Assembly (NCBI GenBank): GCA_036495095.1
Contig: DASXNK010000081.1
Span: 1 to 58,068 of the forward strand
DNA from: Candidatus Dormiibacterota bacterium
Lineage (GTDB): Bacteria > Chloroflexota > Dormibacteria > Aeolococcales > Aeolococcaceae
Length of the DNA: 58,068 bases
Direction of reading: 5' to 3'
Shown: piece by piece, positions 1 through 58,068 of the stretch
Numbering within the stretch: the stretch's first letter is position 1
How the letters are laid out: every line of letters begins with the position of its first letter
Position numbers and translations under genes: made by a program
The notes under the pieces: generated by a model
Told to the model about the DNA's origin: nothing
The model's database searches: none
Seen by the model: the letters and a program-made list of their open reading frames with translations, nothing else

Positions 1-695
1 GGCCGCCGGATCACGGGCTGGGCGACGTTGCGCACCGGGCAGCCTGCGCGCGTCCGGCCCTCCTCGGTGCCGTGGTGCGCGTGCCCGTGCACGGCGAAGT
101 GCGCACCGCCGGCGTCGACGGCGGCACCGAGCAGGTGCACACCGAGATGCTCCCAGATCTCCGGCGGCTCGCCCACCAGGGTGTCCGGCACCGGCGCGTA
201 GTGGGTCAATGCGATGCGCACGTCGGTGTCGAGCTCCTGCAGCGCCGCGGCCAGTCGATCCACCGACTCGGGGCTCTCGACGAGGCCGGACGACGACTCG
301 GTCACCGTCCTCGGGGTCGCACCCGGCTCGAAACCGCCGCCCGTGCCCTTGATCCCGGCGACGCCGGCGCGCACCTCACCGAGGTCGAGCGTCACCGAGC
401 CGCCGTCGAGGACGTGGACACCGATCGCGCGCAGCATGGCGGCGATCTGCGATCCCTCACCGTCGTCGTGGTCGTGATTGCCGAGCACCGCGACGATGGG
501 CACCTTCACATCGGCCAGCTCCTCGCACACCAGCTCTGCCTCGACCGCCCTCCCGGCGTTGGTGAGGTCACCGGCCAGGAGGAGGATGTCCGCATCCGCG
601 GTGACTCGCGCGAGCGCAGCCCGGAGACGCCCAGTCACCGCCTGCGTCATGTGGGTGTCGCCCAGCGCGGCCACCCGAACGGTGCCCGTCGGCAC
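1..695 (-). CDS. Calcineurin-like metallophosphoesterase (partial, C-terminus beyond window)
   Basis: Reading the minus strand from a GTG at 695 gives a protein with the full metallophosphoesterase motif series: GDTHMT near residue 12 (D-x-H), GDLTNAG, GNHDHD, HYAPVPDT and HGHAHHG. These residues bind two metal ions and hydrolyse phosphoesters, and no TM or signal is seen, so it is probably cytosolic. The substrate cannot be told. The start lies one base after the TGA of the symporter gene (697-699), which suggests translational coupling. The reading frame is still open at base 1. Confidence 0.85.
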   Translation of the reverse strand, partial: MPTGTVRVAALGDTHMTQAVTGRLRAALARVTADADILLLAGDLTNAGRAVEAELVCEELADVKVPIVAVLGNHDHDDGEGSQIAAMLRAIGVHVLDGGSVTLDLGEVRAGVAGIKGTGGGFEPGATPRTVTESSSGLVESPESVDRLAAALQELDTDVRIALTHYAPVPDTLVGEPPEIWEHLGVHLLGAAVDAGGAHFAVHGHAHHGTEEGRTRAGCPVRNVAQPVIRR

Positions 696-696
696 C

Positions 697-2229
697 TCAG
701 ACCGCGGTGGCCGGGAGGTAGTCCGCCTCGGTCAGCGCGCCCGTCTGCCGCCGCGAGCCGAGGGCGTAGGCGAGCGCCGAGCCGGCCACCACCACCCCGA
801 GGTTGACGAGGAACGCCACCAGGGCGATGTAGAGCTTGTTCTGCGGCCCGGCGATCGGGAACACGTGGACGGTCGCCTTGAACTTCTCCGCCGAGAGCCA
901 GTAGATCCCGGTGACGATGCCCGCGGCCCAGCCGGCGAGGACCGCCCAGCGGTTGAGCATGGGCACGTAGAGAGCGAGCACCACCGCGGGCAGGGTCTGC
1001 AGGATCAGCACCCCTCCGGCGAGCTGGAAGTTGATGACGTTCTGCTTGTCGATGAACAGGATGAACGCGAGGGCGCCGAACTTCACCACCAGCGAGGCCA
1101 CCTTGGAGGCGGTCGCCTGCTGCGCGTGGGTCGCGCCCCGCGCCAGGAACTCCTTGTAGACGTTGCGGCTGAAGAGGTTGGCGGCGGCGATCGACATCAC
1201 CGACGCGGGCACCAGCGCGCCGATCGCGATGGCGGCGAAGGCGAAGCCCGCCAGCGGCCCCGGGAGCATCTTGTCGATCAGCGCGGGCACCACCCCGTTG
1301 GCGCCCGAGGCCTTGAGCGGCTTGGTACCCGCCGCGATCGCCATGTAGCCGAGCAGTGCGATGAGGCCGAGCATGAAGGAGTACGGGATCAGGTACACGG
1401 CGTTGCGCCGGATCACCCTCTGCCCCTTGGCGGCGAGCACCCCGGTGATCGCGTGGGGATAGAGGAACAGCGCCAGCGCAGAGCCGAGGGCGAGCGACGC
1501 GTAGGCGGCGTACTGGGCACGGCCGATGCTGAGGTAGCTCACCGGCGGCTTCGCCTTCTGGTGCAGCTGCACCTGCTGCACCCTGTCGAAGATGGCGCCG
1601 AACCCGCCCAGCTTGTACGGGATGTAGGTGATGAGGATCAGCACGGTGATGCCGATCAGCGCGTCCTTGACGATCGCGATCAGCGCGGGGGCACGCAGCC
1701 CGCTGACGTAGGTGAAGAGCGCCAGGACCACGAAGGCGGTGATCAGCGCGACATCGACGTTGACGCCCATCTGCTCGATCACGACCTGGATGCCGAAGAT
1801 CTGCAGGGCGATGTACGGCATCGTGGCGACGATGCCGGTGAGCGCGATCGCGAGGGCGAGAAGCCGGCTGTCGAAGCGGTCCTTCACGTAGTCGGAGGCG
1901 GTGACGTAGCCGCGGTTGCGCGACACCTGCCAGAGCTTGGGCATCACCAGGAAGACGATCGGGTAGACGATGATCGTGTAGGGGATGGCGAAGAGGCCGA
2001 TGGCGCCGGTGGCGAACACCGCCGCGGGCACCGCCACGAAGGTGTAGGCGGTGTAGAGGTCGCCGCCGAGCAGGAACCAGGTGATCACGCTGCCGAACTT
2101 CCGGCCGCCCAGGCCCCACTCGTCGAGGTGGTCGAGCCTGGCCCGCCGCCAGCGACCGGCGCCGAAGCCCACCACCGTCACCAGCAGGCTGAGGACGACG
2201 AAGACGCTGAGCTCGGCGCCGTGGACCAC
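697..2229 (-). CDS. Sodium:solute symporter (SSS family, MctP-like)
   Basis: About 510 residues forming a polytopic membrane protein with roughly 13 hydrophobic helices and the SSS-family pattern. The early stretch DEWGLGGRKFGSVITW and the following GGDLYTAYTFVAVP match the sodium-site helix region of this family. It should import a small organic solute, probably a mono- or short carboxylate, using a Na+ gradient. The GTG start at 2229 overlaps the TAG of the DUF3311 gene by one base (TAGTG), the usual arrangement of MctP-type permeases with their small partner. Substrate assignment is by family context only. Confidence 0.88.
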   Translation of the reverse strand: MVHGAELSVFVVLSLLVTVVGFGAGRWRRARLDHLDEWGLGGRKFGSVITWFLLGGDLYTAYTFVAVPAAVFATGAIGLFAIPYTIIVYPIVFLVMPKLWQVSRNRGYVTASDYVKDRFDSRLLALAIALTGIVATMPYIALQIFGIQVVIEQMGVNVDVALITAFVVLALFTYVSGLRAPALIAIVKDALIGITVLILITYIPYKLGGFGAIFDRVQQVQLHQKAKPPVSYLSIGRAQYAAYASLALGSALALFLYPHAITGVLAAKGQRVIRRNAVYLIPYSFMLGLIALLGYMAIAAGTKPLKASGANGVVPALIDKMLPGPLAGFAFAAIAIGALVPASVMSIAAANLFSRNVYKEFLARGATHAQQATASKVASLVVKFGALAFILFIDKQNVINFQLAGGVLILQTLPAVVLALYVPMLNRWAVLAGWAAGIVTGIYWLSAEKFKATVHVFPIAGPQNKLYIALVAFLVNLGVVVAGSALAYALGSRRQTGALTEADYLPATAV

Positions 2230-2441
2230 TACCGATCCCCCCTGTCGCCGATCAGCCGGTAGGCGAGGGTCATCACCAGCGCCCCCGCGCCGATCCAGGC
2301 GAACTGGTACCAGATGAAGAAGGGGACGCCGGAGAGCCGGGGCTCCACCCGGGCGTAGAAGGGTGGATACAGCAGCCCGACGAAGGGCAGCAACAGGAGC
2401 AGGTGGACCCACCGCCCGGTTCCTCGCATCGAACGAAGCAT
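2229..2441 (-). CDS. DUF3311 small membrane protein
   Basis: A 70-residue protein with two predicted membrane helices (about residues 10-26 and 43-63). The linker YPPFYARVEPRLSGVPFF followed by IWYQFAW is the hallmark of DUF3311, a family found almost only directly upstream of MctP-like sodium:solute symporters. It probably acts as a small accessory subunit or stabiliser of the permease. Its stop codon overlaps the permease start, so the two are translated together. The exact biochemical role is not known for the family. Confidence 0.85.
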   Translation of the reverse strand: MLRSMRGTGRWVHLLLLLPFVGLLYPPFYARVEPRLSGVPFFIWYQFAWIGAGALVMTLAYRLIGDRGDR

Positions 2442-2561
2442 AGGGACAGGCGAGAAGGGTGTTCAAGGCCGTGGCCGATCCCGCCGGAGTCGCCACCCGA
2501 TTCACAGGGACTTGACGGCGGCGCGGTACCGTGGGAGGGCCCACCTCTGCCGGAGCCCTCC

Positions 2562-3230
2562 ATGCGCCTTCTCGTCGTCGAGGACGAGACCCCCATCGCC
2601 GATGCCATCGCCCGTGCCCTGCGGCGCACCGGCTACGCGGTCGACGTCGCCTACGACGGCCACCAGGCCCTGGGCGCCGCCGCCGACTCCGACTACGACG
2701 CCGTGCTCCTCGACCTCAACATCCCGGGGGTGGACGGGATGACCGTCTGCCGCGAGATCCGCACCGCCCAGCCGAGCTGCTACATCCTCATGGTCACCGC
2801 CCGCACCGCGATCGGCGACCGGATCGCCGGGCTCGACGCGGGCGCCGACGACTACCTGCCCAAGCCCTTCGACCTCGACGAGCTCCAGGCCCGGCTCCGG
2901 GCCCTCTTCCGGCGCGACCGCGCCGAGGCCCGCCAGCCGGTGCTCGAGCACGGCGACCTGCTGCTCGATCCCGCCCGCCAGCGGGTCACCCGGACGGGGG
3001 TGGAGATCACCCTCAACCGCAAGGAGTACGGGATCCTCGAGTACTTCATGCGCCACCCCGACCGCATCGTCAGCCAGGAGGACCTCCTGGAGCACGTGTG
3101 GGACCGCGAGGCCGACCCCTTCACCAACACGGTGCGGGTCCACATCATGAAGCTGCGCCGCAAGATCAACGATGGATTCGATGGACCACCCCACATCCAC
3201 ACGGTCATCGGGCGCGGCTACCGGCTCTGA
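2562..3230 (+). CDS. OmpR/PhoB-family response regulator
   Basis: 222 residues. A receiver domain occupies residues 1-115, with the acidic pair E7/D8, phospho-acceptor D51 in VLLDLNIPG and the conserved Lys in YLPKPFDL near 101. A winged-helix Trans_reg_C domain follows (about 125-222), with RIVSQEDLLEHVWD and the closing HTVIGRGYRL typical of OmpR regulators. The ATG at 2562 starts directly on the receiver beta-1 strand. The kinase gene starts inside its 3' end, so the pair is one two-component system. The signal and regulon are not evident. Confidence 0.93.
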   Translation: MRLLVVEDETPIADAIARALRRTGYAVDVAYDGHQALGAAADSDYDAVLLDLNIPGVDGMTVCREIRTAQPSCYILMVTARTAIGDRIAGLDAGADDYLPKPFDLDELQARLRALFRRDRAEARQPVLEHGDLLLDPARQRVTRTGVEITLNRKEYGILEYFMRHPDRIVSQEDLLEHVWDREADPFTNTVRVHIMKLRRKINDGFDGPPHIHTVIGRGYRL

Positions 3231-4440
3231 GGCGGCGGCCGAGCCCGCCCGCCGCCGCCGCCCCGCCCGATCGCTCCGCTACCGCCTCACCTTCTGGTAC
3301 GTGGCGCTGCTCGCGCTCGCCGCCGGCATCCTGCTGATCTTCGTGAACGCCGCCGCCCACCTCGCCGGCATCCCCGTCGAGACCCGGCTCTTCCCCGACC
3401 CGGTGACCGGCTTCGTCTACAGCCAGCGGGTGGTCGACGGCGCCGTGGCCACGGCCCGGGCGCAGACCCTGGAGCGGCTCCAGTTCTTCTCCATCCTCGG
3501 CTTCCTGGCGCTGATCGGCGTGGGCGCCGCCGCCGGCGCGGTGGTGGCCGGCCGCGCGCTGCGGCCGATCTCCGAGCTGGTGGCGGTGGCCCGGCGGATC
3601 AGCGACCGCAACCTCAAGGAGCGGATCACCCTCGACCACGCCGACGAGGAGCTGCAGCAGCTGGGCGACGCCTTCAACGACATGGTGGAGCGGCTCGACG
3701 ACGCCTTCGAGCGCCAGCGCCAGTTCGTGGCCGACGCCTCCCACGAGCTCCGCACCCCCCTCACCACCCTCCAGATCGCCCTCGACTCGGTGCGCCTCGA
3801 CCCCGACGCCAGCATCGAGGACTACCGCGAGGTCGCCGACGACGCCAAGGCGGCGACGGTGCGCATCCGCCGGCTCGTCGAGGACCTGCTCGCCCTCGCC
3901 GAGGGCGACGGCCCCCTCCCCCAGTCGCGGGTGGACCTGTCCTCGCTCGCCGAGGCGGTGGCCGAGGAGATGGAGCCCCTGGGCGAGCGGCGGGGGGTGC
4001 AGGTGCTCTGCACGGTGAGCTCGGGGACGGTCGTCCTCGGCGACCCCCTCAGCCTGCGCCGGGCGCTCACCAACCTGGTCGAGAACGGCATCCGCTACAA
4101 CCACCGGGGCGGCCACGTGGTCATCGAGGACGCGGGGGTGTCGCCCGAGTGGGTGCAGGTGGCGGTGCGCGACAGCGGCATCGGCATCCCCGCCGAGGAG
4201 CAGGCGAAGGTCTTCGACCGCTTCTACCGGGTCGACCGCAGCCGTTCCCGCGCCGAGGGCGGGAGCGGCCTCGGCCTCAGCATCGTCACCAAGATCGCCG
4301 CCGAGCACGGGGGCCGGATCGACCTCCAGTCCCAGCCGGGGGTCGGCTCCCGCTTCGTGCTCACCCTGCCCGCCTCGCCGACGCCGAATGGCCGGGCCTG
4401 CAGCGCGCCCGCCGCCACCGCCGCCCCCCCCGGCAGCTGA
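3172..4440 (+). CDS. Membrane sensor histidine kinase (HAMP-HisKA-HATPase)
   Basis: About 422 residues: TM1 (roughly 42-62), a short extracytoplasmic loop of about 45 residues, TM2 (about 106-130), a HAMP linker, and a HisKA domain with phosphorylatable His near residue 190 in DASHELRTPLTTLQ. The ATPase domain shows an N-box (NLVENGIRYN), G1 (DSGIGIP), F-box (FDRFYR) and G2 (GGSGLGLSI). The start is uncertain: ATGs at 3172 or 3181 lie within the response regulator gene, and no later start would keep TM1. The small sensor loop resembles envelope-stress or antibiotic sensors, but the ligand is unknown. Confidence 0.92.
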   Translation: MDSMDHPTSTRSSGAATGSEAAAEPARRRRPARSLRYRLTFWYVALLALAAGILLIFVNAAAHLAGIPVETRLFPDPVTGFVYSQRVVDGAVATARAQTLERLQFFSILGFLALIGVGAAAGAVVAGRALRPISELVAVARRISDRNLKERITLDHADEELQQLGDAFNDMVERLDDAFERQRQFVADASHELRTPLTTLQIALDSVRLDPDASIEDYREVADDAKAATVRIRRLVEDLLALAEGDGPLPQSRVDLSSLAEAVAEEMEPLGERRGVQVLCTVSSGTVVLGDPLSLRRALTNLVENGIRYNHRGGHVVIEDAGVSPEWVQVAVRDSGIGIPAEEQAKVFDRFYRVDRSRSRAEGGSGLGLSIVTKIAAEHGGRIDLQSQPGVGSRFVLTLPASPTPNGRACSAPAATAAPPGS

Positions 4441-4527
4441 CCGGCGGCAGGGTCGCGCCACGGGGCGCAGGATGTCGCGCCCTCGCCACGTGCTCAGATT
4501 CTCCAGTAGCGTGGTAACGTTGTAATC

Positions 4528-5070
4528 ATGAAATTCCAGAAGCACTCCGACCCCCCTTCCCTGGAGGCCTCCGAGGCCGCCGCCTGGTTCGCCGGGCGGG
4601 TTCCCGCCGACTGGTTCACCGCCACCCCCGAGGTGAGCGCCGACGCCGAGGAGATCCTCGTCACCGGCACCCTGGGGGATGTCGAGCTGGCCGAGACCGC
4701 CACCGACGCCGAGCGGGCCACCGCCCGCGCCGCCCGCATCGGCGGCTTCCGCCAGGACACCCGCGACCACCGGGTGCGCATCGCCCTCGAGGCCGAGCAC
4801 CGCTTCGGTCGCAAGGTCTCCTGGGGAGCCGTCTGCGGTGACCGGCGCGAGCTCTTCACCACCCTCAGCGTCCCCTTCATGACCCGGCTGCGGATGCCGG
4901 AGCGGGAGGTGCTCGACACCCTGGTCGAGGCCGGGGTGGCGCGCAGCCGCAGCGAGGCGCTGGCGTGGTGCGTCCGCCTCGTCGGCCGCAACCAGGCCGA
5001 GTGGATCGAGAACCTCCGCACCGCGCTCGGAGCGGTGGGCAGGGCCCGCGCCGAGGGGCCGGAGGCGTAG
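4528..5070 (+). CDS. Uncharacterised protein with a ribbon-helix-helix-like C-terminal segment
   Basis: 180 residues with no family I can name. The C-terminal third (about residues 113-155) reads MRMPEREVLDTLVEAGVARS followed by RSEALAWCVRLV, the strand-helix-helix pattern of ribbon-helix-helix DNA-binding proteins (hydrophobic strand, then G-x-A-x-SRSEAL). The N-terminal half is acidic and Ala-rich. No TM or signal sequence is visible. The gene stands between a two-component pair and an HtrA-like protease, with the protease ATG only 9 bases beyond its stop, so they may be cotranscribed. Being a DNA-binding or stress regulator is inference. Confidence 0.7.
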   Translation: MKFQKHSDPPSLEASEAAAWFAGRVPADWFTATPEVSADAEEILVTGTLGDVELAETATDAERATARAARIGGFRQDTRDHRVRIALEAEHRFGRKVSWGAVCGDRRELFTTLSVPFMTRLRMPEREVLDTLVEAGVARSRSEALAWCVRLVGRNQAEWIENLRTALGAVGRARAEGPEA

Positions 5071-5078
5071 CGACGGCG

Positions 5079-6059
5079 ATGGCGCTCGCCCACGATCCGC
5101 GGGACGATCCCGCCGGCGCCGCCGCGCTCGACGCCTACTCGGCGGTGGTCACCACCGTGGCGGAGCGGATGCTCCGCTCGGTGGCCGGCCTCCGCGTCGA
5201 CCGGCGCGTCCCCGGGGGCGGCGTCCGCCCCGCCGGGGGCGGCTCGGCGGTCGTGCTCACCCCCGACGGCCACCTGCTCACCTCGGCGCACGTCGTCGAG
5301 GGGTCGCGCGGGGGCGTCGCCGCCTTCCTCGACGGCCGTGAGCTCGCGTTCACGGTGGTGGGCAGCGACCGGCTCTCCGACCTCGCCGTGGTGCGGGTCG
5401 GCGCCCACGACCTCGTGCCCGCCACCCTCGGCGACGCCGACCGGCTCCGGGTCGGCCAGCTGGTGGTCGCCGTCGGCACCCCGCTCGGCTACGGCGGCTC
5501 GGTCACCGCCGGGGTGGTGAGCGCGCTGGGACGCTCGATGGTCACCCGGTCGGGGACGGTGAGCCGGGTGGTGGAGAACGTCATCCAGACCGACGCCGCG
5601 CTCAACCCCGGCAACTCCGGGGGCGCGCTCGCCGACAGCGCCGGCCGGCTGGTCGGGGTCAACACCGCGGTCGCCGGCGTGGGTCTCGGCCTGGCGGTCC
5701 CGGTCAACGAGGTCACCCAGCGCATCCTCGGAGAGCTGCTCGCCGCGGGGCGGGTGCGCCGCGCCTATCTCGGGGTCGCCGGGGCCACCCGGCCGCTGCC
5801 GCCGCGCACCGCCCGCCAGCTGGGGCGCTCCACCGCCATCGGTGTCGCCGAGGTGGTCGACGGCAGCCCCGCCGCCCGGGCCGGGCTGCGCCCCGGTGAC
5901 CAGCTGCTCGAGGTCGGCGGCATCCCGGTGCGCGACGCCGGCGACCTGCAGCGGCTGATGGTCGGGACCGCGATCGGGCGGCCACTCGCCCTGCAGGTCC
6001 TCCAGGACGGCCGGCTGGTCGAGCTCAGCGCCGTCCCCGGCGAGCTCCGCGAGGGCTGA
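5079..6059 (+). CDS. HtrA/DegP-like serine protease with PDZ domain
   Basis: 326 residues. The trypsin-like domain carries the triad His (TSAHVVEG, about residue 70), Asp (LSDLAVVRV, about 100) and Ser (NPGNSGGAL, about 179). A PDZ domain follows (about 225-320; LGVAGATR, then GLRPGDQLLEVGGIPV). This family degrades or refolds damaged proteins. There is no signal peptide or transmembrane anchor at the N-terminus, unusual for HtrA proteins, so it may act in the cytosol. The ATG at 5079 was chosen because it directly follows the preceding gene and leaves a normal domain length. Confidence 0.9.
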   Translation: MALAHDPRDDPAGAAALDAYSAVVTTVAERMLRSVAGLRVDRRVPGGGVRPAGGGSAVVLTPDGHLLTSAHVVEGSRGGVAAFLDGRELAFTVVGSDRLSDLAVVRVGAHDLVPATLGDADRLRVGQLVVAVGTPLGYGGSVTAGVVSALGRSMVTRSGTVSRVVENVIQTDAALNPGNSGGALADSAGRLVGVNTAVAGVGLGLAVPVNEVTQRILGELLAAGRVRRAYLGVAGATRPLPPRTARQLGRSTAIGVAEVVDGSPAARAGLRPGDQLLEVGGIPVRDAGDLQRLMVGTAIGRPLALQVLQDGRLVELSAVPGELREG

Positions 6060-6061
6060 GC

Positions 6062-7342
6062 TCAGCGGGGGACGGTGACCCCCTGGTGCTCGCAGACGAA
6101 GCGCAGCCGCTCCAGCAGGCCCTCGACCACCCGCGGCCAGGTGAACTCGGCGGCGTCGCGGCGGGCGGCGCGGCGCAGCCGCTCGGCGAGCTCGGGCCGC
6201 TCGACCAGACCCCGGAGCGCGGCCGCCACCTCGGCGCCGTCGTCGGTCTCGATCACCACCGCGTTGGCGTAGGGTCGGGCGTACTCCTCGCCGGTCGCAC
6301 CCACCACCGCCACCCCGCCCGCGGCCATCGCCTCCAGCCCCACCAGCCCGAAGGGCTCGTGGCCGGAGTTGGCGAGCACCGCGGTGGCGCCGGCGTAGAT
6401 CGCCGGGATGACGGTGTCGGGGAGGAAGCTACGGAGATGCACCAGGGGGGCGCCGGCGCTGTCGGCGAGCGCGGTCGCCACCGCCGCGGGGCCGTCGATC
6501 GGCTCGAACCAGTCGGCCACGGCGAGCCCGAGGCGGTGGGCGTGGTCGAGGACGTCGCCGCCGAAGGGCTCGATGCCGCCGCGCATCAGCAGCCGGGCGG
6601 GGATGCCGCGGGCGCGCATCGCCGCGATCCCTCCGATCGCCTGGTGCCAGCGCTTGTCGGGGCTGAAGCGGCCGATCTTGAAGGCGAGGCAGGGGCTGCC
6701 GGCGGCACCGGCGATCAGCCCCGCCGCCCTCGGATCGACGGGCTCGAGCGCCGCCTCGGGGATGCCGTTGGGGATCACCAGCGGGTTCACCCCCCGGGGC
6801 AGCATGAGGCCGCGCATGTAGCGGCTGACGGTGGTGACCGCAGCGATGTAGCCGAGCCGGCTCCAGTCGACCCGGTCGAAGCCGAAGGTGTTGTTGGCGT
6901 TCCAGAGCACCGCGCAGCCGTTGCGCAGGCCGAGAGCGTGGAGGAGGTCGCTGGCGGCGAGCGCGGTGCCGGCCGTCTGCCACTCCTCGGCGAGCAACGC
7001 GACGGTGTCACCGCGGCGGGTCGCGGGGCCCACCACCTCGTGGGCGAGCCAGCCGGGGAGGTGCGCCTCGAGATCCGCGATGATCTGCTCCTCGCCCTGG
7101 TAGACCCCGAGCGGATGACCGGAGCTGATCTGCTGGGCCCAGCGCACCAGGCGCACCCCCTGCTCGACCTCCTCGGCAGGCAGGGCGGGATCGCCGGCGA
7201 AGACCAGGGTGGTGCGCACCCCGGCGGCGGCCAGCGCCCGGCAGAGCTCGCGGGCGCGCACCCCCAGCCCGCCCGCCTGGCTGTACCGGTCGGGACCCTC
7301 GAGCGAGAGCATCACCACCTCGAGCCGATCGGGTGGGAGCAT
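6062..7342 (-). CDS. Glycosyltransferase, GT-B fold, family 4-like
   Basis: About 426 residues. The N-terminal domain has the glycine-rich acceptor loop SQAGGLGVRARELCRAL. The C-terminal donor domain has KIGRFSPDKRWHQAI and the nucleotide-sugar signature HEPFGLVGLEAMAAGGVAVV, typical of retaining GT-B transferases. The acceptor and sugar are not evident; the opening LEVVMLSLEGPDRYSQAGGLG resembles starch/glycogen synthase-type enzymes. The ATG at 7342 lies 5 bases after the PAP2 stop, so the two minus-strand genes form an operon, perhaps in glycolipid or envelope glycan synthesis. Confidence 0.85.
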   Translation of the reverse strand: MLPPDRLEVVMLSLEGPDRYSQAGGLGVRARELCRALAAAGVRTTLVFAGDPALPAEEVEQGVRLVRWAQQISSGHPLGVYQGEEQIIADLEAHLPGWLAHEVVGPATRRGDTVALLAEEWQTAGTALAASDLLHALGLRNGCAVLWNANNTFGFDRVDWSRLGYIAAVTTVSRYMRGLMLPRGVNPLVIPNGIPEAALEPVDPRAAGLIAGAAGSPCLAFKIGRFSPDKRWHQAIGGIAAMRARGIPARLLMRGGIEPFGGDVLDHAHRLGLAVADWFEPIDGPAAVATALADSAGAPLVHLRSFLPDTVIPAIYAGATAVLANSGHEPFGLVGLEAMAAGGVAVVGATGEEYARPYANAVVIETDDGAEVAAALRGLVERPELAERLRRAARRDAAEFTWPRVVEGLLERLRFVCEHQGVTVPR

Positions 7343-7347
7343 CGCCG

Positions 7348-7914
7348 CTAGTCCACCGGGACCGGGGGGCGCAGGTGGATCCGGCGCAGACCTCCGTCGA
7401 CCCGGTCGAGCGCCGGCTGCACCCAGGTCAGCGCCCGCCACACCAGCATCGCCGCGAGCGCGCCGATGACGAAGCCCGCGAGCACGTCGCCGGCGTAGTG
7501 GATCCCGGCGATCACCCGCGCCACCCCGACCGCGAGGGCGATCGCCGCGGTCATCAGCGCGGCCGGGCGCCAGGCCATCCATGCCGCCCCGGCGAGGGCG
7601 CCGAGCATGAGCAGGTGGTCGGACGGGAAGGACGAGTCGGTGCCATGGGCGAAGAGCGGCGTGTAGTGGCCGGCGACGAAGGGGCGGGGCCGGTCCCAGA
7701 CCGCGGTGATCAGGGCGCCGATGAGGAGCCCGAGCAGCGCGCCGCCGATCGCGGCGAGCCCGGCACGCAGCCCCTGGGGCCGGCGCCAGACCAGCAGGGC
7801 GACGAGCAGGGAGCCGAAGATCAGGTACTCGGCGGCGAAGCGCACGACGTCGTCGAACGTTCCGGAGCGGCCGGCGAGGTCATGGAGCGAGCTGCTGACG
7901 CTGGCGAGGGGCAT
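7348..7914 (-). CDS. PAP2-superfamily membrane phosphatase
   Basis: 188 residues with about five membrane helices and the three PAP2 motifs: WDRPRPF (K/R-x6-RP region), SFPSDH (PSGH-like) and the ARVIAGIHYAGDV block (R-x5-H-x3-D) with catalytic His. Enzymes of this type remove phosphate from lipid phosphates or undecaprenyl diphosphate on the outer face of the membrane. The Asp in PSDH replaces the usual Gly, a variant also seen in bacterial BcrC-like proteins. It is transcribed with the downstream glycosyltransferase. Confidence 0.85.
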   Translation of the reverse strand: MPLASVSSSLHDLAGRSGTFDDVVRFAAEYLIFGSLLVALLVWRRPQGLRAGLAAIGGALLGLLIGALITAVWDRPRPFVAGHYTPLFAHGTDSSFPSDHLLMLGALAGAAWMAWRPAALMTAAIALAVGVARVIAGIHYAGDVLAGFVIGALAAMLVWRALTWVQPALDRVDGGLRRIHLRPPVPVD

Positions 7915-7975
7915 CGGGGCGAGAGAGTAGCGGAGTAGTCTGTGCGCCGCGTCGGACCACCGGGAGGTCGACACC

Positions 7976-8857
7976 ATGCCGCGCCTCGGAATCGCGACCC
8001 TGATGGCGGCCCTCGCCGTGGGGGCGCTCACCGGGTGCGGGGAGTCGTCCGGCTCCTCGACGGGCACCCAGACCACCACCGGCTCGACCAGCGCCGCGGG
8101 GATGAGCAGCGCCGTCGTGCCGCTGCGCCACGTGCCCAACGGCGAGGCGACGCTCGCCTACGACGCCGCCACCAGGACGCTCACCGTCGAGCTGCGCCTC
8201 ATCGGGCTCGCCCCCAACAGCGTCCATCCCGCCCACATCCACACCGGCCTCTGCGAGAAGCAGGGCCCGGTCGCGTACGCGCTGAACAACGTCCAGGCGG
8301 ACGGCCATGGGGTCGCCGACACGGTCACCGCCGTCGCCAACGTCAAGGAGGGCGGCATCCCCGACGCGGCCTGGTACGTGAACGTCCACAACGGGCCGAA
8401 CCTCACCCCGGACGCGCAGTTCGAGCCGATCGCCTGCGGCGACGTCGCCAACGCCGCCAGGGGCGCCCACGTCGCCGTGAAGCTGCAGCAGGGGCCGCCG
8501 GCGACCAGCCAGCCCAGCAACCCCGATCAGAGCGCCTCGGGGACGGCGCAGCTCACCATCCAGGGGGGCGCGCTCAAGGTCGTGCTCGACGTCACCGGGC
8601 TCCGGCCCTCGAGCGCCCACGCCGTCCACATCCACCTCGGCAGCTGCGCCAACCAGGGAGCCGTGATCCACGGGCTGCCCACCCTGACCGCCGACGCCAG
8701 CGGCCACGCCACCCTGACGGCGACGGTGAACAACGTGAGCTCGATCCCCACCGGAGCCTGGTACCTGAACCTCCACCGCACCACCGCGGTGACCGCGGGT
8801 CAGACCGACTTCGACCCCATCCTCTGCGGCGACATCGGGGGCGCCTCCGGCTACTGA
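7976..8857 (+). CDS. CHRD-domain lipoprotein with duplicated domain
   Basis: 293 residues. The signal sequence ends in the lipobox LTGC (Cys about residue 20), so it should be a lipid-anchored extracellular protein. After a Ser/Thr linker come two tandem copies of a CHRD-like beta domain: HPAHIHTGLCEKQG ... AWYVNVHNG ... IACGDV and HAVHIHLGSCANQG ... AWYLNLHRT ... ILCGDI. Each copy has a His-x-His pair and two Cys, which could bind metal or form a disulphide. CHRD domains are of unknown biochemical role in bacteria. The 3' end overlaps the convergent LppP/LprE-like gene by 7 bases. Confidence 0.85.
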   Translation: MPRLGIATLMAALAVGALTGCGESSGSSTGTQTTTGSTSAAGMSSAVVPLRHVPNGEATLAYDAATRTLTVELRLIGLAPNSVHPAHIHTGLCEKQGPVAYALNNVQADGHGVADTVTAVANVKEGGIPDAAWYVNVHNGPNLTPDAQFEPIACGDVANAARGAHVAVKLQQGPPATSQPSNPDQSASGTAQLTIQGGALKVVLDVTGLRPSSAHAVHIHLGSCANQGAVIHGLPTLTADASGHATLTATVNNVSSIPTGAWYLNLHRTTAVTAGQTDFDPILCGDIGGASGY

Positions 8858-9581
8858 CGCCGTGAGCCCGGCGGCACCGGCTCGGCCGGCGGCGTCGAGC
8901 CGGTCGCGCAGCAGGCGCGGCGGGCGGTGTCCGCGGGCAGCGGGTCGACGCGGTGGAGCACCCGCCCGCGGTCGAGGCGGAATCGCACCAGGGCCTTGCC
9001 CAGGGTCGGGCAGCAGTCGGGTCGTCGGCGGCGTAGAGCTGGTAGGCGAGCGCGGCGGTCGCCGGTCCCTGGCCGACCACCAGCACCGAGGCGCTGGGGA
9101 GGGGCGCGTCCTCGCCGAGCAGGGCCCCGTCGCCGTCGAAGAAGAACGCCTGCTCGTGGTGGGGCAGGGCGCTGCCGTCGCCGGCCACGCCGACCAGGAC
9201 GTGGAGGGCGAGCTCGGGCTGGAAGGTGCCGGGGTCGGCGACCTGGTAGCCCATCGCCGCCACCTGCCGCTCGGCGGTGAGCAGGGCGGGCGGTGGCCCT
9301 GGGATCCGGGTCGGGGCGGGCGACGGGCGTGGGCTTGCGGTGGGCCGGTTGCGCTGCAGCCCGGTCACGCCGTTGGTGATCTCGATGTTGACCCCGCCGA
9401 CGCTGTTCGCCACCCGGTGGAGGGCGGTGATCCCGGCGGTGCCCGCGACGACGATGAGCAGGGCGCCGAGGACGACGGCGATCACCAGGCCGGTGAGGTT
9501 CCGCGCCAGGGCACGGGCGGCCACCATCACCACCAGGAGCCCCCCCATCGCCAGGACCGCCACGAGCAGCAGCTCGGTCAT
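8851..9581 (-). pseudogene. LppP/LprE-like membrane protein with an apparent frameshift
   Basis: From ATG 9581 the frame encodes two N-terminal hydrophobic segments, a Pro-rich linker and a domain reading HEQAFFFDGDGALLGEDAP ... VVGQGPATAALAYQLYAADDP, which resembles the actinobacterial LppP/LprE family. At about 9019-9021 the sense drops out. Shifting by one base restores DCCPTLGKALVRFRLDRGRV, the expected family C-terminus, and a TAG at 8851-8853. Without the shift the frame runs antisense through the CHRD gene to about 8592 as low-complexity Arg-rich sequence. The break lies in a short G/C run, so a real one-base deletion or a sequencing error are both possible. Confidence 0.7.
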
Positions 9582-9804
9582 CGGATGCCCTTTGTCGATG
9601 GGACTCCGTCCCCGGCGCCGCCAGGGTGACAGCCGCCCGTCAGGGGAGGGGTAAGTGAAGCACTCCGGGCGGTCGACGGCAACGGCTGTCATCGACGAGG
9701 GAGATGGGGGCCTGGGGGAGGCCCCCTCACCAGTGCGCGGGTCAGCGCGCAGAGGACGGCAGCGGGCACAATCGGCTGCCCGCCCCGCGCCCCAGGAGTA
9801 CTCC

Positions 9805-10860
<1,056 letters not shown>

Positions 10861-11194
10861 TGCCTCGGGTAGGCCACGGCATCGGGCGCGCCAGCGCACG
10901 ATGTCTTTGGCCTGAGCGGGGGGAGGCGCAGCCTCCACCCGGTTAAAAAGAAGAGCAAGGAGTCCGGCTGGCGGGCGCCGGGCTCCCCGCCCGCAGAAGA
11001 GTCTGGATGGGCCGGGTTGAAGAAGCGTCGCACATCTTCGAACGGGCCGGCGACGGCGGCGTGACGGGCCGGTGACGGCTCGCGGCCGGTCCGCCATCGC
11101 CCTCTCGATTTCATTCGCGGTTCATCCGTAGGAAGTAGGGGGGCTCGGGCGTTGAAGGGACGTCCGCGACCTCATCGGACCAGGAAGGGCCCTG
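10861..11194 (+). other. Intergenic region between trpS and the sortase gene, with alternative hairpins
   Basis: No gene is evident in these 334 bases. Two mutually exclusive stem-loops can be drawn: GGAGTCCGGC (10959-10968) pairs with GCCGGGCTCC (10977-10986), while GCGGGC (10971-10976) pairs with GCCCGC (10989-10994) and would break the first. A smaller hairpin GGAGGC/GCCTCC lies at 10922-10936. None is followed by a U-run, so these are not clear intrinsic terminators. They could be leader structure for the sortase operon. A ribosome binding site (AGGAAGGG) sits just before ATG 11195. Confidence 0.4.
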
Positions 11195-11920
11195 ATGACG
11201 ACACCCGTCCCCGCTCCTCCGAGCGCCCTCGTGGCGTGCGGCCGGGCTGCCGCGCTCGCCGCGGTGGCGGCGGCGGCGCTCACCGGCTGCGGCGGTGGTG
11301 GCGGCGATGCGGTTCGCGAGCAGAGCCCGCCGACGCCGCAGGCGCCGCCCACCCCGCCGCTGCTGGCGCGCCCGCTGGTCCCCGCGGGCCTCGGCCTCCA
11401 CGCCGGGCCCACGCCGCTTCCGCTCGAGCTGCGCCTGCCCTCGCTGCAGGTGAGCGGTGCCATGCTCGCGGTCGGCATCACCACCGCCAGCGCGATGGAC
11501 GCGCCCCAGGGTCCGATCGGCGATCCGGTGTGGCAGCAGGCGTTCTGGTACCGCGGCGGCGGCATCCCCGGTGACGTCGGCACCGCCACCGTCGCCGGCC
11601 ACGTCGACGACGTGCGCGGGCGGCCCGCGCTCTTCGCGCACCTGGGAGATCTGCACCCCGGCGACCCGGTCGTGGTCCACGACGCCCGGAGCGGCACCGA
11701 CGTGCGCTTCGCCGTCGACCGGGTGGCCACCTACTCGGTTCAGCAGGCATCGCAACCGGCGGTTCTCGCCGGGATCTATGGCGCCGGACCCGTCGCAGGG
11801 ACGGGACCGCAGCCGGCGCCCGACGGACTCGCACACCTCACGCTCGTGACCTGTTCCGGAGACTTCGTCCACGGTGCATACGATCACCGTGTCGTCGTCT
11901 ACACCCGGCGGATCGCGTGA
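11195..11920 (+). CDS. Class F-like sortase (lipoprotein-type signal)
   Basis: 241 residues. The N-terminal signal ends in a lipobox, LTGC (about residue 31), followed by a Gly/Pro-rich linker. The sortase domain shows catalytic His in TVAGHVDDVRG, Cys in LTLVTCSGDF and Arg in YDHRVVVYTRR, giving the His-Cys-Arg triad. Sortases cut a C-terminal sorting motif on exported proteins and join them to the cell wall. The next gene ends in a sorting-signal-like tail, which is probably the substrate. The lipobox start instead of a plain TM anchor is unusual and might coexist with membrane insertion. Confidence 0.87.
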   Translation: MTTPVPAPPSALVACGRAAALAAVAAAALTGCGGGGGDAVREQSPPTPQAPPTPPLLARPLVPAGLGLHAGPTPLPLELRLPSLQVSGAMLAVGITTASAMDAPQGPIGDPVWQQAFWYRGGGIPGDVGTATVAGHVDDVRGRPALFAHLGDLHPGDPVVVHDARSGTDVRFAVDRVATYSVQQASQPAVLAGIYGAGPVAGTGPQPAPDGLAHLTLVTCSGDFVHGAYDHRVVVYTRRIA

Positions 11921-11946
11921 TGAGGCCACAGGGAAGGGATGACGAC

Positions 11947-12492
11947 ATGAACGACCAGCTCACCAGCAATCAGCACTGGCGCGACCGGGCGCGGCGGCTC
12001 GGCGGCGCCTGCTGCGTCGGCGGAGCGGGCCTGGTGGCGGGCAGCTTCCTCGCCTACGGACCGGCGGGGGCACTGATCTCCGGGGTGCCGGCGGTGCAGG
12101 TGGTGTCCGCCGCGTCACCGACGCCGACGCCGACCTCGACGACGAAGTCGACCACGACGACGCACACGACCCACTCCACGACGACGTCGAGCCACACCAC
12201 GACGAAGTCGACCCACACCGGCAGCACCACGACCGCCAAGGGCACGGCGGCACCGATCCCGGTGGCGACCTCGAGCCCGCTCCCGATCTCCACCCCGGTG
12301 CCCACCGCCTCGGCGGCGCCGGCAAGCGGAGTGCTCGGCGCCTCCGCGACCACCTCCGCCGCGCTCCCCGACAGCGGCACCGCGGTGATCGCGCCTCCGG
12401 CGACGGGTGCCGACGTGCCCTTCGCCACCGGCTCGCTGCTGCTGCTCGCCGGCGGCGGCCTGCTGGCGGCCACCCGCCGGCGGAGGAGCTGA
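11947..12492 (+). CDS. Probable sortase-anchored surface protein, Thr/Ser-rich
   Basis: 181 residues. An N-terminal hydrophobic segment (about residues 20-45) is followed by a Thr/Ser/His-rich low-complexity region (TTTTHTTHSTTT-type), then ALPDSG and APPATGADVP, a hydrophobic stretch GSLLLLAGGGLLAA and a tail RRRRS. Motif, membrane segment and basic tail form a cell wall sorting signal, with PPATG (or LPDSG) as the candidate cut site. The Thr-rich stalk could be O-glycosylated. ATG 11947 has a GGGAAGGGA ribosome site; a GTG at 11917 overlapping the sortase stop is the alternative. No functional domain is recognised. Confidence 0.78.
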   Translation: MNDQLTSNQHWRDRARRLGGACCVGGAGLVAGSFLAYGPAGALISGVPAVQVVSAASPTPTPTSTTKSTTTTHTTHSTTTSSHTTTKSTHTGSTTTAKGTAAPIPVATSSPLPISTPVPTASAAPASGVLGASATTSAALPDSGTAVIAPPATGADVPFATGSLLLLAGGGLLAATRRRRS

Positions 12493-12658
12493 CCCTCCGA
12501 CACCCACGGGGTCCGGCCGGTGAGAGACCGCCGGCCGGGCCCTCCCCATGGCGATGGGACGGCCGGTTCCGCCCCGTGGTGGGCTAGGCTTGCCTCGACA
12601 CGCGCGGCACCGCGGCCTGCGGCGTGAACCGAGCCGCCGTTCCATGTACCATCACCCC

Positions 12659-13489
12659 ATGGCCAAACAGCCAGCCCCGATCGGGCGCGAGCCGGGTGGC
12701 GGCGGGGAGACCGTCCACACCATCGACGAGCTCGCCCAGGCGACCGGGATGACGACGCGGAACATCCGCGCCCACCAGTCCCGCGGGCTGCTGCCGCCGC
12801 CGGTGGTGCGCGGCCGCACCGGCTACTACAGCGACGAGCACGCCGCCCGGCTGCGGCTGATCCTCCGGATGCAGGCCGACGGCTTCAACCTCGGGGCGAT
12901 CCGCCGGGTGCTCGACTCGGTGCCGTCGGGCACCGCCCGCCAGGTGGTCGACTTCGAGAGCGCGCTCCGCGCCGCCTGGGAGGAGGAGCCGGTCGAGACC
13001 CTCACCGCCGAGGAGCTGGCCCGACGCTTCGGCGCCGCCGACGTCGACCTCGTCCGGCGCGCCGAGCAGATCGGCCTGCTCCACGACCTCGGCGACGGCC
13101 GCTTCGAGGTGCGCAGCCCGACCCTGCTCCGCTGTGCCGAGCAGCTGGTGGTGCTCGGGGTGCCGCTCGGCTCCTGCATCGCCGCCGCCGAGGACGTGAC
13201 CCGCCACGCCCACGGGGTGGCCCGCCGCTACGTCCGCCTCTACCTCGACGAGGTCTGGCGGCCGTTCGAGGAGGCGGGGCGTCCCGAGGCGGACTGGCCG
13301 CGGATGCAGGACACCCTGGAGCGGATGCGCCCGCTCGCCCTCGACAGCCTCGCTGCCGCCTTCCGGCTGGTGATGGGCGCCGAGGTCGACCGCGCCTACA
13401 ACCAGGTGCTCCGCCGCCGCGCCGCCGGCCGCGAGGAGGGCGCCTCCGGGGGCGCCGGGCGCCGCCGCGCGGAGCCGGTGTCGGGATGA
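12659..13489 (+). CDS. MerR-family transcriptional regulator
   Basis: 276 residues. A MerR winged HTH lies near the N-terminus: YTIDELA-like HTIDELAQATGMTTRNIRAH, then QSRGLLPPPVVRGRTGYYSD, with LRLILRMQADGFNLGAIRRVL as the helical linker. The long C-terminal half (about 180 residues) has no metal-binding Cys pattern and is an unassigned effector domain. Its ATG at 12659 gives the usual spacing before the HTH; ATG 12644 is an alternative. The stop overlaps the MOSC gene start by 4 bases, so both are cotranscribed. Confidence 0.85.
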   Translation: MAKQPAPIGREPGGGGETVHTIDELAQATGMTTRNIRAHQSRGLLPPPVVRGRTGYYSDEHAARLRLILRMQADGFNLGAIRRVLDSVPSGTARQVVDFESALRAAWEEEPVETLTAEELARRFGAADVDLVRRAEQIGLLHDLGDGRFEVRSPTLLRCAEQLVVLGVPLGSCIAAAEDVTRHAHGVARRYVRLYLDEVWRPFEEAGRPEADWPRMQDTLERMRPLALDSLAAAFRLVMGAEVDRAYNQVLRRRAAGREEGASGGAGRRRAEPVSG

Positions 13490-14139
13490 CCGGCCGGCTG
13501 GTCTCGGTGAACGTCGGGACGGTGGCGCCGCTCACCGCCGGGCGCCGCACCGTGGAGAGCGGGATCGTGAAGGCGCCGGTCACCGGCCGGGTGCGCGCCG
13601 AGGGCGTCAACCTCGCCGGCGACCGCCAGGCCGACCTCAGCGTCCACGGCGGCGCCGACAAGGCGGTCTACGCCTACGCGATCGAGGACCACCGCTGGTG
13701 GGGCGAGGGCCTCGGCAGGGCCCTGGGGCCGGGCACCTTCGGCGAGAACCTCACCGTGAGCGGCCTGGAGGTGAGCGGCGCGGTGGTCGGCGAGCGCTGG
13801 GAGGTGGGCTCGGCCCTGCTCGAGGTCGCCCAGCCCCGCCTCCCCTGCTACAAGCTCGGCATGCGGATGGGCGACCCCGTCTTCGTCGCCCGGTTCGCCG
13901 CCGCCAACCGCCCCGGCGCCTACCTGCGCATCGTCGAGCCCGGCGATCTCGGCGCCGGCGACGCCGTCCGGGTCCTCGACCGGCCCGCCCACGGCGTCAC
14001 CGTGGCCGAGGTCTCGCGGGCGCTGCTCGGCGAGCGCGCGGTGTGGGCGCACGTGCTCGGCGCCGCCGCTTTGCCCGCTGGACTGCGCGACCACCTGCTC
14101 GAGCGCCTCCAGGCCGCCGAGGCTCAGAGCAGCTCGTAG
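13486..14139 (+). CDS. MOSC-domain protein (YiiM-like)
   Basis: 217 residues. The MOSC (molybdenum cofactor sulfurase C-terminal) fold is shown by GVNLAGDRQADLSVHGG, followed by DKAVYAYAIEDH, FGENLTVSGLEV and QPRLPCYKLGMRMGD with the conserved Cys. YiiM-type enzymes use the molybdenum cofactor in reduction of N-hydroxylated compounds. There is no signal sequence, so it is cytosolic. It is coupled to the upstream MerR gene (ATGA overlap), and that regulator may control it. Its 3' end overlaps the convergent acyl-CoA ligase by 16 bases. Confidence 0.88.
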   Translation: MTGRLVSVNVGTVAPLTAGRRTVESGIVKAPVTGRVRAEGVNLAGDRQADLSVHGGADKAVYAYAIEDHRWWGEGLGRALGPGTFGENLTVSGLEVSGAVVGERWEVGSALLEVAQPRLPCYKLGMRMGDPVFVARFAAANRPGAYLRIVEPGDLGAGDAVRVLDRPAHGVTVAEVSRALLGERAVWAHVLGAAALPAGLRDHLLERLQAAEAQSSS

Positions 14140-15620
14140 TTCCCGGCGAGGAGCTCGCGGCGCAGCACCTTGCCGACCGGGCTCTTCGGGATGGCGCGCA
14201 CCAGCAGCGTCCGCCGTGGCCGCTTGTGGGCGGCGAGCGCGGCATGGCCGCGGGCGTGCCGCTCCAGCGCCTCGGCGGTGAGCCCCGCTCCCGGACGCGG
14301 CACCACGAAGGCGGCCACCAGCTGCCCCCAGCGGTCGTCGGGCAGCCCGCAGACCACGACCTCGGCGACCTCGGGATGGGCGGCGAGGACGTCCTCGACC
14401 TCGAGGGGGTAGATGTTCTCCCCACCGCTGATGATCATCTCGTCGACGCGGCCCTCCACCCAGAGGTCGCCGTCCTCGTCGAGGCGGCCGATGTCGCCGG
14501 TGTAGTACCAGCCCTCGCGCACCGCGTTCGCGGTCGCCTCGGGACGGTTGAGGTAGCCGGCGAAGGCCTCGTCGCCATCGATCGCGGCGATCACCTCGCC
14601 GGGCCTGCCCGCCACCACCTCGTCGGGCGGCACCCGGCGCTCGCGCGACGCCTCGACCAGGCGGATGCGGGTGTGCAGCCCGGCACGTCCCGCGCAGCCC
14701 GGCTTCTCCCGCTGCCGCGGCGACACCGTGAACGTGTAGATCTCGGTCGAGCCGTAGTGGTTGACGAGCACGTCGGGGTCGAACACCTCGGTGCAGCGGC
14801 GCACCAGGCCGGGGGTCATCGGCGCCCCCGCGTAGGCGAGCTTGCGGCAGTCGGGCAGGGGGCCGTCCAGCCGGTCCAGCAGCAGGTGGTAGGCGGTGGG
14901 CACCAGGTAGAGCGCGGTGACCCGGTGCTCTGCGAGGAGCGCCGGGACGGCACCGTCCGAGACCGAGGCGACCGGCACGTAGAGGCCGTTGACCGCGATC
15001 ATCGAGAGCAGCGAGCGGATCCCCATGGTGTGGTTCATCGGCATCGCCCCGAGGGTGCGCTCCCCGGCCGCGTAGCCGCACTGGACCACGTGGGCGAGGC
15101 TGGCCGCCCACTCCGCCCGGTGCGAGCGGGGCACCCCCTTCGGCCGCCCGGTGGTGCCGGCGGTGTAGAGGATGACGCTGGCGGCGCGGTCGTCGTTGCC
15201 GGGGGGCTCGACCACCGGCGCCCCCGCGATCACCGCCTCGAGGTCGCGGACGTGGAGCCGCGGCGGCAGCCCCTCCACCGCGGCGAGGGCGGCCTCGACG
15301 CTGCCGTCGTGGAGCAGCAGCATCGCCTCGGAGTCGGCGAGGCAGTGGCCCAGCTCGGACGCTCCCAGCCGGAAGCTCAGCGGCACCGCGGTGGCGCCCG
15401 CCAGCTGGGTCGCCAGATAGGCGGTGGCCAGCGCCTCGGAGTTGCGCATCGCGAGCGCCACCCGCGCGCCCGGCACCGCACCCGCCTCCCGCATCCAGCC
15501 CGCCAGCCGGGCCGCCCGGCGGTGCCACTCCGCGTATCCGAGGACGCGGTCGCCGGCGACGACGGCGGGGTGCTCGGGATGCCGGAGCGCGGCCGACTCG
15601 AACGCCCATCCGACGTGCAT
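14124..15620 (-). CDS. Acyl-CoA synthetase (AMP-binding, fatty-acid/aryl-CoA ligase type)
   Basis: 498 residues. The adenylate-forming motifs are complete: phosphate loop ILYTAGTTGRPKGVPRSH, YGSTEIY, the hinge YTGDIGRLDEDGDLWVEGR, DEMIISGGENIYPLEVE and the catalytic Lys in IPKSPVGKVLRREL. The enzyme activates a carboxylic acid with ATP and loads it onto CoA. The acid is not evident. ATG 15620 gives the normal N-terminus. The gene lies just downstream of rhodanese and cysteine dioxygenase genes on the same strand (10 bases apart), but a functional link to sulfur metabolism is not obvious. Confidence 0.9.
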   Translation of the reverse strand: MHVGWAFESAALRHPEHPAVVAGDRVLGYAEWHRRAARLAGWMREAGAVPGARVALAMRNSEALATAYLATQLAGATAVPLSFRLGASELGHCLADSEAMLLLHDGSVEAALAAVEGLPPRLHVRDLEAVIAGAPVVEPPGNDDRAASVILYTAGTTGRPKGVPRSHRAEWAASLAHVVQCGYAAGERTLGAMPMNHTMGIRSLLSMIAVNGLYVPVASVSDGAVPALLAEHRVTALYLVPTAYHLLLDRLDGPLPDCRKLAYAGAPMTPGLVRRCTEVFDPDVLVNHYGSTEIYTFTVSPRQREKPGCAGRAGLHTRIRLVEASRERRVPPDEVVAGRPGEVIAAIDGDEAFAGYLNRPEATANAVREGWYYTGDIGRLDEDGDLWVEGRVDEMIISGGENIYPLEVEDVLAAHPEVAEVVVCGLPDDRWGQLVAAFVVPRPGAGLTAEALERHARGHAALAAHKRPRRTLLVRAIPKSPVGKVLRRELLAGNYELL

Positions 15621-15629
15621 GGGCGAAGC

Positions 15630-16028
15630 TTAGCGAGCGATGACCTCTCTGCCACCGACGGTGGGAAGGCCGGCGCGCCGCCAGGCGTGGAAGCCCCCGG
15701 CGACGTCGGTGGCGTGCTCGAGCCCGAGCCTGCGCAGCGTCGCCGCGGCGAAGCTCGACGCGTAGCCCTCGGAGCAGAGCACGACGATCGGGTGCTGGTG
15801 ACCGACGATCTCGGGCAGGCAGGACGGCGAGGTGGGGTCCATCCGCCACTCCAGCACGTTGCGCTCGATCAGCAGCGCCCCGGGGACCTCTCCCTCGGCG
15901 CGCCGCTGCGCCTCGGGGCGGATGTCGACGAGGAGCGCCCCGTCGTCGACGGCCGCGGACGCGGCCACGGGGTCGAGGCGCACCAGGCCGGCGCGGGCCT
16001 CGGCGAGCAGAACGTCGACGGCGGACAT
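15630..16028 (-). CDS. Rhodanese-like sulfurtransferase
   Basis: 132 residues, a single rhodanese domain. It has VDIRPEAQRRAEGEVPGALL near the start and the active-site loop VVLCSEGYASSFAA with catalytic Cys, followed by GGFHAWRRAGLP. Such enzymes carry sulfane sulfur as a Cys persulfide. Its ATG overlaps the TGA of the cysteine dioxygenase gene (TGATG), a coupling seen in other bacteria and consistent with joint cysteine/sulfane-sulfur catabolism. No signal peptide is present. Confidence 0.88.
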   Translation of the reverse strand: MSAVDVLLAEARAGLVRLDPVAASAAVDDGALLVDIRPEAQRRAEGEVPGALLIERNVLEWRMDPTSPSCLPEIVGHQHPIVVLCSEGYASSFAAATLRRLGLEHATDVAGGFHAWRRAGLPTVGGREVIAR

Positions 16029-16528
16029 CAGGCCGCCGCCGCCAGCGCGGGCACCGGCAGCGCCTGGTCGAAGGTGGTCATCTCCAGCCCGGGAGGCGAG
16101 TACGCGTGGATGCTCGTCGCCGCCCGTGGATGGTCGTTGCCGACCCGGTGCACCGTGGTCGGAGGCACCCGCAGCAGCGAGCCGGTGTGCAGCAGCCGCG
16201 ACCGCGACGGCCATCCCGGCGCCGGCACCACGGTCTCGCGGAGGGTGCCGCCGACCACCGCCACCGCGCCCGACGCGCCGCCGTGGTCATGGAGGGAGGT
16301 GTGCTGTCCCCAGCACCAGCCGATCAGCCAGACCTCGACGGTGTCGGTCAGCGCCACCCGCTCGTACCAGCGCATCCGCGGGTTGTGCTGGACCAGCTCC
16401 GCCCAGAGATCTGGCCGCTCGGCCAGCGCGGAGACGACGGCAGCCAGGGTCTCGGCGTCGACGGGGTTGCCGCCGGCCGGGAGGCTGCGTGCCCAGGCGG
16501 CGCCTCGGAGAGCGGGGTGGATGTCCAT
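16028..16528 (-). CDS. Cysteine dioxygenase-like cupin protein
   Basis: 166 residues from ATG 16528 (ATG 16564 would add 12). The cupin iron site is visible as HTSLHDHGGASGAVAVVGG (two of three His plus the GxxHDHxG-type pattern) and VHRVGND for the third His. The block WYERVALTDTVEVWLIGWCW is also typical of type I cysteine dioxygenases. The enzyme oxidises cysteine, or a related thiol, to the sulfinate with O2. It is translationally coupled to the rhodanese downstream. Choice of start is uncertain because neither ATG has a clear ribosome site. Confidence 0.83.
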   Translation of the reverse strand: MDIHPALRGAAWARSLPAGGNPVDAETLAAVVSALAERPDLWAELVQHNPRMRWYERVALTDTVEVWLIGWCWGQHTSLHDHGGASGAVAVVGGTLRETVVPAPGWPSRSRLLHTGSLLRVPPTTVHRVGNDHPRAATSIHAYSPPGLEMTTFDQALPVPALAAAA

Positions 16529-16775
16529 GGCCCGACTGTCCGCCGGCGTCCCTTTCGAAACCATGACCGCCGCGCCGCGGGCACGGTCTGCGGATGAACC
16601 TCCGGCTCCGTCAGGCCGCCGGCCTCGGCCGGGCGCGCGCCGCTGACACGGGCCTCGACATCCATGTCACGCAGGCCTACCGGCCGCCGGGTTCATGGCA
16701 CACTGTCCGGATGAGGGGGTTGGGTCACACCGTGCCGATGGGCGTCGCTCGCCCCACAGGAGGCTGAGCCGCGTC

Positions 16776-17669
16776 ATGGCGATCGCGCCGCTGTCCTCCG
16801 CCGCCCCGGGCTGTCAGATCGTCCGAGCCGCCGGCACCGAGCTGAACGTGCTCAGCGCCGGGCATGGCCGCCGCACCGTGGTGCTGCTGCACGGCTTTGG
16901 CGACACCCACGTGACCTGGCGCAACGTCCTGCCCGAGCTGGCGCGGCGGCACCGCGTGATCTCCCTCGACCTCCCCGGCTTCGGCGCCTCCACCGCGATC
17001 GCCGGACCGCTGCTCGACGGCCAGGTGGCCGCCGTCGAGGGGGTGCTCGACGCCCTCGGCGTCGACGGCCCGGTGTCGGTGGTGGGCAACTCCATGGGCG
17101 GTGCGGCGGCGCTCCGCTTCGCCCTCGCCCACCCGCAGCGCACCGAGCGGGTGGTGGCGATCGCCCCCGCCGGGCTCGGCGTCGGGGTGCCGATCTGGTG
17201 GCGGATGCTGAGCGGCCAGCTGCTCTCGCTGCGCTTCATGCTGCTCGCCCTCGAGGTGATGCCGCCCTCGCTGGTCGAGTCGGTGTCCCGGCAGATCTTC
17301 CTCCGTCTCGTCGTCCACGACCCGGCGCGGATCGACTCCGCCACCATGCGCGAGCTCGGCCGGCGGTACCGCAGCCGCCGCGACATCGAGGACCTCTACC
17401 AGCTCGGCCACCTGCTCGTCGCCGAGCTCGCCTCCGGCACGCTGCTGCAGCGGGCCGAGGCGCTCGACGTCCCGCTGCTGGTGCTCTGGGGACGCCACGA
17501 CCGGATGGTCCCGATGGAGCACGGCCGGGCGCTGGCGGACGCCGTCGCCGGCGCGCGGCTCGAGGTGCTCGACGCCTGCGGCCACTGTCCCCAGGTCGAG
17601 CGCCCCGACCTCCTGCTCCCCCTGCTCGAGGAGTTCCTCCACCCGCTGGCCCTGAGCGACGAGGACTGA
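16776..17669 (+). CDS. Alpha/beta-fold hydrolase
   Basis: 297 residues. The fold shows the oxyanion motif VVLLHGFGDTHVTWRN, DLPGFGAS, the nucleophile elbow VVGNSMGGAAAL with catalytic Ser, Asp in LWGRHDRMVP and His in DACGHCPQVE. The sequence around the cap domain (LRFMLLALEVMPPSLVE) resembles meta-cleavage-product hydrolases and haloperoxidase-like members, but the substrate is unknown. ATG 16776 follows an ACAGGAGG ribosome site about 12 bases away. The gene stands alone on the plus strand between two minus-strand operons. Confidence 0.87.
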   Translation: MAIAPLSSAAPGCQIVRAAGTELNVLSAGHGRRTVVLLHGFGDTHVTWRNVLPELARRHRVISLDLPGFGASTAIAGPLLDGQVAAVEGVLDALGVDGPVSVVGNSMGGAAALRFALAHPQRTERVVAIAPAGLGVGVPIWWRMLSGQLLSLRFMLLALEVMPPSLVESVSRQIFLRLVVHDPARIDSATMRELGRRYRSRRDIEDLYQLGHLLVAELASGTLLQRAEALDVPLLVLWGRHDRMVPMEHGRALADAVAGARLEVLDACGHCPQVERPDLLLPLLEEFLHPLALSDED

Positions 17670-17679
17670 CCGACCCGGA

Positions 17680-18552
17680 TCAGTCGAAGACGCTGGTCCG
17701 GTTGCCGTGGACGATCACCCGGTTCTCGAGGTGGAGGCGGACGGCGCGGGCGAGCACCACCCGCTCGAGGTCGCGGCCCTTGCGGATCAGGTCGCCGACC
17801 GAGTCGCGATGGCTGACCCGCACCACGTCCTGCTCGATGATCGGGCCGGCGTCGAGGTCGGCGGTGGCGTAGTGGGCGGTGGCACCGATGATCTTCACCC
17901 CGCGCTGGATCGCCTGGAGGTAGGGATTGGCGCCGATGAACGCGGGCAGGAAGGAGTGGTGGATGTTGATCACCCGGGGGTAGCGCACCAGGAACTCGGG
18001 GGTGAGGATCTGCATGTACTTGGCGAGAACCACCAGGTCGATGCCGTGATTCTGGAGCAGGCTGAGCTGCACCGCCTCGTGACGGTGCCGGTTGGAGCCG
18101 TCGGTGGGCACGTGCACGTACTCGATGCCGAAGGCGGCGGCGAGCGGCTGCAGCTCCGCGTGGTTGGAGATCACCAGGGCGATGTCGGCGCGCAGCTCGC
18201 CGCCGCGCTGGCGCTGGATGAGGTCGCTGAGGCAGTGGTCCTGGCGGCTGACCCAGATCGCCATCCGACGCACCTCGTCGGAGAAGTGGAGGTGCCAGGT
18301 GGCGTGGATCTGCTCGGCGAGCGGCGTGAATGCGGGGGCGATCTCGGGGCGGTCGAGCTCGAAGCCGTCGAGCTCCCACTCGATCCGCATCAGGAAGAGG
18401 CCGGTGGTGGGGTCGATGTGGTGCTCGGCGTGGACCAGGTTGCCGTTGCGGTCGGCGACGAACTGGGCGGTGCGGGCCACCAGCCCGCGCTGATCGGGGC
18501 AGGAGATCAGCAGGGTGGCGGTGGGCGCCGCGGCGCGGGTGGCGACGCTCAC
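17680..18552 (-). CDS. purU: Formyltetrahydrofolate deformylase
   Basis: 290 residues. An ACT domain at the N-terminus (LLISCPDQRGLVARTAQFVA) precedes a formyl_transf domain with VISNHAELQPLAAAFGI and the active-site region INIHHSFLPAFIGANPY ... GATAHYATADLDAGPII, where Asn/His/Asp form the hydrolase site. It releases formate from 10-formyl-THF, supplying formate and balancing one-carbon units. The GTG start overlaps the upstream phosphatase stop by 4 bases (GTGA). It is the last gene of a three-gene minus-strand group. Confidence 0.94.
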   Translation of the reverse strand: MSVATRAAAPTATLLISCPDQRGLVARTAQFVADRNGNLVHAEHHIDPTTGLFLMRIEWELDGFELDRPEIAPAFTPLAEQIHATWHLHFSDEVRRMAIWVSRQDHCLSDLIQRQRGGELRADIALVISNHAELQPLAAAFGIEYVHVPTDGSNRHRHEAVQLSLLQNHGIDLVVLAKYMQILTPEFLVRYPRVINIHHSFLPAFIGANPYLQAIQRGVKIIGATAHYATADLDAGPIIEQDVVRVSHRDSVGDLIRKGRDLERVVLARAVRLHLENRVIVHGNRTSVFD

Positions 18553-19349
18553 CGCATCCCCCCCTCGGAGAGCAGCCGCAGGGTGCGCACATGGACCTCG
18601 GGGCTGAGCGAGGCGACGATCGGCAGCCGCGCGGAGAAGTCGAGGACCCGGTCGTCGAGCGAGCCGCCGTCGATGTCGGTGACCACGGCCGCGGATTCTC
18701 GCAGCAGGAGCAGGGCTGCGGCGCAGTCGTAGGGGCGCATCCCCGACGGCGCCACCAGCGCCGAGGCCGAGCCGGTGGCCACCTGGCAGAGGCTGAGCGC
18801 CGCCGAGCCGAGCAGGCGCAGCCGGCGGGTGGCGGCGAGCAGCGGGGTGAGGCTGCTCACCTTGCGCACCGAGTTCATCCCCTCGATGAGCAGCATCGGG
18901 ATCCGGCCGCGGTCGTCGAGACCGACGGCGAGCGGCCGCAGCGGCACCCCGTCGCGGGTCGCCCCCTCGCCGCGGACCGCGGCGTAGACCCGGGGGACGG
19001 CGAGGCTGCGCACCACCGCGACCGCGGCATCGGCGACGGTCTCGCCGTCGACCAGGCAGAGCGAGGTGCAGTAGTACGGGATGCCGTGCATGGCGTTGAG
19101 GCTGCCGTCGACGGGGTCGACGAGCAGCACCGGCTGGGTGGCCCCGTAGGCGCGGTCGCCGAGCTCCTCGCTGCGCAGCAGGAAGCGCACCCCGGCGGCG
19201 GCGAGCGCCTCGCAGTGGGCGATGACCACGTCCTCGGCGCGGCGGTCGACCACCGCGGTGCGGTCGCCGCCGGCGCCGACGTCGAGCGGCACCCTCCCCT
19301 CCTCGGTGCCCGCCAGGCCGGCGAGGGCGGTGGCGATGTCGGCCGCCAT
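18549..19349 (-). CDS. Inositol monophosphatase-family protein (archaeal IMPase/FBPase-like)
   Basis: 266 residues from ATG 19349. Metal-binding motifs of the family are present: GAGGDRTAVVDRRAED, LRSEELG (first Glu), LLVDPVDGSLNAMHGIPYY and a C-terminal RPYDCAAALLLL in place of the usual WD-x-AA. The GxGGDxT-xxxD opening and SLNA (instead of TxNF) resemble archaeal bifunctional inositol/fructose-1,6-bisphosphate phosphatases. The product may supply inositol for lipids or fructose-6-phosphate. Start is uncertain: upstream codons to 19390 contain no ATG or GTG in this frame. It overlaps purU by 4 bases. Confidence 0.83.
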   Translation of the reverse strand: MAADIATALAGLAGTEEGRVPLDVGAGGDRTAVVDRRAEDVVIAHCEALAAAGVRFLLRSEELGDRAYGATQPVLLVDPVDGSLNAMHGIPYYCTSLCLVDGETVADAAVAVVRSLAVPRVYAAVRGEGATRDGVPLRPLAVGLDDRGRIPMLLIEGMNSVRKVSSLTPLLAATRRLRLLGSAALSLCQVATGSASALVAPSGMRPYDCAAALLLLRESAAVVTDIDGGSLDDRVLDFSARLPIVASLSPEVHVRTLRLLSEGGMR

Positions 19350-19390
19350 CCCCTCCAGGCGGTCGAGCCAGGCGGCCCGCTCGGCGGCGG

Positions 19391-20041
19391 TCAGAGGCGC
19401 CTCCCACGAACCCGCGCCAGGTCGAAGCGCGCCGTGCTGGCGACCGCCATGACGGCGAGCACCCCGGCCTGCAGCGGGTCGGAGACCACGAGGTCGCACA
19501 CCTCGACCACCGAGCCGATCTGGCTGAGCGTGATCACCGGGATGCCGGTCCGCTGCACCTCGGTGACCGCGTCGGCGATGTCCCCGCCCATCAGCGACCC
19601 GGCGAGCACCAGGGCCCGCACCCGGGGCAGGCGGGCGACGGCGCGCACCGCCTCGGCGATGTTCTCCTCGCCCACCAGCGGGATGGTGTCGACGCTGATC
19701 CGCTCGCCCCGGATGTTGTGGCGGTCGGCCTCCTGCACCGCCCCGCTGGCCACCGCCGCCACCTGGGCGCCGCCGCCGATGACGATCACCCGGGCGCCGA
19801 AGATGAGGCCGAAGGGGCGGGGCTCGCTGCACTCGACCACGAAGGGCAGCGCCAGCAGCCGGCCGGCGAGCCCGTCGACGTCGCACTTCTCGAGCTCGAG
19901 GTAGAGGCTGAAGACGCCCCGGGTGGCCTCGCGGGTCTCGACGGTGACGATGTTGCCCCCGGCCTCGAGGATCTCGCCGGTGATGCGGTGGAGCACGCCG
20001 GGCTGGTCGTCGGCGCGGATCAGCAGGCTGCGGGTGTCCAT
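19391..20041 (-). CDS. ACT-domain protein of the DUF5612 type
   Basis: 216 residues. Residues 1-75 are an ACT domain (LLIRADDQPGVLHRITGEIL, IVTVETREATRGVFSLYLE). The rest forms a Rossmann-like domain: RVIVIGGGAQVAAVASGAVQ, GEENIAEAVRAVARLPRVRA, LVLAGSLMGGDIADAV and VITLSQIGSVVEVCDLVVSDP. This ACT-plus-DUF5612 layout is best known from methanogenic archaea and has no established function. It is the first gene of a minus-strand group with the archaeal-like phosphatase and purU; an amino acid-sensing role is inference from the ACT domain. Confidence 0.75.
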   Translation of the reverse strand: MDTRSLLIRADDQPGVLHRITGEILEAGGNIVTVETREATRGVFSLYLELEKCDVDGLAGRLLALPFVVECSEPRPFGLIFGARVIVIGGGAQVAAVASGAVQEADRHNIRGERISVDTIPLVGEENIAEAVRAVARLPRVRALVLAGSLMGGDIADAVTEVQRTGIPVITLSQIGSVVEVCDLVVSDPLQAGVLAVMAVASTARFDLARVRGRRL

Positions 20042-20110
20042 ATCTGCCGCCGATGGTGGCATGAGAGCCCGCGCACCCGTTGTCCGGGGCTGCGTCAGAA
20101 TGCGCCGGAG

Positions 20111-20722
20111 ATGGACAGGGGACGGGTCGAGGCCTTCAGCGACGGGGTCTTCGCGATCGCCATCACCCTGCTGGTGCTCACCATCGGCCAGCCCCAGCGC
20201 TTCGACGACCTCGGCGCCGAGCTGCTCAGGCAGTGGCCCGCCCACGCCGCCTACGTGGTGAGCTTCAGCGTGATCGGGATCATGTGGTTCAACCACCACG
20301 CCGTCCTCAGCCGGCTCGCCCGGATCGACCGAACCCTCGTCTACCTGAACCTGCTCCTGCTCATGACCATCGTCTTCCTCCCCTACCCCACCGGGATCCT
20401 CGGCGAGGCGCTGCGGCGCGGCGAGGGCACCCGGGTCGCCGCCGTCGCCTACAGCATCGTGATGCTCGTCAACGCCCTCGCCTGGGGAGCGCTCTGGCTC
20501 TACGCCTCCGGGGGCCGCCGGCTGCTCGACGACTCGTTTCCCGAGGAGCAGCGCAGGCTCACCACGGTGCTCTTCGTGGCCGGGGCGGGGGTGTACCTCG
20601 TGGCCGCCGGCATCGCCCTGCTCAACGCCTACGCCTGCCTCGCGTTCCACGGAGCGGTCGCCCTCTACTACGCGGTCGACCCGATCTCCTGGGGCCTCCG
20701 CCTCCGCCGCGAGCGGGGCTGA
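20111..20722 (+). CDS. TMEM175-family potassium channel (DUF1211)
   Basis: 203 residues with about six hydrophobic helices. The opening RVEAFSDGVFAIAITLLVL carries the RxxxFSD selectivity motif of TMEM175 channels, followed by the second family block FSVIGIMWFNHHAVLSRL. Bacterial members are tetrameric or dimeric K+ leak channels of the cytoplasmic membrane. The ATG at 20111 begins directly at the conserved motif. It diverges from the DUF5612 gene with 69 bases between. Confidence 0.9.
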   Translation: MDRGRVEAFSDGVFAIAITLLVLTIGQPQRFDDLGAELLRQWPAHAAYVVSFSVIGIMWFNHHAVLSRLARIDRTLVYLNLLLLMTIVFLPYPTGILGEALRRGEGTRVAAVAYSIVMLVNALAWGALWLYASGGRRLLDDSFPEEQRRLTTVLFVAGAGVYLVAAGIALLNAYACLAFHGAVALYYAVDPISWGLRLRRERG

Positions 20723-20733
20723 GCCCGCCGCCC

Positions 20734-21582
20734 TCAGAGGCCGAGCAGCCGGACCGCGTTGCCGCCAAGGACCGCCGCGGTCGCCTCCTCCCCCAGGCCG
20801 AGGCCGCGCAGGCTCTCGAGGTAGCGCGGGGCCCGCAGCAGGGGGTGGTCGGTGCCGAACAGCAGCCGGTCGGCCCCCACCGCCTCGACCACCGCCCGGT
20901 AGACCGAGGGCTGGTAGAGGAAGGGCACCGCGGCGGTGTCGAAGTACAGGCTGGTGCGGCAGAGCTCGCGCACCTCGGGCATGTGCGCGTAGAGCGGCAG
21001 CCCGCCGCCGAGGTGGGCGCAGACCACGGTCAGGTCGGGATGGCGCAGCGCCAGGGCGGCGACCCGGTCGGGGGTCGCGGTGCCCTTGCCCGGGTACTCG
21101 TGCCCGACCGGCTCGCTGCAGTGCAGGTTCCAGGGCAGGCCCGCCGCCACCGAGGCGCGCACCACCGGGCCGAGGGCCGCCTCGTCCTCGAGGGCCCACC
21201 CCTGGGCGTCGGCGTTGAGCTCGCCGATCCCCCGCAGGCCGAGCCGGGCGCAGCGCTCGACCTCGGCGGCGGCGCCGGGGTCGGCGGGCTGGACGCAGCC
21301 GAAGCCCACCAGGCGGCCGGGGTGGCGGCGCACCGCGGCGGCGAGGTAGTCGTTGGCCTCGGCGCAGAGGGCGGGGTCGGTGAAGGGCCAGGTGAAGCAC
21401 ACCGCCCGGTCGACGCCGGCCGCGGCCATGGCCTCGACCAGGTCCTCGGCGGAGGCCACCGCCGCCCCCGGCCGGGCGTGGCAGGCGCCGAACCAGGGCT
21501 CGCGGGCGCAGATCTCGGCGAGCCGGCCTCGCACCCGGTCGGGAAGGATGTGGACGTGCGCGTCGACGATCACCCCAGCCAT
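20734..21582 (-). CDS. Amidohydrolase-family (TIM-barrel) metal-dependent hydrolase
   Basis: 282 residues. Starts with the metal site VIVDAHVHILPD (His-x-His), then ends with the matching Asp in DRLLFGTDHPLL; NLHCSEPVGHEYPGKG and VCAHLGGGLPLYAHMP supply the middle His residues. This resembles amidohydrolase-2 enzymes (decarboxylases and lactonases). The 5' end overlaps the preceding mannosyltransferase-like gene by 13 bases, so it is the last gene of the mannosylation operon, though the chemistry of a hydrolase there is unexplained. Confidence 0.86.
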   Translation of the reverse strand: MAGVIVDAHVHILPDRVRGRLAEICAREPWFGACHARPGAAVASAEDLVEAMAAAGVDRAVCFTWPFTDPALCAEANDYLAAAVRRHPGRLVGFGCVQPADPGAAAEVERCARLGLRGIGELNADAQGWALEDEAALGPVVRASVAAGLPWNLHCSEPVGHEYPGKGTATPDRVAALALRHPDLTVVCAHLGGGLPLYAHMPEVRELCRTSLYFDTAAVPFLYQPSVYRAVVEAVGADRLLFGTDHPLLRAPRYLESLRGLGLGEEATAAVLGGNAVRLLGL

Positions 21583-22706
21583 CTCCCGGTGGCGTACAGC
21601 CCCGCCCCGTAGGCGAAGAGGCCGGCGCTCGCGGCCACCGCCGCGGCCCGCCAGGAGGGGCGGCGGGCGAGCAGGTCCCAGACGGCGATGAGCGCGGGGA
21701 ACATGGCGATCTCGTAGCGTGGCACCGAGATCCAGTAGGAGACGCAGACGGAGAGCAGCCACACCGCGGTGCAGAAGCTGAGCAGCGAGAGCGGGAGCGT
21801 GCGCCGGATCCAGAGCGCGGCCACCACCACCGCACCGCCCACGCCGAAGAGCACCTCGAGGGCGAAGACGTACGTCGAGCCCGCCGGCAGCGAGCTGAGC
21901 ACCGCCGAGTCCCAGGTGGCCCGGGCGCCCGCCCAGGGCCAGTCGAGGTGGCGGTAGTCGAACGACACCGATCCCTCGGCGTGGAGCCAGGCCAGCGCGT
22001 CGCCGGTGTGCACCTGCAGGTAGACGCCGAAGAGCAGCAGCGGGAGCGGCACCAGCAGCAGCCAGCCGAGCTGCGGCGTCGGCCGGCCGCGGTGGCGCAC
22101 CAGCTGCTCGACCAGCAGCGCCGGGATCAGCGCCACCCCGGTCACCCGGGTGGCGCAGGCCAGCGCCGCCACCAGGCAGGCGGGGCCGAAGCGGCCGCGG
22201 CGGGCGAGCAGCAGCGACCCGGCGGCGGCGGCGAGGAAGGCGCTCTCGGTGTAGACGAGGCCGAGGAAGGCGGCGTACGGCCAGAACGCCAGCGCCCAGA
22301 CCGCGAAGCGCGCCGCGCCGAGGTCGCGCTCGCGCAGCACCAGCCCGGCGAGCAGGCGGAGGGCGACGAGCTCGAGCACGCTGCTGACCAGCAGGCCGGC
22401 GAGCACCGCGTCCCGGGCGACCAGCATCACCACGTGCACCAGGATCGGGTAGCCGGGGAAGAAGGCGACCAGGTGGCCGCCCTGGCCGAGGCCGAAGTCG
22501 AGGTGCGACGGGTAGCCGTGCTCGGCGATGGCCACGTACGACTGGCTGTCCCACTGGTCGAAGGCGGAGCGCAGCTCGCCGCCGGTGGGGAATCCGGGAG
22601 CGGTGCTCTGCTCCCAGGTGGCCAGCACCGGCACCAGCAGGCTCACCGCCCGGGCGGCGAGGAAGGGGGGGAGAACCAGCCGCCAGAGCGGGCCCCCGAG
22701 GGTCAC
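21570..22706 (-). CDS. PIG-V-like membrane mannosyltransferase (GT-C)
   Basis: 378 residues with about ten membrane helices. The first loop contains AFDQWDSQSYVAIAEHGYP, the acidic signature of the PIG-V/GT76-like GT-C group (W-D-x2-xY-x2-IA-x2-GYP). These enzymes transfer mannose from a polyprenyl-phosphate donor on the outer face of the membrane. GTG 22706 overlaps the glycosyltransferase-2 stop by 4 bases (GTGA). Within this operon it probably uses polyprenyl-phosphomannose made by the adjacent GT2. Confidence 0.78.
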   Translation of the reverse strand: MTLGGPLWRLVLPPFLAARAVSLLVPVLATWEQSTAPGFPTGGELRSAFDQWDSQSYVAIAEHGYPSHLDFGLGQGGHLVAFFPGYPILVHVVMLVARDAVLAGLLVSSVLELVALRLLAGLVLRERDLGAARFAVWALAFWPYAAFLGLVYTESAFLAAAAGSLLLARRGRFGPACLVAALACATRVTGVALIPALLVEQLVRHRGRPTPQLGWLLLVPLPLLLFGVYLQVHTGDALAWLHAEGSVSFDYRHLDWPWAGARATWDSAVLSSLPAGSTYVFALEVLFGVGGAVVVAALWIRRTLPLSLLSFCTAVWLLSVCVSYWISVPRYEIAMFPALIAVWDLLARRPSWRAAAVAASAGLFAYGAGLYATGRWLG

Positions 22707-23446
22707 CGCCGGCGGCGCAGGTCGCCCTGCGCCGGCCCCTGCAGGCCGCCGCCATCGCGGCCGGCGCGCAGCCCCAGCAGCTCCACGAAGGCGCGGGCCA
22801 CCACCGCGGGGCGGGCGCCGGTGGCCTCGCCGGTGGTGCGGGGATGGTGGGGCACGGCGACCTCGACGATGCGGCAGCCGCGGTCGCGGGCGCGCAGCGC
22901 GAGCTCGGTGGAGATCATCGCGCCCTGCGACTGGAGGCCGACGCCGAGCTCGCGCGCGAACAGCTTGAAGGCGCAGTTCACGTCGCGGAGGGTGGGCCCG
23001 TTCAGCAGCCGCACCAGGGCGAAGAAGGCGGCGTGGTTGGCCCGGCGCGTCCAGGGGTCCTGGCGCTGCGCCCGGTAGCCGGCGATCATCGAGCCCGGCT
23101 CCCAGTGGGGCAGCAGCAGCGCCAGGTCGGCGGGGTCGAACTGGCCGTCGCTGTCGAGCAGCCACACCGCCTCGCTCCGCGCCGCCTCGAAGCCGGTGCA
23201 CAGCGCCGCCCCGTAGCCGAGGTTGGACGGGTGACCGAGCAGCCGCGTCCCCGGCAGCTCGGCGGCGAGGCCGAGCACCTGCTCCGAGGTGCCGTCGTTG
23301 CTGCCATCGTCGACCACAACGACCTCGTGGTCGGCGACGCCGCTGCCCCGGAGCGCGGCGTGGGTGCGCCGCACCGTCTCGGCGATCACCGCCACCTCGT
23401 TGTAGGCGGGGAGCACGGCGCTGATCGACGCGGGCAGGGTGCTCAT
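22703..23446 (-). CDS. Glycosyltransferase family 2, polyprenyl-phosphate-mannose synthase-like
   Basis: 247 residues, soluble, GT-A fold. Motifs: VLPAYNEVAVIAETVRRTH, VVVVDDGSNDGTS, HPSNLGYGAALCTGFEAA, LLDSDGQFDPADL (DxD metal site) and NCAFKLFAREL. The pattern is that of dolichol/polyprenyl-phosphate mannose synthases, which load a sugar from GDP-mannose or a similar nucleotide sugar onto a lipid carrier. It sits between two GT-C enzymes that would consume the product. The ATG overlaps the upstream stop (ATGA). Confidence 0.86.
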   Translation of the reverse strand: MSTLPASISAVLPAYNEVAVIAETVRRTHAALRGSGVADHEVVVVDDGSNDGTSEQVLGLAAELPGTRLLGHPSNLGYGAALCTGFEAARSEAVWLLDSDGQFDPADLALLLPHWEPGSMIAGYRAQRQDPWTRRANHAAFFALVRLLNGPTLRDVNCAFKLFARELGVGLQSQGAMISTELALRARDRGCRIVEVAVPHHPRTTGEATGARPAVVARAFVELLGLRAGRDGGGLQGPAQGDLRRRR

Positions 23447-25629
23447 GAGCGGCGGACATCGTAGACGGTGGTGTCGCCGGCCCGGGCCAGGACCGGGTAG
23501 TGGGCGGACCACCATGCCTGGTCGGCCGACTGCTGGTCGCGCTCCCAGGAACCGAGCTCGACGAAGGAGACGCGGTATCGCCGCAGCAGCCCCTCGACGG
23601 GGCAGCCCGGGGGGTCGCCGGGGCAGCCCGCGTACATGGTGTGGATGTCGTCGGGCCGGCTGCCGAAGTCGGTGCCGTAGCTGTTCAACCAGCCCGCGTA
23701 GCCCATCACCGCGGTGCGTCCGGCGAGGGTGAGCAGGGGGTCGTTGGGGCGGCCTCCGGTGAGGATGACGGCGGTGCGCGGGGTGTGGGCGGCGACCTGC
23801 GCGGCGAGGTCGCGATCGTCCTGACCGGCCCAGGTGTAGCTTCCCGGATTGGTGTCGCGGGGGGTCCAGGGGAGATCGCGGAGCATCACCAGGCCGCCGC
23901 TGAGGAGCAGGCTGGCGAGCGCCACCGTGGCGGCGGCCGCCCGCCAGGCCCCGCCCCGCCACCAGCGCACCACCCAGGCACCGACCAGCAGCGCCGCGCC
24001 CAGCTGCCAGTAGGCGAAGAGCTTGGTGTTGTCCCAGTCCCACGACTGGAACACCACGATGTTGGCGACCAGCCAGAGCAGCATGAGCGGTGCGCAGAGC
24101 AGCGCCAGCTCGTCGGAGATCAGCGGCGGCCGGGTCCGCGGACGGTCGTCGTCGACACCGATGGGACGGGTGTGGCGCATCACCACGGTGCCGAGGAGCA
24201 CGGCGCAGGCGGGCAGCAGGATGCCGGTGTTCAGCAGCCAGAAGCCCCAGAAGCCCGGGGTGAGGAGGACGTGGACGATCCTCCCCACCACCCCGCCGAT
24301 GCCGTCGTGGACGAGGCTGACGATCCGCCCCGGGTCGGAGTCCGGGTTCCACTTCCACCCCGGCTCGAGGTAGGGGAACGAGTTGCTGCCGAAGGGGCCG
24401 CTGTCGACGCCGTGTCCGCCGGCGGCGATCTGCGCCAGCCGGGGCACGGCCAGCGCCAGGGTGACGCCGAGCATCCCCAGCCACTCCCGCCGCCGTCGCA
24501 CCAGCGCCAGCACCGGGAGCACCACCGAGAGCGCGATCAGGGTGTGGACGTGGATCAGCGGCAGCAGCCCGGCGAGCACGCCGCCGAGCAGGAGTGGCGA
24601 CCATGCGGGCGGCGGCCGGGCCAGCCCGGCGGCGACCAGGAGGAGCACCGCCAGGGCGATGCTGACGCCGTGGACGAAGGTGCGCTGGGGCAGCCACCAG
24701 GCGAGCAGGGGCGTGTACCACTGGATGTTTCCTGCGGGCTGGACGGCGGCGTCGGTGAGCAGCCCGTCGTAGGCGCGGGGCTGGTCGGCGACGGTCGCGG
24801 GGATGGCGCGGAACGCCGCCACCGCGTCGCCGGGGTGGGTCATCACCTGGGTGGGAGCGCAGCGGGCGGCGCTCAGCCCCGCCCTGGCGCAGGCGTCCCA
24901 CCACAGCCCGCTGGCGCCGAGCCCGCCGCCGAGCAGGCAGATCGCCATCGCCACCACCCCGGCGGCGAAGGAGCCGCACAGCCGCCGCGCCAGCGAGGCC
25001 AGCAGCAGCGCGGCGGCGACACAGAGCACCGCGCTGGGGATCGCCAGCGCCGCCCCCGGCGAGGCTCCGAGCTGCAGCAGCATGGCGCTCTGGAAGTCGG
25101 GGAGGAAGGGATAGCGATAGGGGGTGCCGCTGAAGATGGGGTCGTGGGGCGGCAGGTTGTGCCCCGCCGAGAAGCTGCTCGCCGCGGTGGCGTGCAGCGA
25201 CCAGTCCGCCCACACCGTGGGGAAGCCGGCCGAGATGTCCGGGCCGCTGCTGAAGAGGGTGTGGGCGAACAGGATGGAGAAGCCGGTCACGGCCGCGGCC
25301 AGCAGTGCCAGCGGCCCCCACAGTGAACCGTCGCGCCGGCGCTCGGGCAGCTCCGCGATCGACCCCCGCCAGGGGCCGCGGGGGTCGCCGGCGCGCAGCG
25401 CGACGCCGAGGCCGAGCAGCCCCAGGAGCAGCGGCCCGGCGAGCACCGCCGGGGTGCTCATCCCCGCCACCAGGGTGACGCCGAGGGTGCTGAGCGCGCT
25501 CAGCTCGATGCCGGCGACCACCGCGATCGCCACCCGCTCCTCGAGCCGCAGCGGCACCCGCACCAGCCCGGCCACGGCGGCCCCGGCCGCTCCGGTGAGC
25601 AGCCAGAGCACCCCAGCCAGGACGGTCAC
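23443..25629 (-). CDS. Large polytopic membrane protein, GT-C glycosyltransferase-like
   Basis: 728 residues with about a dozen membrane helices and a C-terminal soluble domain of about 130 residues (from TNPGSYTWAGQDDRDLAAQV). The first large loop has PTVWADWSLHATAASSFSAG and DPIFSGTPYRYPFLPDFQ, the arrangement of acidic and aromatic residues found in GT-C enzymes. I cannot name the family; the C-terminal region mentions no known motif. GTG 25629 overlaps the PMT stop (GTGA). It probably transfers a lipid-linked sugar to a protein or glycan. Confidence 0.7.
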   Translation of the reverse strand: MTVLAGVLWLLTGAAGAAVAGLVRVPLRLEERVAIAVVAGIELSALSTLGVTLVAGMSTPAVLAGPLLLGLLGLGVALRAGDPRGPWRGSIAELPERRRDGSLWGPLALLAAAVTGFSILFAHTLFSSGPDISAGFPTVWADWSLHATAASSFSAGHNLPPHDPIFSGTPYRYPFLPDFQSAMLLQLGASPGAALAIPSAVLCVAAALLLASLARRLCGSFAAGVVAMAICLLGGGLGASGLWWDACARAGLSAARCAPTQVMTHPGDAVAAFRAIPATVADQPRAYDGLLTDAAVQPAGNIQWYTPLLAWWLPQRTFVHGVSIALAVLLLVAAGLARPPPAWSPLLLGGVLAGLLPLIHVHTLIALSVVLPVLALVRRRREWLGMLGVTLALAVPRLAQIAAGGHGVDSGPFGSNSFPYLEPGWKWNPDSDPGRIVSLVHDGIGGVVGRIVHVLLTPGFWGFWLLNTGILLPACAVLLGTVVMRHTRPIGVDDDRPRTRPPLISDELALLCAPLMLLWLVANIVVFQSWDWDNTKLFAYWQLGAALLVGAWVVRWWRGGAWRAAAATVALASLLLSGGLVMLRDLPWTPRDTNPGSYTWAGQDDRDLAAQVAAHTPRTAVILTGGRPNDPLLTLAGRTAVMGYAGWLNSYGTDFGSRPDDIHTMYAGCPGDPPGCPVEGLLRRYRVSFVELGSWERDQQSADQAWWSAHYPVLARAGDTTVYDVRRS

Positions 25630-27503
25630 TGCCAGTCACCCACCCACAGGCGCATGGCGTGGTCGGCGGGGCCGAGCGGCGCCCCCGTCCACATCGGGGA
25701 GAAGAAGACGAAAGCGGCCACAACCACGGCGAGGGCGGCGTAGGAGAGCGGCGCCAGCCGCACCGTGCGGCCGAACACGCCGACCTCGGCGCGGCGCAGC
25801 GCGGTGAGCGCATAGGCGGAGGCCAGCGCCATGAAGGGCAGCGCGCCGAGCATGTGGTAGAAGAACAGCACCCGCTTCTCGTTGCCCAGCACCCACATCA
25901 GCCAGGCGGCGCTGTAGCCGAGCACGCAGAGCGCCGGCACCAGCCGGCGGGACACCACCGCCGAGATCACCGCGAGCACCGCGAACACCACCATCAGCGC
26001 CAGGCCCAGGGCGAACGGCGCCATCGACGGGTGCACCCCGACCACCCCGGTCTCCGCGGACTTGAAGAAGCGGATCATCAGCCCCAGCCCGGCCACCATC
26101 ACCGCGCCGGTGGCGAACCGCCACCACGACGGCCCCCGGGTCATCGTCCACACGCAGAAGAGCAGCGCGGGGATCGCCGGCCACCACACCGCGGGATTGC
26201 CCATGTCGGTGATCCAGGCGGTCTCGGGGTTGCCTCCGGCGGTGGTGTGGCGGGTGTAGTCGGCGTAGAAGAGCACCGGGTGGGCCATCACCGGCCACGT
26301 GTACCAGCGCGACGCGTAGGGGTGGGGGCGGCACTCGATGTCGTGGTAGTTGAGGCTCGCCTTCATCTGCCCGGCGATGTTCCCGATCGCCGCGGGGATG
26401 CTGGGCAGGGCGTGCCCGGCGGCGGTGACCGGGGTGCCGTCGGCGTGCCGGATCAGGGGCACGTCCTGGTGGTCGTCCCTGGGGTTGGGACCGTCGCGCA
26501 GCCCGCCCTTGGGGTCGCAGGCGACGAAGTGGTAGACGGTGTCGTGGGGGATGGTGAGGTAGCGCGAGTAGCTCGCGGCGAAGACCGAGCCGGCGAGCAG
26601 CAGCGCGGCGGCGTAGTGGAGCAGGGCGCGGCGGCCGGCGGCGTCCCGCCACATCCGGGCCTCGCCCTCGCCGGGCCCGGCGACCCCGCGCAGCGCCGGC
26701 ACCAGGCGCACCGCCACCGGCTCGAGGAACCGGCCGAGGATCAGCGCGACCACCACCAGCGCCGGGGCCAGGGCGGTGAGCTTGGCGGCGAAGGCGAGGC
26801 CGGTGACCGCCGCCAGGGCGTACAGGGTCGCCCGCCACTGGGTGCGGGTGCGGGCCTGCCAGTGGAGCAGGAAGGCGTAGGTGATGGAGACCGCGAGGAG
26901 GATGGCGATGATGTCGATGACGCCGGTGCGCGACTCGACGAAGGCCAGCCCGTCGAGGCTCATCATCACCGCCGCGGCGACCGCGAAGAAGCGCTCCCGG
27001 CGCAGCCGCCGGGCGATCAGGTAGACGAGGCCGACCATCAGGCTGCCGGCGATCGCGCAGCTCAGCCGCCACGACCAGCCTCCGAAGCCGAGGGCGGCGA
27101 TCGGCGGTGCCATCAGCAGCTTGGCGAGCGGCGGCTCGGGGTCGAAGTAGTCGACGGTGGGCTGGTGCAGGTCCTTGGCGGCGTCGACGGGGAAGTACAC
27201 CTCGTCGAAGACGAACCCGCAGTGCCGCTGAGGTGGGTCCTTGGGGCCGGTGATGTGCCCGTGAGCGTCGACGGGGACGTCGTCGACGCAGCCGTCGTTG
27301 TTGTACGGGTATGAGAGGCCGTAGGCGGTCACCGGGGCGCCGCCGCCGGGATGGCTGAGGGCGTCGGGGAAGATCGGGCTGGCGATCCGCAGCACGAGGG
27401 CCGTCACCACCAGGGCGAGCAGCCAGATCACGTCGATCCGGTCGAGGTCGAGAAAGGCGCGCGCCCCGGCGCGGGGCACGCTGCCCGGTGGCCGCGGCCT
27501 CAC
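25626..27503 (-). CDS. Protein O-mannosyltransferase (PMT/GT39 family)
   Basis: 625 residues with about eleven membrane helices. The first extracytoplasmic loop holds FDEVYFPVDAAKDLHQPTVD and FDPEPPLAKLLM, the D-E and xxxPPLxK motifs of PMT catalytic sites. FFYHMLGALPFM near the end is another family block. PMT enzymes move mannose from polyprenyl-phosphomannose to Ser/Thr of secreted proteins. The long loop with ECRPHPYASRWYTWPVMAHP matches the PMT MIR-like-lacking bacterial type. GTG 27503 overlaps the upstream stop. The Thr-rich surface proteins of this window are plausible targets. Confidence 0.9.
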   Translation of the reverse strand: MRPRPPGSVPRAGARAFLDLDRIDVIWLLALVVTALVLRIASPIFPDALSHPGGGAPVTAYGLSYPYNNDGCVDDVPVDAHGHITGPKDPPQRHCGFVFDEVYFPVDAAKDLHQPTVDYFDPEPPLAKLLMAPPIAALGFGGWSWRLSCAIAGSLMVGLVYLIARRLRRERFFAVAAAVMMSLDGLAFVESRTGVIDIIAILLAVSITYAFLLHWQARTRTQWRATLYALAAVTGLAFAAKLTALAPALVVVALILGRFLEPVAVRLVPALRGVAGPGEGEARMWRDAAGRRALLHYAAALLLAGSVFAASYSRYLTIPHDTVYHFVACDPKGGLRDGPNPRDDHQDVPLIRHADGTPVTAAGHALPSIPAAIGNIAGQMKASLNYHDIECRPHPYASRWYTWPVMAHPVLFYADYTRHTTAGGNPETAWITDMGNPAVWWPAIPALLFCVWTMTRGPSWWRFATGAVMVAGLGLMIRFFKSAETGVVGVHPSMAPFALGLALMVVFAVLAVISAVVSRRLVPALCVLGYSAAWLMWVLGNEKRVLFFYHMLGALPFMALASAYALTALRRAEVGVFGRTVRLAPLSYAALAVVVAAFVFFSPMWTGAPLGPADHAMRLWVGDWQ

Positions 27504-28081
27504 CGGCGGCGCCTGCGGCGGGCCGCCGGCGGCGCCGCATCGGGCCGGGGCATCGCTTCCTCGATCTCGCGGAGGAGGCCCTCGACGTCGACCACCGGCA
27601 CCACCAGGTCGCTCTCGAAGAGGAACTGGCGGCCGAGCAGGCGGCGCAGCTTCACCAGCTGCTCCGCCGGGGTGTCGAGCCGCAGGGTGAGCGCCTCGGT
27701 CTCCAGCCAGCGCGCCACCGGCCGGGGCAGCACCCTGCGCCGCTCCGGCTTGTTCGCGGTGGCCGACACCCGGGCGACCCGCGCCCGGCGCACCTCGGCG
27801 AGGGGGATCCGCTGGCTCATGCCGGTGCGCCGGATCACCAGGTTGTCGCCCTCCACGGAGAGGGTGCTGAAGCGCTGGCGCAGCCAGAAGTTGAAGGCGA
27901 AGCCGTAGAAGGCGGCGCCGAGAAAGCTGAGCGGCGCGAGGCCGGCCTGGGTCTTCCCGTGCTGGAAGACCGGCTGCAGCAGGGTGGCGAGCAGGCAGCC
28001 GGTGGCGAACAGCAGCAGCGGCAGGCGGAACCGCCGCCACCGATCGACGTCGTACAGGATGGCGTGGCGACGGCTCTGCAT
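27500..28081 (-). CDS. Membrane protein with PH-like domain, first gene of mannosylation operon
   Basis: 193 residues. Two hydrophobic segments (about residues 19-35 and 46-66) are followed by a small beta-rich region, STLSVEGDNLVIRRTGMSQ then RIPLAEVRRARVARV, resembling bacterial PH-like (bPH2/DUF304) domains. The tail ends in a run of Arg. The ATG 28081 was chosen so the protein starts shortly before TM1. The stop overlaps the PMT start by 4 bases. A scaffold or membrane-tethering role for the glycosyltransferases is inference. Confidence 0.6.
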   Translation of the reverse strand: MQSRRHAILYDVDRWRRFRLPLLLFATGCLLATLLQPVFQHGKTQAGLAPLSFLGAAFYGFAFNFWLRQRFSTLSVEGDNLVIRRTGMSQRIPLAEVRRARVARVSATANKPERRRVLPRPVARWLETEALTLRLDTPAEQLVKLRRLLGRQFLFESDLVVPVVDVEGLLREIEEAMPRPDAAPPAARRRRRR

Positions 28082-28164
28082 GGCTGGGCGGGGCCGAGGA
28101 TACCTGCCCAGCCCATCGCACAGTGCCGCCATCGGGTCGTTACACGGCCTTCACAATTCCTCAC

Positions 28165-28290
28165 CGGAACTGAACAGGCCCCACGCGGGGCCGGCGGTAT
28201 CGTTGGGTCACCGAGCGGGAACACCGCTCCTGAACTCGAAGCTCATTCCCTTCCTTGGAAAGGCCGGGGCCGCAAGCCCCGGCCTTTTCA
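28165..28290 (+). ncRNA. Candidate small RNA with three hairpins and its own terminator
   Basis: On the plus strand two small stem-loops (GGCCCC/GGGGCC near 28177-28192 and GAGCGG/CCGCTC near 28212-28229) precede a strong intrinsic terminator. There is no open frame and no plus-strand gene end within 7 kb upstream, so the terminator must serve a short independent transcript. No tRNA, 6S or named riboswitch pattern was recognised. The promoter is not clearly identifiable, so the 5' end is approximate. Confidence 0.35.
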
Positions 28291-28291
28291 T
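28260..28291 (+). terminator. Strong Rho-independent terminator
   Basis: Perfect 11-bp stem AAGGCCGGGGC (28260-28270) and GCCCCGGCCTT (28276-28286) with a CGCAA loop, followed by TTTTCATTTTT. The T-rich tail is on the plus strand, so it ends plus-strand transcription. Confidence 0.85.
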
Positions 28292-28355
28292 TTTTCGCCG
28301 CCCGCTCCGGATGCCGCTCATCTGTTCGAGCGACGGTGCTCTCGAACTCGGAGCC

Positions 28356-28385
28356 TTGACAGGCCCGGCGCTTTGGAAATAGGGT
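28356..28385 (+). promoter_or_regulatory. Sigma-70-like promoter for the hydrophilin-like gene
   Basis: A perfect -35 box TTGACA (28356-28361) is followed after 18 bases by TAGGGT (28380-28385). It lies about 86 bases before the ATG at 28472, downstream of the terminator at 28260-28291. Confidence 0.5.
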
Positions 28386-28471
28386 CAGTGCCATATCACC
28401 TGCTACTGATGATGTAACTAATCGCGTCATAAACAGTGACAGGTGCCTACCCCCGACCGGAGGTCCCAAGG

Positions 28472-28834
28472 ATGGGCAACGAGAGCAAGGACCGCAACAC
28501 CGCAGCCGACCCCGCGCATCCCACCTCGACGGGACGCGTCGGTGGCAAGGGCGGGATCTCGACGGCGGCCGAGGGCGAGAGCCGGATGCCGGAGACCCCG
28601 TTCGACAGCGTCACCCACGAGGGTGAGGACGTCACCCCCTCCGCCGGCCAGTACGGGACGCACAAGGAAGGCGTGCGCAAGGCCGAGGAGATGGGCCAGG
28701 ACGAGGAGCATCAGAGCATGGGCACCACCGGTGCCGGCCGTCCGGCCGGGCGCCAGGGGCCTGGCTCGAACCGGCCCACCAACTCCGGCGCGGCGCAGGG
28801 CGACCAGCCCGGCGCCGGCCAGACCAACGTCTGA
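28472..28834 (+). CDS. Small hydrophilic, probably disordered protein (hydrophilin-like)
   Basis: 120 residues, almost lacking large hydrophobic residues and rich in Gly, Glu, Thr, Gln and Ser. A GRVGGKGGIST stretch resembles KGG-type stress peptides; TPFDSVTHEGEDVTPSAGQY and GVRKAEEMGQDEEHQSMG are charged and repetitive. No TM or signal. Ribosome site GGAGG lies 8 bases before ATG 28472, and it has its own promoter and terminator, so it is monocistronic. Function is unknown; desiccation or stress protection is a guess from composition. Confidence 0.65.
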   Translation: MGNESKDRNTAADPAHPTSTGRVGGKGGISTAAEGESRMPETPFDSVTHEGEDVTPSAGQYGTHKEGVRKAEEMGQDEEHQSMGTTGAGRPAGRQGPGSNRPTNSGAAQGDQPGAGQTNV

Positions 28835-28872
28835 CCGACACCCAACCAGAAACTCCTCGCAGCCAGGAGAGA

Positions 28873-28902
28873 GCCCGCCCCCGGCCGGGGGCGGGCCCTT
28901 TC
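28873..28902. terminator. Bidirectional GC-rich terminator between hydrophilin and glpK
   Basis: Stem GCCCGCCCCC (28873-28882) and GGGGGCGGGC (28887-28896), loop GGCC, then CCTTTCTC. It can end both the plus-strand hydrophilin-like gene and the convergent glpK, whose stop is at 28908. Confidence 0.65.
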
Positions 28903-28907
28903 TCATG

Positions 28908-30386
28908 TCAGGAGGCGCTGCGGACCCGCCGCACCGCCTCCTGCCAGGCGGCGTACGCCGCCACCGGCCGCCGGCCGGGTTCCGCGGGCTCGAAGCGCCG
29001 GCCCGGACGCCAGGCGCCGGCCACCGCCTGCGGACCGTCGAGCAGCCCGGCGCCCACGGCGGCGAGCCAGGCGGCGCCGAGCGCGGTGGTCTCGGCGGTC
29101 GAGGTGCGGGCGACCGGGATGCCGAGCAGGTCCGCCTGGAGCTGGAGCATCCCGTCCATGACGCTGGCGCCGCCGTCCACCCGCAGCTCCGCGAAGTTCG
29201 CCCCCGCCACCTCCATCGCCTCGACGACGTCGCGGGTGCGCAGCGCCATCGCCTCGACCACCGCCCGCACCACGTGGGCGCGGGTGACCCCGGCGGTGAG
29301 GCCGAGCAGCGCACCGCGGGCGCCGCTGTCCCAGTAGGGGGCGCCGAGGCCGGCGAGGGCGGGCACGAAGTGGCAGCCGTTGCTGTCGGGAACGCTGTCG
29401 AAGAGCGGACCCGCCTCGGCGGGGGCGTCGATCAGGCCGAGCCCGTCGCGCAGCCAGGTGAGCCCGGCGCCGGTCACGAAGATGCTGCCCTCCAGGGCGA
29501 AGCTGTCGTGCCCGTCGAGGCGCCAGGCGACGGTGGTGAGCAGCCCGTGAGCCGGCTCGGGGATGCGCTCGCCCAGGTTGCAGAGCAGGAAGCTGCCGGT
29601 GCCGTAGGTGTTCTTGCTCATCCCCGGGGTGACGCAGGCTTGGCCGAAGAGCGCCGCCTGCTGGTCGCCGGCGATGCCGCGGATGGCGACGCGCCGCCCG
29701 AGGAAGGCGCCAGGGTCGGTGTCGCCGGCGTGGCCCGCCGAGCCGGTCACCTCCGGGAGCAGCGCCGCCGGCACCCCGAAGAGGTCGCAGAGGGCGGGGT
29801 CGAAGGCGCCGGCGTGGAGGTCCCAGAGCAGGGTGCGACTGGCGTTCGAGGGGTCGGTGGCGATCCGGCGGCCGCCGGTGAGGCGGGCCACCAGCCAGCC
29901 GTCCACGGTGGCGGCGCAGAGCTCCCCCCGTTCGGCGCGGGCGCGCAGCTCGGGACGTTCCCGGAGCAGCCATTCCAGCTTGGTGGCGGTGAAGTAGGGG
30001 TCGAGGAGCAGCCCGGTGCGGGCGCGCAGCTCCGGCTCGTCGCCGGCGCGCCGGTGGGCGTCGCAGATCTCGGCGCTGCGGCGGCACTGCCAGACGATCG
30101 CCGGGGCCACCGGGCGCAGCGTGTCGCGCTCGAAGACGACCACGGTCTCGCGCTGGTTGGTGATGCCGAGCGCGGCCGGCTGAACCTCGCCCTCGAGCAG
30201 CTCCTGGCAGGCGCCGAGCACCGAGCTCCACAGCGCCTCGGCGTCCTGCTCCACCCAGCCGGGCCGGGGATACACGACCGGCACCTCCCGGTAGGCGCGG
30301 CGGTGGAGGGTGCCGTCCAGCCCCACCAGCAGCGCGGTGGTGCCGGTGGTGCCCTGGTCGACGGCCAGGAGAAGGGGCTCGGCCAC
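28908..30386 (-). CDS. glpK: Glycerol kinase
   Basis: 492 residues, FGGY carbohydrate-kinase fold. Motifs include LLLAVDQGTTGTTALLVG at the start, GITNQRETVVVFERDT, WQCRRSAEIC, VDGWLVARLTGG, GIAGDQQAALFGQAC, SKNTYGTGSFLLCNLG and VDGGASVMDGMLQLQADLLG, all diagnostic of GlpK. It phosphorylates glycerol to sn-glycerol-3-phosphate with ATP. GTG 30386 overlaps the enoyl-CoA hydratase stop (TAGTG). No glpF or glpD is in the window. Confidence 0.95.
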   Translation of the reverse strand: MAEPLLLAVDQGTTGTTALLVGLDGTLHRRAYREVPVVYPRPGWVEQDAEALWSSVLGACQELLEGEVQPAALGITNQRETVVVFERDTLRPVAPAIVWQCRRSAEICDAHRRAGDEPELRARTGLLLDPYFTATKLEWLLRERPELRARAERGELCAATVDGWLVARLTGGRRIATDPSNASRTLLWDLHAGAFDPALCDLFGVPAALLPEVTGSAGHAGDTDPGAFLGRRVAIRGIAGDQQAALFGQACVTPGMSKNTYGTGSFLLCNLGERIPEPAHGLLTTVAWRLDGHDSFALEGSIFVTGAGLTWLRDGLGLIDAPAEAGPLFDSVPDSNGCHFVPALAGLGAPYWDSGARGALLGLTAGVTRAHVVRAVVEAMALRTRDVVEAMEVAGANFAELRVDGGASVMDGMLQLQADLLGIPVARTSTAETTALGAAWLAAVGAGLLDGPQAVAGAWRPGRRFEPAEPGRRPVAAYAAWQEAVRRVRSAS

Positions 30387-31183
30387 TACTCGCCGGCGAA
30401 GCGCGGGTCGCGGCGCTCCATCTGAGCGGCCAGCCCCTCGCGGAAGTCACGGGTGCGCAGCAGGGTGCCCAGGTTGGCGGCGAGCGCGCTCCGCTGCCCC
30501 TCCTCGACGTCGGCGCCGGCGGGGTCGGCGAGCATCAGCGGCTTGAGGTGGGCGATCGCCAGTGGCGGGGTGGCCGCGCAGCGGGCCGTCCAGCGCCGCG
30601 CCGCCTCCTCCAGGCCGGCCCGGGGCACCACCTCGTTGACCACGCCCCAGCGCTCCAGGGTGGCGGCGGGCACCCGATCGGCGAAGAAGAGCATCTCCTT
30701 GGCCCGGGCCATGCCCACCTCGCGCATCAGCCGGGGGATGTGCCCGAGGTCGGGGAGGAAGGCGTAGCGCATCTCCATCATCACGAAGAAGGCGTCGTCG
30801 GCGGCGACCCTCAGGTCGCAGGCGAGCATGAGGGCGAGGCCGCCGCCGACGCAGGCGCCCTGGACCACCGCCAGGGTGGGCACCGGGCAGCTGTCGATGG
30901 CGTCGACGGTGCTCTGCAGCTCCTCCGCGTCGATGTCCACCCGCTGGCCGTTGCTCCCCCCCGCCACCTGCGCCAGCAGGCCGCGGTCGAGCCCGGAGCA
31001 GAAGCTGTCGCCCTCGCCGCGGAGCACGACGGCGCGCACCCCCGCGCCGCGGGCGCGCTCGCCGAACGCCTCGCCGAGCACCCGCCAGGCCTCCAGGTCG
31101 AGGGGATTGCGCTGGTCGGGACGGCTGAGGGTGACGGTGAGCACCCCGCGCTCGTCGAGCTCGATGCGGGCCGAGGCGGTCAT
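30386..31183 (-). CDS. Enoyl-CoA hydratase/isomerase-family protein
   Basis: 265 residues, crotonase fold. Oxyanion-hole segments DSFCSGLDRGLL and VVQGACVGGGLALMLACD are present. In the second active-site position the sequence MEMRYAFLPDLGHIPRLMREVG has Asp-Leu rather than the Glu-Glu pair of true hydratases, suggesting an isomerase or other crotonase activity. It could act in fatty-acid or acyl-CoA degradation. ATG 31183 precedes VTVTLSRPDQRNPL. It is coupled to glpK downstream. Confidence 0.88.
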   Translation of the reverse strand: MTASARIELDERGVLTVTLSRPDQRNPLDLEAWRVLGEAFGERARGAGVRAVVLRGEGDSFCSGLDRGLLAQVAGGSNGQRVDIDAEELQSTVDAIDSCPVPTLAVVQGACVGGGLALMLACDLRVAADDAFFVMMEMRYAFLPDLGHIPRLMREVGMARAKEMLFFADRVPAATLERWGVVNEVVPRAGLEEAARRWTARCAATPPLAIAHLKPLMLADPAGADVEEGQRSALAANLGTLLRTRDFREGLAAQMERRDPRFAGE

Positions 31184-31214
31184 CGAGGGAACCTCCGGGT
31201 GGGGCGGACGGCGC

Positions 31215-32027
31215 TCAGCCGTGGCCCGGCGGAGCCGGCCGGCCGGCGGCGCAGTCGCAGCCGCGGGCGGCGGGCAGGCGGGACACCAGCCCGCGGAGCG
31301 CGGCGCGGATGCGCTCCGTGTTCTGGCGGAAGACGGCAAAAACCTCCGCCTGGGTCACCGGCCGCACCTCCGGCGAGCCCTCGAGGCCGCAGTCGTAATC
31401 GGTGACCAGCGAGAGGTTGACGTAGCACATGCCCAGCTCGCGGGCGAGCACCACCTCGGGGTACTGGGTCATGTTGATGACGCTCCAGCCGGCGCCGGCG
31501 TAGTGGTTCGACTCGGCGCGGGTGCTGAAGCGGGGTCCGTTGATCACCACCACGGTGCCGCCCTCGTGGACGGTGAGCCCGGCCTCGCGCGCGGCCGCGG
31601 CCGCCAGGGGGCGGAGCTCGGCGCAGTAGGGGTCGGCGGCGCTGAGGTGAGCGACCTCGGGGCCGTCGAAGAAGGTGTCGGCGCGGCCGTGGGTGCGATC
31701 GACCAGCTGGTCGCAGACCACCACCTCGCCGGGGGCGCGATCGGCGCGGAGGCTGCCCACCGCGGAGGGCGCGAGCACCCGCTCGACGCCGAGCTGATGG
31801 AGCGCCCACAGGTTGGCACGGTAGTTGATGCGGTGCGGAGGGATGGTGTGGCCGGCGCCGTGGCGGGCGACGAACGCGACCCGGTGACCGCCGAGATCGG
31901 CGACGGCGACGCGGTCGCTGGGCGGCCCGTACGGGGTCTCGAGATCGAGCATCTCGGCGCCGTCGAGGAACCGGTACAGACCCGACCCGCCGATGACGCC
32001 GACCGCCGCCGGCCGCCGCTCGCTCAT
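31215..32027 (-). CDS. mtnP: S-methyl-5'-thioadenosine phosphorylase
   Basis: 270 residues. Purine nucleoside phosphorylase fold with MTAP signatures: VIGGSGLYRF, FVARHGAGHTIPPHRINYRAN, VVCDQLVDRTHGRADTFFDG, GPRFSTRAESNHYAGAGWS then VINMTQYPEVVLARELGMCY and LVTDYDCG. It splits methylthioadenosine with phosphate to adenine and methylthioribose-1-phosphate, the first step of methionine salvage. The next pathway enzyme, mtnA, lies 2.7 kb away on the same strand, beyond two plus-strand genes. Its C-terminal RGCDCAAG resembles the Cys-rich tail of high-GC Gram-positive MTAPs. Confidence 0.92.
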   Translation of the reverse strand: MSERRPAAVGVIGGSGLYRFLDGAEMLDLETPYGPPSDRVAVADLGGHRVAFVARHGAGHTIPPHRINYRANLWALHQLGVERVLAPSAVGSLRADRAPGEVVVCDQLVDRTHGRADTFFDGPEVAHLSAADPYCAELRPLAAAAAREAGLTVHEGGTVVVINGPRFSTRAESNHYAGAGWSVINMTQYPEVVLARELGMCYVNLSLVTDYDCGLEGSPEVRPVTQAEVFAVFRQNTERIRAALRGLVSRLPAARGCDCAAGRPAPPGHG

Positions 32028-32119
32028 CCGCGCATGGTGGCACGTCGACGCCGGCGCGGGGCAGGTCCCGATCGCCACGAAGGCTCCCACGACCACGAGC
32101 GGCGGGATTCGCCGATTCC

Positions 32120-32147
32120 GTTCACACGCGGGGATTCGTTGGTAGGA
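32120..32147 (+). promoter_or_regulatory. Candidate promoter for the first Pro-rich membrane protein
   Basis: TTCACA (32120-32125) and TAGGAT (32142-32147) separated by 16 bases, about 64 bases before the leader ORF ATG at 32211. A similar block, CCGTTTACACAGGGA, lies before the paralogous gene (around 33599), where no -10 can be placed at the right distance. Confidence 0.35.
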
Positions 32148-32210
32148 TTGGAGCGGGCGAGAGGGCGAGGCCGTGCGGGCCACCTCTCCCCCGGTCAGGA
32201 AGGGAGGCCC

Positions 32211-32327
32211 ATGCGAGCCATTGATCGCGGGCATTTCACGCACGGCTGCGCGGAGTGCTCGGTCGAGACGGCGGCGTCTGCTGCCCGGCTGCTGCCGGCG
32301 TCGCGGCCGCGCGGGGAGCGGCGGTGA
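32211..32327 (+). CDS. Short leader ORF coupled to Pro-rich membrane protein 1
   Basis: A 38-residue frame starting after a good ribosome site (AGGAAGGGAGG, 3 bases before ATG). It reads [20 protein letters not shown] and ends at 32327, so its TGA overlaps the GTG of the next gene (GTGA). It contains two Cys (HGCAEC) and a basic end. The overlap suggests it delivers ribosomes to the membrane protein gene. Function of the peptide is unknown; the paralogous gene pair has a similar but unrelated short frame. Confidence 0.5.
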
Positions 32328-33553
32328 GCGTCGACTACCTCCCGCCCGGCGACGCGCACGCCGGCGACGACGACCTCGACGAGCTCCTCGACCTGGCCGC
32401 CGAGCTGTCGCCGCCCGAGGATCTGCCCACCGCCTGGGACCGGCGCGCCCGCTTCACCGGCGGCGGGACGGTGGCCCGCATGCTGCACGGACGGTGGACC
32501 GGCGGCGAGGAGGAGGCGCCCGAGGATGATGCCGCCGAGGCCGCTCAGACCGCGGGGCTGGTGCGCATGCACCTCGACGCGGCGGTCTCCGAGCTCGGCG
32601 ACCTGTCCCTCACCGAGGAGCCGCGCCACCGCTACCTGCCCGCGATCGTCTCCCCGCGGACGTTCATCCCGATCCCCTGGCGGAAGCCGCTGGCGGTGAG
32701 CGGCGGGCTGCTGCTCGTCGGTGTGGTGGGAGGCATCCTCTTCCACACCCTCGGCCCCGACCGCTACTCGTCGATCCCCTTCACCTCGCCGCCGCTCGCG
32801 CTCGGGCCGGCGATCGCCGAGGGCGACCCGGGCCGCTTCCCGACCCTCGCGGCACTGCCGCGGCCGCCGGCCACGGCCGCCCCGAAGGTCATCGCGCCGG
32901 CCAGCGGCGTCCAGCAGGGCGGCGGCCAGGCCAGCTCGGGAGCGACCGCGGGCACCGCCGGCGCCACCAGCAGCTCGGCGTCCGAGCACGTCCTCACGCC
33001 GCCGATCACCGATCAGCCGCCGACGTTCGGCGGACCCAACGGCGGCGGCAACGGGTTCTTCAATCCGTTCCCGGGGGCGACGCCCTTCCCGACCGCGACT
33101 CCGACGCCGTCGCCGACCGCGTCGCACACCCCCAAGCCGACGGCGAAGCCGACCACCGCGCCCAGCTTCACCCCCGGCCCCAGCTTCACGCCCGCGCCGT
33201 CGCCGAGCGGATCGCCGTCCCCGCAGCCGACCTCGACGCCCCAGCCGACGTTCTCGCCGAACCCCACGCCGAATCCCACGCCGAACCCGACGCCGCGCCC
33301 CACGCCCCAGCCGACACCGCAGCCGACGCCGAACCCCACGCCCAACCCGACACCACGGCCCACGCCACAGCCGACGCCACCGCCGACACCGCAGCCGACG
33401 CCGCGGCCCACACCCCAGCCGACCCCGCAGCCGACGCCGTCGCACACGCCGGCGCCCACGCCCCAGCCGACGCCGGCGCCGAGCCCGAGGCCGACCGTGT
33501 CGCCGGGCCCCTCCGGCTCCCCCTCCCCCTCCCCCTCCCCCACCGGCCCGTAG
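32324..33553 (+). CDS. Single-pass membrane protein with long Pro-rich extracellular tail (paralogue 1)
   Basis: About 409 residues. The N-terminal cytoplasmic part begins [21 protein letters not shown] and TAWDRRARF, then a TM segment ([20 protein letters not shown]) preceded by WRK, giving N-inside topology. After it come Ser/Gly/Ala spacers and a tail of PTP-x tetrapeptides ([15 protein letters not shown] style) of about 90 residues. The same N-terminal module and TM recur in the next gene. No enzyme motif is seen, and I cannot place it in a named family. Pro-rich tails often span the cell wall. GTG 32324 overlaps the leader ORF stop. Confidence 0.72.
33235..33480 (+). repeat. Tandem 12-bp coding repeats (Pro-Thr-Pro-x)
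   Basis: In-frame direct repeats with units such as CCCACGCCGAAC and CCGACGCCGCAG, encoding PTPN, PTPQ and PTPR tetrapeptides. Near-identical neighbours suggest growth by slippage. It forms the extracellular tail of the membrane protein. Confidence 0.8.
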
Positions 33554-33648
33554 CCGGCCGGCCGCGGCACGTCCCGGGGCAGGATTTCGGGCGGTCTCCC
33601 GTTTACACAGGGAGCGCCCGCTCGCCAAGGAAGGGGTGAGAAAGAACC

Positions 33649-33717
33649 ATGCCACGCAGCCAGACGCCGTGCCGCACCGTGCGCACCGCCGCGGCGCCGG
33701 TCGACGTGACCCGATGA
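33649..33717 (+). CDS. Short leader ORF coupled to Pro-rich membrane protein 2
   Basis: A 22-residue frame (begins MPRSQTPCRTVRTAAAP) whose TGA overlaps the ATG of the paralogue gene at 33714 (ATGA). A possible ribosome site (GGAAGGGG) lies 16-24 bases upstream. The arrangement matches that before paralogue 1, although the peptides show no similarity apart from containing Cys. Confidence 0.4.
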   Translation: MPRSQTPCRTVRTAAAPVDVTR

Positions 33718-34673
33718 CCGGCCCCCAGGACGTCGCCCCGCAGCCTCCCGAGGAGGATCTGGAGGAGTTGCTCGACCTCGCCGCCGAGCTCGCGCCCCCG
33801 GAGGAGCTCGCCACGGCGTGGGACCGCCGGGCGCGGTTCAACGGCGACCGCTTCACCCACATGATGCGGTTCGTCGACCACACCGGCGACCTGGTCGGCA
33901 CCGAGCTGCCCGCACTCGACGAGCGCGAGACGGCGCGCCAGCAGCGCGACCGCATCCGCGCGGTCATCTCCGAGCTGGGCGACCTCTCCGTCAGCGAGCC
34001 CGCCGAGCCGGGTGCACCGGCCCGCGGGCTCATCCACTTCGCGAACCGGCAGGCGGGCTGGCGCTGGGTGGAGGGCTCCGAGCCCGTCCCCGCGAACCGC
34101 TGGAGGAAGCCGGCCGCGCTGGTCGGCGGCGTCCTCGCCGGCGTCCTGGTGCTCGGCATCGGCTGGCGGACCTGGGGGCCCGAGGTCGGCCAGGTGGCGT
34201 ACACGACGCCGCCGGTGACCTCGAACAGCGGGATCCCGCTGCCGACCTACTCGCCGCTGCCGATCTACACGCTCAACCCGGCGCTGCCGTCGAACCCCGC
34301 GCTCCCCAACCCGCTGTCGGTGGTGCCGATCGGCTCGCCACCCGCGGCCATCCACGTGGGCGGCTCGCCCTCGTCGCCGGCGAACACGGTCATCGGCGCG
34401 CCGATCCAGATCTCGCCCGGCCCGACCACGCCGCCGATCATCGTGACCCCGGCGCCCACCCCGGATCCGACCGTGGCGCCGACGCCGGCTCCGACCGCGG
34501 CGCCGACGGCCACCCCCGCGCCCACCGCGACCCCGGCACCGACGGCCACCCCGGCACCGCCGACGCCAACCCCGGCTCCTCCGACGCCGACCCCGGCGCC
34601 GACGGCCACCCCGGCACCGACGGCCACCCCGGCGCCCACGCCGACCCCGGCGCCCCCGTCGCCCACCCCCTGA
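33714..34673 (+). CDS. Single-pass membrane protein with Pro/Ala/Thr-rich tail (paralogue 2)
   Basis: 319 residues. The N-terminal region [32 protein letters not shown] and AVISELGDLSVSEP aligns directly with paralogue 1, as does the TM region with its WRK flank (WRKPAALVGGVLAGVLVLGI). The tail is made of PTPAPTATPAP-type repeats. Cytoplasmic N-terminus and extracellular tail are inferred from charge distribution. The pair probably arose by tandem duplication. A role in envelope structure or signalling is possible, but no domain shows it. Confidence 0.72.
   Translation: MTGPQDVAPQPPEEDLEELLDLAAELAPPEELATAWDRRARFNGDRFTHMMRFVDHTGDLVGTELPALDERETARQQRDRIRAVISELGDLSVSEPAEPGAPARGLIHFANRQAGWRWVEGSEPVPANRWRKPAALVGGVLAGVLVLGIGWRTWGPEVGQVAYTTPPVTSNSGIPLPTYSPLPIYTLNPALPSNPALPNPLSVVPIGSPPAAIHVGGSPSSPANTVIGAPIQISPGPTTPPIIVTPAPTPDPTVAPTPAPTAAPTATPAPTATPAPTATPAPPTPTPAPPTPTPAPTATPAPTATPAPTPTPAPPSPTP
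34450..34671 (+). repeat. Tandem coding repeats (PTATPA / PTPAP)
   Basis: Repeating units such as CCCACCGCGACCCCGGCACC encode PTATPAP and PTPTPAP. They make up the extracellular tail of paralogue 2, with a different unit length and composition from the PTPx repeats of paralogue 1. Confidence 0.75.
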
Positions 34674-34688
34674 CCCGAGGTCCGGAGC

Positions 34689-35741
34689 CTATCGCCGGGT
34701 CAGCCCGGAGATGGCCTGCGCGGTGAGCGGCGACGCCACCCCGCGCTCGGTGACCAGCGCGGTCACCAGCGACGCGGGGGTGACGTCGAAGGCTGGGTTC
34801 AACGCCCGGGTGAGCGGCGGCGCGACCCGCTCGCCGGCCACTTCCAGGACCTCGGCGGGGTCGCGCTCCTCGATGGGGATGTCGGCACCGGTCTCGCAGC
34901 CGGGATCGATCGTGGTGGTCGGCGCCACCACGAGGAAGGGCAGCCCGTGGTGGGCGCAGGCGACGGCGAGGGCGTAGGTCCCCACCTTGTTGGCGACGTC
35001 GCCGTTGGCCGCGATGCGGTCGGCTCCCACCAGCACCGCGTCGACGGCGCCGTGGAGCATCAGCGTCGCCGCGAGCGAGTCGACGATCAGAAGGTGGGGG
35101 ATGCCCGCCTCGCCGAGCTCGTACGCGGTCAGCCGCGCGCCCTGCAGCCGGGGCCGGGTCTCGTCGACGAAGACGACGTCGAGGCTGCCCCGGGCGTGGG
35201 CCTCGTAGACGGGGGCGAGCGCGGTGCCGGTGCCCACGGTGGCCAGCGACCCGGCGTTGCAGTGCACGAGGACGCGGGCGTTCTCGGTCAGCAGGTCGGC
35301 GCCGTACCGCCCCATCGCCGCGCAGGCCTCGATCTCGAAGCTCTCCAGCGCCGCCGCCTCGGCCTCCAGCGCCGCCGCCACCTCCGCACCCGTGGCCAGC
35401 CCGGCGTCGCGCATCAGCGCAAGGCGCATCCGGTGGACGGCGCCGGCGAGGTTGACCGCGGTCGGACGCGCCGTCTCGAGGAGCGCGCACGCCTCCTCGG
35501 CGGCGCCGCGCACCGCGGCCGGGTCGCCCCCTGCCCCGGCCGCGGCCCGGGCGGCCACCGCCACCCCGTGGGCGGCGGCGACGCCGATCGCGGGAGCGCC
35601 GCGGACCGCCATGGCGCGGATCGCCTCGGCGGTCTCGGCCGCCGTGGTGCAGCGCAGCTCCCTCTGCTCGCCGGGGAGCAGCCGCTGGTCGAGGAGCATC
35701 AGGGTGCCCTGCTGGTAGCGCAGCGTCGGAGGCGAGCTCAC
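34689..35741 (-). CDS. mtnA: S-methyl-5-thioribose-1-phosphate isomerase
   Basis: 350 residues, eIF-2B-like fold. Motifs: AMAVRGAPAIGVAAAHGVA, ARPTAVNLAGAVHRM, VLVHCNAGSLATVGTGTALA (catalytic Cys), VFVDETRPRLQGARLTAYEL, VLVGADRIAANGDVANKVGT (catalytic Asp) and DIPIEERDPAEVL. It converts methylthioribose-1-phosphate to methylthioribulose-1-phosphate, following mtnP in methionine salvage. GTG 35741 places the start just before the conserved region. Later enzymes of the pathway are not in the window. Confidence 0.94.
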   Translation of the reverse strand: MSSPPTLRYQQGTLMLLDQRLLPGEQRELRCTTAAETAEAIRAMAVRGAPAIGVAAAHGVAVAARAAAGAGGDPAAVRGAAEEACALLETARPTAVNLAGAVHRMRLALMRDAGLATGAEVAAALEAEAAALESFEIEACAAMGRYGADLLTENARVLVHCNAGSLATVGTGTALAPVYEAHARGSLDVVFVDETRPRLQGARLTAYELGEAGIPHLLIVDSLAATLMLHGAVDAVLVGADRIAANGDVANKVGTYALAVACAHHGLPFLVVAPTTTIDPGCETGADIPIEERDPAEVLEVAGERVAPPLTRALNPAFDVTPASLVTALVTERGVASPLTAQAISGLTRR

Positions 35742-35801
35742 CGTCCCACGGTACGTCGCCGCCCCGCGGATTGGGTCAGCTCCAGGTAGGCTTCTGGGGT
35801 C

Positions 35802-36128
35802 ATGGCAGTCAGCGCCGATCGCTTCGAGGAGCTCGTGGCCACCGCCTTGCGCGGCGAGCTCACCGCCCTCGAGCTGGCGTTCGTCATGCCCCACGAGGTG
35901 GTCTCCCTCGGGGTCGCGACGGCGGCAGCCTGTGACGGGGTCGCCACCGCCTCGACGCTGATCCGATCGTGGGAGCGGCTCGCTGACCAGGGCTACCCGC
36001 CGGAGCTCCTCTCGATGGCGGTGGAGCCCCTGGACATGGCGCTGCGTGACGGGCACCTGGGTCGAGAGACGCCCCTCCTCCTCCGCCGGCTGCGGATCTT
36101 CGCCCCCCGCGACGAGGTGCTCGAGTAG
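35802..36128 (+). CDS. Uncharacterised small protein
   Basis: 108 residues, mostly helical, acidic, with no TM, signal or recognised motif. It reads MAVSADRFEELVATALRGEL at the start and ends LRIFAPRDEVLE. It lies between mtnA and nadA, divergent from mtnA and convergent with nadA. The frame is unbroken and codon use is like its neighbours, so it is probably real, but its function is not apparent. Confidence 0.6.
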   Translation: MAVSADRFEELVATALRGELTALELAFVMPHEVVSLGVATAAACDGVATASTLIRSWERLADQGYPPELLSMAVEPLDMALRDGHLGRETPLLLRRLRIFAPRDEVLE

Positions 36129-36139
36129 GCGCGGGCTGG

Positions 36140-37111
36140 TCAGCCGCTGACCGCGAGCATCCGATCGATCGCACGCCGCGCCCGGGCGGCGATGTCGGGG
36201 GCGACGGTCACCCGCGGCTCCATCCGCTCCAGCGCGGTGGCCACCTTCTCGAGGGTGATGCGCTTCATGTACGGGCACACCGCGTCGGGGGAGGCGGGGA
36301 CGAATCGCTTGCTCGGCGCGAACCGCTCCATGCGGTGGAGGATGCCGACCTCGGTGGCGACGATGAACGTCGACGCCGGCGAGTCGAGGGCCCGGCGCAC
36401 CATGCCCTCGGTGGAGGTGACGGTGACCGGCACCGCGCGAAGATCGCCGTGGCCGGCGCGGTACAGGGTCGAGGTGGTGCAGCCGCACTCCGGATGGATG
36501 AGCAGCTCGGCGTCGGGATGCTCGAGGAGCATGGCGTCGAGGTGGGACGGGTCGATGCCGGCGTGCACGTGACACTCCCCCATCCAGATGGTCATCCTCC
36601 GGCCCGTGACCCGCTCGACGTGGGCGCCGAGGAACATGTCGGGCAGGAACAGGATCTCGCGGTCCGCGGGGATGGAACGCACGATCTGGGCCGCGTTGGC
36701 CGAGGTGCAGCAGTAGTCGGACTCCGCCTTCACCTCGGCGGTGGTGTTCACGTAGGCGACCACCACCGCCCCCGGGTGCTCCGCCTTCCAGGCGCGCAGC
36801 TGCGCCGCGGTGATGGTGTCGGCGAGCGAGCAGCCGGCCTCGAGGTCGGGCAGCAGCACGGTGCGCCCCGGGGAGAGGATGGCGGCCGTCTCCGCCATGA
36901 AGTGCACCCCGCAGAAGACGATCACGTCGGCCTCGGTGGCCGCCGCCTGCCGGGAGAGGCCCAGGGAGTCGCCGACGAAGTCGGCCACGTCCTGCACCTC
37001 GGGGAGCTGGTAGTTGTGGGCCAGGATCACCGCGTTCCGCACCCGGCGGAGCCGATCGATCCGATCGACGAGCGAGGCGACCTCGAGAGCGGGGTCGACC
37101 TGGATGGTCAC
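36140..37111 (-). CDS. nadA: Quinolinate synthase A
   Basis: 323 residues. The three NadA domains are visible, with the [4Fe-4S] ligand Cys in LEAGCSLADTI, HPECGCTT and DAVCPYMKRITL. Other blocks are ILAHNYQLPEVQDVADFVGD, VIVFCGVHFMAETAAIL and YVNTTAEVKAESDYCCTSAN. It condenses iminoaspartate with dihydroxyacetone phosphate to quinolinate in NAD synthesis. GTG 37111 is the start giving normal length. nadB and nadC are absent from the window. A direct-repeat copy lies just upstream (37152-37195). Confidence 0.95.
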   Translation of the reverse strand: MTIQVDPALEVASLVDRIDRLRRVRNAVILAHNYQLPEVQDVADFVGDSLGLSRQAAATEADVIVFCGVHFMAETAAILSPGRTVLLPDLEAGCSLADTITAAQLRAWKAEHPGAVVVAYVNTTAEVKAESDYCCTSANAAQIVRSIPADREILFLPDMFLGAHVERVTGRRMTIWMGECHVHAGIDPSHLDAMLLEHPDAELLIHPECGCTTSTLYRAGHGDLRAVPVTVTSTEGMVRRALDSPASTFIVATEVGILHRMERFAPSKRFVPASPDAVCPYMKRITLEKVATALERMEPRVTVAPDIAARARRAIDRMLAVSG

Positions 37112-37151
37112 GGCTGCACTCCCCCAGGGGCTGGCTGGCTGGTTTAGGTCA

Positions 37152-37195
37152 GCATAACTCAAACTCTGGGAATCGGCGCGTCGCGGGGGAGTCGC
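37152..37195 (+). repeat. Direct repeat copy 1 (left of the solute-binding protein)
   Basis: GCATAACTCAA, a variable short stretch, then GGGAATCGGCGCGTCGCGG, then a looser match ending GTCGC. A near-identical copy is at 39429-39471. The two lie in the same orientation 2.28 kb apart. Confidence 0.75.
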
Positions 37196-37311
37196 GCCGA
37201 GTGCGGCTGCGTGCGTACAGGTGTACGGTCGCGCGCTCCGGAGTACCAAGTGGCAAGACCGCGCTGAGCCCGATGGACGCCTCCCGGGGGTGGCGGCTCG
37301 GGGCTATCGTG

Positions 37312-37475
37312 GGGCCATGGACGGTGCTGGGCCGGGGAGGTGTGGGTCAGCGTCGCCGGGTTCGGGTTGCCGAACAGCTCCCGGCACGAGGCGGCCACAG
37401 CGGACACCGGGTTCCAGTCGGCCACGACCCGTAGCCAGAGAGCGGCAGGCCCTGCGTCGGCCCACGACACCCCTT
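37312..37475 (-). pseudogene. C-terminal remnant of an ABC-2 type transporter permease
   Basis: Read on the minus strand, the segment gives GPAALWLRVVADWNPVSAVA and ASCRELFGNPNPATLTHTSP before turning into nonsense (PAQHRPWPHDSPEPPP). The WNPVSAV-x4-CRELFGNP block is a hallmark of the C-terminal part of DrrB-like ABC-2 permeases; the final TM helix and the rest of the gene are missing. It lies inside the direct-repeat interval 37152-39471. It is recognised from this short block only. Confidence 0.5.
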
Positions 37476-37626
37476 CCTCGTCGCCCGGTTGACGGTGGCA
37501 GCGCAGGTCGGCGGCGAGATAGATTGGCCTCCTTGGCGTGGAGGGGGAGGACGGCGTGCACCCAAGAATCCGAGGACTGGCGGCTCTGCTCGGATCCGCA
37601 GATCGCCGGGTCATGAGGGTGGGAGC

Positions 37627-39264
37627 GTGAACGGGTCCGATCAGACGAGGCTGCCCGGCGGCGGGACCGGCCTGCTCCGGGGCTACGGCCCGCTGCTGGC
37701 GATGCTCGTCGCCTTCGCGCTGATGGTCACGCTGGTGCGGCCCATCGCCCGCGAGCAGACCGTCATCCACGACACCGGCGCCCAGAGCGCCGGCAACGCC
37801 GCGGCCGTCGGTCCGGACACCGGCGGGAGTGCACCCGGCGCCTCGCGGAGCGGCGGCTCCGCCGGCACCGCCGCGGTGGCCGGCACCTCGAACACGCACA
37901 GGCTCGCGGCCCACACCAGCAGCTGCAGCGACCGCCCCCAGCAGGTACCGGGCGACCCCTACTCGCCGCCCTGCGTCCTCTTCAGCGGTGACAACGGCGG
38001 CGCCACCACGCGCGGCGTCACCAAAGACACAATCAACATCGCCTTCCGGGTCACCGCCGATCCCGACCTGTCCTCGACCATCGCGAAGATCGCTGGGAGC
38101 GACCTCATCGACGGCCCGGAGGATGCGATCCGCACCGCCGAGGGACTGGTCGACTACTTCAACACCCGCTTCCAGTTCTACGGACGCAAGATGAAGCTGG
38201 TGCCGTACCAGGGTCACGGCTCGCTGACCCGCGAGATCCTCGGCGCCGGCCAGGAGCAGGCCAACGCGGACGCCATCAAGGTGGCGAACGAGGTGGGCGC
38301 CTTCGCCGATCTCACCGGGCTCACCGAGCCGTACGCCGATGCGCTGGCGCGCCAGCACGTCATGGCCTTCGGCCCGCTGTTCATGTCGCGCCAATGGTTC
38401 CTCGAGCGCCGACCGTATGCCTGGAGCACGTTCACCGACTGCTCGATGTTGGAGCTGAGCCAGAGTGACTGGTTGAACAAGCGGATCATGGGCAAGCCCG
38501 CCAGGTACGCGGGCGGCGACCTCGCCGGCAGGCCGCGCAAGATCGGCGTCGTGACCCCGGAGAACCCCATCTACCAGCAGTGCGTGCACGACTGGCTCGA
38601 CCAGCTGCACAGCGCCGGCCACGATGCCAGCGTCTTCGATTACTCGGTCGACCTGGCAAGCATGTCCAACCAGGCGGCGAGCATCGTCGCCAAGCTGAAG
38701 GCGGCGCAGATCACCTCGGTGGCGCTCTTCTGCGACCCCATCCTCCCCGTCTTTCTCGCCGCCAAGGCACACGAGCAGGGCTACACGCCCGAGTGGCTGC
38801 TGGTGAGCAACGGCTTCAGCGACACCGACCTCATCGGTCAGCTCTACGACCAGACCGAGTGGTCGCACGCCTTCGGTATCAGCACCCTCGGCCCGCCGTT
38901 GCCGGAGCGCGCGACCCTCGGCTACAACGCCTACAAGTCGGTGCGAAGCGACGAGCCGGGGCACCTCGTCGACTTCTTCTACTTCCAGCTCTACATGATC
39001 GCCCTCGGCATCCAGCTCGCCGGTCCCGACCTGGCCCCGGCGAGCTTCGAGCGTGGCATGTTCTCCTATCCCGGCGGCACCGGAGAAGCCGGAACCTGGG
39101 GCTTGGGGCCCGGACACTACACCCCGACCCAGGACTACAAGGAGATCTGGTGGGATCTCAACCGGACCTCGACCTCCAACGACAAGAAGGGGACGTACGA
39201 GACCAACGGGACGCGCTACCGCATGGGACAGGTGCCGCCGGGCGACCCACCCGTGTTCCAGTGA
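37627..39264 (+). CDS. ABC-type solute-binding protein (branched-chain amino acid-binding-like), N-terminally anchored
   Basis: 545 residues. An N-terminal TM anchor (about residues 20-38: LLAMLVAFALMVTLV) is followed by a Gly/Ser/Ala linker and a periplasmic-binding type I fold: GVTKDTINIAFRVT, YFNTRFQFYGRKMKLV, EVGAFADLTGLTEPY, KIGVVTPENPIYQQCVHDWL and VALFCDPILPVFLAAKAHEQ. Such proteins bind small solutes outside the cell for ABC uptake or signalling. No permease or ATPase genes accompany it, only an ABC-2 permease remnant. GTG 37627 keeps the anchor. Confidence 0.8.
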   Translation: MNGSDQTRLPGGGTGLLRGYGPLLAMLVAFALMVTLVRPIAREQTVIHDTGAQSAGNAAAVGPDTGGSAPGASRSGGSAGTAAVAGTSNTHRLAAHTSSCSDRPQQVPGDPYSPPCVLFSGDNGGATTRGVTKDTINIAFRVTADPDLSSTIAKIAGSDLIDGPEDAIRTAEGLVDYFNTRFQFYGRKMKLVPYQGHGSLTREILGAGQEQANADAIKVANEVGAFADLTGLTEPYADALARQHVMAFGPLFMSRQWFLERRPYAWSTFTDCSMLELSQSDWLNKRIMGKPARYAGGDLAGRPRKIGVVTPENPIYQQCVHDWLDQLHSAGHDASVFDYSVDLASMSNQAASIVAKLKAAQITSVALFCDPILPVFLAAKAHEQGYTPEWLLVSNGFSDTDLIGQLYDQTEWSHAFGISTLGPPLPERATLGYNAYKSVRSDEPGHLVDFFYFQLYMIALGIQLAGPDLAPASFERGMFSYPGGTGEAGTWGLGPGHYTPTQDYKEIWWDLNRTSTSNDKKGTYETNGTRYRMGQVPPGDPPVFQ

Positions 39265-39428
39265 GCGACCGCCGCGTCGCGGCCGCCGCCACCGCCAAGT
39301 CTGGACGGAACTTAAGCTGGTCTCGCTGCTGGTGGAGATCTCGCCGCCCAGGAGGCGAGTGCTGAAGCACACGGAGAACTGCTGACGCCTTGCACGGCAA
39401 TGGATTGCGCTCGCAGAACCGCTTGGCG

Positions 39429-39471
39429 GCATAACTCAACCCCGGGAATCGGCGCGTCGCGGACCGGTCGC
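39429..39471 (+). repeat. Direct repeat copy 2 (right of the solute-binding protein)
   Basis: GCATAACTCAAC, CCCGGGAATCGGCGCGTCGC, GGACCGGTCGC. It matches the copy at 37152-37195 over about 40 bases with one small gap. The pair brackets the solute-binding protein gene and the ABC-2 permease remnant. Confidence 0.75.
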
Positions 39472-39488
39472 AGCCATCCGGGGAGCTG

Positions 39489-39899
39489 CTAACCGGTGAG
39501 GCCGTGCTCGGAGAGCCAGGCGTCCTCCTGACCGGGCTCGGGAAGTACCCAGCCGCCCTCGACGACGTCCCTCGCGGGGATGTCCTGCACGGCGACGAGG
39601 ATGTCGCGTTCCGGTTGCCCGGTGACCCGCTTCCATGCCTCCGAGATGCCCAGCAGCAACTTCGCCTTGACCTCGCCGGAGCGGCCGGCACGGATCCGCC
39701 CGACGATCAGCGCCTTGGACGAGGGCTCACCGCCGGAGAAGCGGTTCCCCGATTGGACTTCCTCGAAGATCACATGCACGAAACCGGCCGGCGTGCCCGA
39801 GGTCAGCTCACAGTGGATGCGGGTGATCTCGCGGGCGATCTCGGCCTTCTGCTCTGGCGTGACGCTGGCCTGCGGGACGGTGCACCGGTAGATGGGCAT
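39489..39899 (-). CDS. Tautomerase-family protein
   Basis: 136 residues, starting MPIYRCTVPQASVTPEQKAE. The Pro after Met would be the catalytic N-terminal proline of 4-oxalocrotonate tautomerase-like enzymes. The helix QKAEIAREITRIHCELTSG, then FVHVIFEEV, VGRIRAGRSGEVKAKLLLGI and DILVAVQDIPARDVVEGG match long tautomerases (two-domain trefoil type). A paralogue with the same layout lies at 54061-54453. Substrate unknown. It is followed on the same strand by a TetR gene. Confidence 0.82.
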   Translation of the reverse strand: MPIYRCTVPQASVTPEQKAEIAREITRIHCELTSGTPAGFVHVIFEEVQSGNRFSGGEPSSKALIVGRIRAGRSGEVKAKLLLGISEAWKRVTGQPERDILVAVQDIPARDVVEGGWVLPEPGQEDAWLSEHGLTG

Positions 39900-40001
39900 G
39901 GGACCCTCCAGACATCGTGGGTGGTGAGAATACGCTCAGGCGCCGATCGACTGGTGGACCGAGTGCACCCAGCTGGCGCCCTCTCCCAATGGACGCCATG
40001 C

Positions 40002-40688
40002 TCATGTGTGCTCCTCCCTGACGATGTGCTGTGCCACCTGGGCAGGCGAGGCATCAATCTCCGTCGGGGTCACTCCCGGTAGGCGACGATCGCGCTCGAC
40101 CTGCCGCTGCCGGGACGCAGGCACGAGGGATGCGTCGATCAGGGAGCGGGCGGCTCCGCCGACGCCTGCGGCGGGGTTGTCGGGGCCGTACATTCGGGCC
40201 GAGGCGAAGGCGCCATCCATGAGCACGAGCAGGCGGTCGCCAAGAGCGCCGGGGTCGGCGGCGCCGGCGTCGGCGGCGAGCTGCTGCAGGCGTCCCCGCA
40301 CCGCCTGCTTGTGCGCGAGTGCGGTGGCGTGCCCGGCGCCGGAGGCATCGGGGAACTCCGCCGCGGTGGCCTGGAAGGCGCAGCCCCGGCAGGTGGTGCT
40401 GGCGATCAGCCTCGCGAGTGCGTCGAACAGCCCGGCGAGACGCCGGGCGGGGGTCGCTCGGCGGTCGAGCGAGGCCTCGAACCAGGCCCAGAAGCGCTCG
40501 TCGGCGCGCCCGAGGTAGGCGACGATGAGGGCGTCCTTCGACGGGAAGTGCCGGTACATCGTGGTCTTGGCGACCCCTGCACGCGCCACGATGAGGTCGA
40601 CGCCGACGGCGTGAAAGCCGCGCTCGTAGAACAGCTCATCGGCGGTGGCGAGGATGCTCTCCCGCCCCGACCGCGCCTCGCCCGGCAC
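40002..40688 (-). CDS. TetR/AcrR-family regulator
   Basis: 228 residues. HTH: ILATADELFYERGFHAVGVD, LIVARAGVAKTTMYRHFPSK. The C-terminal domain has FQATAAEFPDASGAGHATAL and LLVLMDGAFASARMYG, typical of TetR proteins acting on lipophilic or reactive compounds. GTG 40688 has a GGAGG ribosome site about 10 bases upstream. A 20-bp perfect palindrome lies 27 bases upstream of the start, between this gene and the divergent PPOX gene, and is the likely operator. Confidence 0.9.
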   Translation of the reverse strand: MPGEARSGRESILATADELFYERGFHAVGVDLIVARAGVAKTTMYRHFPSKDALIVAYLGRADERFWAWFEASLDRRATPARRLAGLFDALARLIASTTCRGCAFQATAAEFPDASGAGHATALAHKQAVRGRLQQLAADAGAADPGALGDRLLVLMDGAFASARMYGPDNPAAGVGGAARSLIDASLVPASRQRQVERDRRLPGVTPTEIDASPAQVAQHIVREEHT

Positions 40689-40715
40689 CGGCTCATGACC
40701 TCCGCATTCCGATAT

Positions 40716-40735
40716 GCTACAGACCGGTCTGTAGC
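40716..40735. promoter_or_regulatory. TetR operator, 20-bp perfect palindrome
   Basis: GCTACAGACCGGTCTGTAGC is a perfect inverted repeat. It lies between the divergent TetR gene (start 40688) and the PPOX gene (start 40752). Position and symmetry fit a TetR-family operator controlling both. Confidence 0.8.
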
Positions 40736-40751
40736 GTAGCAGGAGGGAGAC

Positions 40752-41171
40752 ATGGCCGTACTGTCCGACGCCGCGCGGGAGGTGCTCGGTTCGGGGCGCC
40801 TCGCCCACCTCGCGACCATCAACCGCGACGGAAGCCCCCAGGTGACGATCGTCTGGATCGGCCTCGAGGGCGACGAGATTGTCAGCGGTCACCTCGGCGA
40901 CCACCTCAAGCTGCGCAACGTCCGGCGCGATCCCCGGGCTGTGGTCTCGGTCGAGAGCGGTGGCATCACCAACGGTCTCCACCACCACCTGGTCATCCGG
41001 GGGACCGCCCGGGTAACGGAGGGGAGCGCACCCGAACTGCTCCAGCGGCTCGCCCATGTGTACCTCGGACCCGACGTGAGTTTCCCGCCGCCCGGCGCGC
41101 CGGGGGGCTACGTGCTGCGCATCACCCCCGAACGTGTGAGCGGAGTGGGCCCGGGTGTGGACGCGCCGTGA
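40752..41171 (+). CDS. PPOX-class F420-dependent or FMN-binding oxidoreductase
   Basis: 139 residues, split-barrel fold. It has LGSGRLAHLATINRDGSPQV, TIVWIGLEGDEIVSGH and the repeated beta pattern of the pyridoxamine-5'-phosphate-oxidase-like family often using F420H2 (TIGR03618 type). It follows the TetR palindrome directly, with a GGAGG ribosome site 5-6 bases ahead of ATG. It probably reduces small xenobiotics, with the TetR sensing the compound. Cofactor assignment (F420 or FMN) is by family. Confidence 0.82.
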   Translation: MAVLSDAAREVLGSGRLAHLATINRDGSPQVTIVWIGLEGDEIVSGHLGDHLKLRNVRRDPRAVVSVESGGITNGLHHHLVIRGTARVTEGSAPELLQRLAHVYLGPDVSFPPPGAPGGYVLRITPERVSGVGPGVDAP

Positions 41172-41198
41172 GGAGTCGGTCTGCACGTGCCCCCGCGA

Positions 41199-42098
41199 TC
41201 AGGCGCTGGTGGACCGAGCCGCCACCGTCGACCCCGCAGCCTCCAGGATCAATTCGGTCACCTGGTGGGGATGGGTGATCAATGAAAGGTGGCCCGAGTC
41301 GATCTCGATCGTGGTGGCGTGCATCCGGGTTGCGAGGAAGTGCTCGAGCTCTGGTGACGTCGTGCGGTCCTGCCGTGAGATGGCATACCAGGATGGCTTC
41401 GACCTCCATGCTGCCACGCTGGTCCTGTCACCGAAGAGTGTCTCCGAGATCCGACCCTGCACCGCGTAGAGCGCACGCGCCCGGACTCGGTCGACACCGT
41501 TGGCGAAGTCGTTGAGGAATGCGTCCTCGGTGAGCGCCCCAAATCCGTCTTTGTACACGATTCCTGCGTTGGCCGGTGGGGTTGGGAATCGCTTCGCGAG
41601 AGCTGTGTAGTCCTCACCCGCATCGGGTGCGCGCGCCGCGATGTAGACCAGACCCGCCACGCCGGGATCCATCCCAGCCTCTGTGATGACGGTACCGGCG
41701 AATGAATGCCCGACCAGAATCGCCGGACCGTCCTGCAGGGCCAGGACCCGACGGGTGTGCGCCACGTCATCGGCCAGCGAGGTGAGCGGATTCTGAACCG
41801 CGGTGGCGGTCAGTCCTGCGGCCTGCAGGCGCTCGATCACCTCCGTCCAGCAGGAGCCGTCGGCATAGGCGCCGTGGACGAGGACGACGTTGCGAACTCC
41901 TCCACCGAACGCTCTCCGACGAGGCACGGGAGTGCCAGCGACAGGGGTGGCTGCCCCGGCCGCGGTCACCCGGAGCGCCGGTTGCAGCCCGAGCATCGCC
42001 GCGCCCGTGCCGGCCGCCGTCGCGGCGATCAGCTTCAGTGCGTCGCGCCGCGGCCAGCGCGCCACGATCTCGGACCGCCCGTCCAGGTGCTCGTCCAT
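41199..42098 (-). CDS. Tat-exported alpha/beta hydrolase
   Basis: 299 residues. N-terminus has WPRRDALKLIAATAAGTGAA, a twin-Arg signal with hydrophobic core, so it should be exported folded. The hydrolase domain shows NVVLVHGAYADGSCWTEVIE, ILVGHSFAGTVITEAG (nucleophile Ser) and DSGHLSLITHPHQV (His). The GAYADG-type start with a short, bare fold resembles bacterial lipase-like esterases. It is on the strand opposite to the PPOX gene and converges with it. Confidence 0.86.
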   Translation of the reverse strand: MDEHLDGRSEIVARWPRRDALKLIAATAAGTGAAMLGLQPALRVTAAGAATPVAGTPVPRRRAFGGGVRNVVLVHGAYADGSCWTEVIERLQAAGLTATAVQNPLTSLADDVAHTRRVLALQDGPAILVGHSFAGTVITEAGMDPGVAGLVYIAARAPDAGEDYTALAKRFPTPPANAGIVYKDGFGALTEDAFLNDFANGVDRVRARALYAVQGRISETLFGDRTSVAAWRSKPSWYAISRQDRTTSPELEHFLATRMHATTIEIDSGHLSLITHPHQVTELILEAAGSTVAARSTSA

Positions 42099-42185
42099 AT
42101 GTGGCCCTCCCGAGGTGGCTCAGCGGCTCGGAGCATACCGCCAGGGTGGACGGCCGGCCCATCTCCACGTCGGCCCGATTCGGCG

Positions 42186-43931
42186 TCAGCGAGGTGCTGC
42201 GCTCGTCCGCCGGCTCGGCGAGCCGGACGGAAGGAGCAGCGCGATCAGCACCCCAACGGCACAGATGCCGGCGGTGAGCAGGAAGACGTCGTCGAGGCCG
42301 CGGCTGAAGCTCTGGTTCTGCACCGCAGCGTAGACGCCCAGGATGCGCCTCTGTCCCGCGGCGGCGATCTCGGTGAGCTGAGGGAACCCGGGCGAGACCG
42401 CGGGAAGCAGCGACCCGTTGTTGTTGAGCTGCTGCCACTGGTGCCCGATGAGGACCGATCCGAGCAGCGCCAGTCCGAGCGACGAGGCGACCCGTCCGAC
42501 GACGTTGTTGATCGCGCTGGCCTGGCCGACCATCGCGGCGGGGACGCTCGCGATGCCGGCGGTCGTGACCGGGATCAGTGCGAGGCCGACCCCCGCGTTG
42601 CGGAGGCAACTGGCGAGAATGACGGGCTCCCGCATCGTCTGCGGCGAGATCGCGTGCATCAGGTAGGCGGCGGCGCCGACGAGCAGGGTGCCGACCGCGG
42701 CCGGCCACCGCGCGCCGACGAGATCGTAGAGGCGGCCACTCAGCGGCATGATCGCCGTCACCACCAGCCCCGGCACGAGCAGCGTGAGCCCCGCCTGGAG
42801 CGCATTCAGGCCCTGCCCCTGCTGAAGGAAGAGGGGAATGTAGTAGGACCCGGCGAAGAGTCCCATGTTGAGCAGACCGCTGAGCGCCACCGAGAGGCTG
42901 AACACCCAGCCACCGAAGACGCGGAGGTCGAGGATGGGCTCCTCGACGGAGAGCTCGATGACCACGAACACCGCCAGGCAGAGTACCCCGACCGCGCCGA
43001 GCATGAGCACGCGGTACGAGGTCCAACCGAACGACGGATCCGAGCCCTCGGAGGATGCGATGAGAAGGCCGGCCAGCCCGGCCGCGATGAACAGGAAGCC
43101 GGGGAGGTCGAAACGCCGCCGGGGTCCGGCGGAGAACGGCGGAAGAATGGCGAGGACTCCCACGGTCCCCAGCACGGCGATGGGCAGGTTGACGTAGAAG
43201 ATGAGCCGCCAGCTGATGTCCTGGACGAGCCAGCCACCGAGGGTCGGGCCGATCGCGGGACCCAGGATGATGCCCAGCCCGTACACCCCCATCGCCGACC
43301 CGATCCGGGCACGGGGCACCATCTGATAGATCATCGCCTGGGCGAGCACGGGAAGCAGACCGCCTCCCAACGCCTGCACCACCCGGAACAGGATGAGGGA
43401 GTTGAGGCTCCAGGAGATGCCGCAGAGCGCCGAGCCAAGGGCGAAGACCAGGAGCGCGATCACGTAGACCCGCCGCGCACCGAAGCGGTTGCTGAGCCAG
43501 CTGCTGGTGGGGACCACCACTCCCAGCACCAGGGTGTAGCCGGTGGAGATCCACTGAACCTGGGTCGAGGTGCCGCCGAACTCACCCTGGATCCGCGAGA
43601 TGGCGACATTGACGCTGCTGGCGTTCATCAGCGCCATGAACGAACCGACGACGACCACCACGACGCCGGGCAGCCAGCTGCCGCCGGTCGCCGCAGAGGG
43701 CGCGTCCGCCGTCGGCGTGGCGGCCGCCTGCGGGGATGCCGTCGTCGCCCGCCGCTGCGGGCGTGGCACCGGGCGGTGCACGGTGCGGGGCGACCTCCGC
43801 CTCACCGACCGACGCATGTGGGGGATGGGAGAGGCCGCGGCGGGGTCCTCTGCTTCCGCCGGGTCTGCCCTCCCGGTGGGCTGCGGCACAGCGGAGCCGG
43901 GCCGGTCGCGCCCTCGACGTCGCGCCGTCAC
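42186..43931 (-). CDS. MFS multidrug exporter, DHA2 (EmrB/QacA) type
   Basis: 581 residues with 14 hydrophobic segments. DHA2 motifs: LMNASSVNVAISRIQGEFGG (motif D1-like), STGYTLVLGVVVPTSSWLSN, RFGARRVYVIALLVFALGSA (motif A) and GVYGLGIILGPAIGPTLGGW (motif C, antiporter). It exports drugs or toxic lipids with protons. The N-terminus is long, basic and Pro/Ala-rich (about 85 residues); GTG 43931 is supported by a GGAGGG ribosome site 5 bases upstream. It is followed downstream, 87 bases away, by the Tat hydrolase gene on the same strand. Confidence 0.93.
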   Translation of the reverse strand: MTARRRGRDRPGSAVPQPTGRADPAEAEDPAAASPIPHMRRSVRRRSPRTVHRPVPRPQRRATTASPQAAATPTADAPSAATGGSWLPGVVVVVVGSFMALMNASSVNVAISRIQGEFGGTSTQVQWISTGYTLVLGVVVPTSSWLSNRFGARRVYVIALLVFALGSALCGISWSLNSLILFRVVQALGGGLLPVLAQAMIYQMVPRARIGSAMGVYGLGIILGPAIGPTLGGWLVQDISWRLIFYVNLPIAVLGTVGVLAILPPFSAGPRRRFDLPGFLFIAAGLAGLLIASSEGSDPSFGWTSYRVLMLGAVGVLCLAVFVVIELSVEEPILDLRVFGGWVFSLSVALSGLLNMGLFAGSYYIPLFLQQGQGLNALQAGLTLLVPGLVVTAIMPLSGRLYDLVGARWPAAVGTLLVGAAAYLMHAISPQTMREPVILASCLRNAGVGLALIPVTTAGIASVPAAMVGQASAINNVVGRVASSLGLALLGSVLIGHQWQQLNNNGSLLPAVSPGFPQLTEIAAAGQRRILGVYAAVQNQSFSRGLDDVFLLTAGICAVGVLIALLLPSGSPSRRTSAAPR

Positions 43932-44067
43932 GACACCCTCCTGGCCCGGGGCAGCTGGACCACGCCAGTGTTCAGTGCCGGCGGTGTCAGCGAGTCGGAC
44001 TCAGGCTGAGCGCTCGCCGAACCGAGCGACGACGTCGAGCGGCGGTGCGCGCCGCGCCGGCGAGTCG

Positions 44068-44150
44068 CGGGGAGGTGCACCACGAGCACTGCGACGTGGC
44101 TGTGACGGAGCACGTTGTGACTGACACTCCCAAGGATGTGCTCATACGGC
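44068..44150 (-). pseudogene. C-terminal remnant of a universal stress protein (UspA)
   Basis: On the minus strand this short segment reads YEHILGSVSHNVLRH, SHVAVLVVHLP, the UspA C-terminal signature G-S-V-S-x-x-V-L-x4-x2-VLVV. No start codon or N-terminal Usp region precedes it (upstream is low-complexity), and the frame runs on as Arg/Ser-rich sequence to 43928. It is a decayed fragment rather than a gene. Confidence 0.5.
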
Positions 44151-44227
44151 GGCCGCCCTGGACGGGAGCGGCCGCCTGCGCGGCCGCCGCCCGTCGGGCA
44201 GTCAGGAGCCGTGACGCCGGCGATCCC

Positions 44228-44527
44228 TCAGCAGTGGTAGTAGGAGTAGTCGCGGTACCAACAACCGTCGCCACCGTGGTCCCCATCACCACCGCGCTCG
44301 CGGCCGTGATCCCCATTACCACCGTGATCCCCGTCATGGCCGTGATCACCACCACCACCGTGGTCCCCGCCATGGCCGTGATCGCCACCATGATCCTGAA
44401 CGATCGAGCTCTGGGCGGCTCCGGCGACGGTCGTCGTCGTCGCGGCGAGGGCCACCGTTCCCGTCGACACCGCGCCTGCCAGCAGGCCTGCAACCGCCAG
44501 GCCCGCGAAACGCACACTCATCCTCAT
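44228..44527 (-). CDS. Small secreted His/Asp/Gly-rich protein
   Basis: 99 residues. Signal peptide: basic start, then FAGLAVAGLLAGAVSTG and a cleavage region ALAATT near residue 30. The mature part is built of HGGDHG / GDHGHDGDHG-type repeats and ends with DGCWYRDYSYYHC, containing two Cys. Dense His and Asp suggest extracellular divalent-metal (Zn, Ni, Cu) or cation binding, but this rests on composition only. ATG 44527 is supported by GGAGG 8 bases before it. No known family. Confidence 0.68.
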   Translation of the reverse strand: MRMSVRFAGLAVAGLLAGAVSTGTVALAATTTTVAGAAQSSIVQDHGGDHGHGGDHGGGGDHGHDGDHGGNGDHGRERGGDGDHGGDGCWYRDYSYYHC

Positions 44528-44845
44528 CCTCAATCCTCCGCGTCAATTGCTTCCCGCCCATCTCCCCTGGGATTCACATCCAGGCGAGGGGTTCATCTCT
44601 GAGGATGCATCCTAGCCGATACATCTGTTCCGATGCAAGCTGCGGTCATGAGGCTATCTGAGCTCTACCGCCTGGGACGCCGCCTCCAGGACATGAGGAA
44701 CTGCCTCGGGCGATGGGAGCTCCCAGCTTGGGAACTGTACTCACGCCAACATCTCCCCATCTCCGAGCAAGGGCGGTGGTTGGGCAGCGTGACCAAACAC
44801 CGTTCCAGTGTGAACCGGGTTCTCACCGACGCTCTGGCTGACGGG
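44528..44845. other. Intergenic region with no supported gene
   Basis: These 318 bases between the His-rich secreted protein and the NarL-type regulator hold the ribosome site and leader of the former. A plus-strand frame from 44648 reads MRLSELYRLGRRLQDM, vaguely MarR-like in its first residues, but it loses any pattern after about 20 codons. I see no RNA gene, terminator or repeat. Confidence 0.4.
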
Positions 44846-45481
44846 TCAGAGGAGGCCCTCGCGGTTGGCGAGCATCGCCGCCTCGACCCGGTTGCGGACC
44901 CCGAGCCTGCGGAAGATCTCCTGCACGTGCGTCTTCACGGTGTTCTCGCTGAGATGGAGGCGCGCGGCGATCTCTCCGTTCGAGAGGCCCTCGCTCATCA
45001 GCCGCAGGATGCGCATCTGCGGTTCGCTGAGCGCGGGGCGGGCCGTGGTCGCCGCCGCACCCCTGCCGCGGATCCGCTCGAGCATCGGACCGACCACCGT
45101 GGTCGCGATCACCGCCTCGCCGCGGTGGACGGCGCGGATGCTCCGGCTGAGGTCGAAGCGCTCGATATCCTTGACGATGTAGCCGCGGGCGCCGGCCCGG
45201 ATCGCCTCGACGACGAGGTCGTCGTCGGTGTAGACGGTGAGCATGATCGTCTTGACCTCGGGGTGCCTGCGGGTGAGGCGGCGGCACGCCTCGGCGCCAC
45301 CGATGCCGGGCAGGCGGACGTCGAGCAGGATGATGTCGGGTCGGGTGCGCTCCACGAGGTCGCCGAGGTCGTCCGCCGACCGGCTCTCGGCGACGATCTC
45401 GAAGTCGTCCTCCGCCTGGAGCATGGCGCGCAGACCCTCACGGACCATCTCGTGATCGTCGATGAGAGCGATGCGGATCAT
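44846..45481 (-). CDS. NarL/LuxR-family response regulator
   Basis: 211 residues. Receiver: LIDDHEMVREGLRAML with phospho-acceptor D54 in IILLDVRLPG and Lys in GYIVKDIERF. The C-terminal LuxR HTH reads LSEPQMRILRLMSEGLSNGE then IAARLHLSENTVKTHVQEIF and RRLGVRNRVEA. ATG 45481 overlaps the kinase stop (ATGA), so the pair is coupled. It probably activates genes in response to the GAF-linked signal of the kinase. Confidence 0.94.
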   Translation of the reverse strand: MIRIALIDDHEMVREGLRAMLQAEDDFEIVAESRSADDLGDLVERTRPDIILLDVRLPGIGGAEACRRLTRRHPEVKTIMLTVYTDDDLVVEAIRAGARGYIVKDIERFDLSRSIRAVHRGEAVIATTVVGPMLERIRGRGAAATTARPALSEPQMRILRLMSEGLSNGEIAARLHLSENTVKTHVQEIFRRLGVRNRVEAAMLANREGLL

Positions 45482-46737
45482 TCGCCCTCCGGCCGCAGGG
45501 GGACGTGCACCCTGATCAGAAACCCGCGCTCGTCGCCGTTGCGACAGGTGAAGGTCCCTCCGATCTCCTCGACGCGACGGCGCAGGTTGCGCAGGCCGTA
45601 GTGGAGATAGCTGTCACCGTAGCCCTCGAGGACCTCCTCCGATGCTCCCTCGCCGTCGTCCTGGATGGCGAGGTCGACATGGTCGTCGGCGTAGGTCAGG
45701 CTGACGTGCACCCGCTGGGCATGCGCGTGTTTGACCACGTTGGCCAGCGCCTCCCGAGCCACGGAGAGGAGGACGTCCTCCACCTCCTCGACGCCCGCCG
45801 CCGGCACCCCACTCACGCTGAGGTCCACGTCGAGCCCGTGCTCGCGCGCGGCGGCGCGGAGCATGGCTCCGATCGCTCCGTGGAGGTCGGTGTTCGGGCG
45901 CAGCTCGGAGAGCTGGAAGACGACCTGGCGGAGCTCCTCCGCGGTGGTCGTGATCTGGCGTTGCACCTCGCTGACGGTCTCGCGGACGGGAGGATCGAGA
46001 TCGTGCCCCAATAGTGCGTTCAGCTTCAGCCCGGTGCCGAACAGGCTCTGGCCGATGTGGTCGTGCAGGCCCGAGGCGATGCGTGCACGCTCGTGGGCGA
46101 GGAGGCGATCCTTCTCCAGCCCGTCGAGCCGCGCATGGAGCTGCTGCAGGCCGTCGATCATCTCGCGCTGACGCTCGTAAAGACGCGCGTTGTCGATGGC
46201 GACCGCCACCTGGTTGGCGAACGTCGACATCAGCTGCTCGTCCCCGGCGTGGTAGCCGCCCGGCTTGTTGGCGACACCGTTCATCCCGATGACCTCGGAC
46301 CCGACCCGGAGCGGCACGCCGAGGAACCGGCGCACCGGTGGATGTCCCCGAGGCTGCCCCACCCGGTGGGGATCCCGGGGCACGTCGTTGGAGACGACGG
46401 GGCGGTCCTCGAGGATGGCGGTGCTGAAGACGTTCGGGCGCAGCGGCATCGTCCGGAATCGGTCGAAGAACCCGGGGTCCGGCTCGAAGCCCCTGACCGC
46501 GACCATCTCGAGATGCTCGCGCCGGTGGTCCGCCAGGCCGATGAAGCCGAACTCGGACCCGGTCAGCGCCAGACAGTAACCGAGGACCCGGTCGTACACC
46601 GCGGGCAGCTCGTGCAGTGCCGCGATCTCGACCGAGATCCAGTACAGCGACTCGATCTGCTCGTGGTAGTCCTGGCTGCCCAGGTCGGTCAGGGTGGGCT
46701 CCTCTCCGGGTAGGCCGGCGGCGCGGTTCTCAGCCAT
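45478..46737 (-). CDS. GAF-domain sensor histidine kinase (NarL-system type)
   Basis: 419 residues, soluble. A GAF domain spans about residues 30-190 (GYCLALTGSEFGFIGLADHR, FLGVPLRVGSEVIGMNGVAN). A HisKA_3 dimerisation segment follows with His in ASGLHDHIGQSLFGTGLKL and a HATPase domain (VAREALANVVKHAHAQRV, DDGEGA, LHYGLRNLRRRVEEIGGTF). GAF suggests sensing of a small molecule or redox cofactor; no heme Cys/His motif is evident. ATG 46737 lies directly at the 3' end of a group II intron, so its leader is provided by the intron. Confidence 0.9.
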   Translation of the reverse strand: MAENRAAGLPGEEPTLTDLGSQDYHEQIESLYWISVEIAALHELPAVYDRVLGYCLALTGSEFGFIGLADHRREHLEMVAVRGFEPDPGFFDRFRTMPLRPNVFSTAILEDRPVVSNDVPRDPHRVGQPRGHPPVRRFLGVPLRVGSEVIGMNGVANKPGGYHAGDEQLMSTFANQVAVAIDNARLYERQREMIDGLQQLHARLDGLEKDRLLAHERARIASGLHDHIGQSLFGTGLKLNALLGHDLDPPVRETVSEVQRQITTTAEELRQVVFQLSELRPNTDLHGAIGAMLRAAAREHGLDVDLSVSGVPAAGVEEVEDVLLSVAREALANVVKHAHAQRVHVSLTYADDHVDLAIQDDGEGASEEVLEGYGDSYLHYGLRNLRRRVEEIGGTFTCRNGDERGFLIRVHVPLRPEGE

Positions 46738-46741
46738 GGTG

Positions 46742-47315
46742 CTGAGCCCGTCTCCGGCGGCCCCCCTCAGAACCGTGCGCGCGGTTTTCCCGCACACCGC
46801 TCCCCGGGCAGTCGAGTCCCGGCATTCCACCGCGCCACCGGCGTTGGCCGTGGATCCAAGCGGTGGCAGCGGGCATCGACGTGGTCCCGGAGGGGAGCGG
46901 GTGAGTGGCCCACGTGGACGTGGGCAAGCCCGCAGCCGTTCCCGTTGCGACCGCACACCCGGCTCGAGGCCCTTCGCTCCGGTGAGGTTGTGCTGTCCTC
47001 ACCATCATCACTACGGTAAGGCCTCTTCCGACTTCCGCTCGACTCTCCCTACCGGGCACCGTGGGCTGGCAACCCACGGCCTTCTGAGCCGGTGCCGAGA
47101 CGGATCTCTCCTGTTGCCGGTCAGGCCGTGCGCGCGTGCCACTCCCTGTACCCCGGAGGGACCCGGCAGACGTTTTGCTCCCTCCGATGAGGCTCTTGGC
47201 ACCCCGCTCAGCCGCCGGGTTCTCACCCGCCGACCGGGGCCTGCTACCGGGCGCTCCAGTACCTACCCGGGCGGGACTCACACCCGCTGGTCCGACCAAC
47301 CTACCAGAACGCAAC
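46742..47315 (-). mobile_element. Group II intron, bacterial class C-like, without ORF
   Basis: Minus-strand RNA of about 574 nt with group II hallmarks. Domain V at 46768-46802 reads GAGCGGTGTGCGGGAAAACC then GCGCGCACGGTTCTG, with the catalytic AGC and the class C closing GTTCTGAGGGGG. Domain I blocks GTGTGAGTCCCGCCCGG (47283-47267) and GGGTGAGAACCC (47228-47217) and the GAGCGGAAG segment near 47035 match the ribozyme parts of class C introns. No reverse transcriptase remains in domain IV. The 5' end near 47315 (GTTGCG) is estimated; the 3' end lies 0-10 bases from the kinase ATG. Confidence 0.78.
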
Positions 47316-47559
47316 ATCTCGACAGTCTATGTTGACACCCCGGCGTGATCCCAACCATCCCGCTCGGGTGAGCGCCCTCACCCTGTCAGGTGGTCCGAAG
47401 GGGTGAGCACGGTCCTGCCGAATGACCACGGCGATCTCACTCGCATTAGCGATGACACTGCAGTCGCGGACTGCGACAGTGGACCGGCGGAGAGCGACCC
47501 GGCAGGTCACGCGGGGGCGGCCCGGGTCGCCGGACAACGTGTGCACACCGGGACAGCGC

Positions 47560-48249
47560 ATGACCATCGAAGGAGAGTTGCAGGGGCTCCGGATCGGCGA
47601 GCCCGCCCTGGGGGACGAGGTCTGGGCCGAGTTGCTCGCCGGCGCCGGCGTCCGCCGGGTCCCGCCGCGGAGGCGTGTCCTCGCGCCCACGTCCCCGCCC
47701 TCCGTCGCCGTCGTCGTGCACGGCCTCGTCCGGGTCTTCATGTGGACCGCGCGCCGCACCCCCGTGACCATCGGCTACGCGAGGCACGGCCGGCTGGTCG
47801 GCCCCGGTGCGCTGCTCTCGAGCGGCAAGATCGCCGCCGAGGCCGTGGTCACGAGCACCGTCGCCCTGGTGCCCGCCGACCATCTCCGCGACACCCTGCT
47901 CCGGCGTCCGCAGGCGGCGTGGACGCTGGTGGAGTGGGCGCAGCGCTGGTATGCAGCCGCGCTGACCACCGCGATCGAGGGCATGTCCGCGCCGCTCAGC
48001 ATCCGCGTCGCCCGCCATCTCCTCGACATGTCGATGCTCACGCCCGGCGACGAAACCATCGCCCCGGTCACCCACCAGCACCTGGCCGACGCCGTCGGAA
48101 CAGCGCGCGAGGTCGTCACCCGGGCTCTCGGCGAGTTCCGCGAGCATGGACTGGTGATCACGCGACGGAGACACGTCGTCCTCCGCAATCCGCAGGGAAT
48201 GGCGCGTTTCGCGGCGGGACAGGACCCGCTGCTGCGGGACCCGGACTGA
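47560..48249 (+). CDS. Crp/Fnr-family transcriptional regulator
   Basis: 229 residues. An N-terminal cyclic-nucleotide-binding-like beta-roll (VRRVPPRRRVLAPTSPPSVA, VVVHGLVRVFMW, YARHGRLVGPGALLSSGK) is followed by a Crp-type HTH (THQHLADAVGTAREVVTRAL, GEFREHGLVITRR). Residues that bind cAMP are not clear, and no Fnr Cys cluster is present. ATG 47560 was chosen because it begins the conserved domain; longer frames to 47422 lack a ribosome site. Targets are unknown. It is divergent from the kinase/intron unit. Confidence 0.85.
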   Translation: MTIEGELQGLRIGEPALGDEVWAELLAGAGVRRVPPRRRVLAPTSPPSVAVVVHGLVRVFMWTARRTPVTIGYARHGRLVGPGALLSSGKIAAEAVVTSTVALVPADHLRDTLLRRPQAAWTLVEWAQRWYAAALTTAIEGMSAPLSIRVARHLLDMSMLTPGDETIAPVTHQHLADAVGTAREVVTRALGEFREHGLVITRRRHVVLRNPQGMARFAAGQDPLLRDPD

Positions 48250-48281
48250 GTCCCGTGACCAGGGAACGGCCGGAGTGCTAG

Positions 48282-48492
48282 CGTCCCCCGCCGTCGCCGC
48301 CATCGACGTGCCGGACAGCGGCCACCTGCGTGCCGACGTCCGGCAGTACCTGGCCAACGCCTGCACGGCGCTGGAGCATCCGCTGGTCTGCCGCATCCTG
48401 CCCGACCTGCTGGCCGGGCCGCTGTACTGGCGGATGGTCGTGGTCCGGACGCCGACCGACGACAACTACTTCGACCGCCTCACCGACAAGAC
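48282..48492 (+). pseudogene. Internally deleted TetR-family C-terminal remnant
   Basis: The frame reads VPDSGHLRADVRQYLANACT, ALEHPLVCRI, LPDLLAGPLYWRMVVVRTPT, DDNYFDRLTDKT, which matches the start and the end of the TetR_C_11-type ligand domain (VPDTGSLRGD ... LLAGPLYYR ... D-x-YFDRL) with its middle missing. The N-terminal HTH is absent. It is a fragment between the Crp-like gene and the APH gene. Recognition is by motif only. Confidence 0.55.
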
Positions 48493-48512
48493 GTCTTCGG
48501 ACTGGCGCAGGA

Positions 48513-49376
48513 CTAGGGCAACTGCCAATCGCCCCACTCCTCCAGCCAATCGACGAGGTGCCGCACGTATCGCTCGAGATGCAGCGGGTGTTCCGGCGAG
48601 TAACGATCCAGGAACGTCGCGGCGAGCGGCTCGACGCTGAACGCCCGATACCAGACGCCTGCGCGTCGGTACGTCTCGGAATCCACGGCGCCGCGGACGT
48701 TCCTCCAGCCGTGCCATCCCATCCACATCGCGTCGATCGCCGGGTCGAACGCGTGGGCCACATCCCAGTCGAGGACACCGATCACCGTGCCGTCCGCGCC
48801 CCAGTGGACGTTTCCACCGCAGAGGTCGCCGTGGACCAGTGCGTCGGGGACCGGGTCCAGGGCGAGCACGTCCTCGACGCGCCGCCGGGCATTGTCGCGC
48901 CACCTCTCCGGCAAGCGCGGGATGACCGCTTCGATCATGAGCTCCACCCACTGCGGCCCGCCGGAGTATTCGTGCGGTGTGTTGAGAACCGCACGCAGCT
49001 CCGGAGTGATAGGAACCACCCGCAGAGCCTCGAGAAGACCTCCGATGGCGGACGGATCCCCTTCGCCCACGGCGAGCCCCTCACCGGCGATCCACGAGAC
49101 GGCGACTGCGGCCCGCTCGCCGAACATCGTCACCGGCGTGAGCGGCTCGGGAACCGCGAACGGCAGCCCGGAAGCTGCAAGCAACCGCAGCCGTTCGGTC
49201 CTTCGGCCCATGGCCTCCGAGGCGGGCGCACGCTTGGCGATCCGAACCGCGGCGACACCCGGGATCGTGACGACGTAGTGGAACGTGCCCTGTGCAAGGC
49301 GGGCGGCCTCGAGCGGAGCGCCGGGGACGAGGGCGTCGGCGATCTCCAGCAGATCCGCAGGAACGGGCTCGGTCAT
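48513..49376 (-). CDS. Aminoglycoside phosphotransferase (APH)-fold kinase
   Basis: 287 residues. Kinase core motifs: ALVHGDLCGGNVHWGADG (Brenner motif with catalytic Asp) and VIGVLDWDVAHAFDPAID (metal-binding Asp). The N-lobe has VAAVRIAKRAPASEAMGRR with ATP Lys. APH-fold kinases phosphorylate aminoglycosides, choline, homoserine or other small molecules; the substrate cannot be told. ATG 49376. No resistance context is present. Confidence 0.83.
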   Translation of the reverse strand: MTEPVPADLLEIADALVPGAPLEAARLAQGTFHYVVTIPGVAAVRIAKRAPASEAMGRRTERLRLLAASGLPFAVPEPLTPVTMFGERAAVAVSWIAGEGLAVGEGDPSAIGGLLEALRVVPITPELRAVLNTPHEYSGGPQWVELMIEAVIPRLPERWRDNARRRVEDVLALDPVPDALVHGDLCGGNVHWGADGTVIGVLDWDVAHAFDPAIDAMWMGWHGWRNVRGAVDSETYRRAGVWYRAFSVEPLAATFLDRYSPEHPLHLERYVRHLVDWLEEWGDWQLP

Positions 49377-49458
49377 GTCCTCAGCCGTCTGAGCCGCAGC
49401 ACCGCCGACTTCGACCTCCTCGCGATCGGCTCGACGGTCGCCGGAGGTTCGTCGCTGG

Positions 49459-50250
49459 TCACCGTCGCAGGTGCTGGCGACATCGACCTGGTGCTATATC
49501 TTGAGCATGTGCGCTGGCACACATGTCGGTGAGCGACTCACCTCGAGCCTGGCCCGACGGCTCCTGCTGAGCAGCCCCCTGGTCGGGGAGCGCGGCCTCG
49601 GCCTCCTGGCGATCGAGGAGGAGCAGGCGCAAACTGCGTGCCAGCCACAACTCATAGGTGTCGGCCTCCCAGCCCCGTTCGGCCGTGAGGATCCGATATA
49701 CCTCCGGCGACATCAGCAGGTACACGATGTCAGCGGCATGGCGTTCCTCGACTTCTGGGGACAATGCGCGTCGGGCTGCGAGGCCCGCGGCGATTCGAGA
49801 CTGCCCCGCATGCCGCTGACGCCGAATCTCCGTCAGCATCTCCGCGGCTTCCTGGTCCACGCTGGAAGCCGTCGCGAGCGTGTGCTGCAGATCGGCTGAC
49901 CGTTCGAGCAGCTCGCGCGCGTGACGGGCGAACGAATCCAGGAATAGGCGCGGATCGGGTTCAGACAGCGCGGCGCGAACTCGGGGTCGGTCGACGAACG
50001 CGATCGGCTCATCGTCCCCACCCAACGCTGCATCGACGACAGCGGCAAGGATCCCCCGCTTCGAGCCGAACAGACGATAGACGGTGGTGGGGGGCGTCCT
50101 CGCCGCGCGCGAGATGGCATCGACCGTGGTGGCCGGATACCCCGCCTCGATGAACAGCGCTGTCGCTGCGTCGATGACCTCGCGGCGGGTGAGCCGTGAG
50201 TGGGCTGCACGGCGCGAGTTGTCGTAGGGGCGCTTGACAGGGGTCGGCAT
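49459..50250 (-). CDS. TetR/AcrR-family regulator
   Basis: 263 residues. HTH: VIDAATALFIEAGYPATTVD, AISRAARTPPTTVYRLFGSK. The C-terminal domain has SFARHARELLERSADLQHTL and ADIVYLLMSPEVYRILTAER. The last 30 residues are long and low-complexity, perhaps run-on. The gene diverges from the FAD monooxygenase with 21 bases between starts, so it probably represses that gene and itself through a palindrome at its promoter. Confidence 0.9.
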   Translation of the reverse strand: MPTPVKRPYDNSRRAAHSRLTRREVIDAATALFIEAGYPATTVDAISRAARTPPTTVYRLFGSKRGILAAVVDAALGGDDEPIAFVDRPRVRAALSEPDPRLFLDSFARHARELLERSADLQHTLATASSVDQEAAEMLTEIRRQRHAGQSRIAAGLAARRALSPEVEERHAADIVYLLMSPEVYRILTAERGWEADTYELWLARSLRLLLLDRQEAEAALPDQGAAQQEPSGQARGESLTDMCASAHAQDIAPGRCRQHLRR

Positions 50251-50275
50251 ATTGGCGATAGTATCACTCTTGTGA
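50234..50275 (+). promoter_or_regulatory. Promoter and possible operator of the FAD monooxygenase; leaderless start
   Basis: A perfect -35 TTGACA (50234-50239), 17 bases, then GATAGT (50257-50262). Transcription would begin about 50270, only about 2 bases from GTG 50272, with no ribosome site between, so the mRNA is probably leaderless. GATAGTATC (50257-50265) and TCACTCTTGTGA (50264-50275) are small inverted repeats that could bind the divergent TetR. Confidence 0.5.
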
Positions 50276-51813
50276 ACGTAACTCCACTACCAGGAAAGTC
50301 GAGGGCCCGAGTCCTGGTCGTGGGGGCGGGGCCGACCGGAATGGTCGCCGCCATCACGCTCGCCCGGTACGGCATCGACGTGCTGCTCATCGAGAAGCGA
50401 GACGACGTGTCGAGACTCTCGAGGAACCTCGTGATCAGCACACGAGGTATGGAGCTCATGCGCGCATGGGGTCTCGAGGAGGCGGTCAGGGCGGGCGGAA
50501 CCGGCGTCGAACCGCGCGCGTGGGTCACGTCCAGTCTCGCCTCACGGGAGGGACAGGAGATGCCCCTCGGCTATCCCACGGCCGAGGAAGCGGCTGCGGT
50601 GAGCCCCAGCCGGGCGACGTGGGTTGCGCAGGACCACCACGAGCCGATCCTGCTCGCGTACCTCAGGACGCTGCCCACTGCCCAGGTCAGGTTTCAGACC
50701 GAGCTCGTTGACCTGCGTCAGGACGGGCGGGCAGTGCATGCCACCGTCCGGGATGGGGCGTCAGCGGCCACCTACGACGCAGAGGCCGACTACGTCATCG
50801 CGGCCGACGGAGCACGGAGTGCGGTGAGAGAGCATCTCGACCTGACACTCGTCGGACCCGACGATCTGGCCGAGTACCACCGGGTCGAGTTCGAAGGGCC
50901 GCTCGCCGCCATCGCGGGCGAGCGCCGCTACGGGTTGTACGTCATCACCGATCCAGGGGTGGCTGGTGTCCTCGCACCACGGGGGCTCGGAGATCGATGG
51001 AGTCTCTCGCGCGAGTGGAAGCCCGGGCAGCCACGCTTCGACGACCACTCCGATGAGGAGCTTCAGCAACTCATCGCCCGCGCCGCCGGCCAACCAGGCC
51101 TCGCATCACGAATCGAGCGGGTCACGAGCTTTGCCTTCGCGGCACAGCTCGCCGATGGATATCGACGAGGCCGCGGGTTTCTGGTGGGCGATGCCGCGCA
51201 CCGCATGACACCACGAGGCGGCACTGGCATGAACACCGGGATTCAGGACGCCTTCGACCTGGCCTGGAAGCTCGCATGGGTGCTACGGGGCTGGGTGTCG
51301 GAGGACCTGCTCGATTCCTATGAGGCCGAGCGCCGTCCCGTCGCGCAGCACAACGTCAGCCGAGCGGGCGAGCCGGGTGGCGCGCGTCGCGCAACCGACC
51401 AGGCGCTGCCGTGGGATCTCAACGGCCGCATCGCCCACCACTGGGTTCGCCAGGCGGCTGGAACAGTGTCCACGCTCGACCTCATAGGGGATGGGCTGAC
51501 AGCGCTGGCCGGGCCGGCGGAAGCCCGCTGGACGGATCCCGCGGGCGCAACCACATGTCCGGTGACTGTGCGCGTGCTCGACATGATGTCGACGGAGGCG
51601 CTGGGGCTTGCACCAGGTGGCGCGCTTCTTGTACGGCCGGACGGGCACGAGATTTGCCGGTGGCCGACATACGAGGGAACCGACTGGCCACGCAGGGGTC
51701 TTGCTGCTCTCTGCACCCAACCCTCCTCGGCACCCCAGAACAACCCCCAGCACCCAGGAGGCTGTACCCCATGCCCAAGCAAGCGGTCCGGCCGACCCGC
51801 ACCCAGGCGGTGA
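50272..51813 (+). CDS. FAD-dependent aromatic monooxygenase
   Basis: 513 residues. FAD-binding GxGxxG in VLVVGAGPTGMVAAITLARY, ending in E (LLIEKRDD); the DG motif YVIAADGARSAVREHL and GFLVGDAAHRMTPRGGTGMN with the second FAD-binding GD. This is the PheA/TetX-type group A hydroxylase family, using NADPH and O2 on phenols or polyketides. The last about 50 residues after PDGHEICRWPTYEGT look like run-on, overlapping the VOC gene start by 43 bases, so the native stop may be lost. The TetR gene is its probable regulator. Confidence 0.87.
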   Translation: MNVTPLPGKSRARVLVVGAGPTGMVAAITLARYGIDVLLIEKRDDVSRLSRNLVISTRGMELMRAWGLEEAVRAGGTGVEPRAWVTSSLASREGQEMPLGYPTAEEAAAVSPSRATWVAQDHHEPILLAYLRTLPTAQVRFQTELVDLRQDGRAVHATVRDGASAATYDAEADYVIAADGARSAVREHLDLTLVGPDDLAEYHRVEFEGPLAAIAGERRYGLYVITDPGVAGVLAPRGLGDRWSLSREWKPGQPRFDDHSDEELQQLIARAAGQPGLASRIERVTSFAFAAQLADGYRRGRGFLVGDAAHRMTPRGGTGMNTGIQDAFDLAWKLAWVLRGWVSEDLLDSYEAERRPVAQHNVSRAGEPGGARRATDQALPWDLNGRIAHHWVRQAAGTVSTLDLIGDGLTALAGPAEARWTDPAGATTCPVTVRVLDMMSTEALGLAPGGALLVRPDGHEICRWPTYEGTDWPRRGLAALCTQPSSAPQNNPQHPGGCTPCPSKRSGRPAPRR

Positions 51814-52208
51814 TCCCCACCCTGCGGTGCCGCGACGCACGCGCCACCATCGACTTCCTGGTCGAGGCCTTCGGCGCCACCCGCCACCTGGTCGTCGCCG
51901 GCGACGGCGACCGCGCCGTCGTGCATGCCCAGGTCGAGCTCGCCCCTGGCGCCCAGATCATGCTCGGCTCCAGCGGCGGCGAGGTCCCCGAACTCGACCG
52001 GAGCGCCGGCAACGCATCGGTCTACGTCATCGTCGATGACGAGGAGCTCTCCGCCCGGTTCGAGCGCGCCCGAAAGGCCGGAGCAAGGGTCCTGCGCGAG
52101 CTCCGCCGGGAGGAGTACGGGGGCAGCGGCTTCTCGGTCGCCGACTCGGAGGGCAACATCTGGAGTTTTGGCTCGTACGACCCCTACGCTCCCGAGATCG
52201 CGGAGTGA
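51771..52208 (+). CDS. VOC-family (glyoxalase/bleomycin resistance-like) protein
   Basis: 145 residues. PhnB-like VOC fold: IPTLRCRDARATIDFLVEAF, GATRHLVV, HAQVELAPGAQIMLGSSGGE, SVYVIVDDEELSARFERARK and the closing GSGFSVADSEGNIWSFGSYD. The usual metal residues are only partly kept. A ribosome site CAGGAGG lies 9 bases before ATG 51771. It overlaps the preceding monooxygenase 3' end and is coupled to a second VOC gene (GTGA). Confidence 0.87.
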   Translation: MPKQAVRPTRTQAVIPTLRCRDARATIDFLVEAFGATRHLVVAGDGDRAVVHAQVELAPGAQIMLGSSGGEVPELDRSAGNASVYVIVDDEELSARFERARKAGARVLRELRREEYGGSGFSVADSEGNIWSFGSYDPYAPEIAE

Positions 52209-52663
52209 GCATCCGCCGCGCGATGCCAGTCATCGTCACGGACGATCCAGTGGCGACGCGCCGCTTCTACGAGGAGTTCCTCGGCTTCGACGTGGTGATG
52301 GAGGAGGACGGGTTCCTGATGTTCTCCTCGCCAAGCGTGGCAACGACGCAGGTGATCGTCGTCTGGCGGAGCCCAACCGCACTCGACCCTGCAGCTCGGC
52401 AGCTCACCATGTCCCTCGAGGTTCGCGATGTCGACGCGGCGTACGCTGACGCGCGACGCCGCGACCTGGAGATCGTCCATCCGCTCACGGACGAGCCCTG
52501 GGGCATCCGCCGGTTCTTCGTCCGCGAGCCCAGCGGTGCGGTCATCAACGTGGCGAGCCACATCGCCGACCTGCCCGCCGGAGAGGAGAGCTCAGCCGTA
52601 AACCCGCCATTACCAAAGCTTGATCAGGAAACTATAATAAGCACGGTTGTTGATCAAGGTTAG
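52205..52663 (+). CDS. VOC-family protein
   Basis: 152 residues. Single glyoxalase-type domain: MPVIVTDDPVATRRFYEEFL, GFDVVMEEDGFLMFSSPS and FFVREPSGAVINVASHIADL. Starts at GTG 52205 overlapping the previous stop. The last about 25 residues (NPPLPKLDQETIISTVVDQG) are encoded by an AT-rich promoter region of the Fic gene, so the natural end may be earlier. Metal ligands are not complete, and the substrate is unknown. Confidence 0.8.
   Translation: MSIRRAMPVIVTDDPVATRRFYEEFLGFDVVMEEDGFLMFSSPSVATTQVIVVWRSPTALDPAARQLTMSLEVRDVDAAYADARRRDLEIVHPLTDEPWGIRRFFVREPSGAVINVASHIADLPAGEESSAVNPPLPKLDQETIISTVVDQG
52610..52657 (+). promoter_or_regulatory. Canonical promoter with two flanking TTGATCA boxes before the Fic gene
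   Basis: -35 TTACCA (52610-52615), 17 bases, perfect -10 TATAAT (52633-52638). TTGATCA at 52620-52626 and TTGATCAA at 52650-52657 lie on either side of the -10 and are themselves symmetrical, like a dimer operator. The stretch is strikingly AT-rich for this genome. Confidence 0.65.
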
Positions 52664-52675
52664 GGAGCCGGCCGG

Positions 52676-54001
52676 ATGCCCCGCCTCGTGGCCCGTCGGT
52701 GGTCGCCGACCGAGCTCGACAGACTGCTGCCGCGAGCGGACCGAGGCCCATTCGGATACGAGGCATTCGTCCCGGATCGCCTGGTCGACCTGAGGTGGAC
52801 GCTCCCGCTCGACCTTGCGGAGGCGCTCTCCACGACGGAGCGGCGGGTCAGGGAGCTCAACCACAGCTCGCGCCACCTGGCCTCGCTCGAGGCGCTCTCC
52901 CGGCTGCTGCTCCGCTCGGAGAGCATCAGCTCGTCGCGGATCGAGGGGCTGCAGGTCGGGAATCGACGGCTCGCCGAGGCGCTGTTCGATCCCGAGCACT
53001 CGGGAGGTGTCGAGCGCTCGGTGGCCGCCAACGTCCTTGCTCTGACCCGTGCGATCGAGTTCGGCGCCACCGCCGCCGCTCTCACCGTCGGCGACGTCCT
53101 GGAGATCCATCACGTGCTGATCCACGGCGACGAACCGGGGATCGCCGGCCGCCTTCGCACCGAGCAGAACTGGATCGGTGGTGCGACCCCACGTACGGCG
53201 GAGTTCATCCCGCCTCCGGAGGACGAGGTGCCGCCGCTGTTGGAGGACCTTGTCGCCTACTGCAACCGGGACGACATCCCGCCGCTGGTGCAGGCCGCGA
53301 TCGCTCACGCTCAGTTCGAGACGATCCATCCCTTCGCCGACGGGAACGGCCGGGTGGGGCGATGCCTCATCCACGCGCTGCTCCGCCGGCGAGGCGTCGT
53401 CGAACACTACGTACCCCCGATCAGCGTGGTGCTGGCGACCAACGGCCGCGCCTACGTCGAGGGTCTGACCGACTTTCGACGGGGCGACATCGAGGCCTGG
53501 TGCTCCCTCTTCGGCTCGGCCACGCGGTCGGCGGTGGACGGAGCCGTCCGCCTGTTCGACGCGCTGGATGAGCTCGAGAACGAGTGGCTGGAGCGAGCCG
53601 GCCGGCCCCGCCAGGGCTCCTCTGCCCGCCGGCTCATCCAGCAGCTGCCCGGTGTCCCGATCCTGGATGTCGCCACCGCCGCCGAGATCCTCGGCGTGTC
53701 CTTCCCCGCCGCCAACCAGGCTGTCGCGCGCCTGGCGAGCGCGGGGGTGCTCCGGCCGGTACGCGAGCAGGCCAGGCGTTCTCGCCGCTGGGTCGCTGCC
53801 GACGTGGTGGGTCTCCTCGACGGCTTCGAGTGGCACATGGCGACACCCGACGAGGCGATCGATCACGTGACCGGCCGCCGCCCCTCCCCGTCACCGACGT
53901 TTCGCTCACGCGAGCGCCTGAGGCGTCCTCGCACGACCGGGGCGGAGGAGACTCCGGGCAGCGGGGAGGCGGAACAGGAGCACCCGGGCGCCCGGCTCTG
54001 A
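52676..54001 (+). CDS. Fic-family protein (AMP-transferase) with HTH-like C-terminus
   Basis: 441 residues. The Fic core motif HPFADGNGRVGRCL is complete (HxFx(D/E)GNGRxxR), with the catalytic His. An inhibitory motif SSSRIEGL (S-xxx-E-G) lies upstream of the core, so this is a class II Fic that blocks its own activity. The C-terminal part (ILDVATAAEILGVSFPAANQ, AVARLASAGVLRPVREQARR) is a winged-HTH-like segment. It likely adenylylates a protein and binds its own promoter, which carries two TTGATCA boxes. ATG 52676. Confidence 0.9.
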   Translation: MPRLVARRWSPTELDRLLPRADRGPFGYEAFVPDRLVDLRWTLPLDLAEALSTTERRVRELNHSSRHLASLEALSRLLLRSESISSSRIEGLQVGNRRLAEALFDPEHSGGVERSVAANVLALTRAIEFGATAAALTVGDVLEIHHVLIHGDEPGIAGRLRTEQNWIGGATPRTAEFIPPPEDEVPPLLEDLVAYCNRDDIPPLVQAAIAHAQFETIHPFADGNGRVGRCLIHALLRRRGVVEHYVPPISVVLATNGRAYVEGLTDFRRGDIEAWCSLFGSATRSAVDGAVRLFDALDELENEWLERAGRPRQGSSARRLIQQLPGVPILDVATAAEILGVSFPAANQAVARLASAGVLRPVREQARRSRRWVAADVVGLLDGFEWHMATPDEAIDHVTGRRPSPSPTFRSRERLRRPRTTGAEETPGSGEAEQEHPGARL

Positions 54002-54060
54002 TCACGGACGCGTCCCGGAACGACAGAATGCAGGCGTCATCGAGCCAGGGAGACGATGTG

Positions 54061-54453
54061 ATGCCCTTCTACCAGTTCACCGTTCTCGCCGGCGGTCCGA
54101 GCGCCGCACGTAAGGCCGAGATCGCCTCGGCCGTGACCAGGATCCACACCGAGGTCACCGGAGCCCCGGCCCACTACGTGAACTGTTCGTTCGTGGAGGT
54201 GCCCGAGGGCAGCCTCTTCGTCGCCGGCGAGGCCGTGGAGGCCGGTCGGATGGTCGGCACCATCCGCCAGGGCCGGAGCGAGGAGGTGAAGCGCAGGCTC
54301 CTCCTGGGACTGGCCGAGGCGTGGAGCTCGGTGGCCGGCGAGCCGATCGGCGAGTTGGCCCTGTTCATCCACGAGGTGCCCGGGTACCAGGTCATGGAGA
54401 GGGGCGCCCTGCTCGGCGAGGCCTCGGAGGACAGGGCGACGATCGAGACCTGA
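54061..54453 (+). CDS. Tautomerase-family protein (paralogue of 39489-39899)
   Basis: 130 residues beginning MPFYQFTVLAGGPSAARKAE, with Pro in position 2 as the potential catalytic base after Met removal. Same block order as the 39.5 kb copy (ARKAEIASAVTRIHTEVTG, MVGTIRQGRSEEVKRRLLLG, LALFIHEVPGYQVMERGALL), showing common descent though identity is moderate. Substrate is unknown. GTG 54058 directly ahead is a less likely start because it would place Met, not Pro, after the initiator. Confidence 0.82.
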   Translation: MPFYQFTVLAGGPSAARKAEIASAVTRIHTEVTGAPAHYVNCSFVEVPEGSLFVAGEAVEAGRMVGTIRQGRSEEVKRRLLLGLAEAWSSVAGEPIGELALFIHEVPGYQVMERGALLGEASEDRATIET

Positions 54454-54487
54454 CCCCCCACCGTGCGATGGCCCGCGCTGACCGGCG

Positions 54488-55102
54488 TCAGTCGGACGCC
54501 TGCTCCGGGGACAGGCTCCGCAGCAGCGTTCGGACGGCGTCCCGCGCGAACACCTGGTCGGCGTCGGCGCCGGCCTGCTCACCCAGAAAGCTCCGCAGGA
54601 ACGCCCGCTGGAAGCAGGCCCCGATCAGCAGGGCGGCGGCCACCGACGGCTTCGCGCTCCGCGACAGACGGCCGAGCCGCTGCTCGGCCCTCAGATATGC
54701 GGACACCACGTCGAACGGTCGCTGCGGGCCCATCCCGCTCTCGCGAAGCCTCTCCCGGTGGTGCGCCAGCAGCTCCGGATCGGAGAAGAGGGCGGCGCCG
54801 ATGGGCACCACCTCCTCGTAGAAGTCCACGGCGGCGCGCGCGACCTGCTCGAGGTTCGCCGTGACCGTGCCCCGTCCCGCCCGCCCCGGCAGCTCGTCCA
54901 GGAGCGACATGAGCGGAGGCAGGCGTTCGCTCAGCAGGCAGAGGAAGAGCTCCTCCTTGTCGCGAAAGTGCTTGTAGAGCGCCGCCTCGGAGAACCCCGC
55001 GGCTCGTGCGATCTCCTTGGTGGTGGTGGCCGCCAGACCTCGCGTGCCCATGACGTGCGCCGCGGCGTCGAGGATGCGCTCTCGGGTGCTGGGGAGTGCC
55101 AT
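54488..55102 (-). CDS. TetR/AcrR-family regulator
   Basis: 204 residues. HTH: ILDAAAHVMGTRGLAATTTK, EIARAAGFSEAALYKHFRDK. The ligand domain has RAAVDFYEEVVPIGAALFSD. ATG 55102 is 28 bases from a 20-bp perfect palindrome in the divergent region, where the promoter of the deazaflavin reductase lies, so it is that gene's likely repressor. Confidence 0.92.
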   Translation of the reverse strand: MALPSTRERILDAAAHVMGTRGLAATTTKEIARAAGFSEAALYKHFRDKEELFLCLLSERLPPLMSLLDELPGRAGRGTVTANLEQVARAAVDFYEEVVPIGAALFSDPELLAHHRERLRESGMGPQRPFDVVSAYLRAEQRLGRLSRSAKPSVAAALLIGACFQRAFLRSFLGEQAGADADQVFARDAVRTLLRSLSPEQASD

Positions 55103-55110
55103 CGAACCCC

Positions 55111-55149
55111 TTGACAGGGTGGTGAGTGATCACTAACCTAGGTTAGTGA
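55111..55149 (+). promoter_or_regulatory. Promoter with 20-bp palindromic TetR operator
   Basis: -35 TTGACA (55111-55116), 17 bases, -10 TAACCT (55134-55139). TCACTAACCTAGGTTAGTGA (55130-55149) is a perfect inverted repeat covering the -10, so a bound TetR would block polymerase. A related half-site follows at about 55154 (TTACTAACG). Confidence 0.75.
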
Positions 55150-55226
55150 ATGCTTACTAACGATCCCACGCCGGACGGACGCCTGTCAAGCCGGCGGGAC
55201 GGATCGGGACGAAGGAGAGGATCCTC

Positions 55227-55682
55227 ATGGCCATCGACCGACCGCCGCTTCCCGCCCTGGTGCGCCGCACCAGCCGGATCGTCACTCCCCTGCTGAGGCT
55301 CGGTGTGCCGATCGGCCCGATGTGCCTGCTGACCGTGACCGGACGGCGCAGCGGGGTGCCGCGGACCACCCCGGTCGCGACCTTCGAGTTCGAGGGCGGG
55401 CGCTACCTGCCCCAGGCCATTCCCGACGCCCAGTGGGTCGCCAACGTGCGCGCCGCCGGCTGGGCCCTCCTCGGCCGCGGCCGGAAGCCGCGGCGGGTGT
55501 CGCTCGTCGAGGTCCCCGTCGAGGACCGCCGGCCCCTGCTGCGACACATGGGCTCGATGGCGCCGGCCCGCCTGCGCCGTCAGTTCGTGGAGACCGGGCT
55601 CGTCGATCCGCCCGGCGACCCCGCGGCGTTCGCCGCCGCCGCCGCCCGGATCGCCGTGTTCCGCGTGACCGACGCGGTGTGA
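55227..55682 (+). CDS. Deazaflavin (F420)-dependent nitroreductase-family protein
   Basis: 151 residues of the Ddn type. GPMCLLTVTGRRSGVPRTTP, VATFEFEGGRYLPQA and VANVRAAGWALLGRGRKPRR match the F420-binding reductases. Ribosome site AGGAG upstream of ATG. It is controlled by the divergent TetR. These enzymes use F420H2 to reduce nitro or unsaturated compounds, or to protect against oxidative stress. F420 itself must be made elsewhere in the genome. Confidence 0.84.
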   Translation: MAIDRPPLPALVRRTSRIVTPLLRLGVPIGPMCLLTVTGRRSGVPRTTPVATFEFEGGRYLPQAIPDAQWVANVRAAGWALLGRGRKPRRVSLVEVPVEDRRPLLRHMGSMAPARLRRQFVETGLVDPPGDPAAFAAAAARIAVFRVTDAV

Positions 55683-55807
55683 CGGCGCACGGGGAGCACC
55701 TGGCACGGCCGGAGCTCGTCCACGACGAGAGCCGCCGCCCCTTCCCCCTCCGGTCCTCCCGGCTACTCTGGGGAGAGCGAAGAACTCGTGGAACAGGGAG
55801 AGCCGGG

Positions 55808-56209
55808 ATGTTGTTCGGCCAGGAGCACGTGCAGCGCTATGTCGAGACCGACGGAGAGGTGGGACACGAGTGGCAGGGGACGAAGACCCTCATCCTCACC
55901 ACCACCGGACGGCGGTCGGGCACGGAGCGTCACAACGCCCTGATCTACGGCCGGCACGGAGACGACTACCTCGTCGTCGCCTCCAAGGGCGGGGCCCCGG
56001 AGCCGCCGGCGTGGTACCTGAACCTGGAGGCCGATCCCGAGGTGCAGGTCCAGGTGCTCGGCGACCGCTTCACCGCGCGCGCCCGCACCGCGACCCCGGA
56101 GGAGAAGCCGGGCCTCTGGCGGACGATGACCGGCGAGTGGCCGGCGTACGACGACTACCAGAAGAAGACCGAACGGGAGATCCCGGTGGTGATCCTGGAG
56201 CGCGCCTGA
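55808..56209 (+). CDS. Deazaflavin (F420)-dependent nitroreductase-family protein
   Basis: 133 residues. VQRYVETDGEVGHEWQGTKT, LILTTTGRRSGTERHNALIY, DYLVVASKGGAPEPPAWYLN and LEADPEVQVQV are the family blocks (Ddn type, FMN/F420 binding). It is a second member, 125 bases after the first; ATG 55808 follows a GGAGAGCC-like ribosome site. It may be in the same TetR regulon, although the gap is long. Confidence 0.88.
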   Translation: MLFGQEHVQRYVETDGEVGHEWQGTKTLILTTTGRRSGTERHNALIYGRHGDDYLVVASKGGAPEPPAWYLNLEADPEVQVQVLGDRFTARARTATPEEKPGLWRTMTGEWPAYDDYQKKTEREIPVVILERA

Positions 56210-56272
56210 TCGCGGGTGACGGCCCGGCCGGTCATACTCGGCGGCTCGCGCATGGCGAACTGGGAGCACACG

Positions 56273-56599
56273 ATGGCTGATCTGACGACCGAGGACGTCA
56301 CCGTCGGGACCGGGGCGGAGGCCCGCGCCGGTCAGACCGTGACGGTTCACTACGTGGGCACGCTGGACGACGGCACCAGGTTCGACGCCTCCCGTGATCG
56401 CGGGACGCCGTTCTCCTTCCCCCTGGGCCGGGGTCGGGTGATCCAGGGGTGGGACCAGGGCGTCGCCGGGATGCGCGTCGGTGGGGTGCGCAGGCTGGTG
56501 ATCCCGTCCGAGCTCGGCTACGGCGACGCGGGCGCCCCGCCGGTGATCCCCCCGCGGGCCACGCTCCACTTCGAGGTCGAGCTGCTCGAGGTCAGCTAA
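56273..56599 (+). CDS. FKBP-type peptidyl-prolyl cis-trans isomerase
   Basis: 108 residues, single FKBP domain: VTVHYVGTLDDGTRFDASRD, GTPFSFPLGRGRVIQGWDQG, VAGMRVGGVRRLVIPSELGY, GDAGAPPVIPPRATLHFEVE. Active-site Tyr, Phe, Asp, Trp and Tyr are kept. It catalyses proline isomerisation in folding; no signal peptide, so cytosolic. ATG 56273 has GGGAG 6 bases ahead; ATG 56252 is the longer alternative. Its stop overlaps the convergent phoU stop. Confidence 0.93.
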   Translation: MADLTTEDVTVGTGAEARAGQTVTVHYVGTLDDGTRFDASRDRGTPFSFPLGRGRVIQGWDQGVAGMRVGGVRRLVIPSELGYGDAGAPPVIPPRATLHFEVELLEVS

Positions 56600-57270
56600 C
56601 CCAGCTCCTCGATGACCCCGGTCTCGAGGAAGACGAGATCCTCGGCGATGTTGGTCACCCGATCGGCGATGCGCTCGAGGTGGTGGGCGATGAGGAGGAG
56701 CTGCGTGCCGGCGTAGACGCTCCCCCGATCCGCGGCGATGGTCTGGACGAGCAGGTCGAAGGCGCGGCGATAGGCTCGGTCGATGGCGTCGTCACCGGCG
56801 GCGACGCGGCGGGCCTGGGCGGCGCTGCGCGCGATCATGGCGCCGAGCACCCCCCGCACCTGCTCACTGCACGAGCGCCCGATCGCGGAGAGGTCCACGC
56901 CAGTGGTGACCTCCGGCTGGTGCGCCACCTCGCGGGCGAGCTTGGCGATGCTGACGCAGTGGTCGCCCATGCGCTCGAGCTCGGATGCCATGTGGAGCAG
57001 GCCCATGGTCTCGCGGAGGTCGCAGGCCAGTGGGGCCTGGGTCAGCAGGATCGCGAAGGACAGCTCGCGGGCGTCGAGGTGGAGGGCGTTGATGCGGGCG
57101 TCCTCCGCGATCACCGCGGTGCAGCGGTCGATGTCGCGCCGTGCCAGGCCTGCCATCGCCTGGCAGATCCCCCGGTCGACCAGCTCGCCCATCCGGACCA
57201 CTCCGGCGCGCAGCCGCCCGAGCTCGTCGTCGAGGACGGGGCGGTGGGGATGGGACGGCGTCGGGGTCAT
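56596..57270 (-). CDS. phoU: Phosphate-specific transport regulator PhoU
   Basis: 224 residues, two tandem PhoU three-helix bundles. First repeat: VDRGICQAMAGLARRDIDRC, then LAREL-like ELSFAILLTQAPLACDLRET, MGLLHMASELERMGDHCVSI. Second repeat: YRRAFDLLVQTIAADRGSVY then AGTQLLLIAHHLERIADRVT and NIAEDLVFLETG. It ties Pst/Pho signalling to phosphate supply. It is divergent from the DUF47/PiT genes with a Pho-box-like repeat between, consistent with a phosphate regulon. Confidence 0.94.
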   Translation of the reverse strand: MTPTPSHPHRPVLDDELGRLRAGVVRMGELVDRGICQAMAGLARRDIDRCTAVIAEDARINALHLDARELSFAILLTQAPLACDLRETMGLLHMASELERMGDHCVSIAKLAREVAHQPEVTTGVDLSAIGRSCSEQVRGVLGAMIARSAAQARRVAAGDDAIDRAYRRAFDLLVQTIAADRGSVYAGTQLLLIAHHLERIADRVTNIAEDLVFLETGVIEELG

Positions 57271-57294
57271 GCGCCGAACTCTCGGAGCGTGGAC

Positions 57295-57311
57295 TTAAGC
57301 ATCTCTTAACC
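57295..57311. promoter_or_regulatory. Pho-box-like direct repeat
   Basis: TTAAGC (57295-57300) and TTAACC (57306-57311), in the same direction with an 11-base period, as in PhoP-family binding sites. It lies between phoU and the DUF47/PiT genes in a fairly AT-rich patch. Only two repeats are visible. Confidence 0.4.
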
Positions 57312-57390
57312 ATTTCACAATACGAATCGGCCCGCATCTTGTGCACGATCGCAGCGGGTGGCCTGGGAGTGAGGGGAGGAGGAACCCGCC

Positions 57391-58008
57391 GTGCGTCTGC
57401 CGCTGGTGCCGCGTGAGCGGCGTTTCCACGATCTCTTCGAGCAGCAGGCCGCCTGCATCGTCGCCGCCGCGGAGATCCTCCTCAAGGTGCTCGTCAACGG
57501 GGGCGACGCCGCCGCCCACCACGCCGAGATCAAGGACTGGGAGCACCGGGGCGACGAGCTGACCCACGAGATCGTGCGCACCCTGAACCGGACCTTCGTC
57601 ACCCCCTTCGACCGCGAGGACATCTACGCGCTGAGCTCCGGCCTCGACGACATCCTCGACTACGTGGACGAGGTGGCGACGACGATCACCCTCTACCGGA
57701 TCGCCACCATCCCCCCGGCGGCCGGCGAGCTCGGCCGGCTGGTCCTCGAGGCCGCAGGCGAGGTGCGCCAGGCGATCGCCAAGCTGGAGAAGCTCAAGCA
57801 TCTGGAGCCGCACTGGATCGAGATCCACCGCCTGGAGAACCTCGGCGACAGCGTGTCCAGGGAGGCGATCGCCCAGCTCTTCGACGGCAGCTTCGAGGTG
57901 CTCGAGGTGGTCAAGCTCAAGGACCTGTACGCCCTCCTCGAGACCGCGCTGGACCGCTGCGAGGACGTGGCCAACGTCATCGAGAGCATCACCATCAAGA
58001 ATGCCTGA
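57391..58008 (+). CDS. DUF47-family phosphate transport regulator (PhoU-like, Pit accessory)
   Basis: 205 residues, helical, PhoU-related. FHDLFEQQAACIVAAAEILL, EIKDWEHRGDELTHEIVRTL, TPFDREDIYALSSGLDDILD and LKDLYALLETALDRCEDVAN are the DUF47 pattern with conserved metal-type acidic residues. It precedes and overlaps a PiT-type phosphate transporter, its usual partner, and probably regulates its activity. GTG 57391 follows a GGAGGAGG ribosome site. Confidence 0.92.
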   Translation: MRLPLVPRERRFHDLFEQQAACIVAAAEILLKVLVNGGDAAAHHAEIKDWEHRGDELTHEIVRTLNRTFVTPFDREDIYALSSGLDDILDYVDEVATTITLYRIATIPPAAGELGRLVLEAAGEVRQAIAKLEKLKHLEPHWIEIHRLENLGDSVSREAIAQLFDGSFEVLEVVKLKDLYALLETALDRCEDVANVIESITIKNA

Positions 58009-58068
58009 CGGCACCACCGCCCTCCTCTGGCTCACGGTGGCGGTGGCGCTCGGCTTCGACTTCACCAA
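58001..58068 (+). CDS. pit: PiT-family inorganic phosphate transporter (partial, N-terminus only)
   Basis: Only 22 codons are inside the window: MPDGTTALLWLTVAVALGFD then FT. The TM-rich start ending in ALGFDFT matches the PiT opening (A-x-x-FDFTNGFHD). Its ATG lies inside the DUF47 3' end, so the pair is coupled. Confidence 0.8.
   Translation, partial: MPDGTTALLWLTVAVALGFDFT

Follow-up and report, generated by a model that had tools for sequence, protein, structure and literature searches.

How is a sensor kinase made when a group II intron without a reverse transcriptase (RT) stands at the start of its gene? The window analysed here, a stretch of 58,068 nucleotides taken at its full length, carries such an arrangement on its minus strand. 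The common view is that group II introns avoid genes or need splicing inside them, and an initial annotation of the locus had proposed that splicing could control the two-component system. We find that the intron belongs to a family whose members lie directly behind start codons, and the reading that we favor as probable is that these introns home to leaderless start codons and leave the host gene expressible through splicing or through a translation relay, with the window copy now dependent on the relay.

Identity and boundaries of the window intron

46705–47314 (−): group II intron without RT, 610 nt; from alignment to relatives of known ends
47168–47289 (−): 5′ part of domain I; RF02003 (group-II-D1D4-4), cmscan
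46770–46802 (−): domain V, AGC and bulge kept, pair 5–29 now G-G; RF00029 match, fold and covariation
46708–46766 (−): domain VI helix with bulged branch-point A at 46711; fold and alignment

The sole curated-level match of the Rfam scan in the window was to RF02003 (group-II-D1D4-4) at 47289–47168(−), with 64.5 bits against a cut-off of 49 (E = 6.9e-12). RF00029 (Intron_gpII, domains V–VI) matched at 46804–46704(−) with 34.5 bits, below its curated cut-off of 40, and with an E-value of 6.5e-5 that comes from a small local search. Domains V and VI together (46802–46705) have a predicted folding energy of −58.2 kcal/mol (z = −3.9), and the domain V helix is paired in 94.9% of cells across 12 family members, with a covariation score above that of all 500 shuffles. 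The Rfam matches, the fold and the covariation of domain V establish that the group II intron is real. An RT-less intron at the kinase gene start on the minus strand, with a domain V and its AGC triad, is what the initial annotation had described, and both the covariance-model search that it suggested and the folding bear this out. The RT genes that it envisaged elsewhere in the genome did not appear: no RT was found inside the element or, by a PF00078 search, in the genome, which is 96.6% complete and holds one copy of the intron.

The intron starts with TTGCG and ends with CTACCCGGA. In domain VI, GGGGGGCCG (from 46766) pairs with CGGCCU-A-CCC, closing at 46708, and the bulged A46711 is the seventh base from the intron 3′ end. 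With the helix closing at 46708 and homologous introns alignable up to 46709, the 3′ end of the intron is placed at about 46705; ATG 46737 consequently sits in the apical loop of domain VI, inside the intron. The same pairing and homologues rule out a 3′ end before this ATG; the boundary first given, 0–10 bases upstream of it, is about 33 nt too early. Nor does ATG 46737 begin the 3′ exon, as had been assumed; the 5′ exon is a second, upstream ATG at 47317–47315. A change of the first intron base from G to U was considered as proof that the copy is dead and was discarded: TTGCG begins the intron at 28 of 79 sites and, judged by that frequency, is a natural variant of the family 5′ end.

Insertion sites of the intron family

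47324–47329 (−): TAGACT, −10-like hexamer (TANNNT), 6 nt before the ATG; sequence, and 70 of 77 family sites
47315–47317 (−): ATG, proposed transcription start site, 3-nt 5′ exon, original kinase start and 3′ part of IBS1; family site position, empty sites in other genera, and EBS1 covariation in relatives

RT-less introns 72–75% identical to the window copy are present in three genomes of the same order, with several copies in one, and each lies directly 3′ of an RTG preceded by a TANNNT-like hexamer. Further RT-less lineages were not found in searches of Limnocylindria and Dormibacteria. When GTDB genomes were scanned with a pattern confined to intron-internal bases, 84 stretches of DNA were returned, mainly from Actinomycetota and Chloroflexota; many family copies stem from metagenome-assembled genomes and are cut off inside the intron by a contig edge. 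With the window site included and two weak hits set aside, 77 sites were readable. The triplet before the intron is ATG at 50 of them, GTG at 25, TTG at one and ATC at one, which places the intron directly after ATG or GTG at 75 of the 77. A TANNNT hexamer lies 5–8 nt upstream of the start codon at 70 sites, mostly at spacing 6 or 7; as background, 0.7% of all RTGs in the same loci have TANNNT at spacing 6–7. The window site reads TAGACT-GTCGAG-ATG|TTGCGTTCTG and follows the family rule, TANNNT-N5-8-RTG before KTGCGTYCTG. The two hits set aside (L163 at 6079 and L164 on the minus strand, from Rhodocyclaceae and Victivallales) follow long T-runs, and it is possible that they are a sister group with an older, terminator-type target rule. 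No terminator-like site was found in the window intron region.

TANNNT is the −10 motif in M. tuberculosis and is found at leaderless genes of mycobacteria (PMC3898074, PMC4633059), in which any mRNA starting with ATG or GTG is translated as leaderless (PMC4633059). The family sites resemble these mycobacterial genes in both the TANNNT −10 box and an RTG at the putative transcription start, and by this likeness TANNNT at 5–8 nt is the signature of a leaderless start codon. That the family targets leaderless start codons is well supported by the site counts, which also indicate that the start-codon position is a rule of insertion for the family and not a particularity of the window kinase. The open-licence PMC literature searched yielded no report of start-codon or leaderless targeting by group II introns, nor of introns at leaderless sites of the mycobacterial type. 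As each insertion would mark a leaderless gene, the family would map leaderless starts in uncultured bacteria.

Empty sites, junctions and exon recognition

Of 24 other Pseudonocardia read, 23 have an empty smpB start, TANNNT-N6-GTG|AAGGA. The filled site in Pseudonocardia OFTM178 has ..TAGGCTGGAGCGGTG|GTGCG on its 5′ side and ..CTACCAATG|AAGGAG on its 3′ side; these two halves come from separate contigs (L148 and L175) and are paired by their match to relatives. The FmdB-like gene of Nocardiopsis CNR-923 has a filled site with ATG inside a single contig, and 11 Nocardiopsis relatives have a single ATG and no intron in this gene. Both sets of empty sites demonstrate insertion directly after the start codon. 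The empty-site comparison that had been suggested at the outset thus succeeded for smpB and the FmdB-like gene but not at the kinase itself: the kinase gene of a same-genus relative (L003) appears to be leadered, not leaderless, so that an empty site of the window kinase is only presumed.

Introns of the RT-bearing clade carry their own start codon in their last bases, just before codon 2. It is ATG in 44 of 45 3′ junctions and GTG in the other. The junctions open onto rplY, smpB, rsmD, pdxS and an rmlA-like gene, among others, and joining the RTG to the 3′ exon gives LacI, epimerase-like, RplY, SmpB, RsmD and PdxS starts. A terminal ATG is missing from the nearest relatives of the window intron, which end in CTACCTCAC.

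In 19 of 20 aligned introns a domain I block, CAYN, is complementary to the exon bases at −4 to −1 (NRTG; z = 5.6 over shuffled partners), and the partners covary: GATG is matched by CATC or CATT, CGTG by CACG, and CATG by CATG. On the strength of this covariation the four-base pairing is EBS1–IBS1. If transcription starts at the R, three of the four IBS1 bases are in the RNA, and the fourth would be read in the DNA during homing. A reading in which the RTG belongs to the intron and insertion took place ahead of the start codon was rejected on the native GTG of the empty smpB sites, the intron-borne 3′ ATG and the EBS1 covariation.

Because EBS1–IBS1 comprises only four bases, NRTG sites are common, and the introns might have inserted at many of them with no targeting of promoters, surviving only at leaderless starts where the gene stays expressible; the relay set out below would explain why they are tolerated there. 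We consider this account rather unlikely. Almost no insertions are seen in other DNA, where they would be expected to be neutral, and 70 of the 77 sites carry TANNNT at the right spacing. Recent multi-copy sets, with nine near-identical 5′ ends in DBS2-4.bin103 and seven in Pseudonocardia OFTM178, have the same site pattern.

Decay of the window copy

47173–47174 (−): junction of a 114-nt domain I deletion removing EBS1; alignment with L068, L069, L071, L110 and L111

EBS1, complementary to the 5′ exon and present in 19 of 20 relatives, is absent from the window copy by deletion: its column falls within a 114-nt segment missing from domain I. The domain I blocks noted initially are therefore recognizable through RF02003 but incomplete. 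One of 13 domain V pairs is broken by the G-G mismatch, and the intron ends in CGGA, versus TCAC or AATG in relatives. With EBS1 and a domain V pair lost and no RT detected, the copy is probably splicing-dead. By its sequence it is a group II intron by descent and not a working intron, and most likely it is a dead element that neither splices nor moves.

The initial annotation had left two fates open, a maturase acting in trans or a dead intron, and it is the second that agrees with a genome in which PF00078 finds no RT. That the window intron is still spliced, alone or with a trans maturase, and that splicing controls the two-component system, we regard as very unlikely. Such splicing would create an ATG|GAGGAGCCC junction and an ATG-GAG-GAG kinase (MEEPTLTDLG), and several features agree with it: ATG would be joined to GAG in frame with the kinase, most of domains V and VI, with the branch A, is preserved and gives a good fold, and RTs are present in related genomes. 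Splicing as a regulator is nonetheless unlikely for this copy because the EBS1 part of domain I is deleted and domain V carries its mismatch, and the altered 3′ end and the absence of a detected RT from a nearly complete genome also speak against it.

The kinase locus

45478–46704 (−): 3′ exon, GAF-HisKA_3-HATPase sensor kinase from the inferred second codon (GAG GAG CCC ACC CTG); Pfam and L003 alignment
44846–45481 (−): LuxR-type response regulator (Response_reg + GerE); Pfam

The gene caller's kinase frame starts at ATG 46737, in domain VI. The conserved part of the kinase starts a few codons past the inferred 3′ splice site, and the alignment with the L003 kinase (70% identity) starts near that site. 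The LuxR-type regulator is likely the partner of the kinase. An SD-like stretch, GGAGAGGAG at 46707–46699, is followed by an in-frame CTG at 46692 (46707–46690 in all), in the position of the SD-like stretch and ATG of L003, and this CTG would be an alternative, weak start of the window kinase gene. A divergent Crp/Fnr-type regulator gene (47422–48249, plus strand) adjoins the kinase operon.

Reading frames through the introns

46730–47317 (−): reading frame of 195 codons that starts at the leaderless ATG, runs through the intron and ends with TGA at 46732–46730
46735–46737 (−): ATG in the domain VI apical loop, overlapping the leader stop (ATGGCTGA); fold and frame analysis

The frame that begins at the RTG is open from end to end in eight of nine RT-less copies, among them L068, L069, L071 (241 codons), L110 (265), L111 (262) and the window (195); L166, which keeps an RT remnant, has no single end-to-end open frame. 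All eight open frames stop in domain VI beside an in-frame restart codon for the host gene, and in the six RT-less copies measured the stop lies 13–28 nt from the 3′ splice site. In the window, ATG 46737 shares the kinase frame and precedes the 3′ splice site by 11 codons; the ATG..TGA arrangement in domain VI follows partly from the hairpin. Relative to its relatives the window copy has five indels, of 114, 33, 6, 3 and 6 nt, all multiples of three, and L110 and L111 differ by indels of 3, 3 and 3 and a −1/+1 pair. Substitutions are spread evenly over codon positions, so the frame is kept and the peptide is not. A conserved leader peptide was accordingly unsupported, and the 195-residue product had no Pfam or NCBIfam match.

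Two gutted relics, L122 (1460–1732) and L133 (4133–4366), from which EBS1 or most of domain V has gone, lie at NUDIX-like and CrgA-like genes. Their leaderless RTG, open leader (88 and 76 codons, respectively) and restart codon are still there. L111 (G399:C54) has lost many A residues relative to its sister L110, mostly to C; this loss alters the catalytic AGC of domain V, and the leader frame stays open.

Open frames could be a by-product of base composition, since a G+C content near 70% leaves fewer stops; insertion at leaderless starts would then be real, and the window gene would use ordinary initiation at a new site, either at CTG 46692 behind GGAGAGGAG or independently at ATG 46737. The SD-like stretch before a CTG at the L003 ATG position and the lack of a codon-position signal fit this explanation, which we nevertheless judge distinctly unlikely. 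Every indel of the window copy keeps the frame, the two other dead relics keep it as well, and the other two frames hold 6–10 stops in the window and Dormibacteria copies. In dinucleotide shuffles the frame was open in 0.2% of cases for L071, 1.1% for L110, 2.3% for the window and 6% for L111, figures that are not independent and hence were not multiplied. For the window frame P is about 0.02 when it is taken alone and 0.11–0.15 given its relatives; the case rests on the whole set.

Eight complete copies with an RT have a frame of 93–128 open codons starting at the host RTG. In seven it ends beside the ATG or GTG of the RT frame, as ATGGTGA or with TAA/TGA four bases before ATG; in L131 a second short frame leads to the RT start. 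Neighboring stops and starts in RT copies read ATGGTGA, TAACCATG and TGACTACCAATG. A conserved frame running from the RTG to the RT was discarded, since the first stop falls in two different frames around TATAAGCCGATGGTGA, and for RT copies only the closeness of stop and start is therefore claimed. The RT-frame stop is followed directly by ATG (TAACCATG) in seven of the eight; in L120 the RT is masked and interrupted. This ATG opens a frame of 32–33 codons through domains V and VI, closed by a TGA that lies six bases upstream of the terminal ATG or GTG, and the domain VI stretch measures 45 or 48 nt in 39 of 44 3′ junctions, preserving that frame.

From these sites and frames we infer a course in which transcription is leaderless, the RNA is either spliced or translated through the intron, and ribosomes restart. 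In the family, a TANNNT promoter and six or seven bases would precede an RTG that serves as transcription start site and start codon and makes up the entire transcribed 5′ exon; behind it would come the intron and then codon 2, with EBS1 (CAYN) pairing with NRTG. By one route, splicing would rejoin the RTG to codon 2. By the other, a ribosome on the unspliced RNA would start at the 5′ RTG, translate the intron and terminate beside a start codon near the intron 3′ end, in frame with codon 2. In RT copies the RT frame would start beside the first stop, and an ATG ahead of codon 2 would come from the last three intron bases; in copies lacking an RT, a single frame would span the whole ribozyme. 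For the window kinase this second route would apply: ribosomes would restart at ATG 46737, and the protein would begin with 11 intron-encoded residues (MAENRAAGLPG). Termination-reinitiation is the likely way in which this kinase is made, and the relay appears to let a host gene survive the loss of splicing. Translation of the ribozyme would hinder its folding, which would be odd if splicing matters.

More tentatively, although it is quite conceivable, the family may be a retroelement branch specialized on leaderless start codons, in which the RNP reads the open promoter complex (+1 to +3 in IBS1) and the chain of frames makes the RT and then returns ribosomes to the host gene. If so, splicing would be dispensable and insertion into essential genes tolerable. 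A family that sits behind housekeeping start codons (smpB, rsmD, rplY and others) and has three transcribed bases as its 5′ exon would widen the limits of exon recognition and reveal a target rule tied to the promoter. It would also be a natural setting in which to test ribosomes that translate a ribozyme, and dead copies, including that of the window, would show how a host keeps a gene running after the ribozyme decays.

Relation to known introns

In family member L186 the RT matches TIGR04416 (428 bits) and has RVT_1 and GIIM without HNH; together with the Rfam D1D4-4 match, these features identify the family as a set of group II introns. Among PDB structures this RT is closest to group IIC RTs. 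The initial assignment of the window copy, itself without an RT, to class C is plausible only through its relation to RT-bearing family members; its site is not of the terminator or attC type.

IIC introns insert after terminators or attC stems. The start-codon family resembles group IIC introns (GsI-IIC, the Eubacterium rectale intron) in an RT without HNH that is closest to IIC RTs in the PDB, its short EBS1–IBS1 and the reading of a structural or regulatory DNA context beside short base pairing; it differs in following a −10 box and start codon, not a terminator or attC stem, and is perhaps an offshoot of IIC using a different target. Ferat and colleagues reportedly described, in 2003, an Azotobacter groEL intron within the termination codon. 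That intron is likewise inserted exactly at a codon bounding the frame of an essential gene, but at a stop codon of one gene, whereas here start codons of dozens of genes in many lineages are occupied. In Thermosynechococcus elongatus, ORF-less introns are derived from RT introns (PMC2882425). The RT-less copies here similarly come from RT introns and would be mobilized by related RTs of the same genome; the T. elongatus introns differ in that host start codons are not their usual site and the remnant reading frame in them is disrupted, whereas here a frame stays open through the ribozyme.

Introns within introns were also observed in the family. In Gaiella sp. FR_16 (L191, 2327–5021, on a 3.3-Mb contig), a single insertion at a leaderless ATG contains two D1D4-4 matches 379 nt apart and is probably a pair of related introns, one nested in the other. 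A twintron in G046:C72 (L067, 3896–6608) has an RT-bearing intron between domains V and VI of an RT-less start-codon intron, and the inner intron is of another group II type (RF02001 and RF01998 matches).
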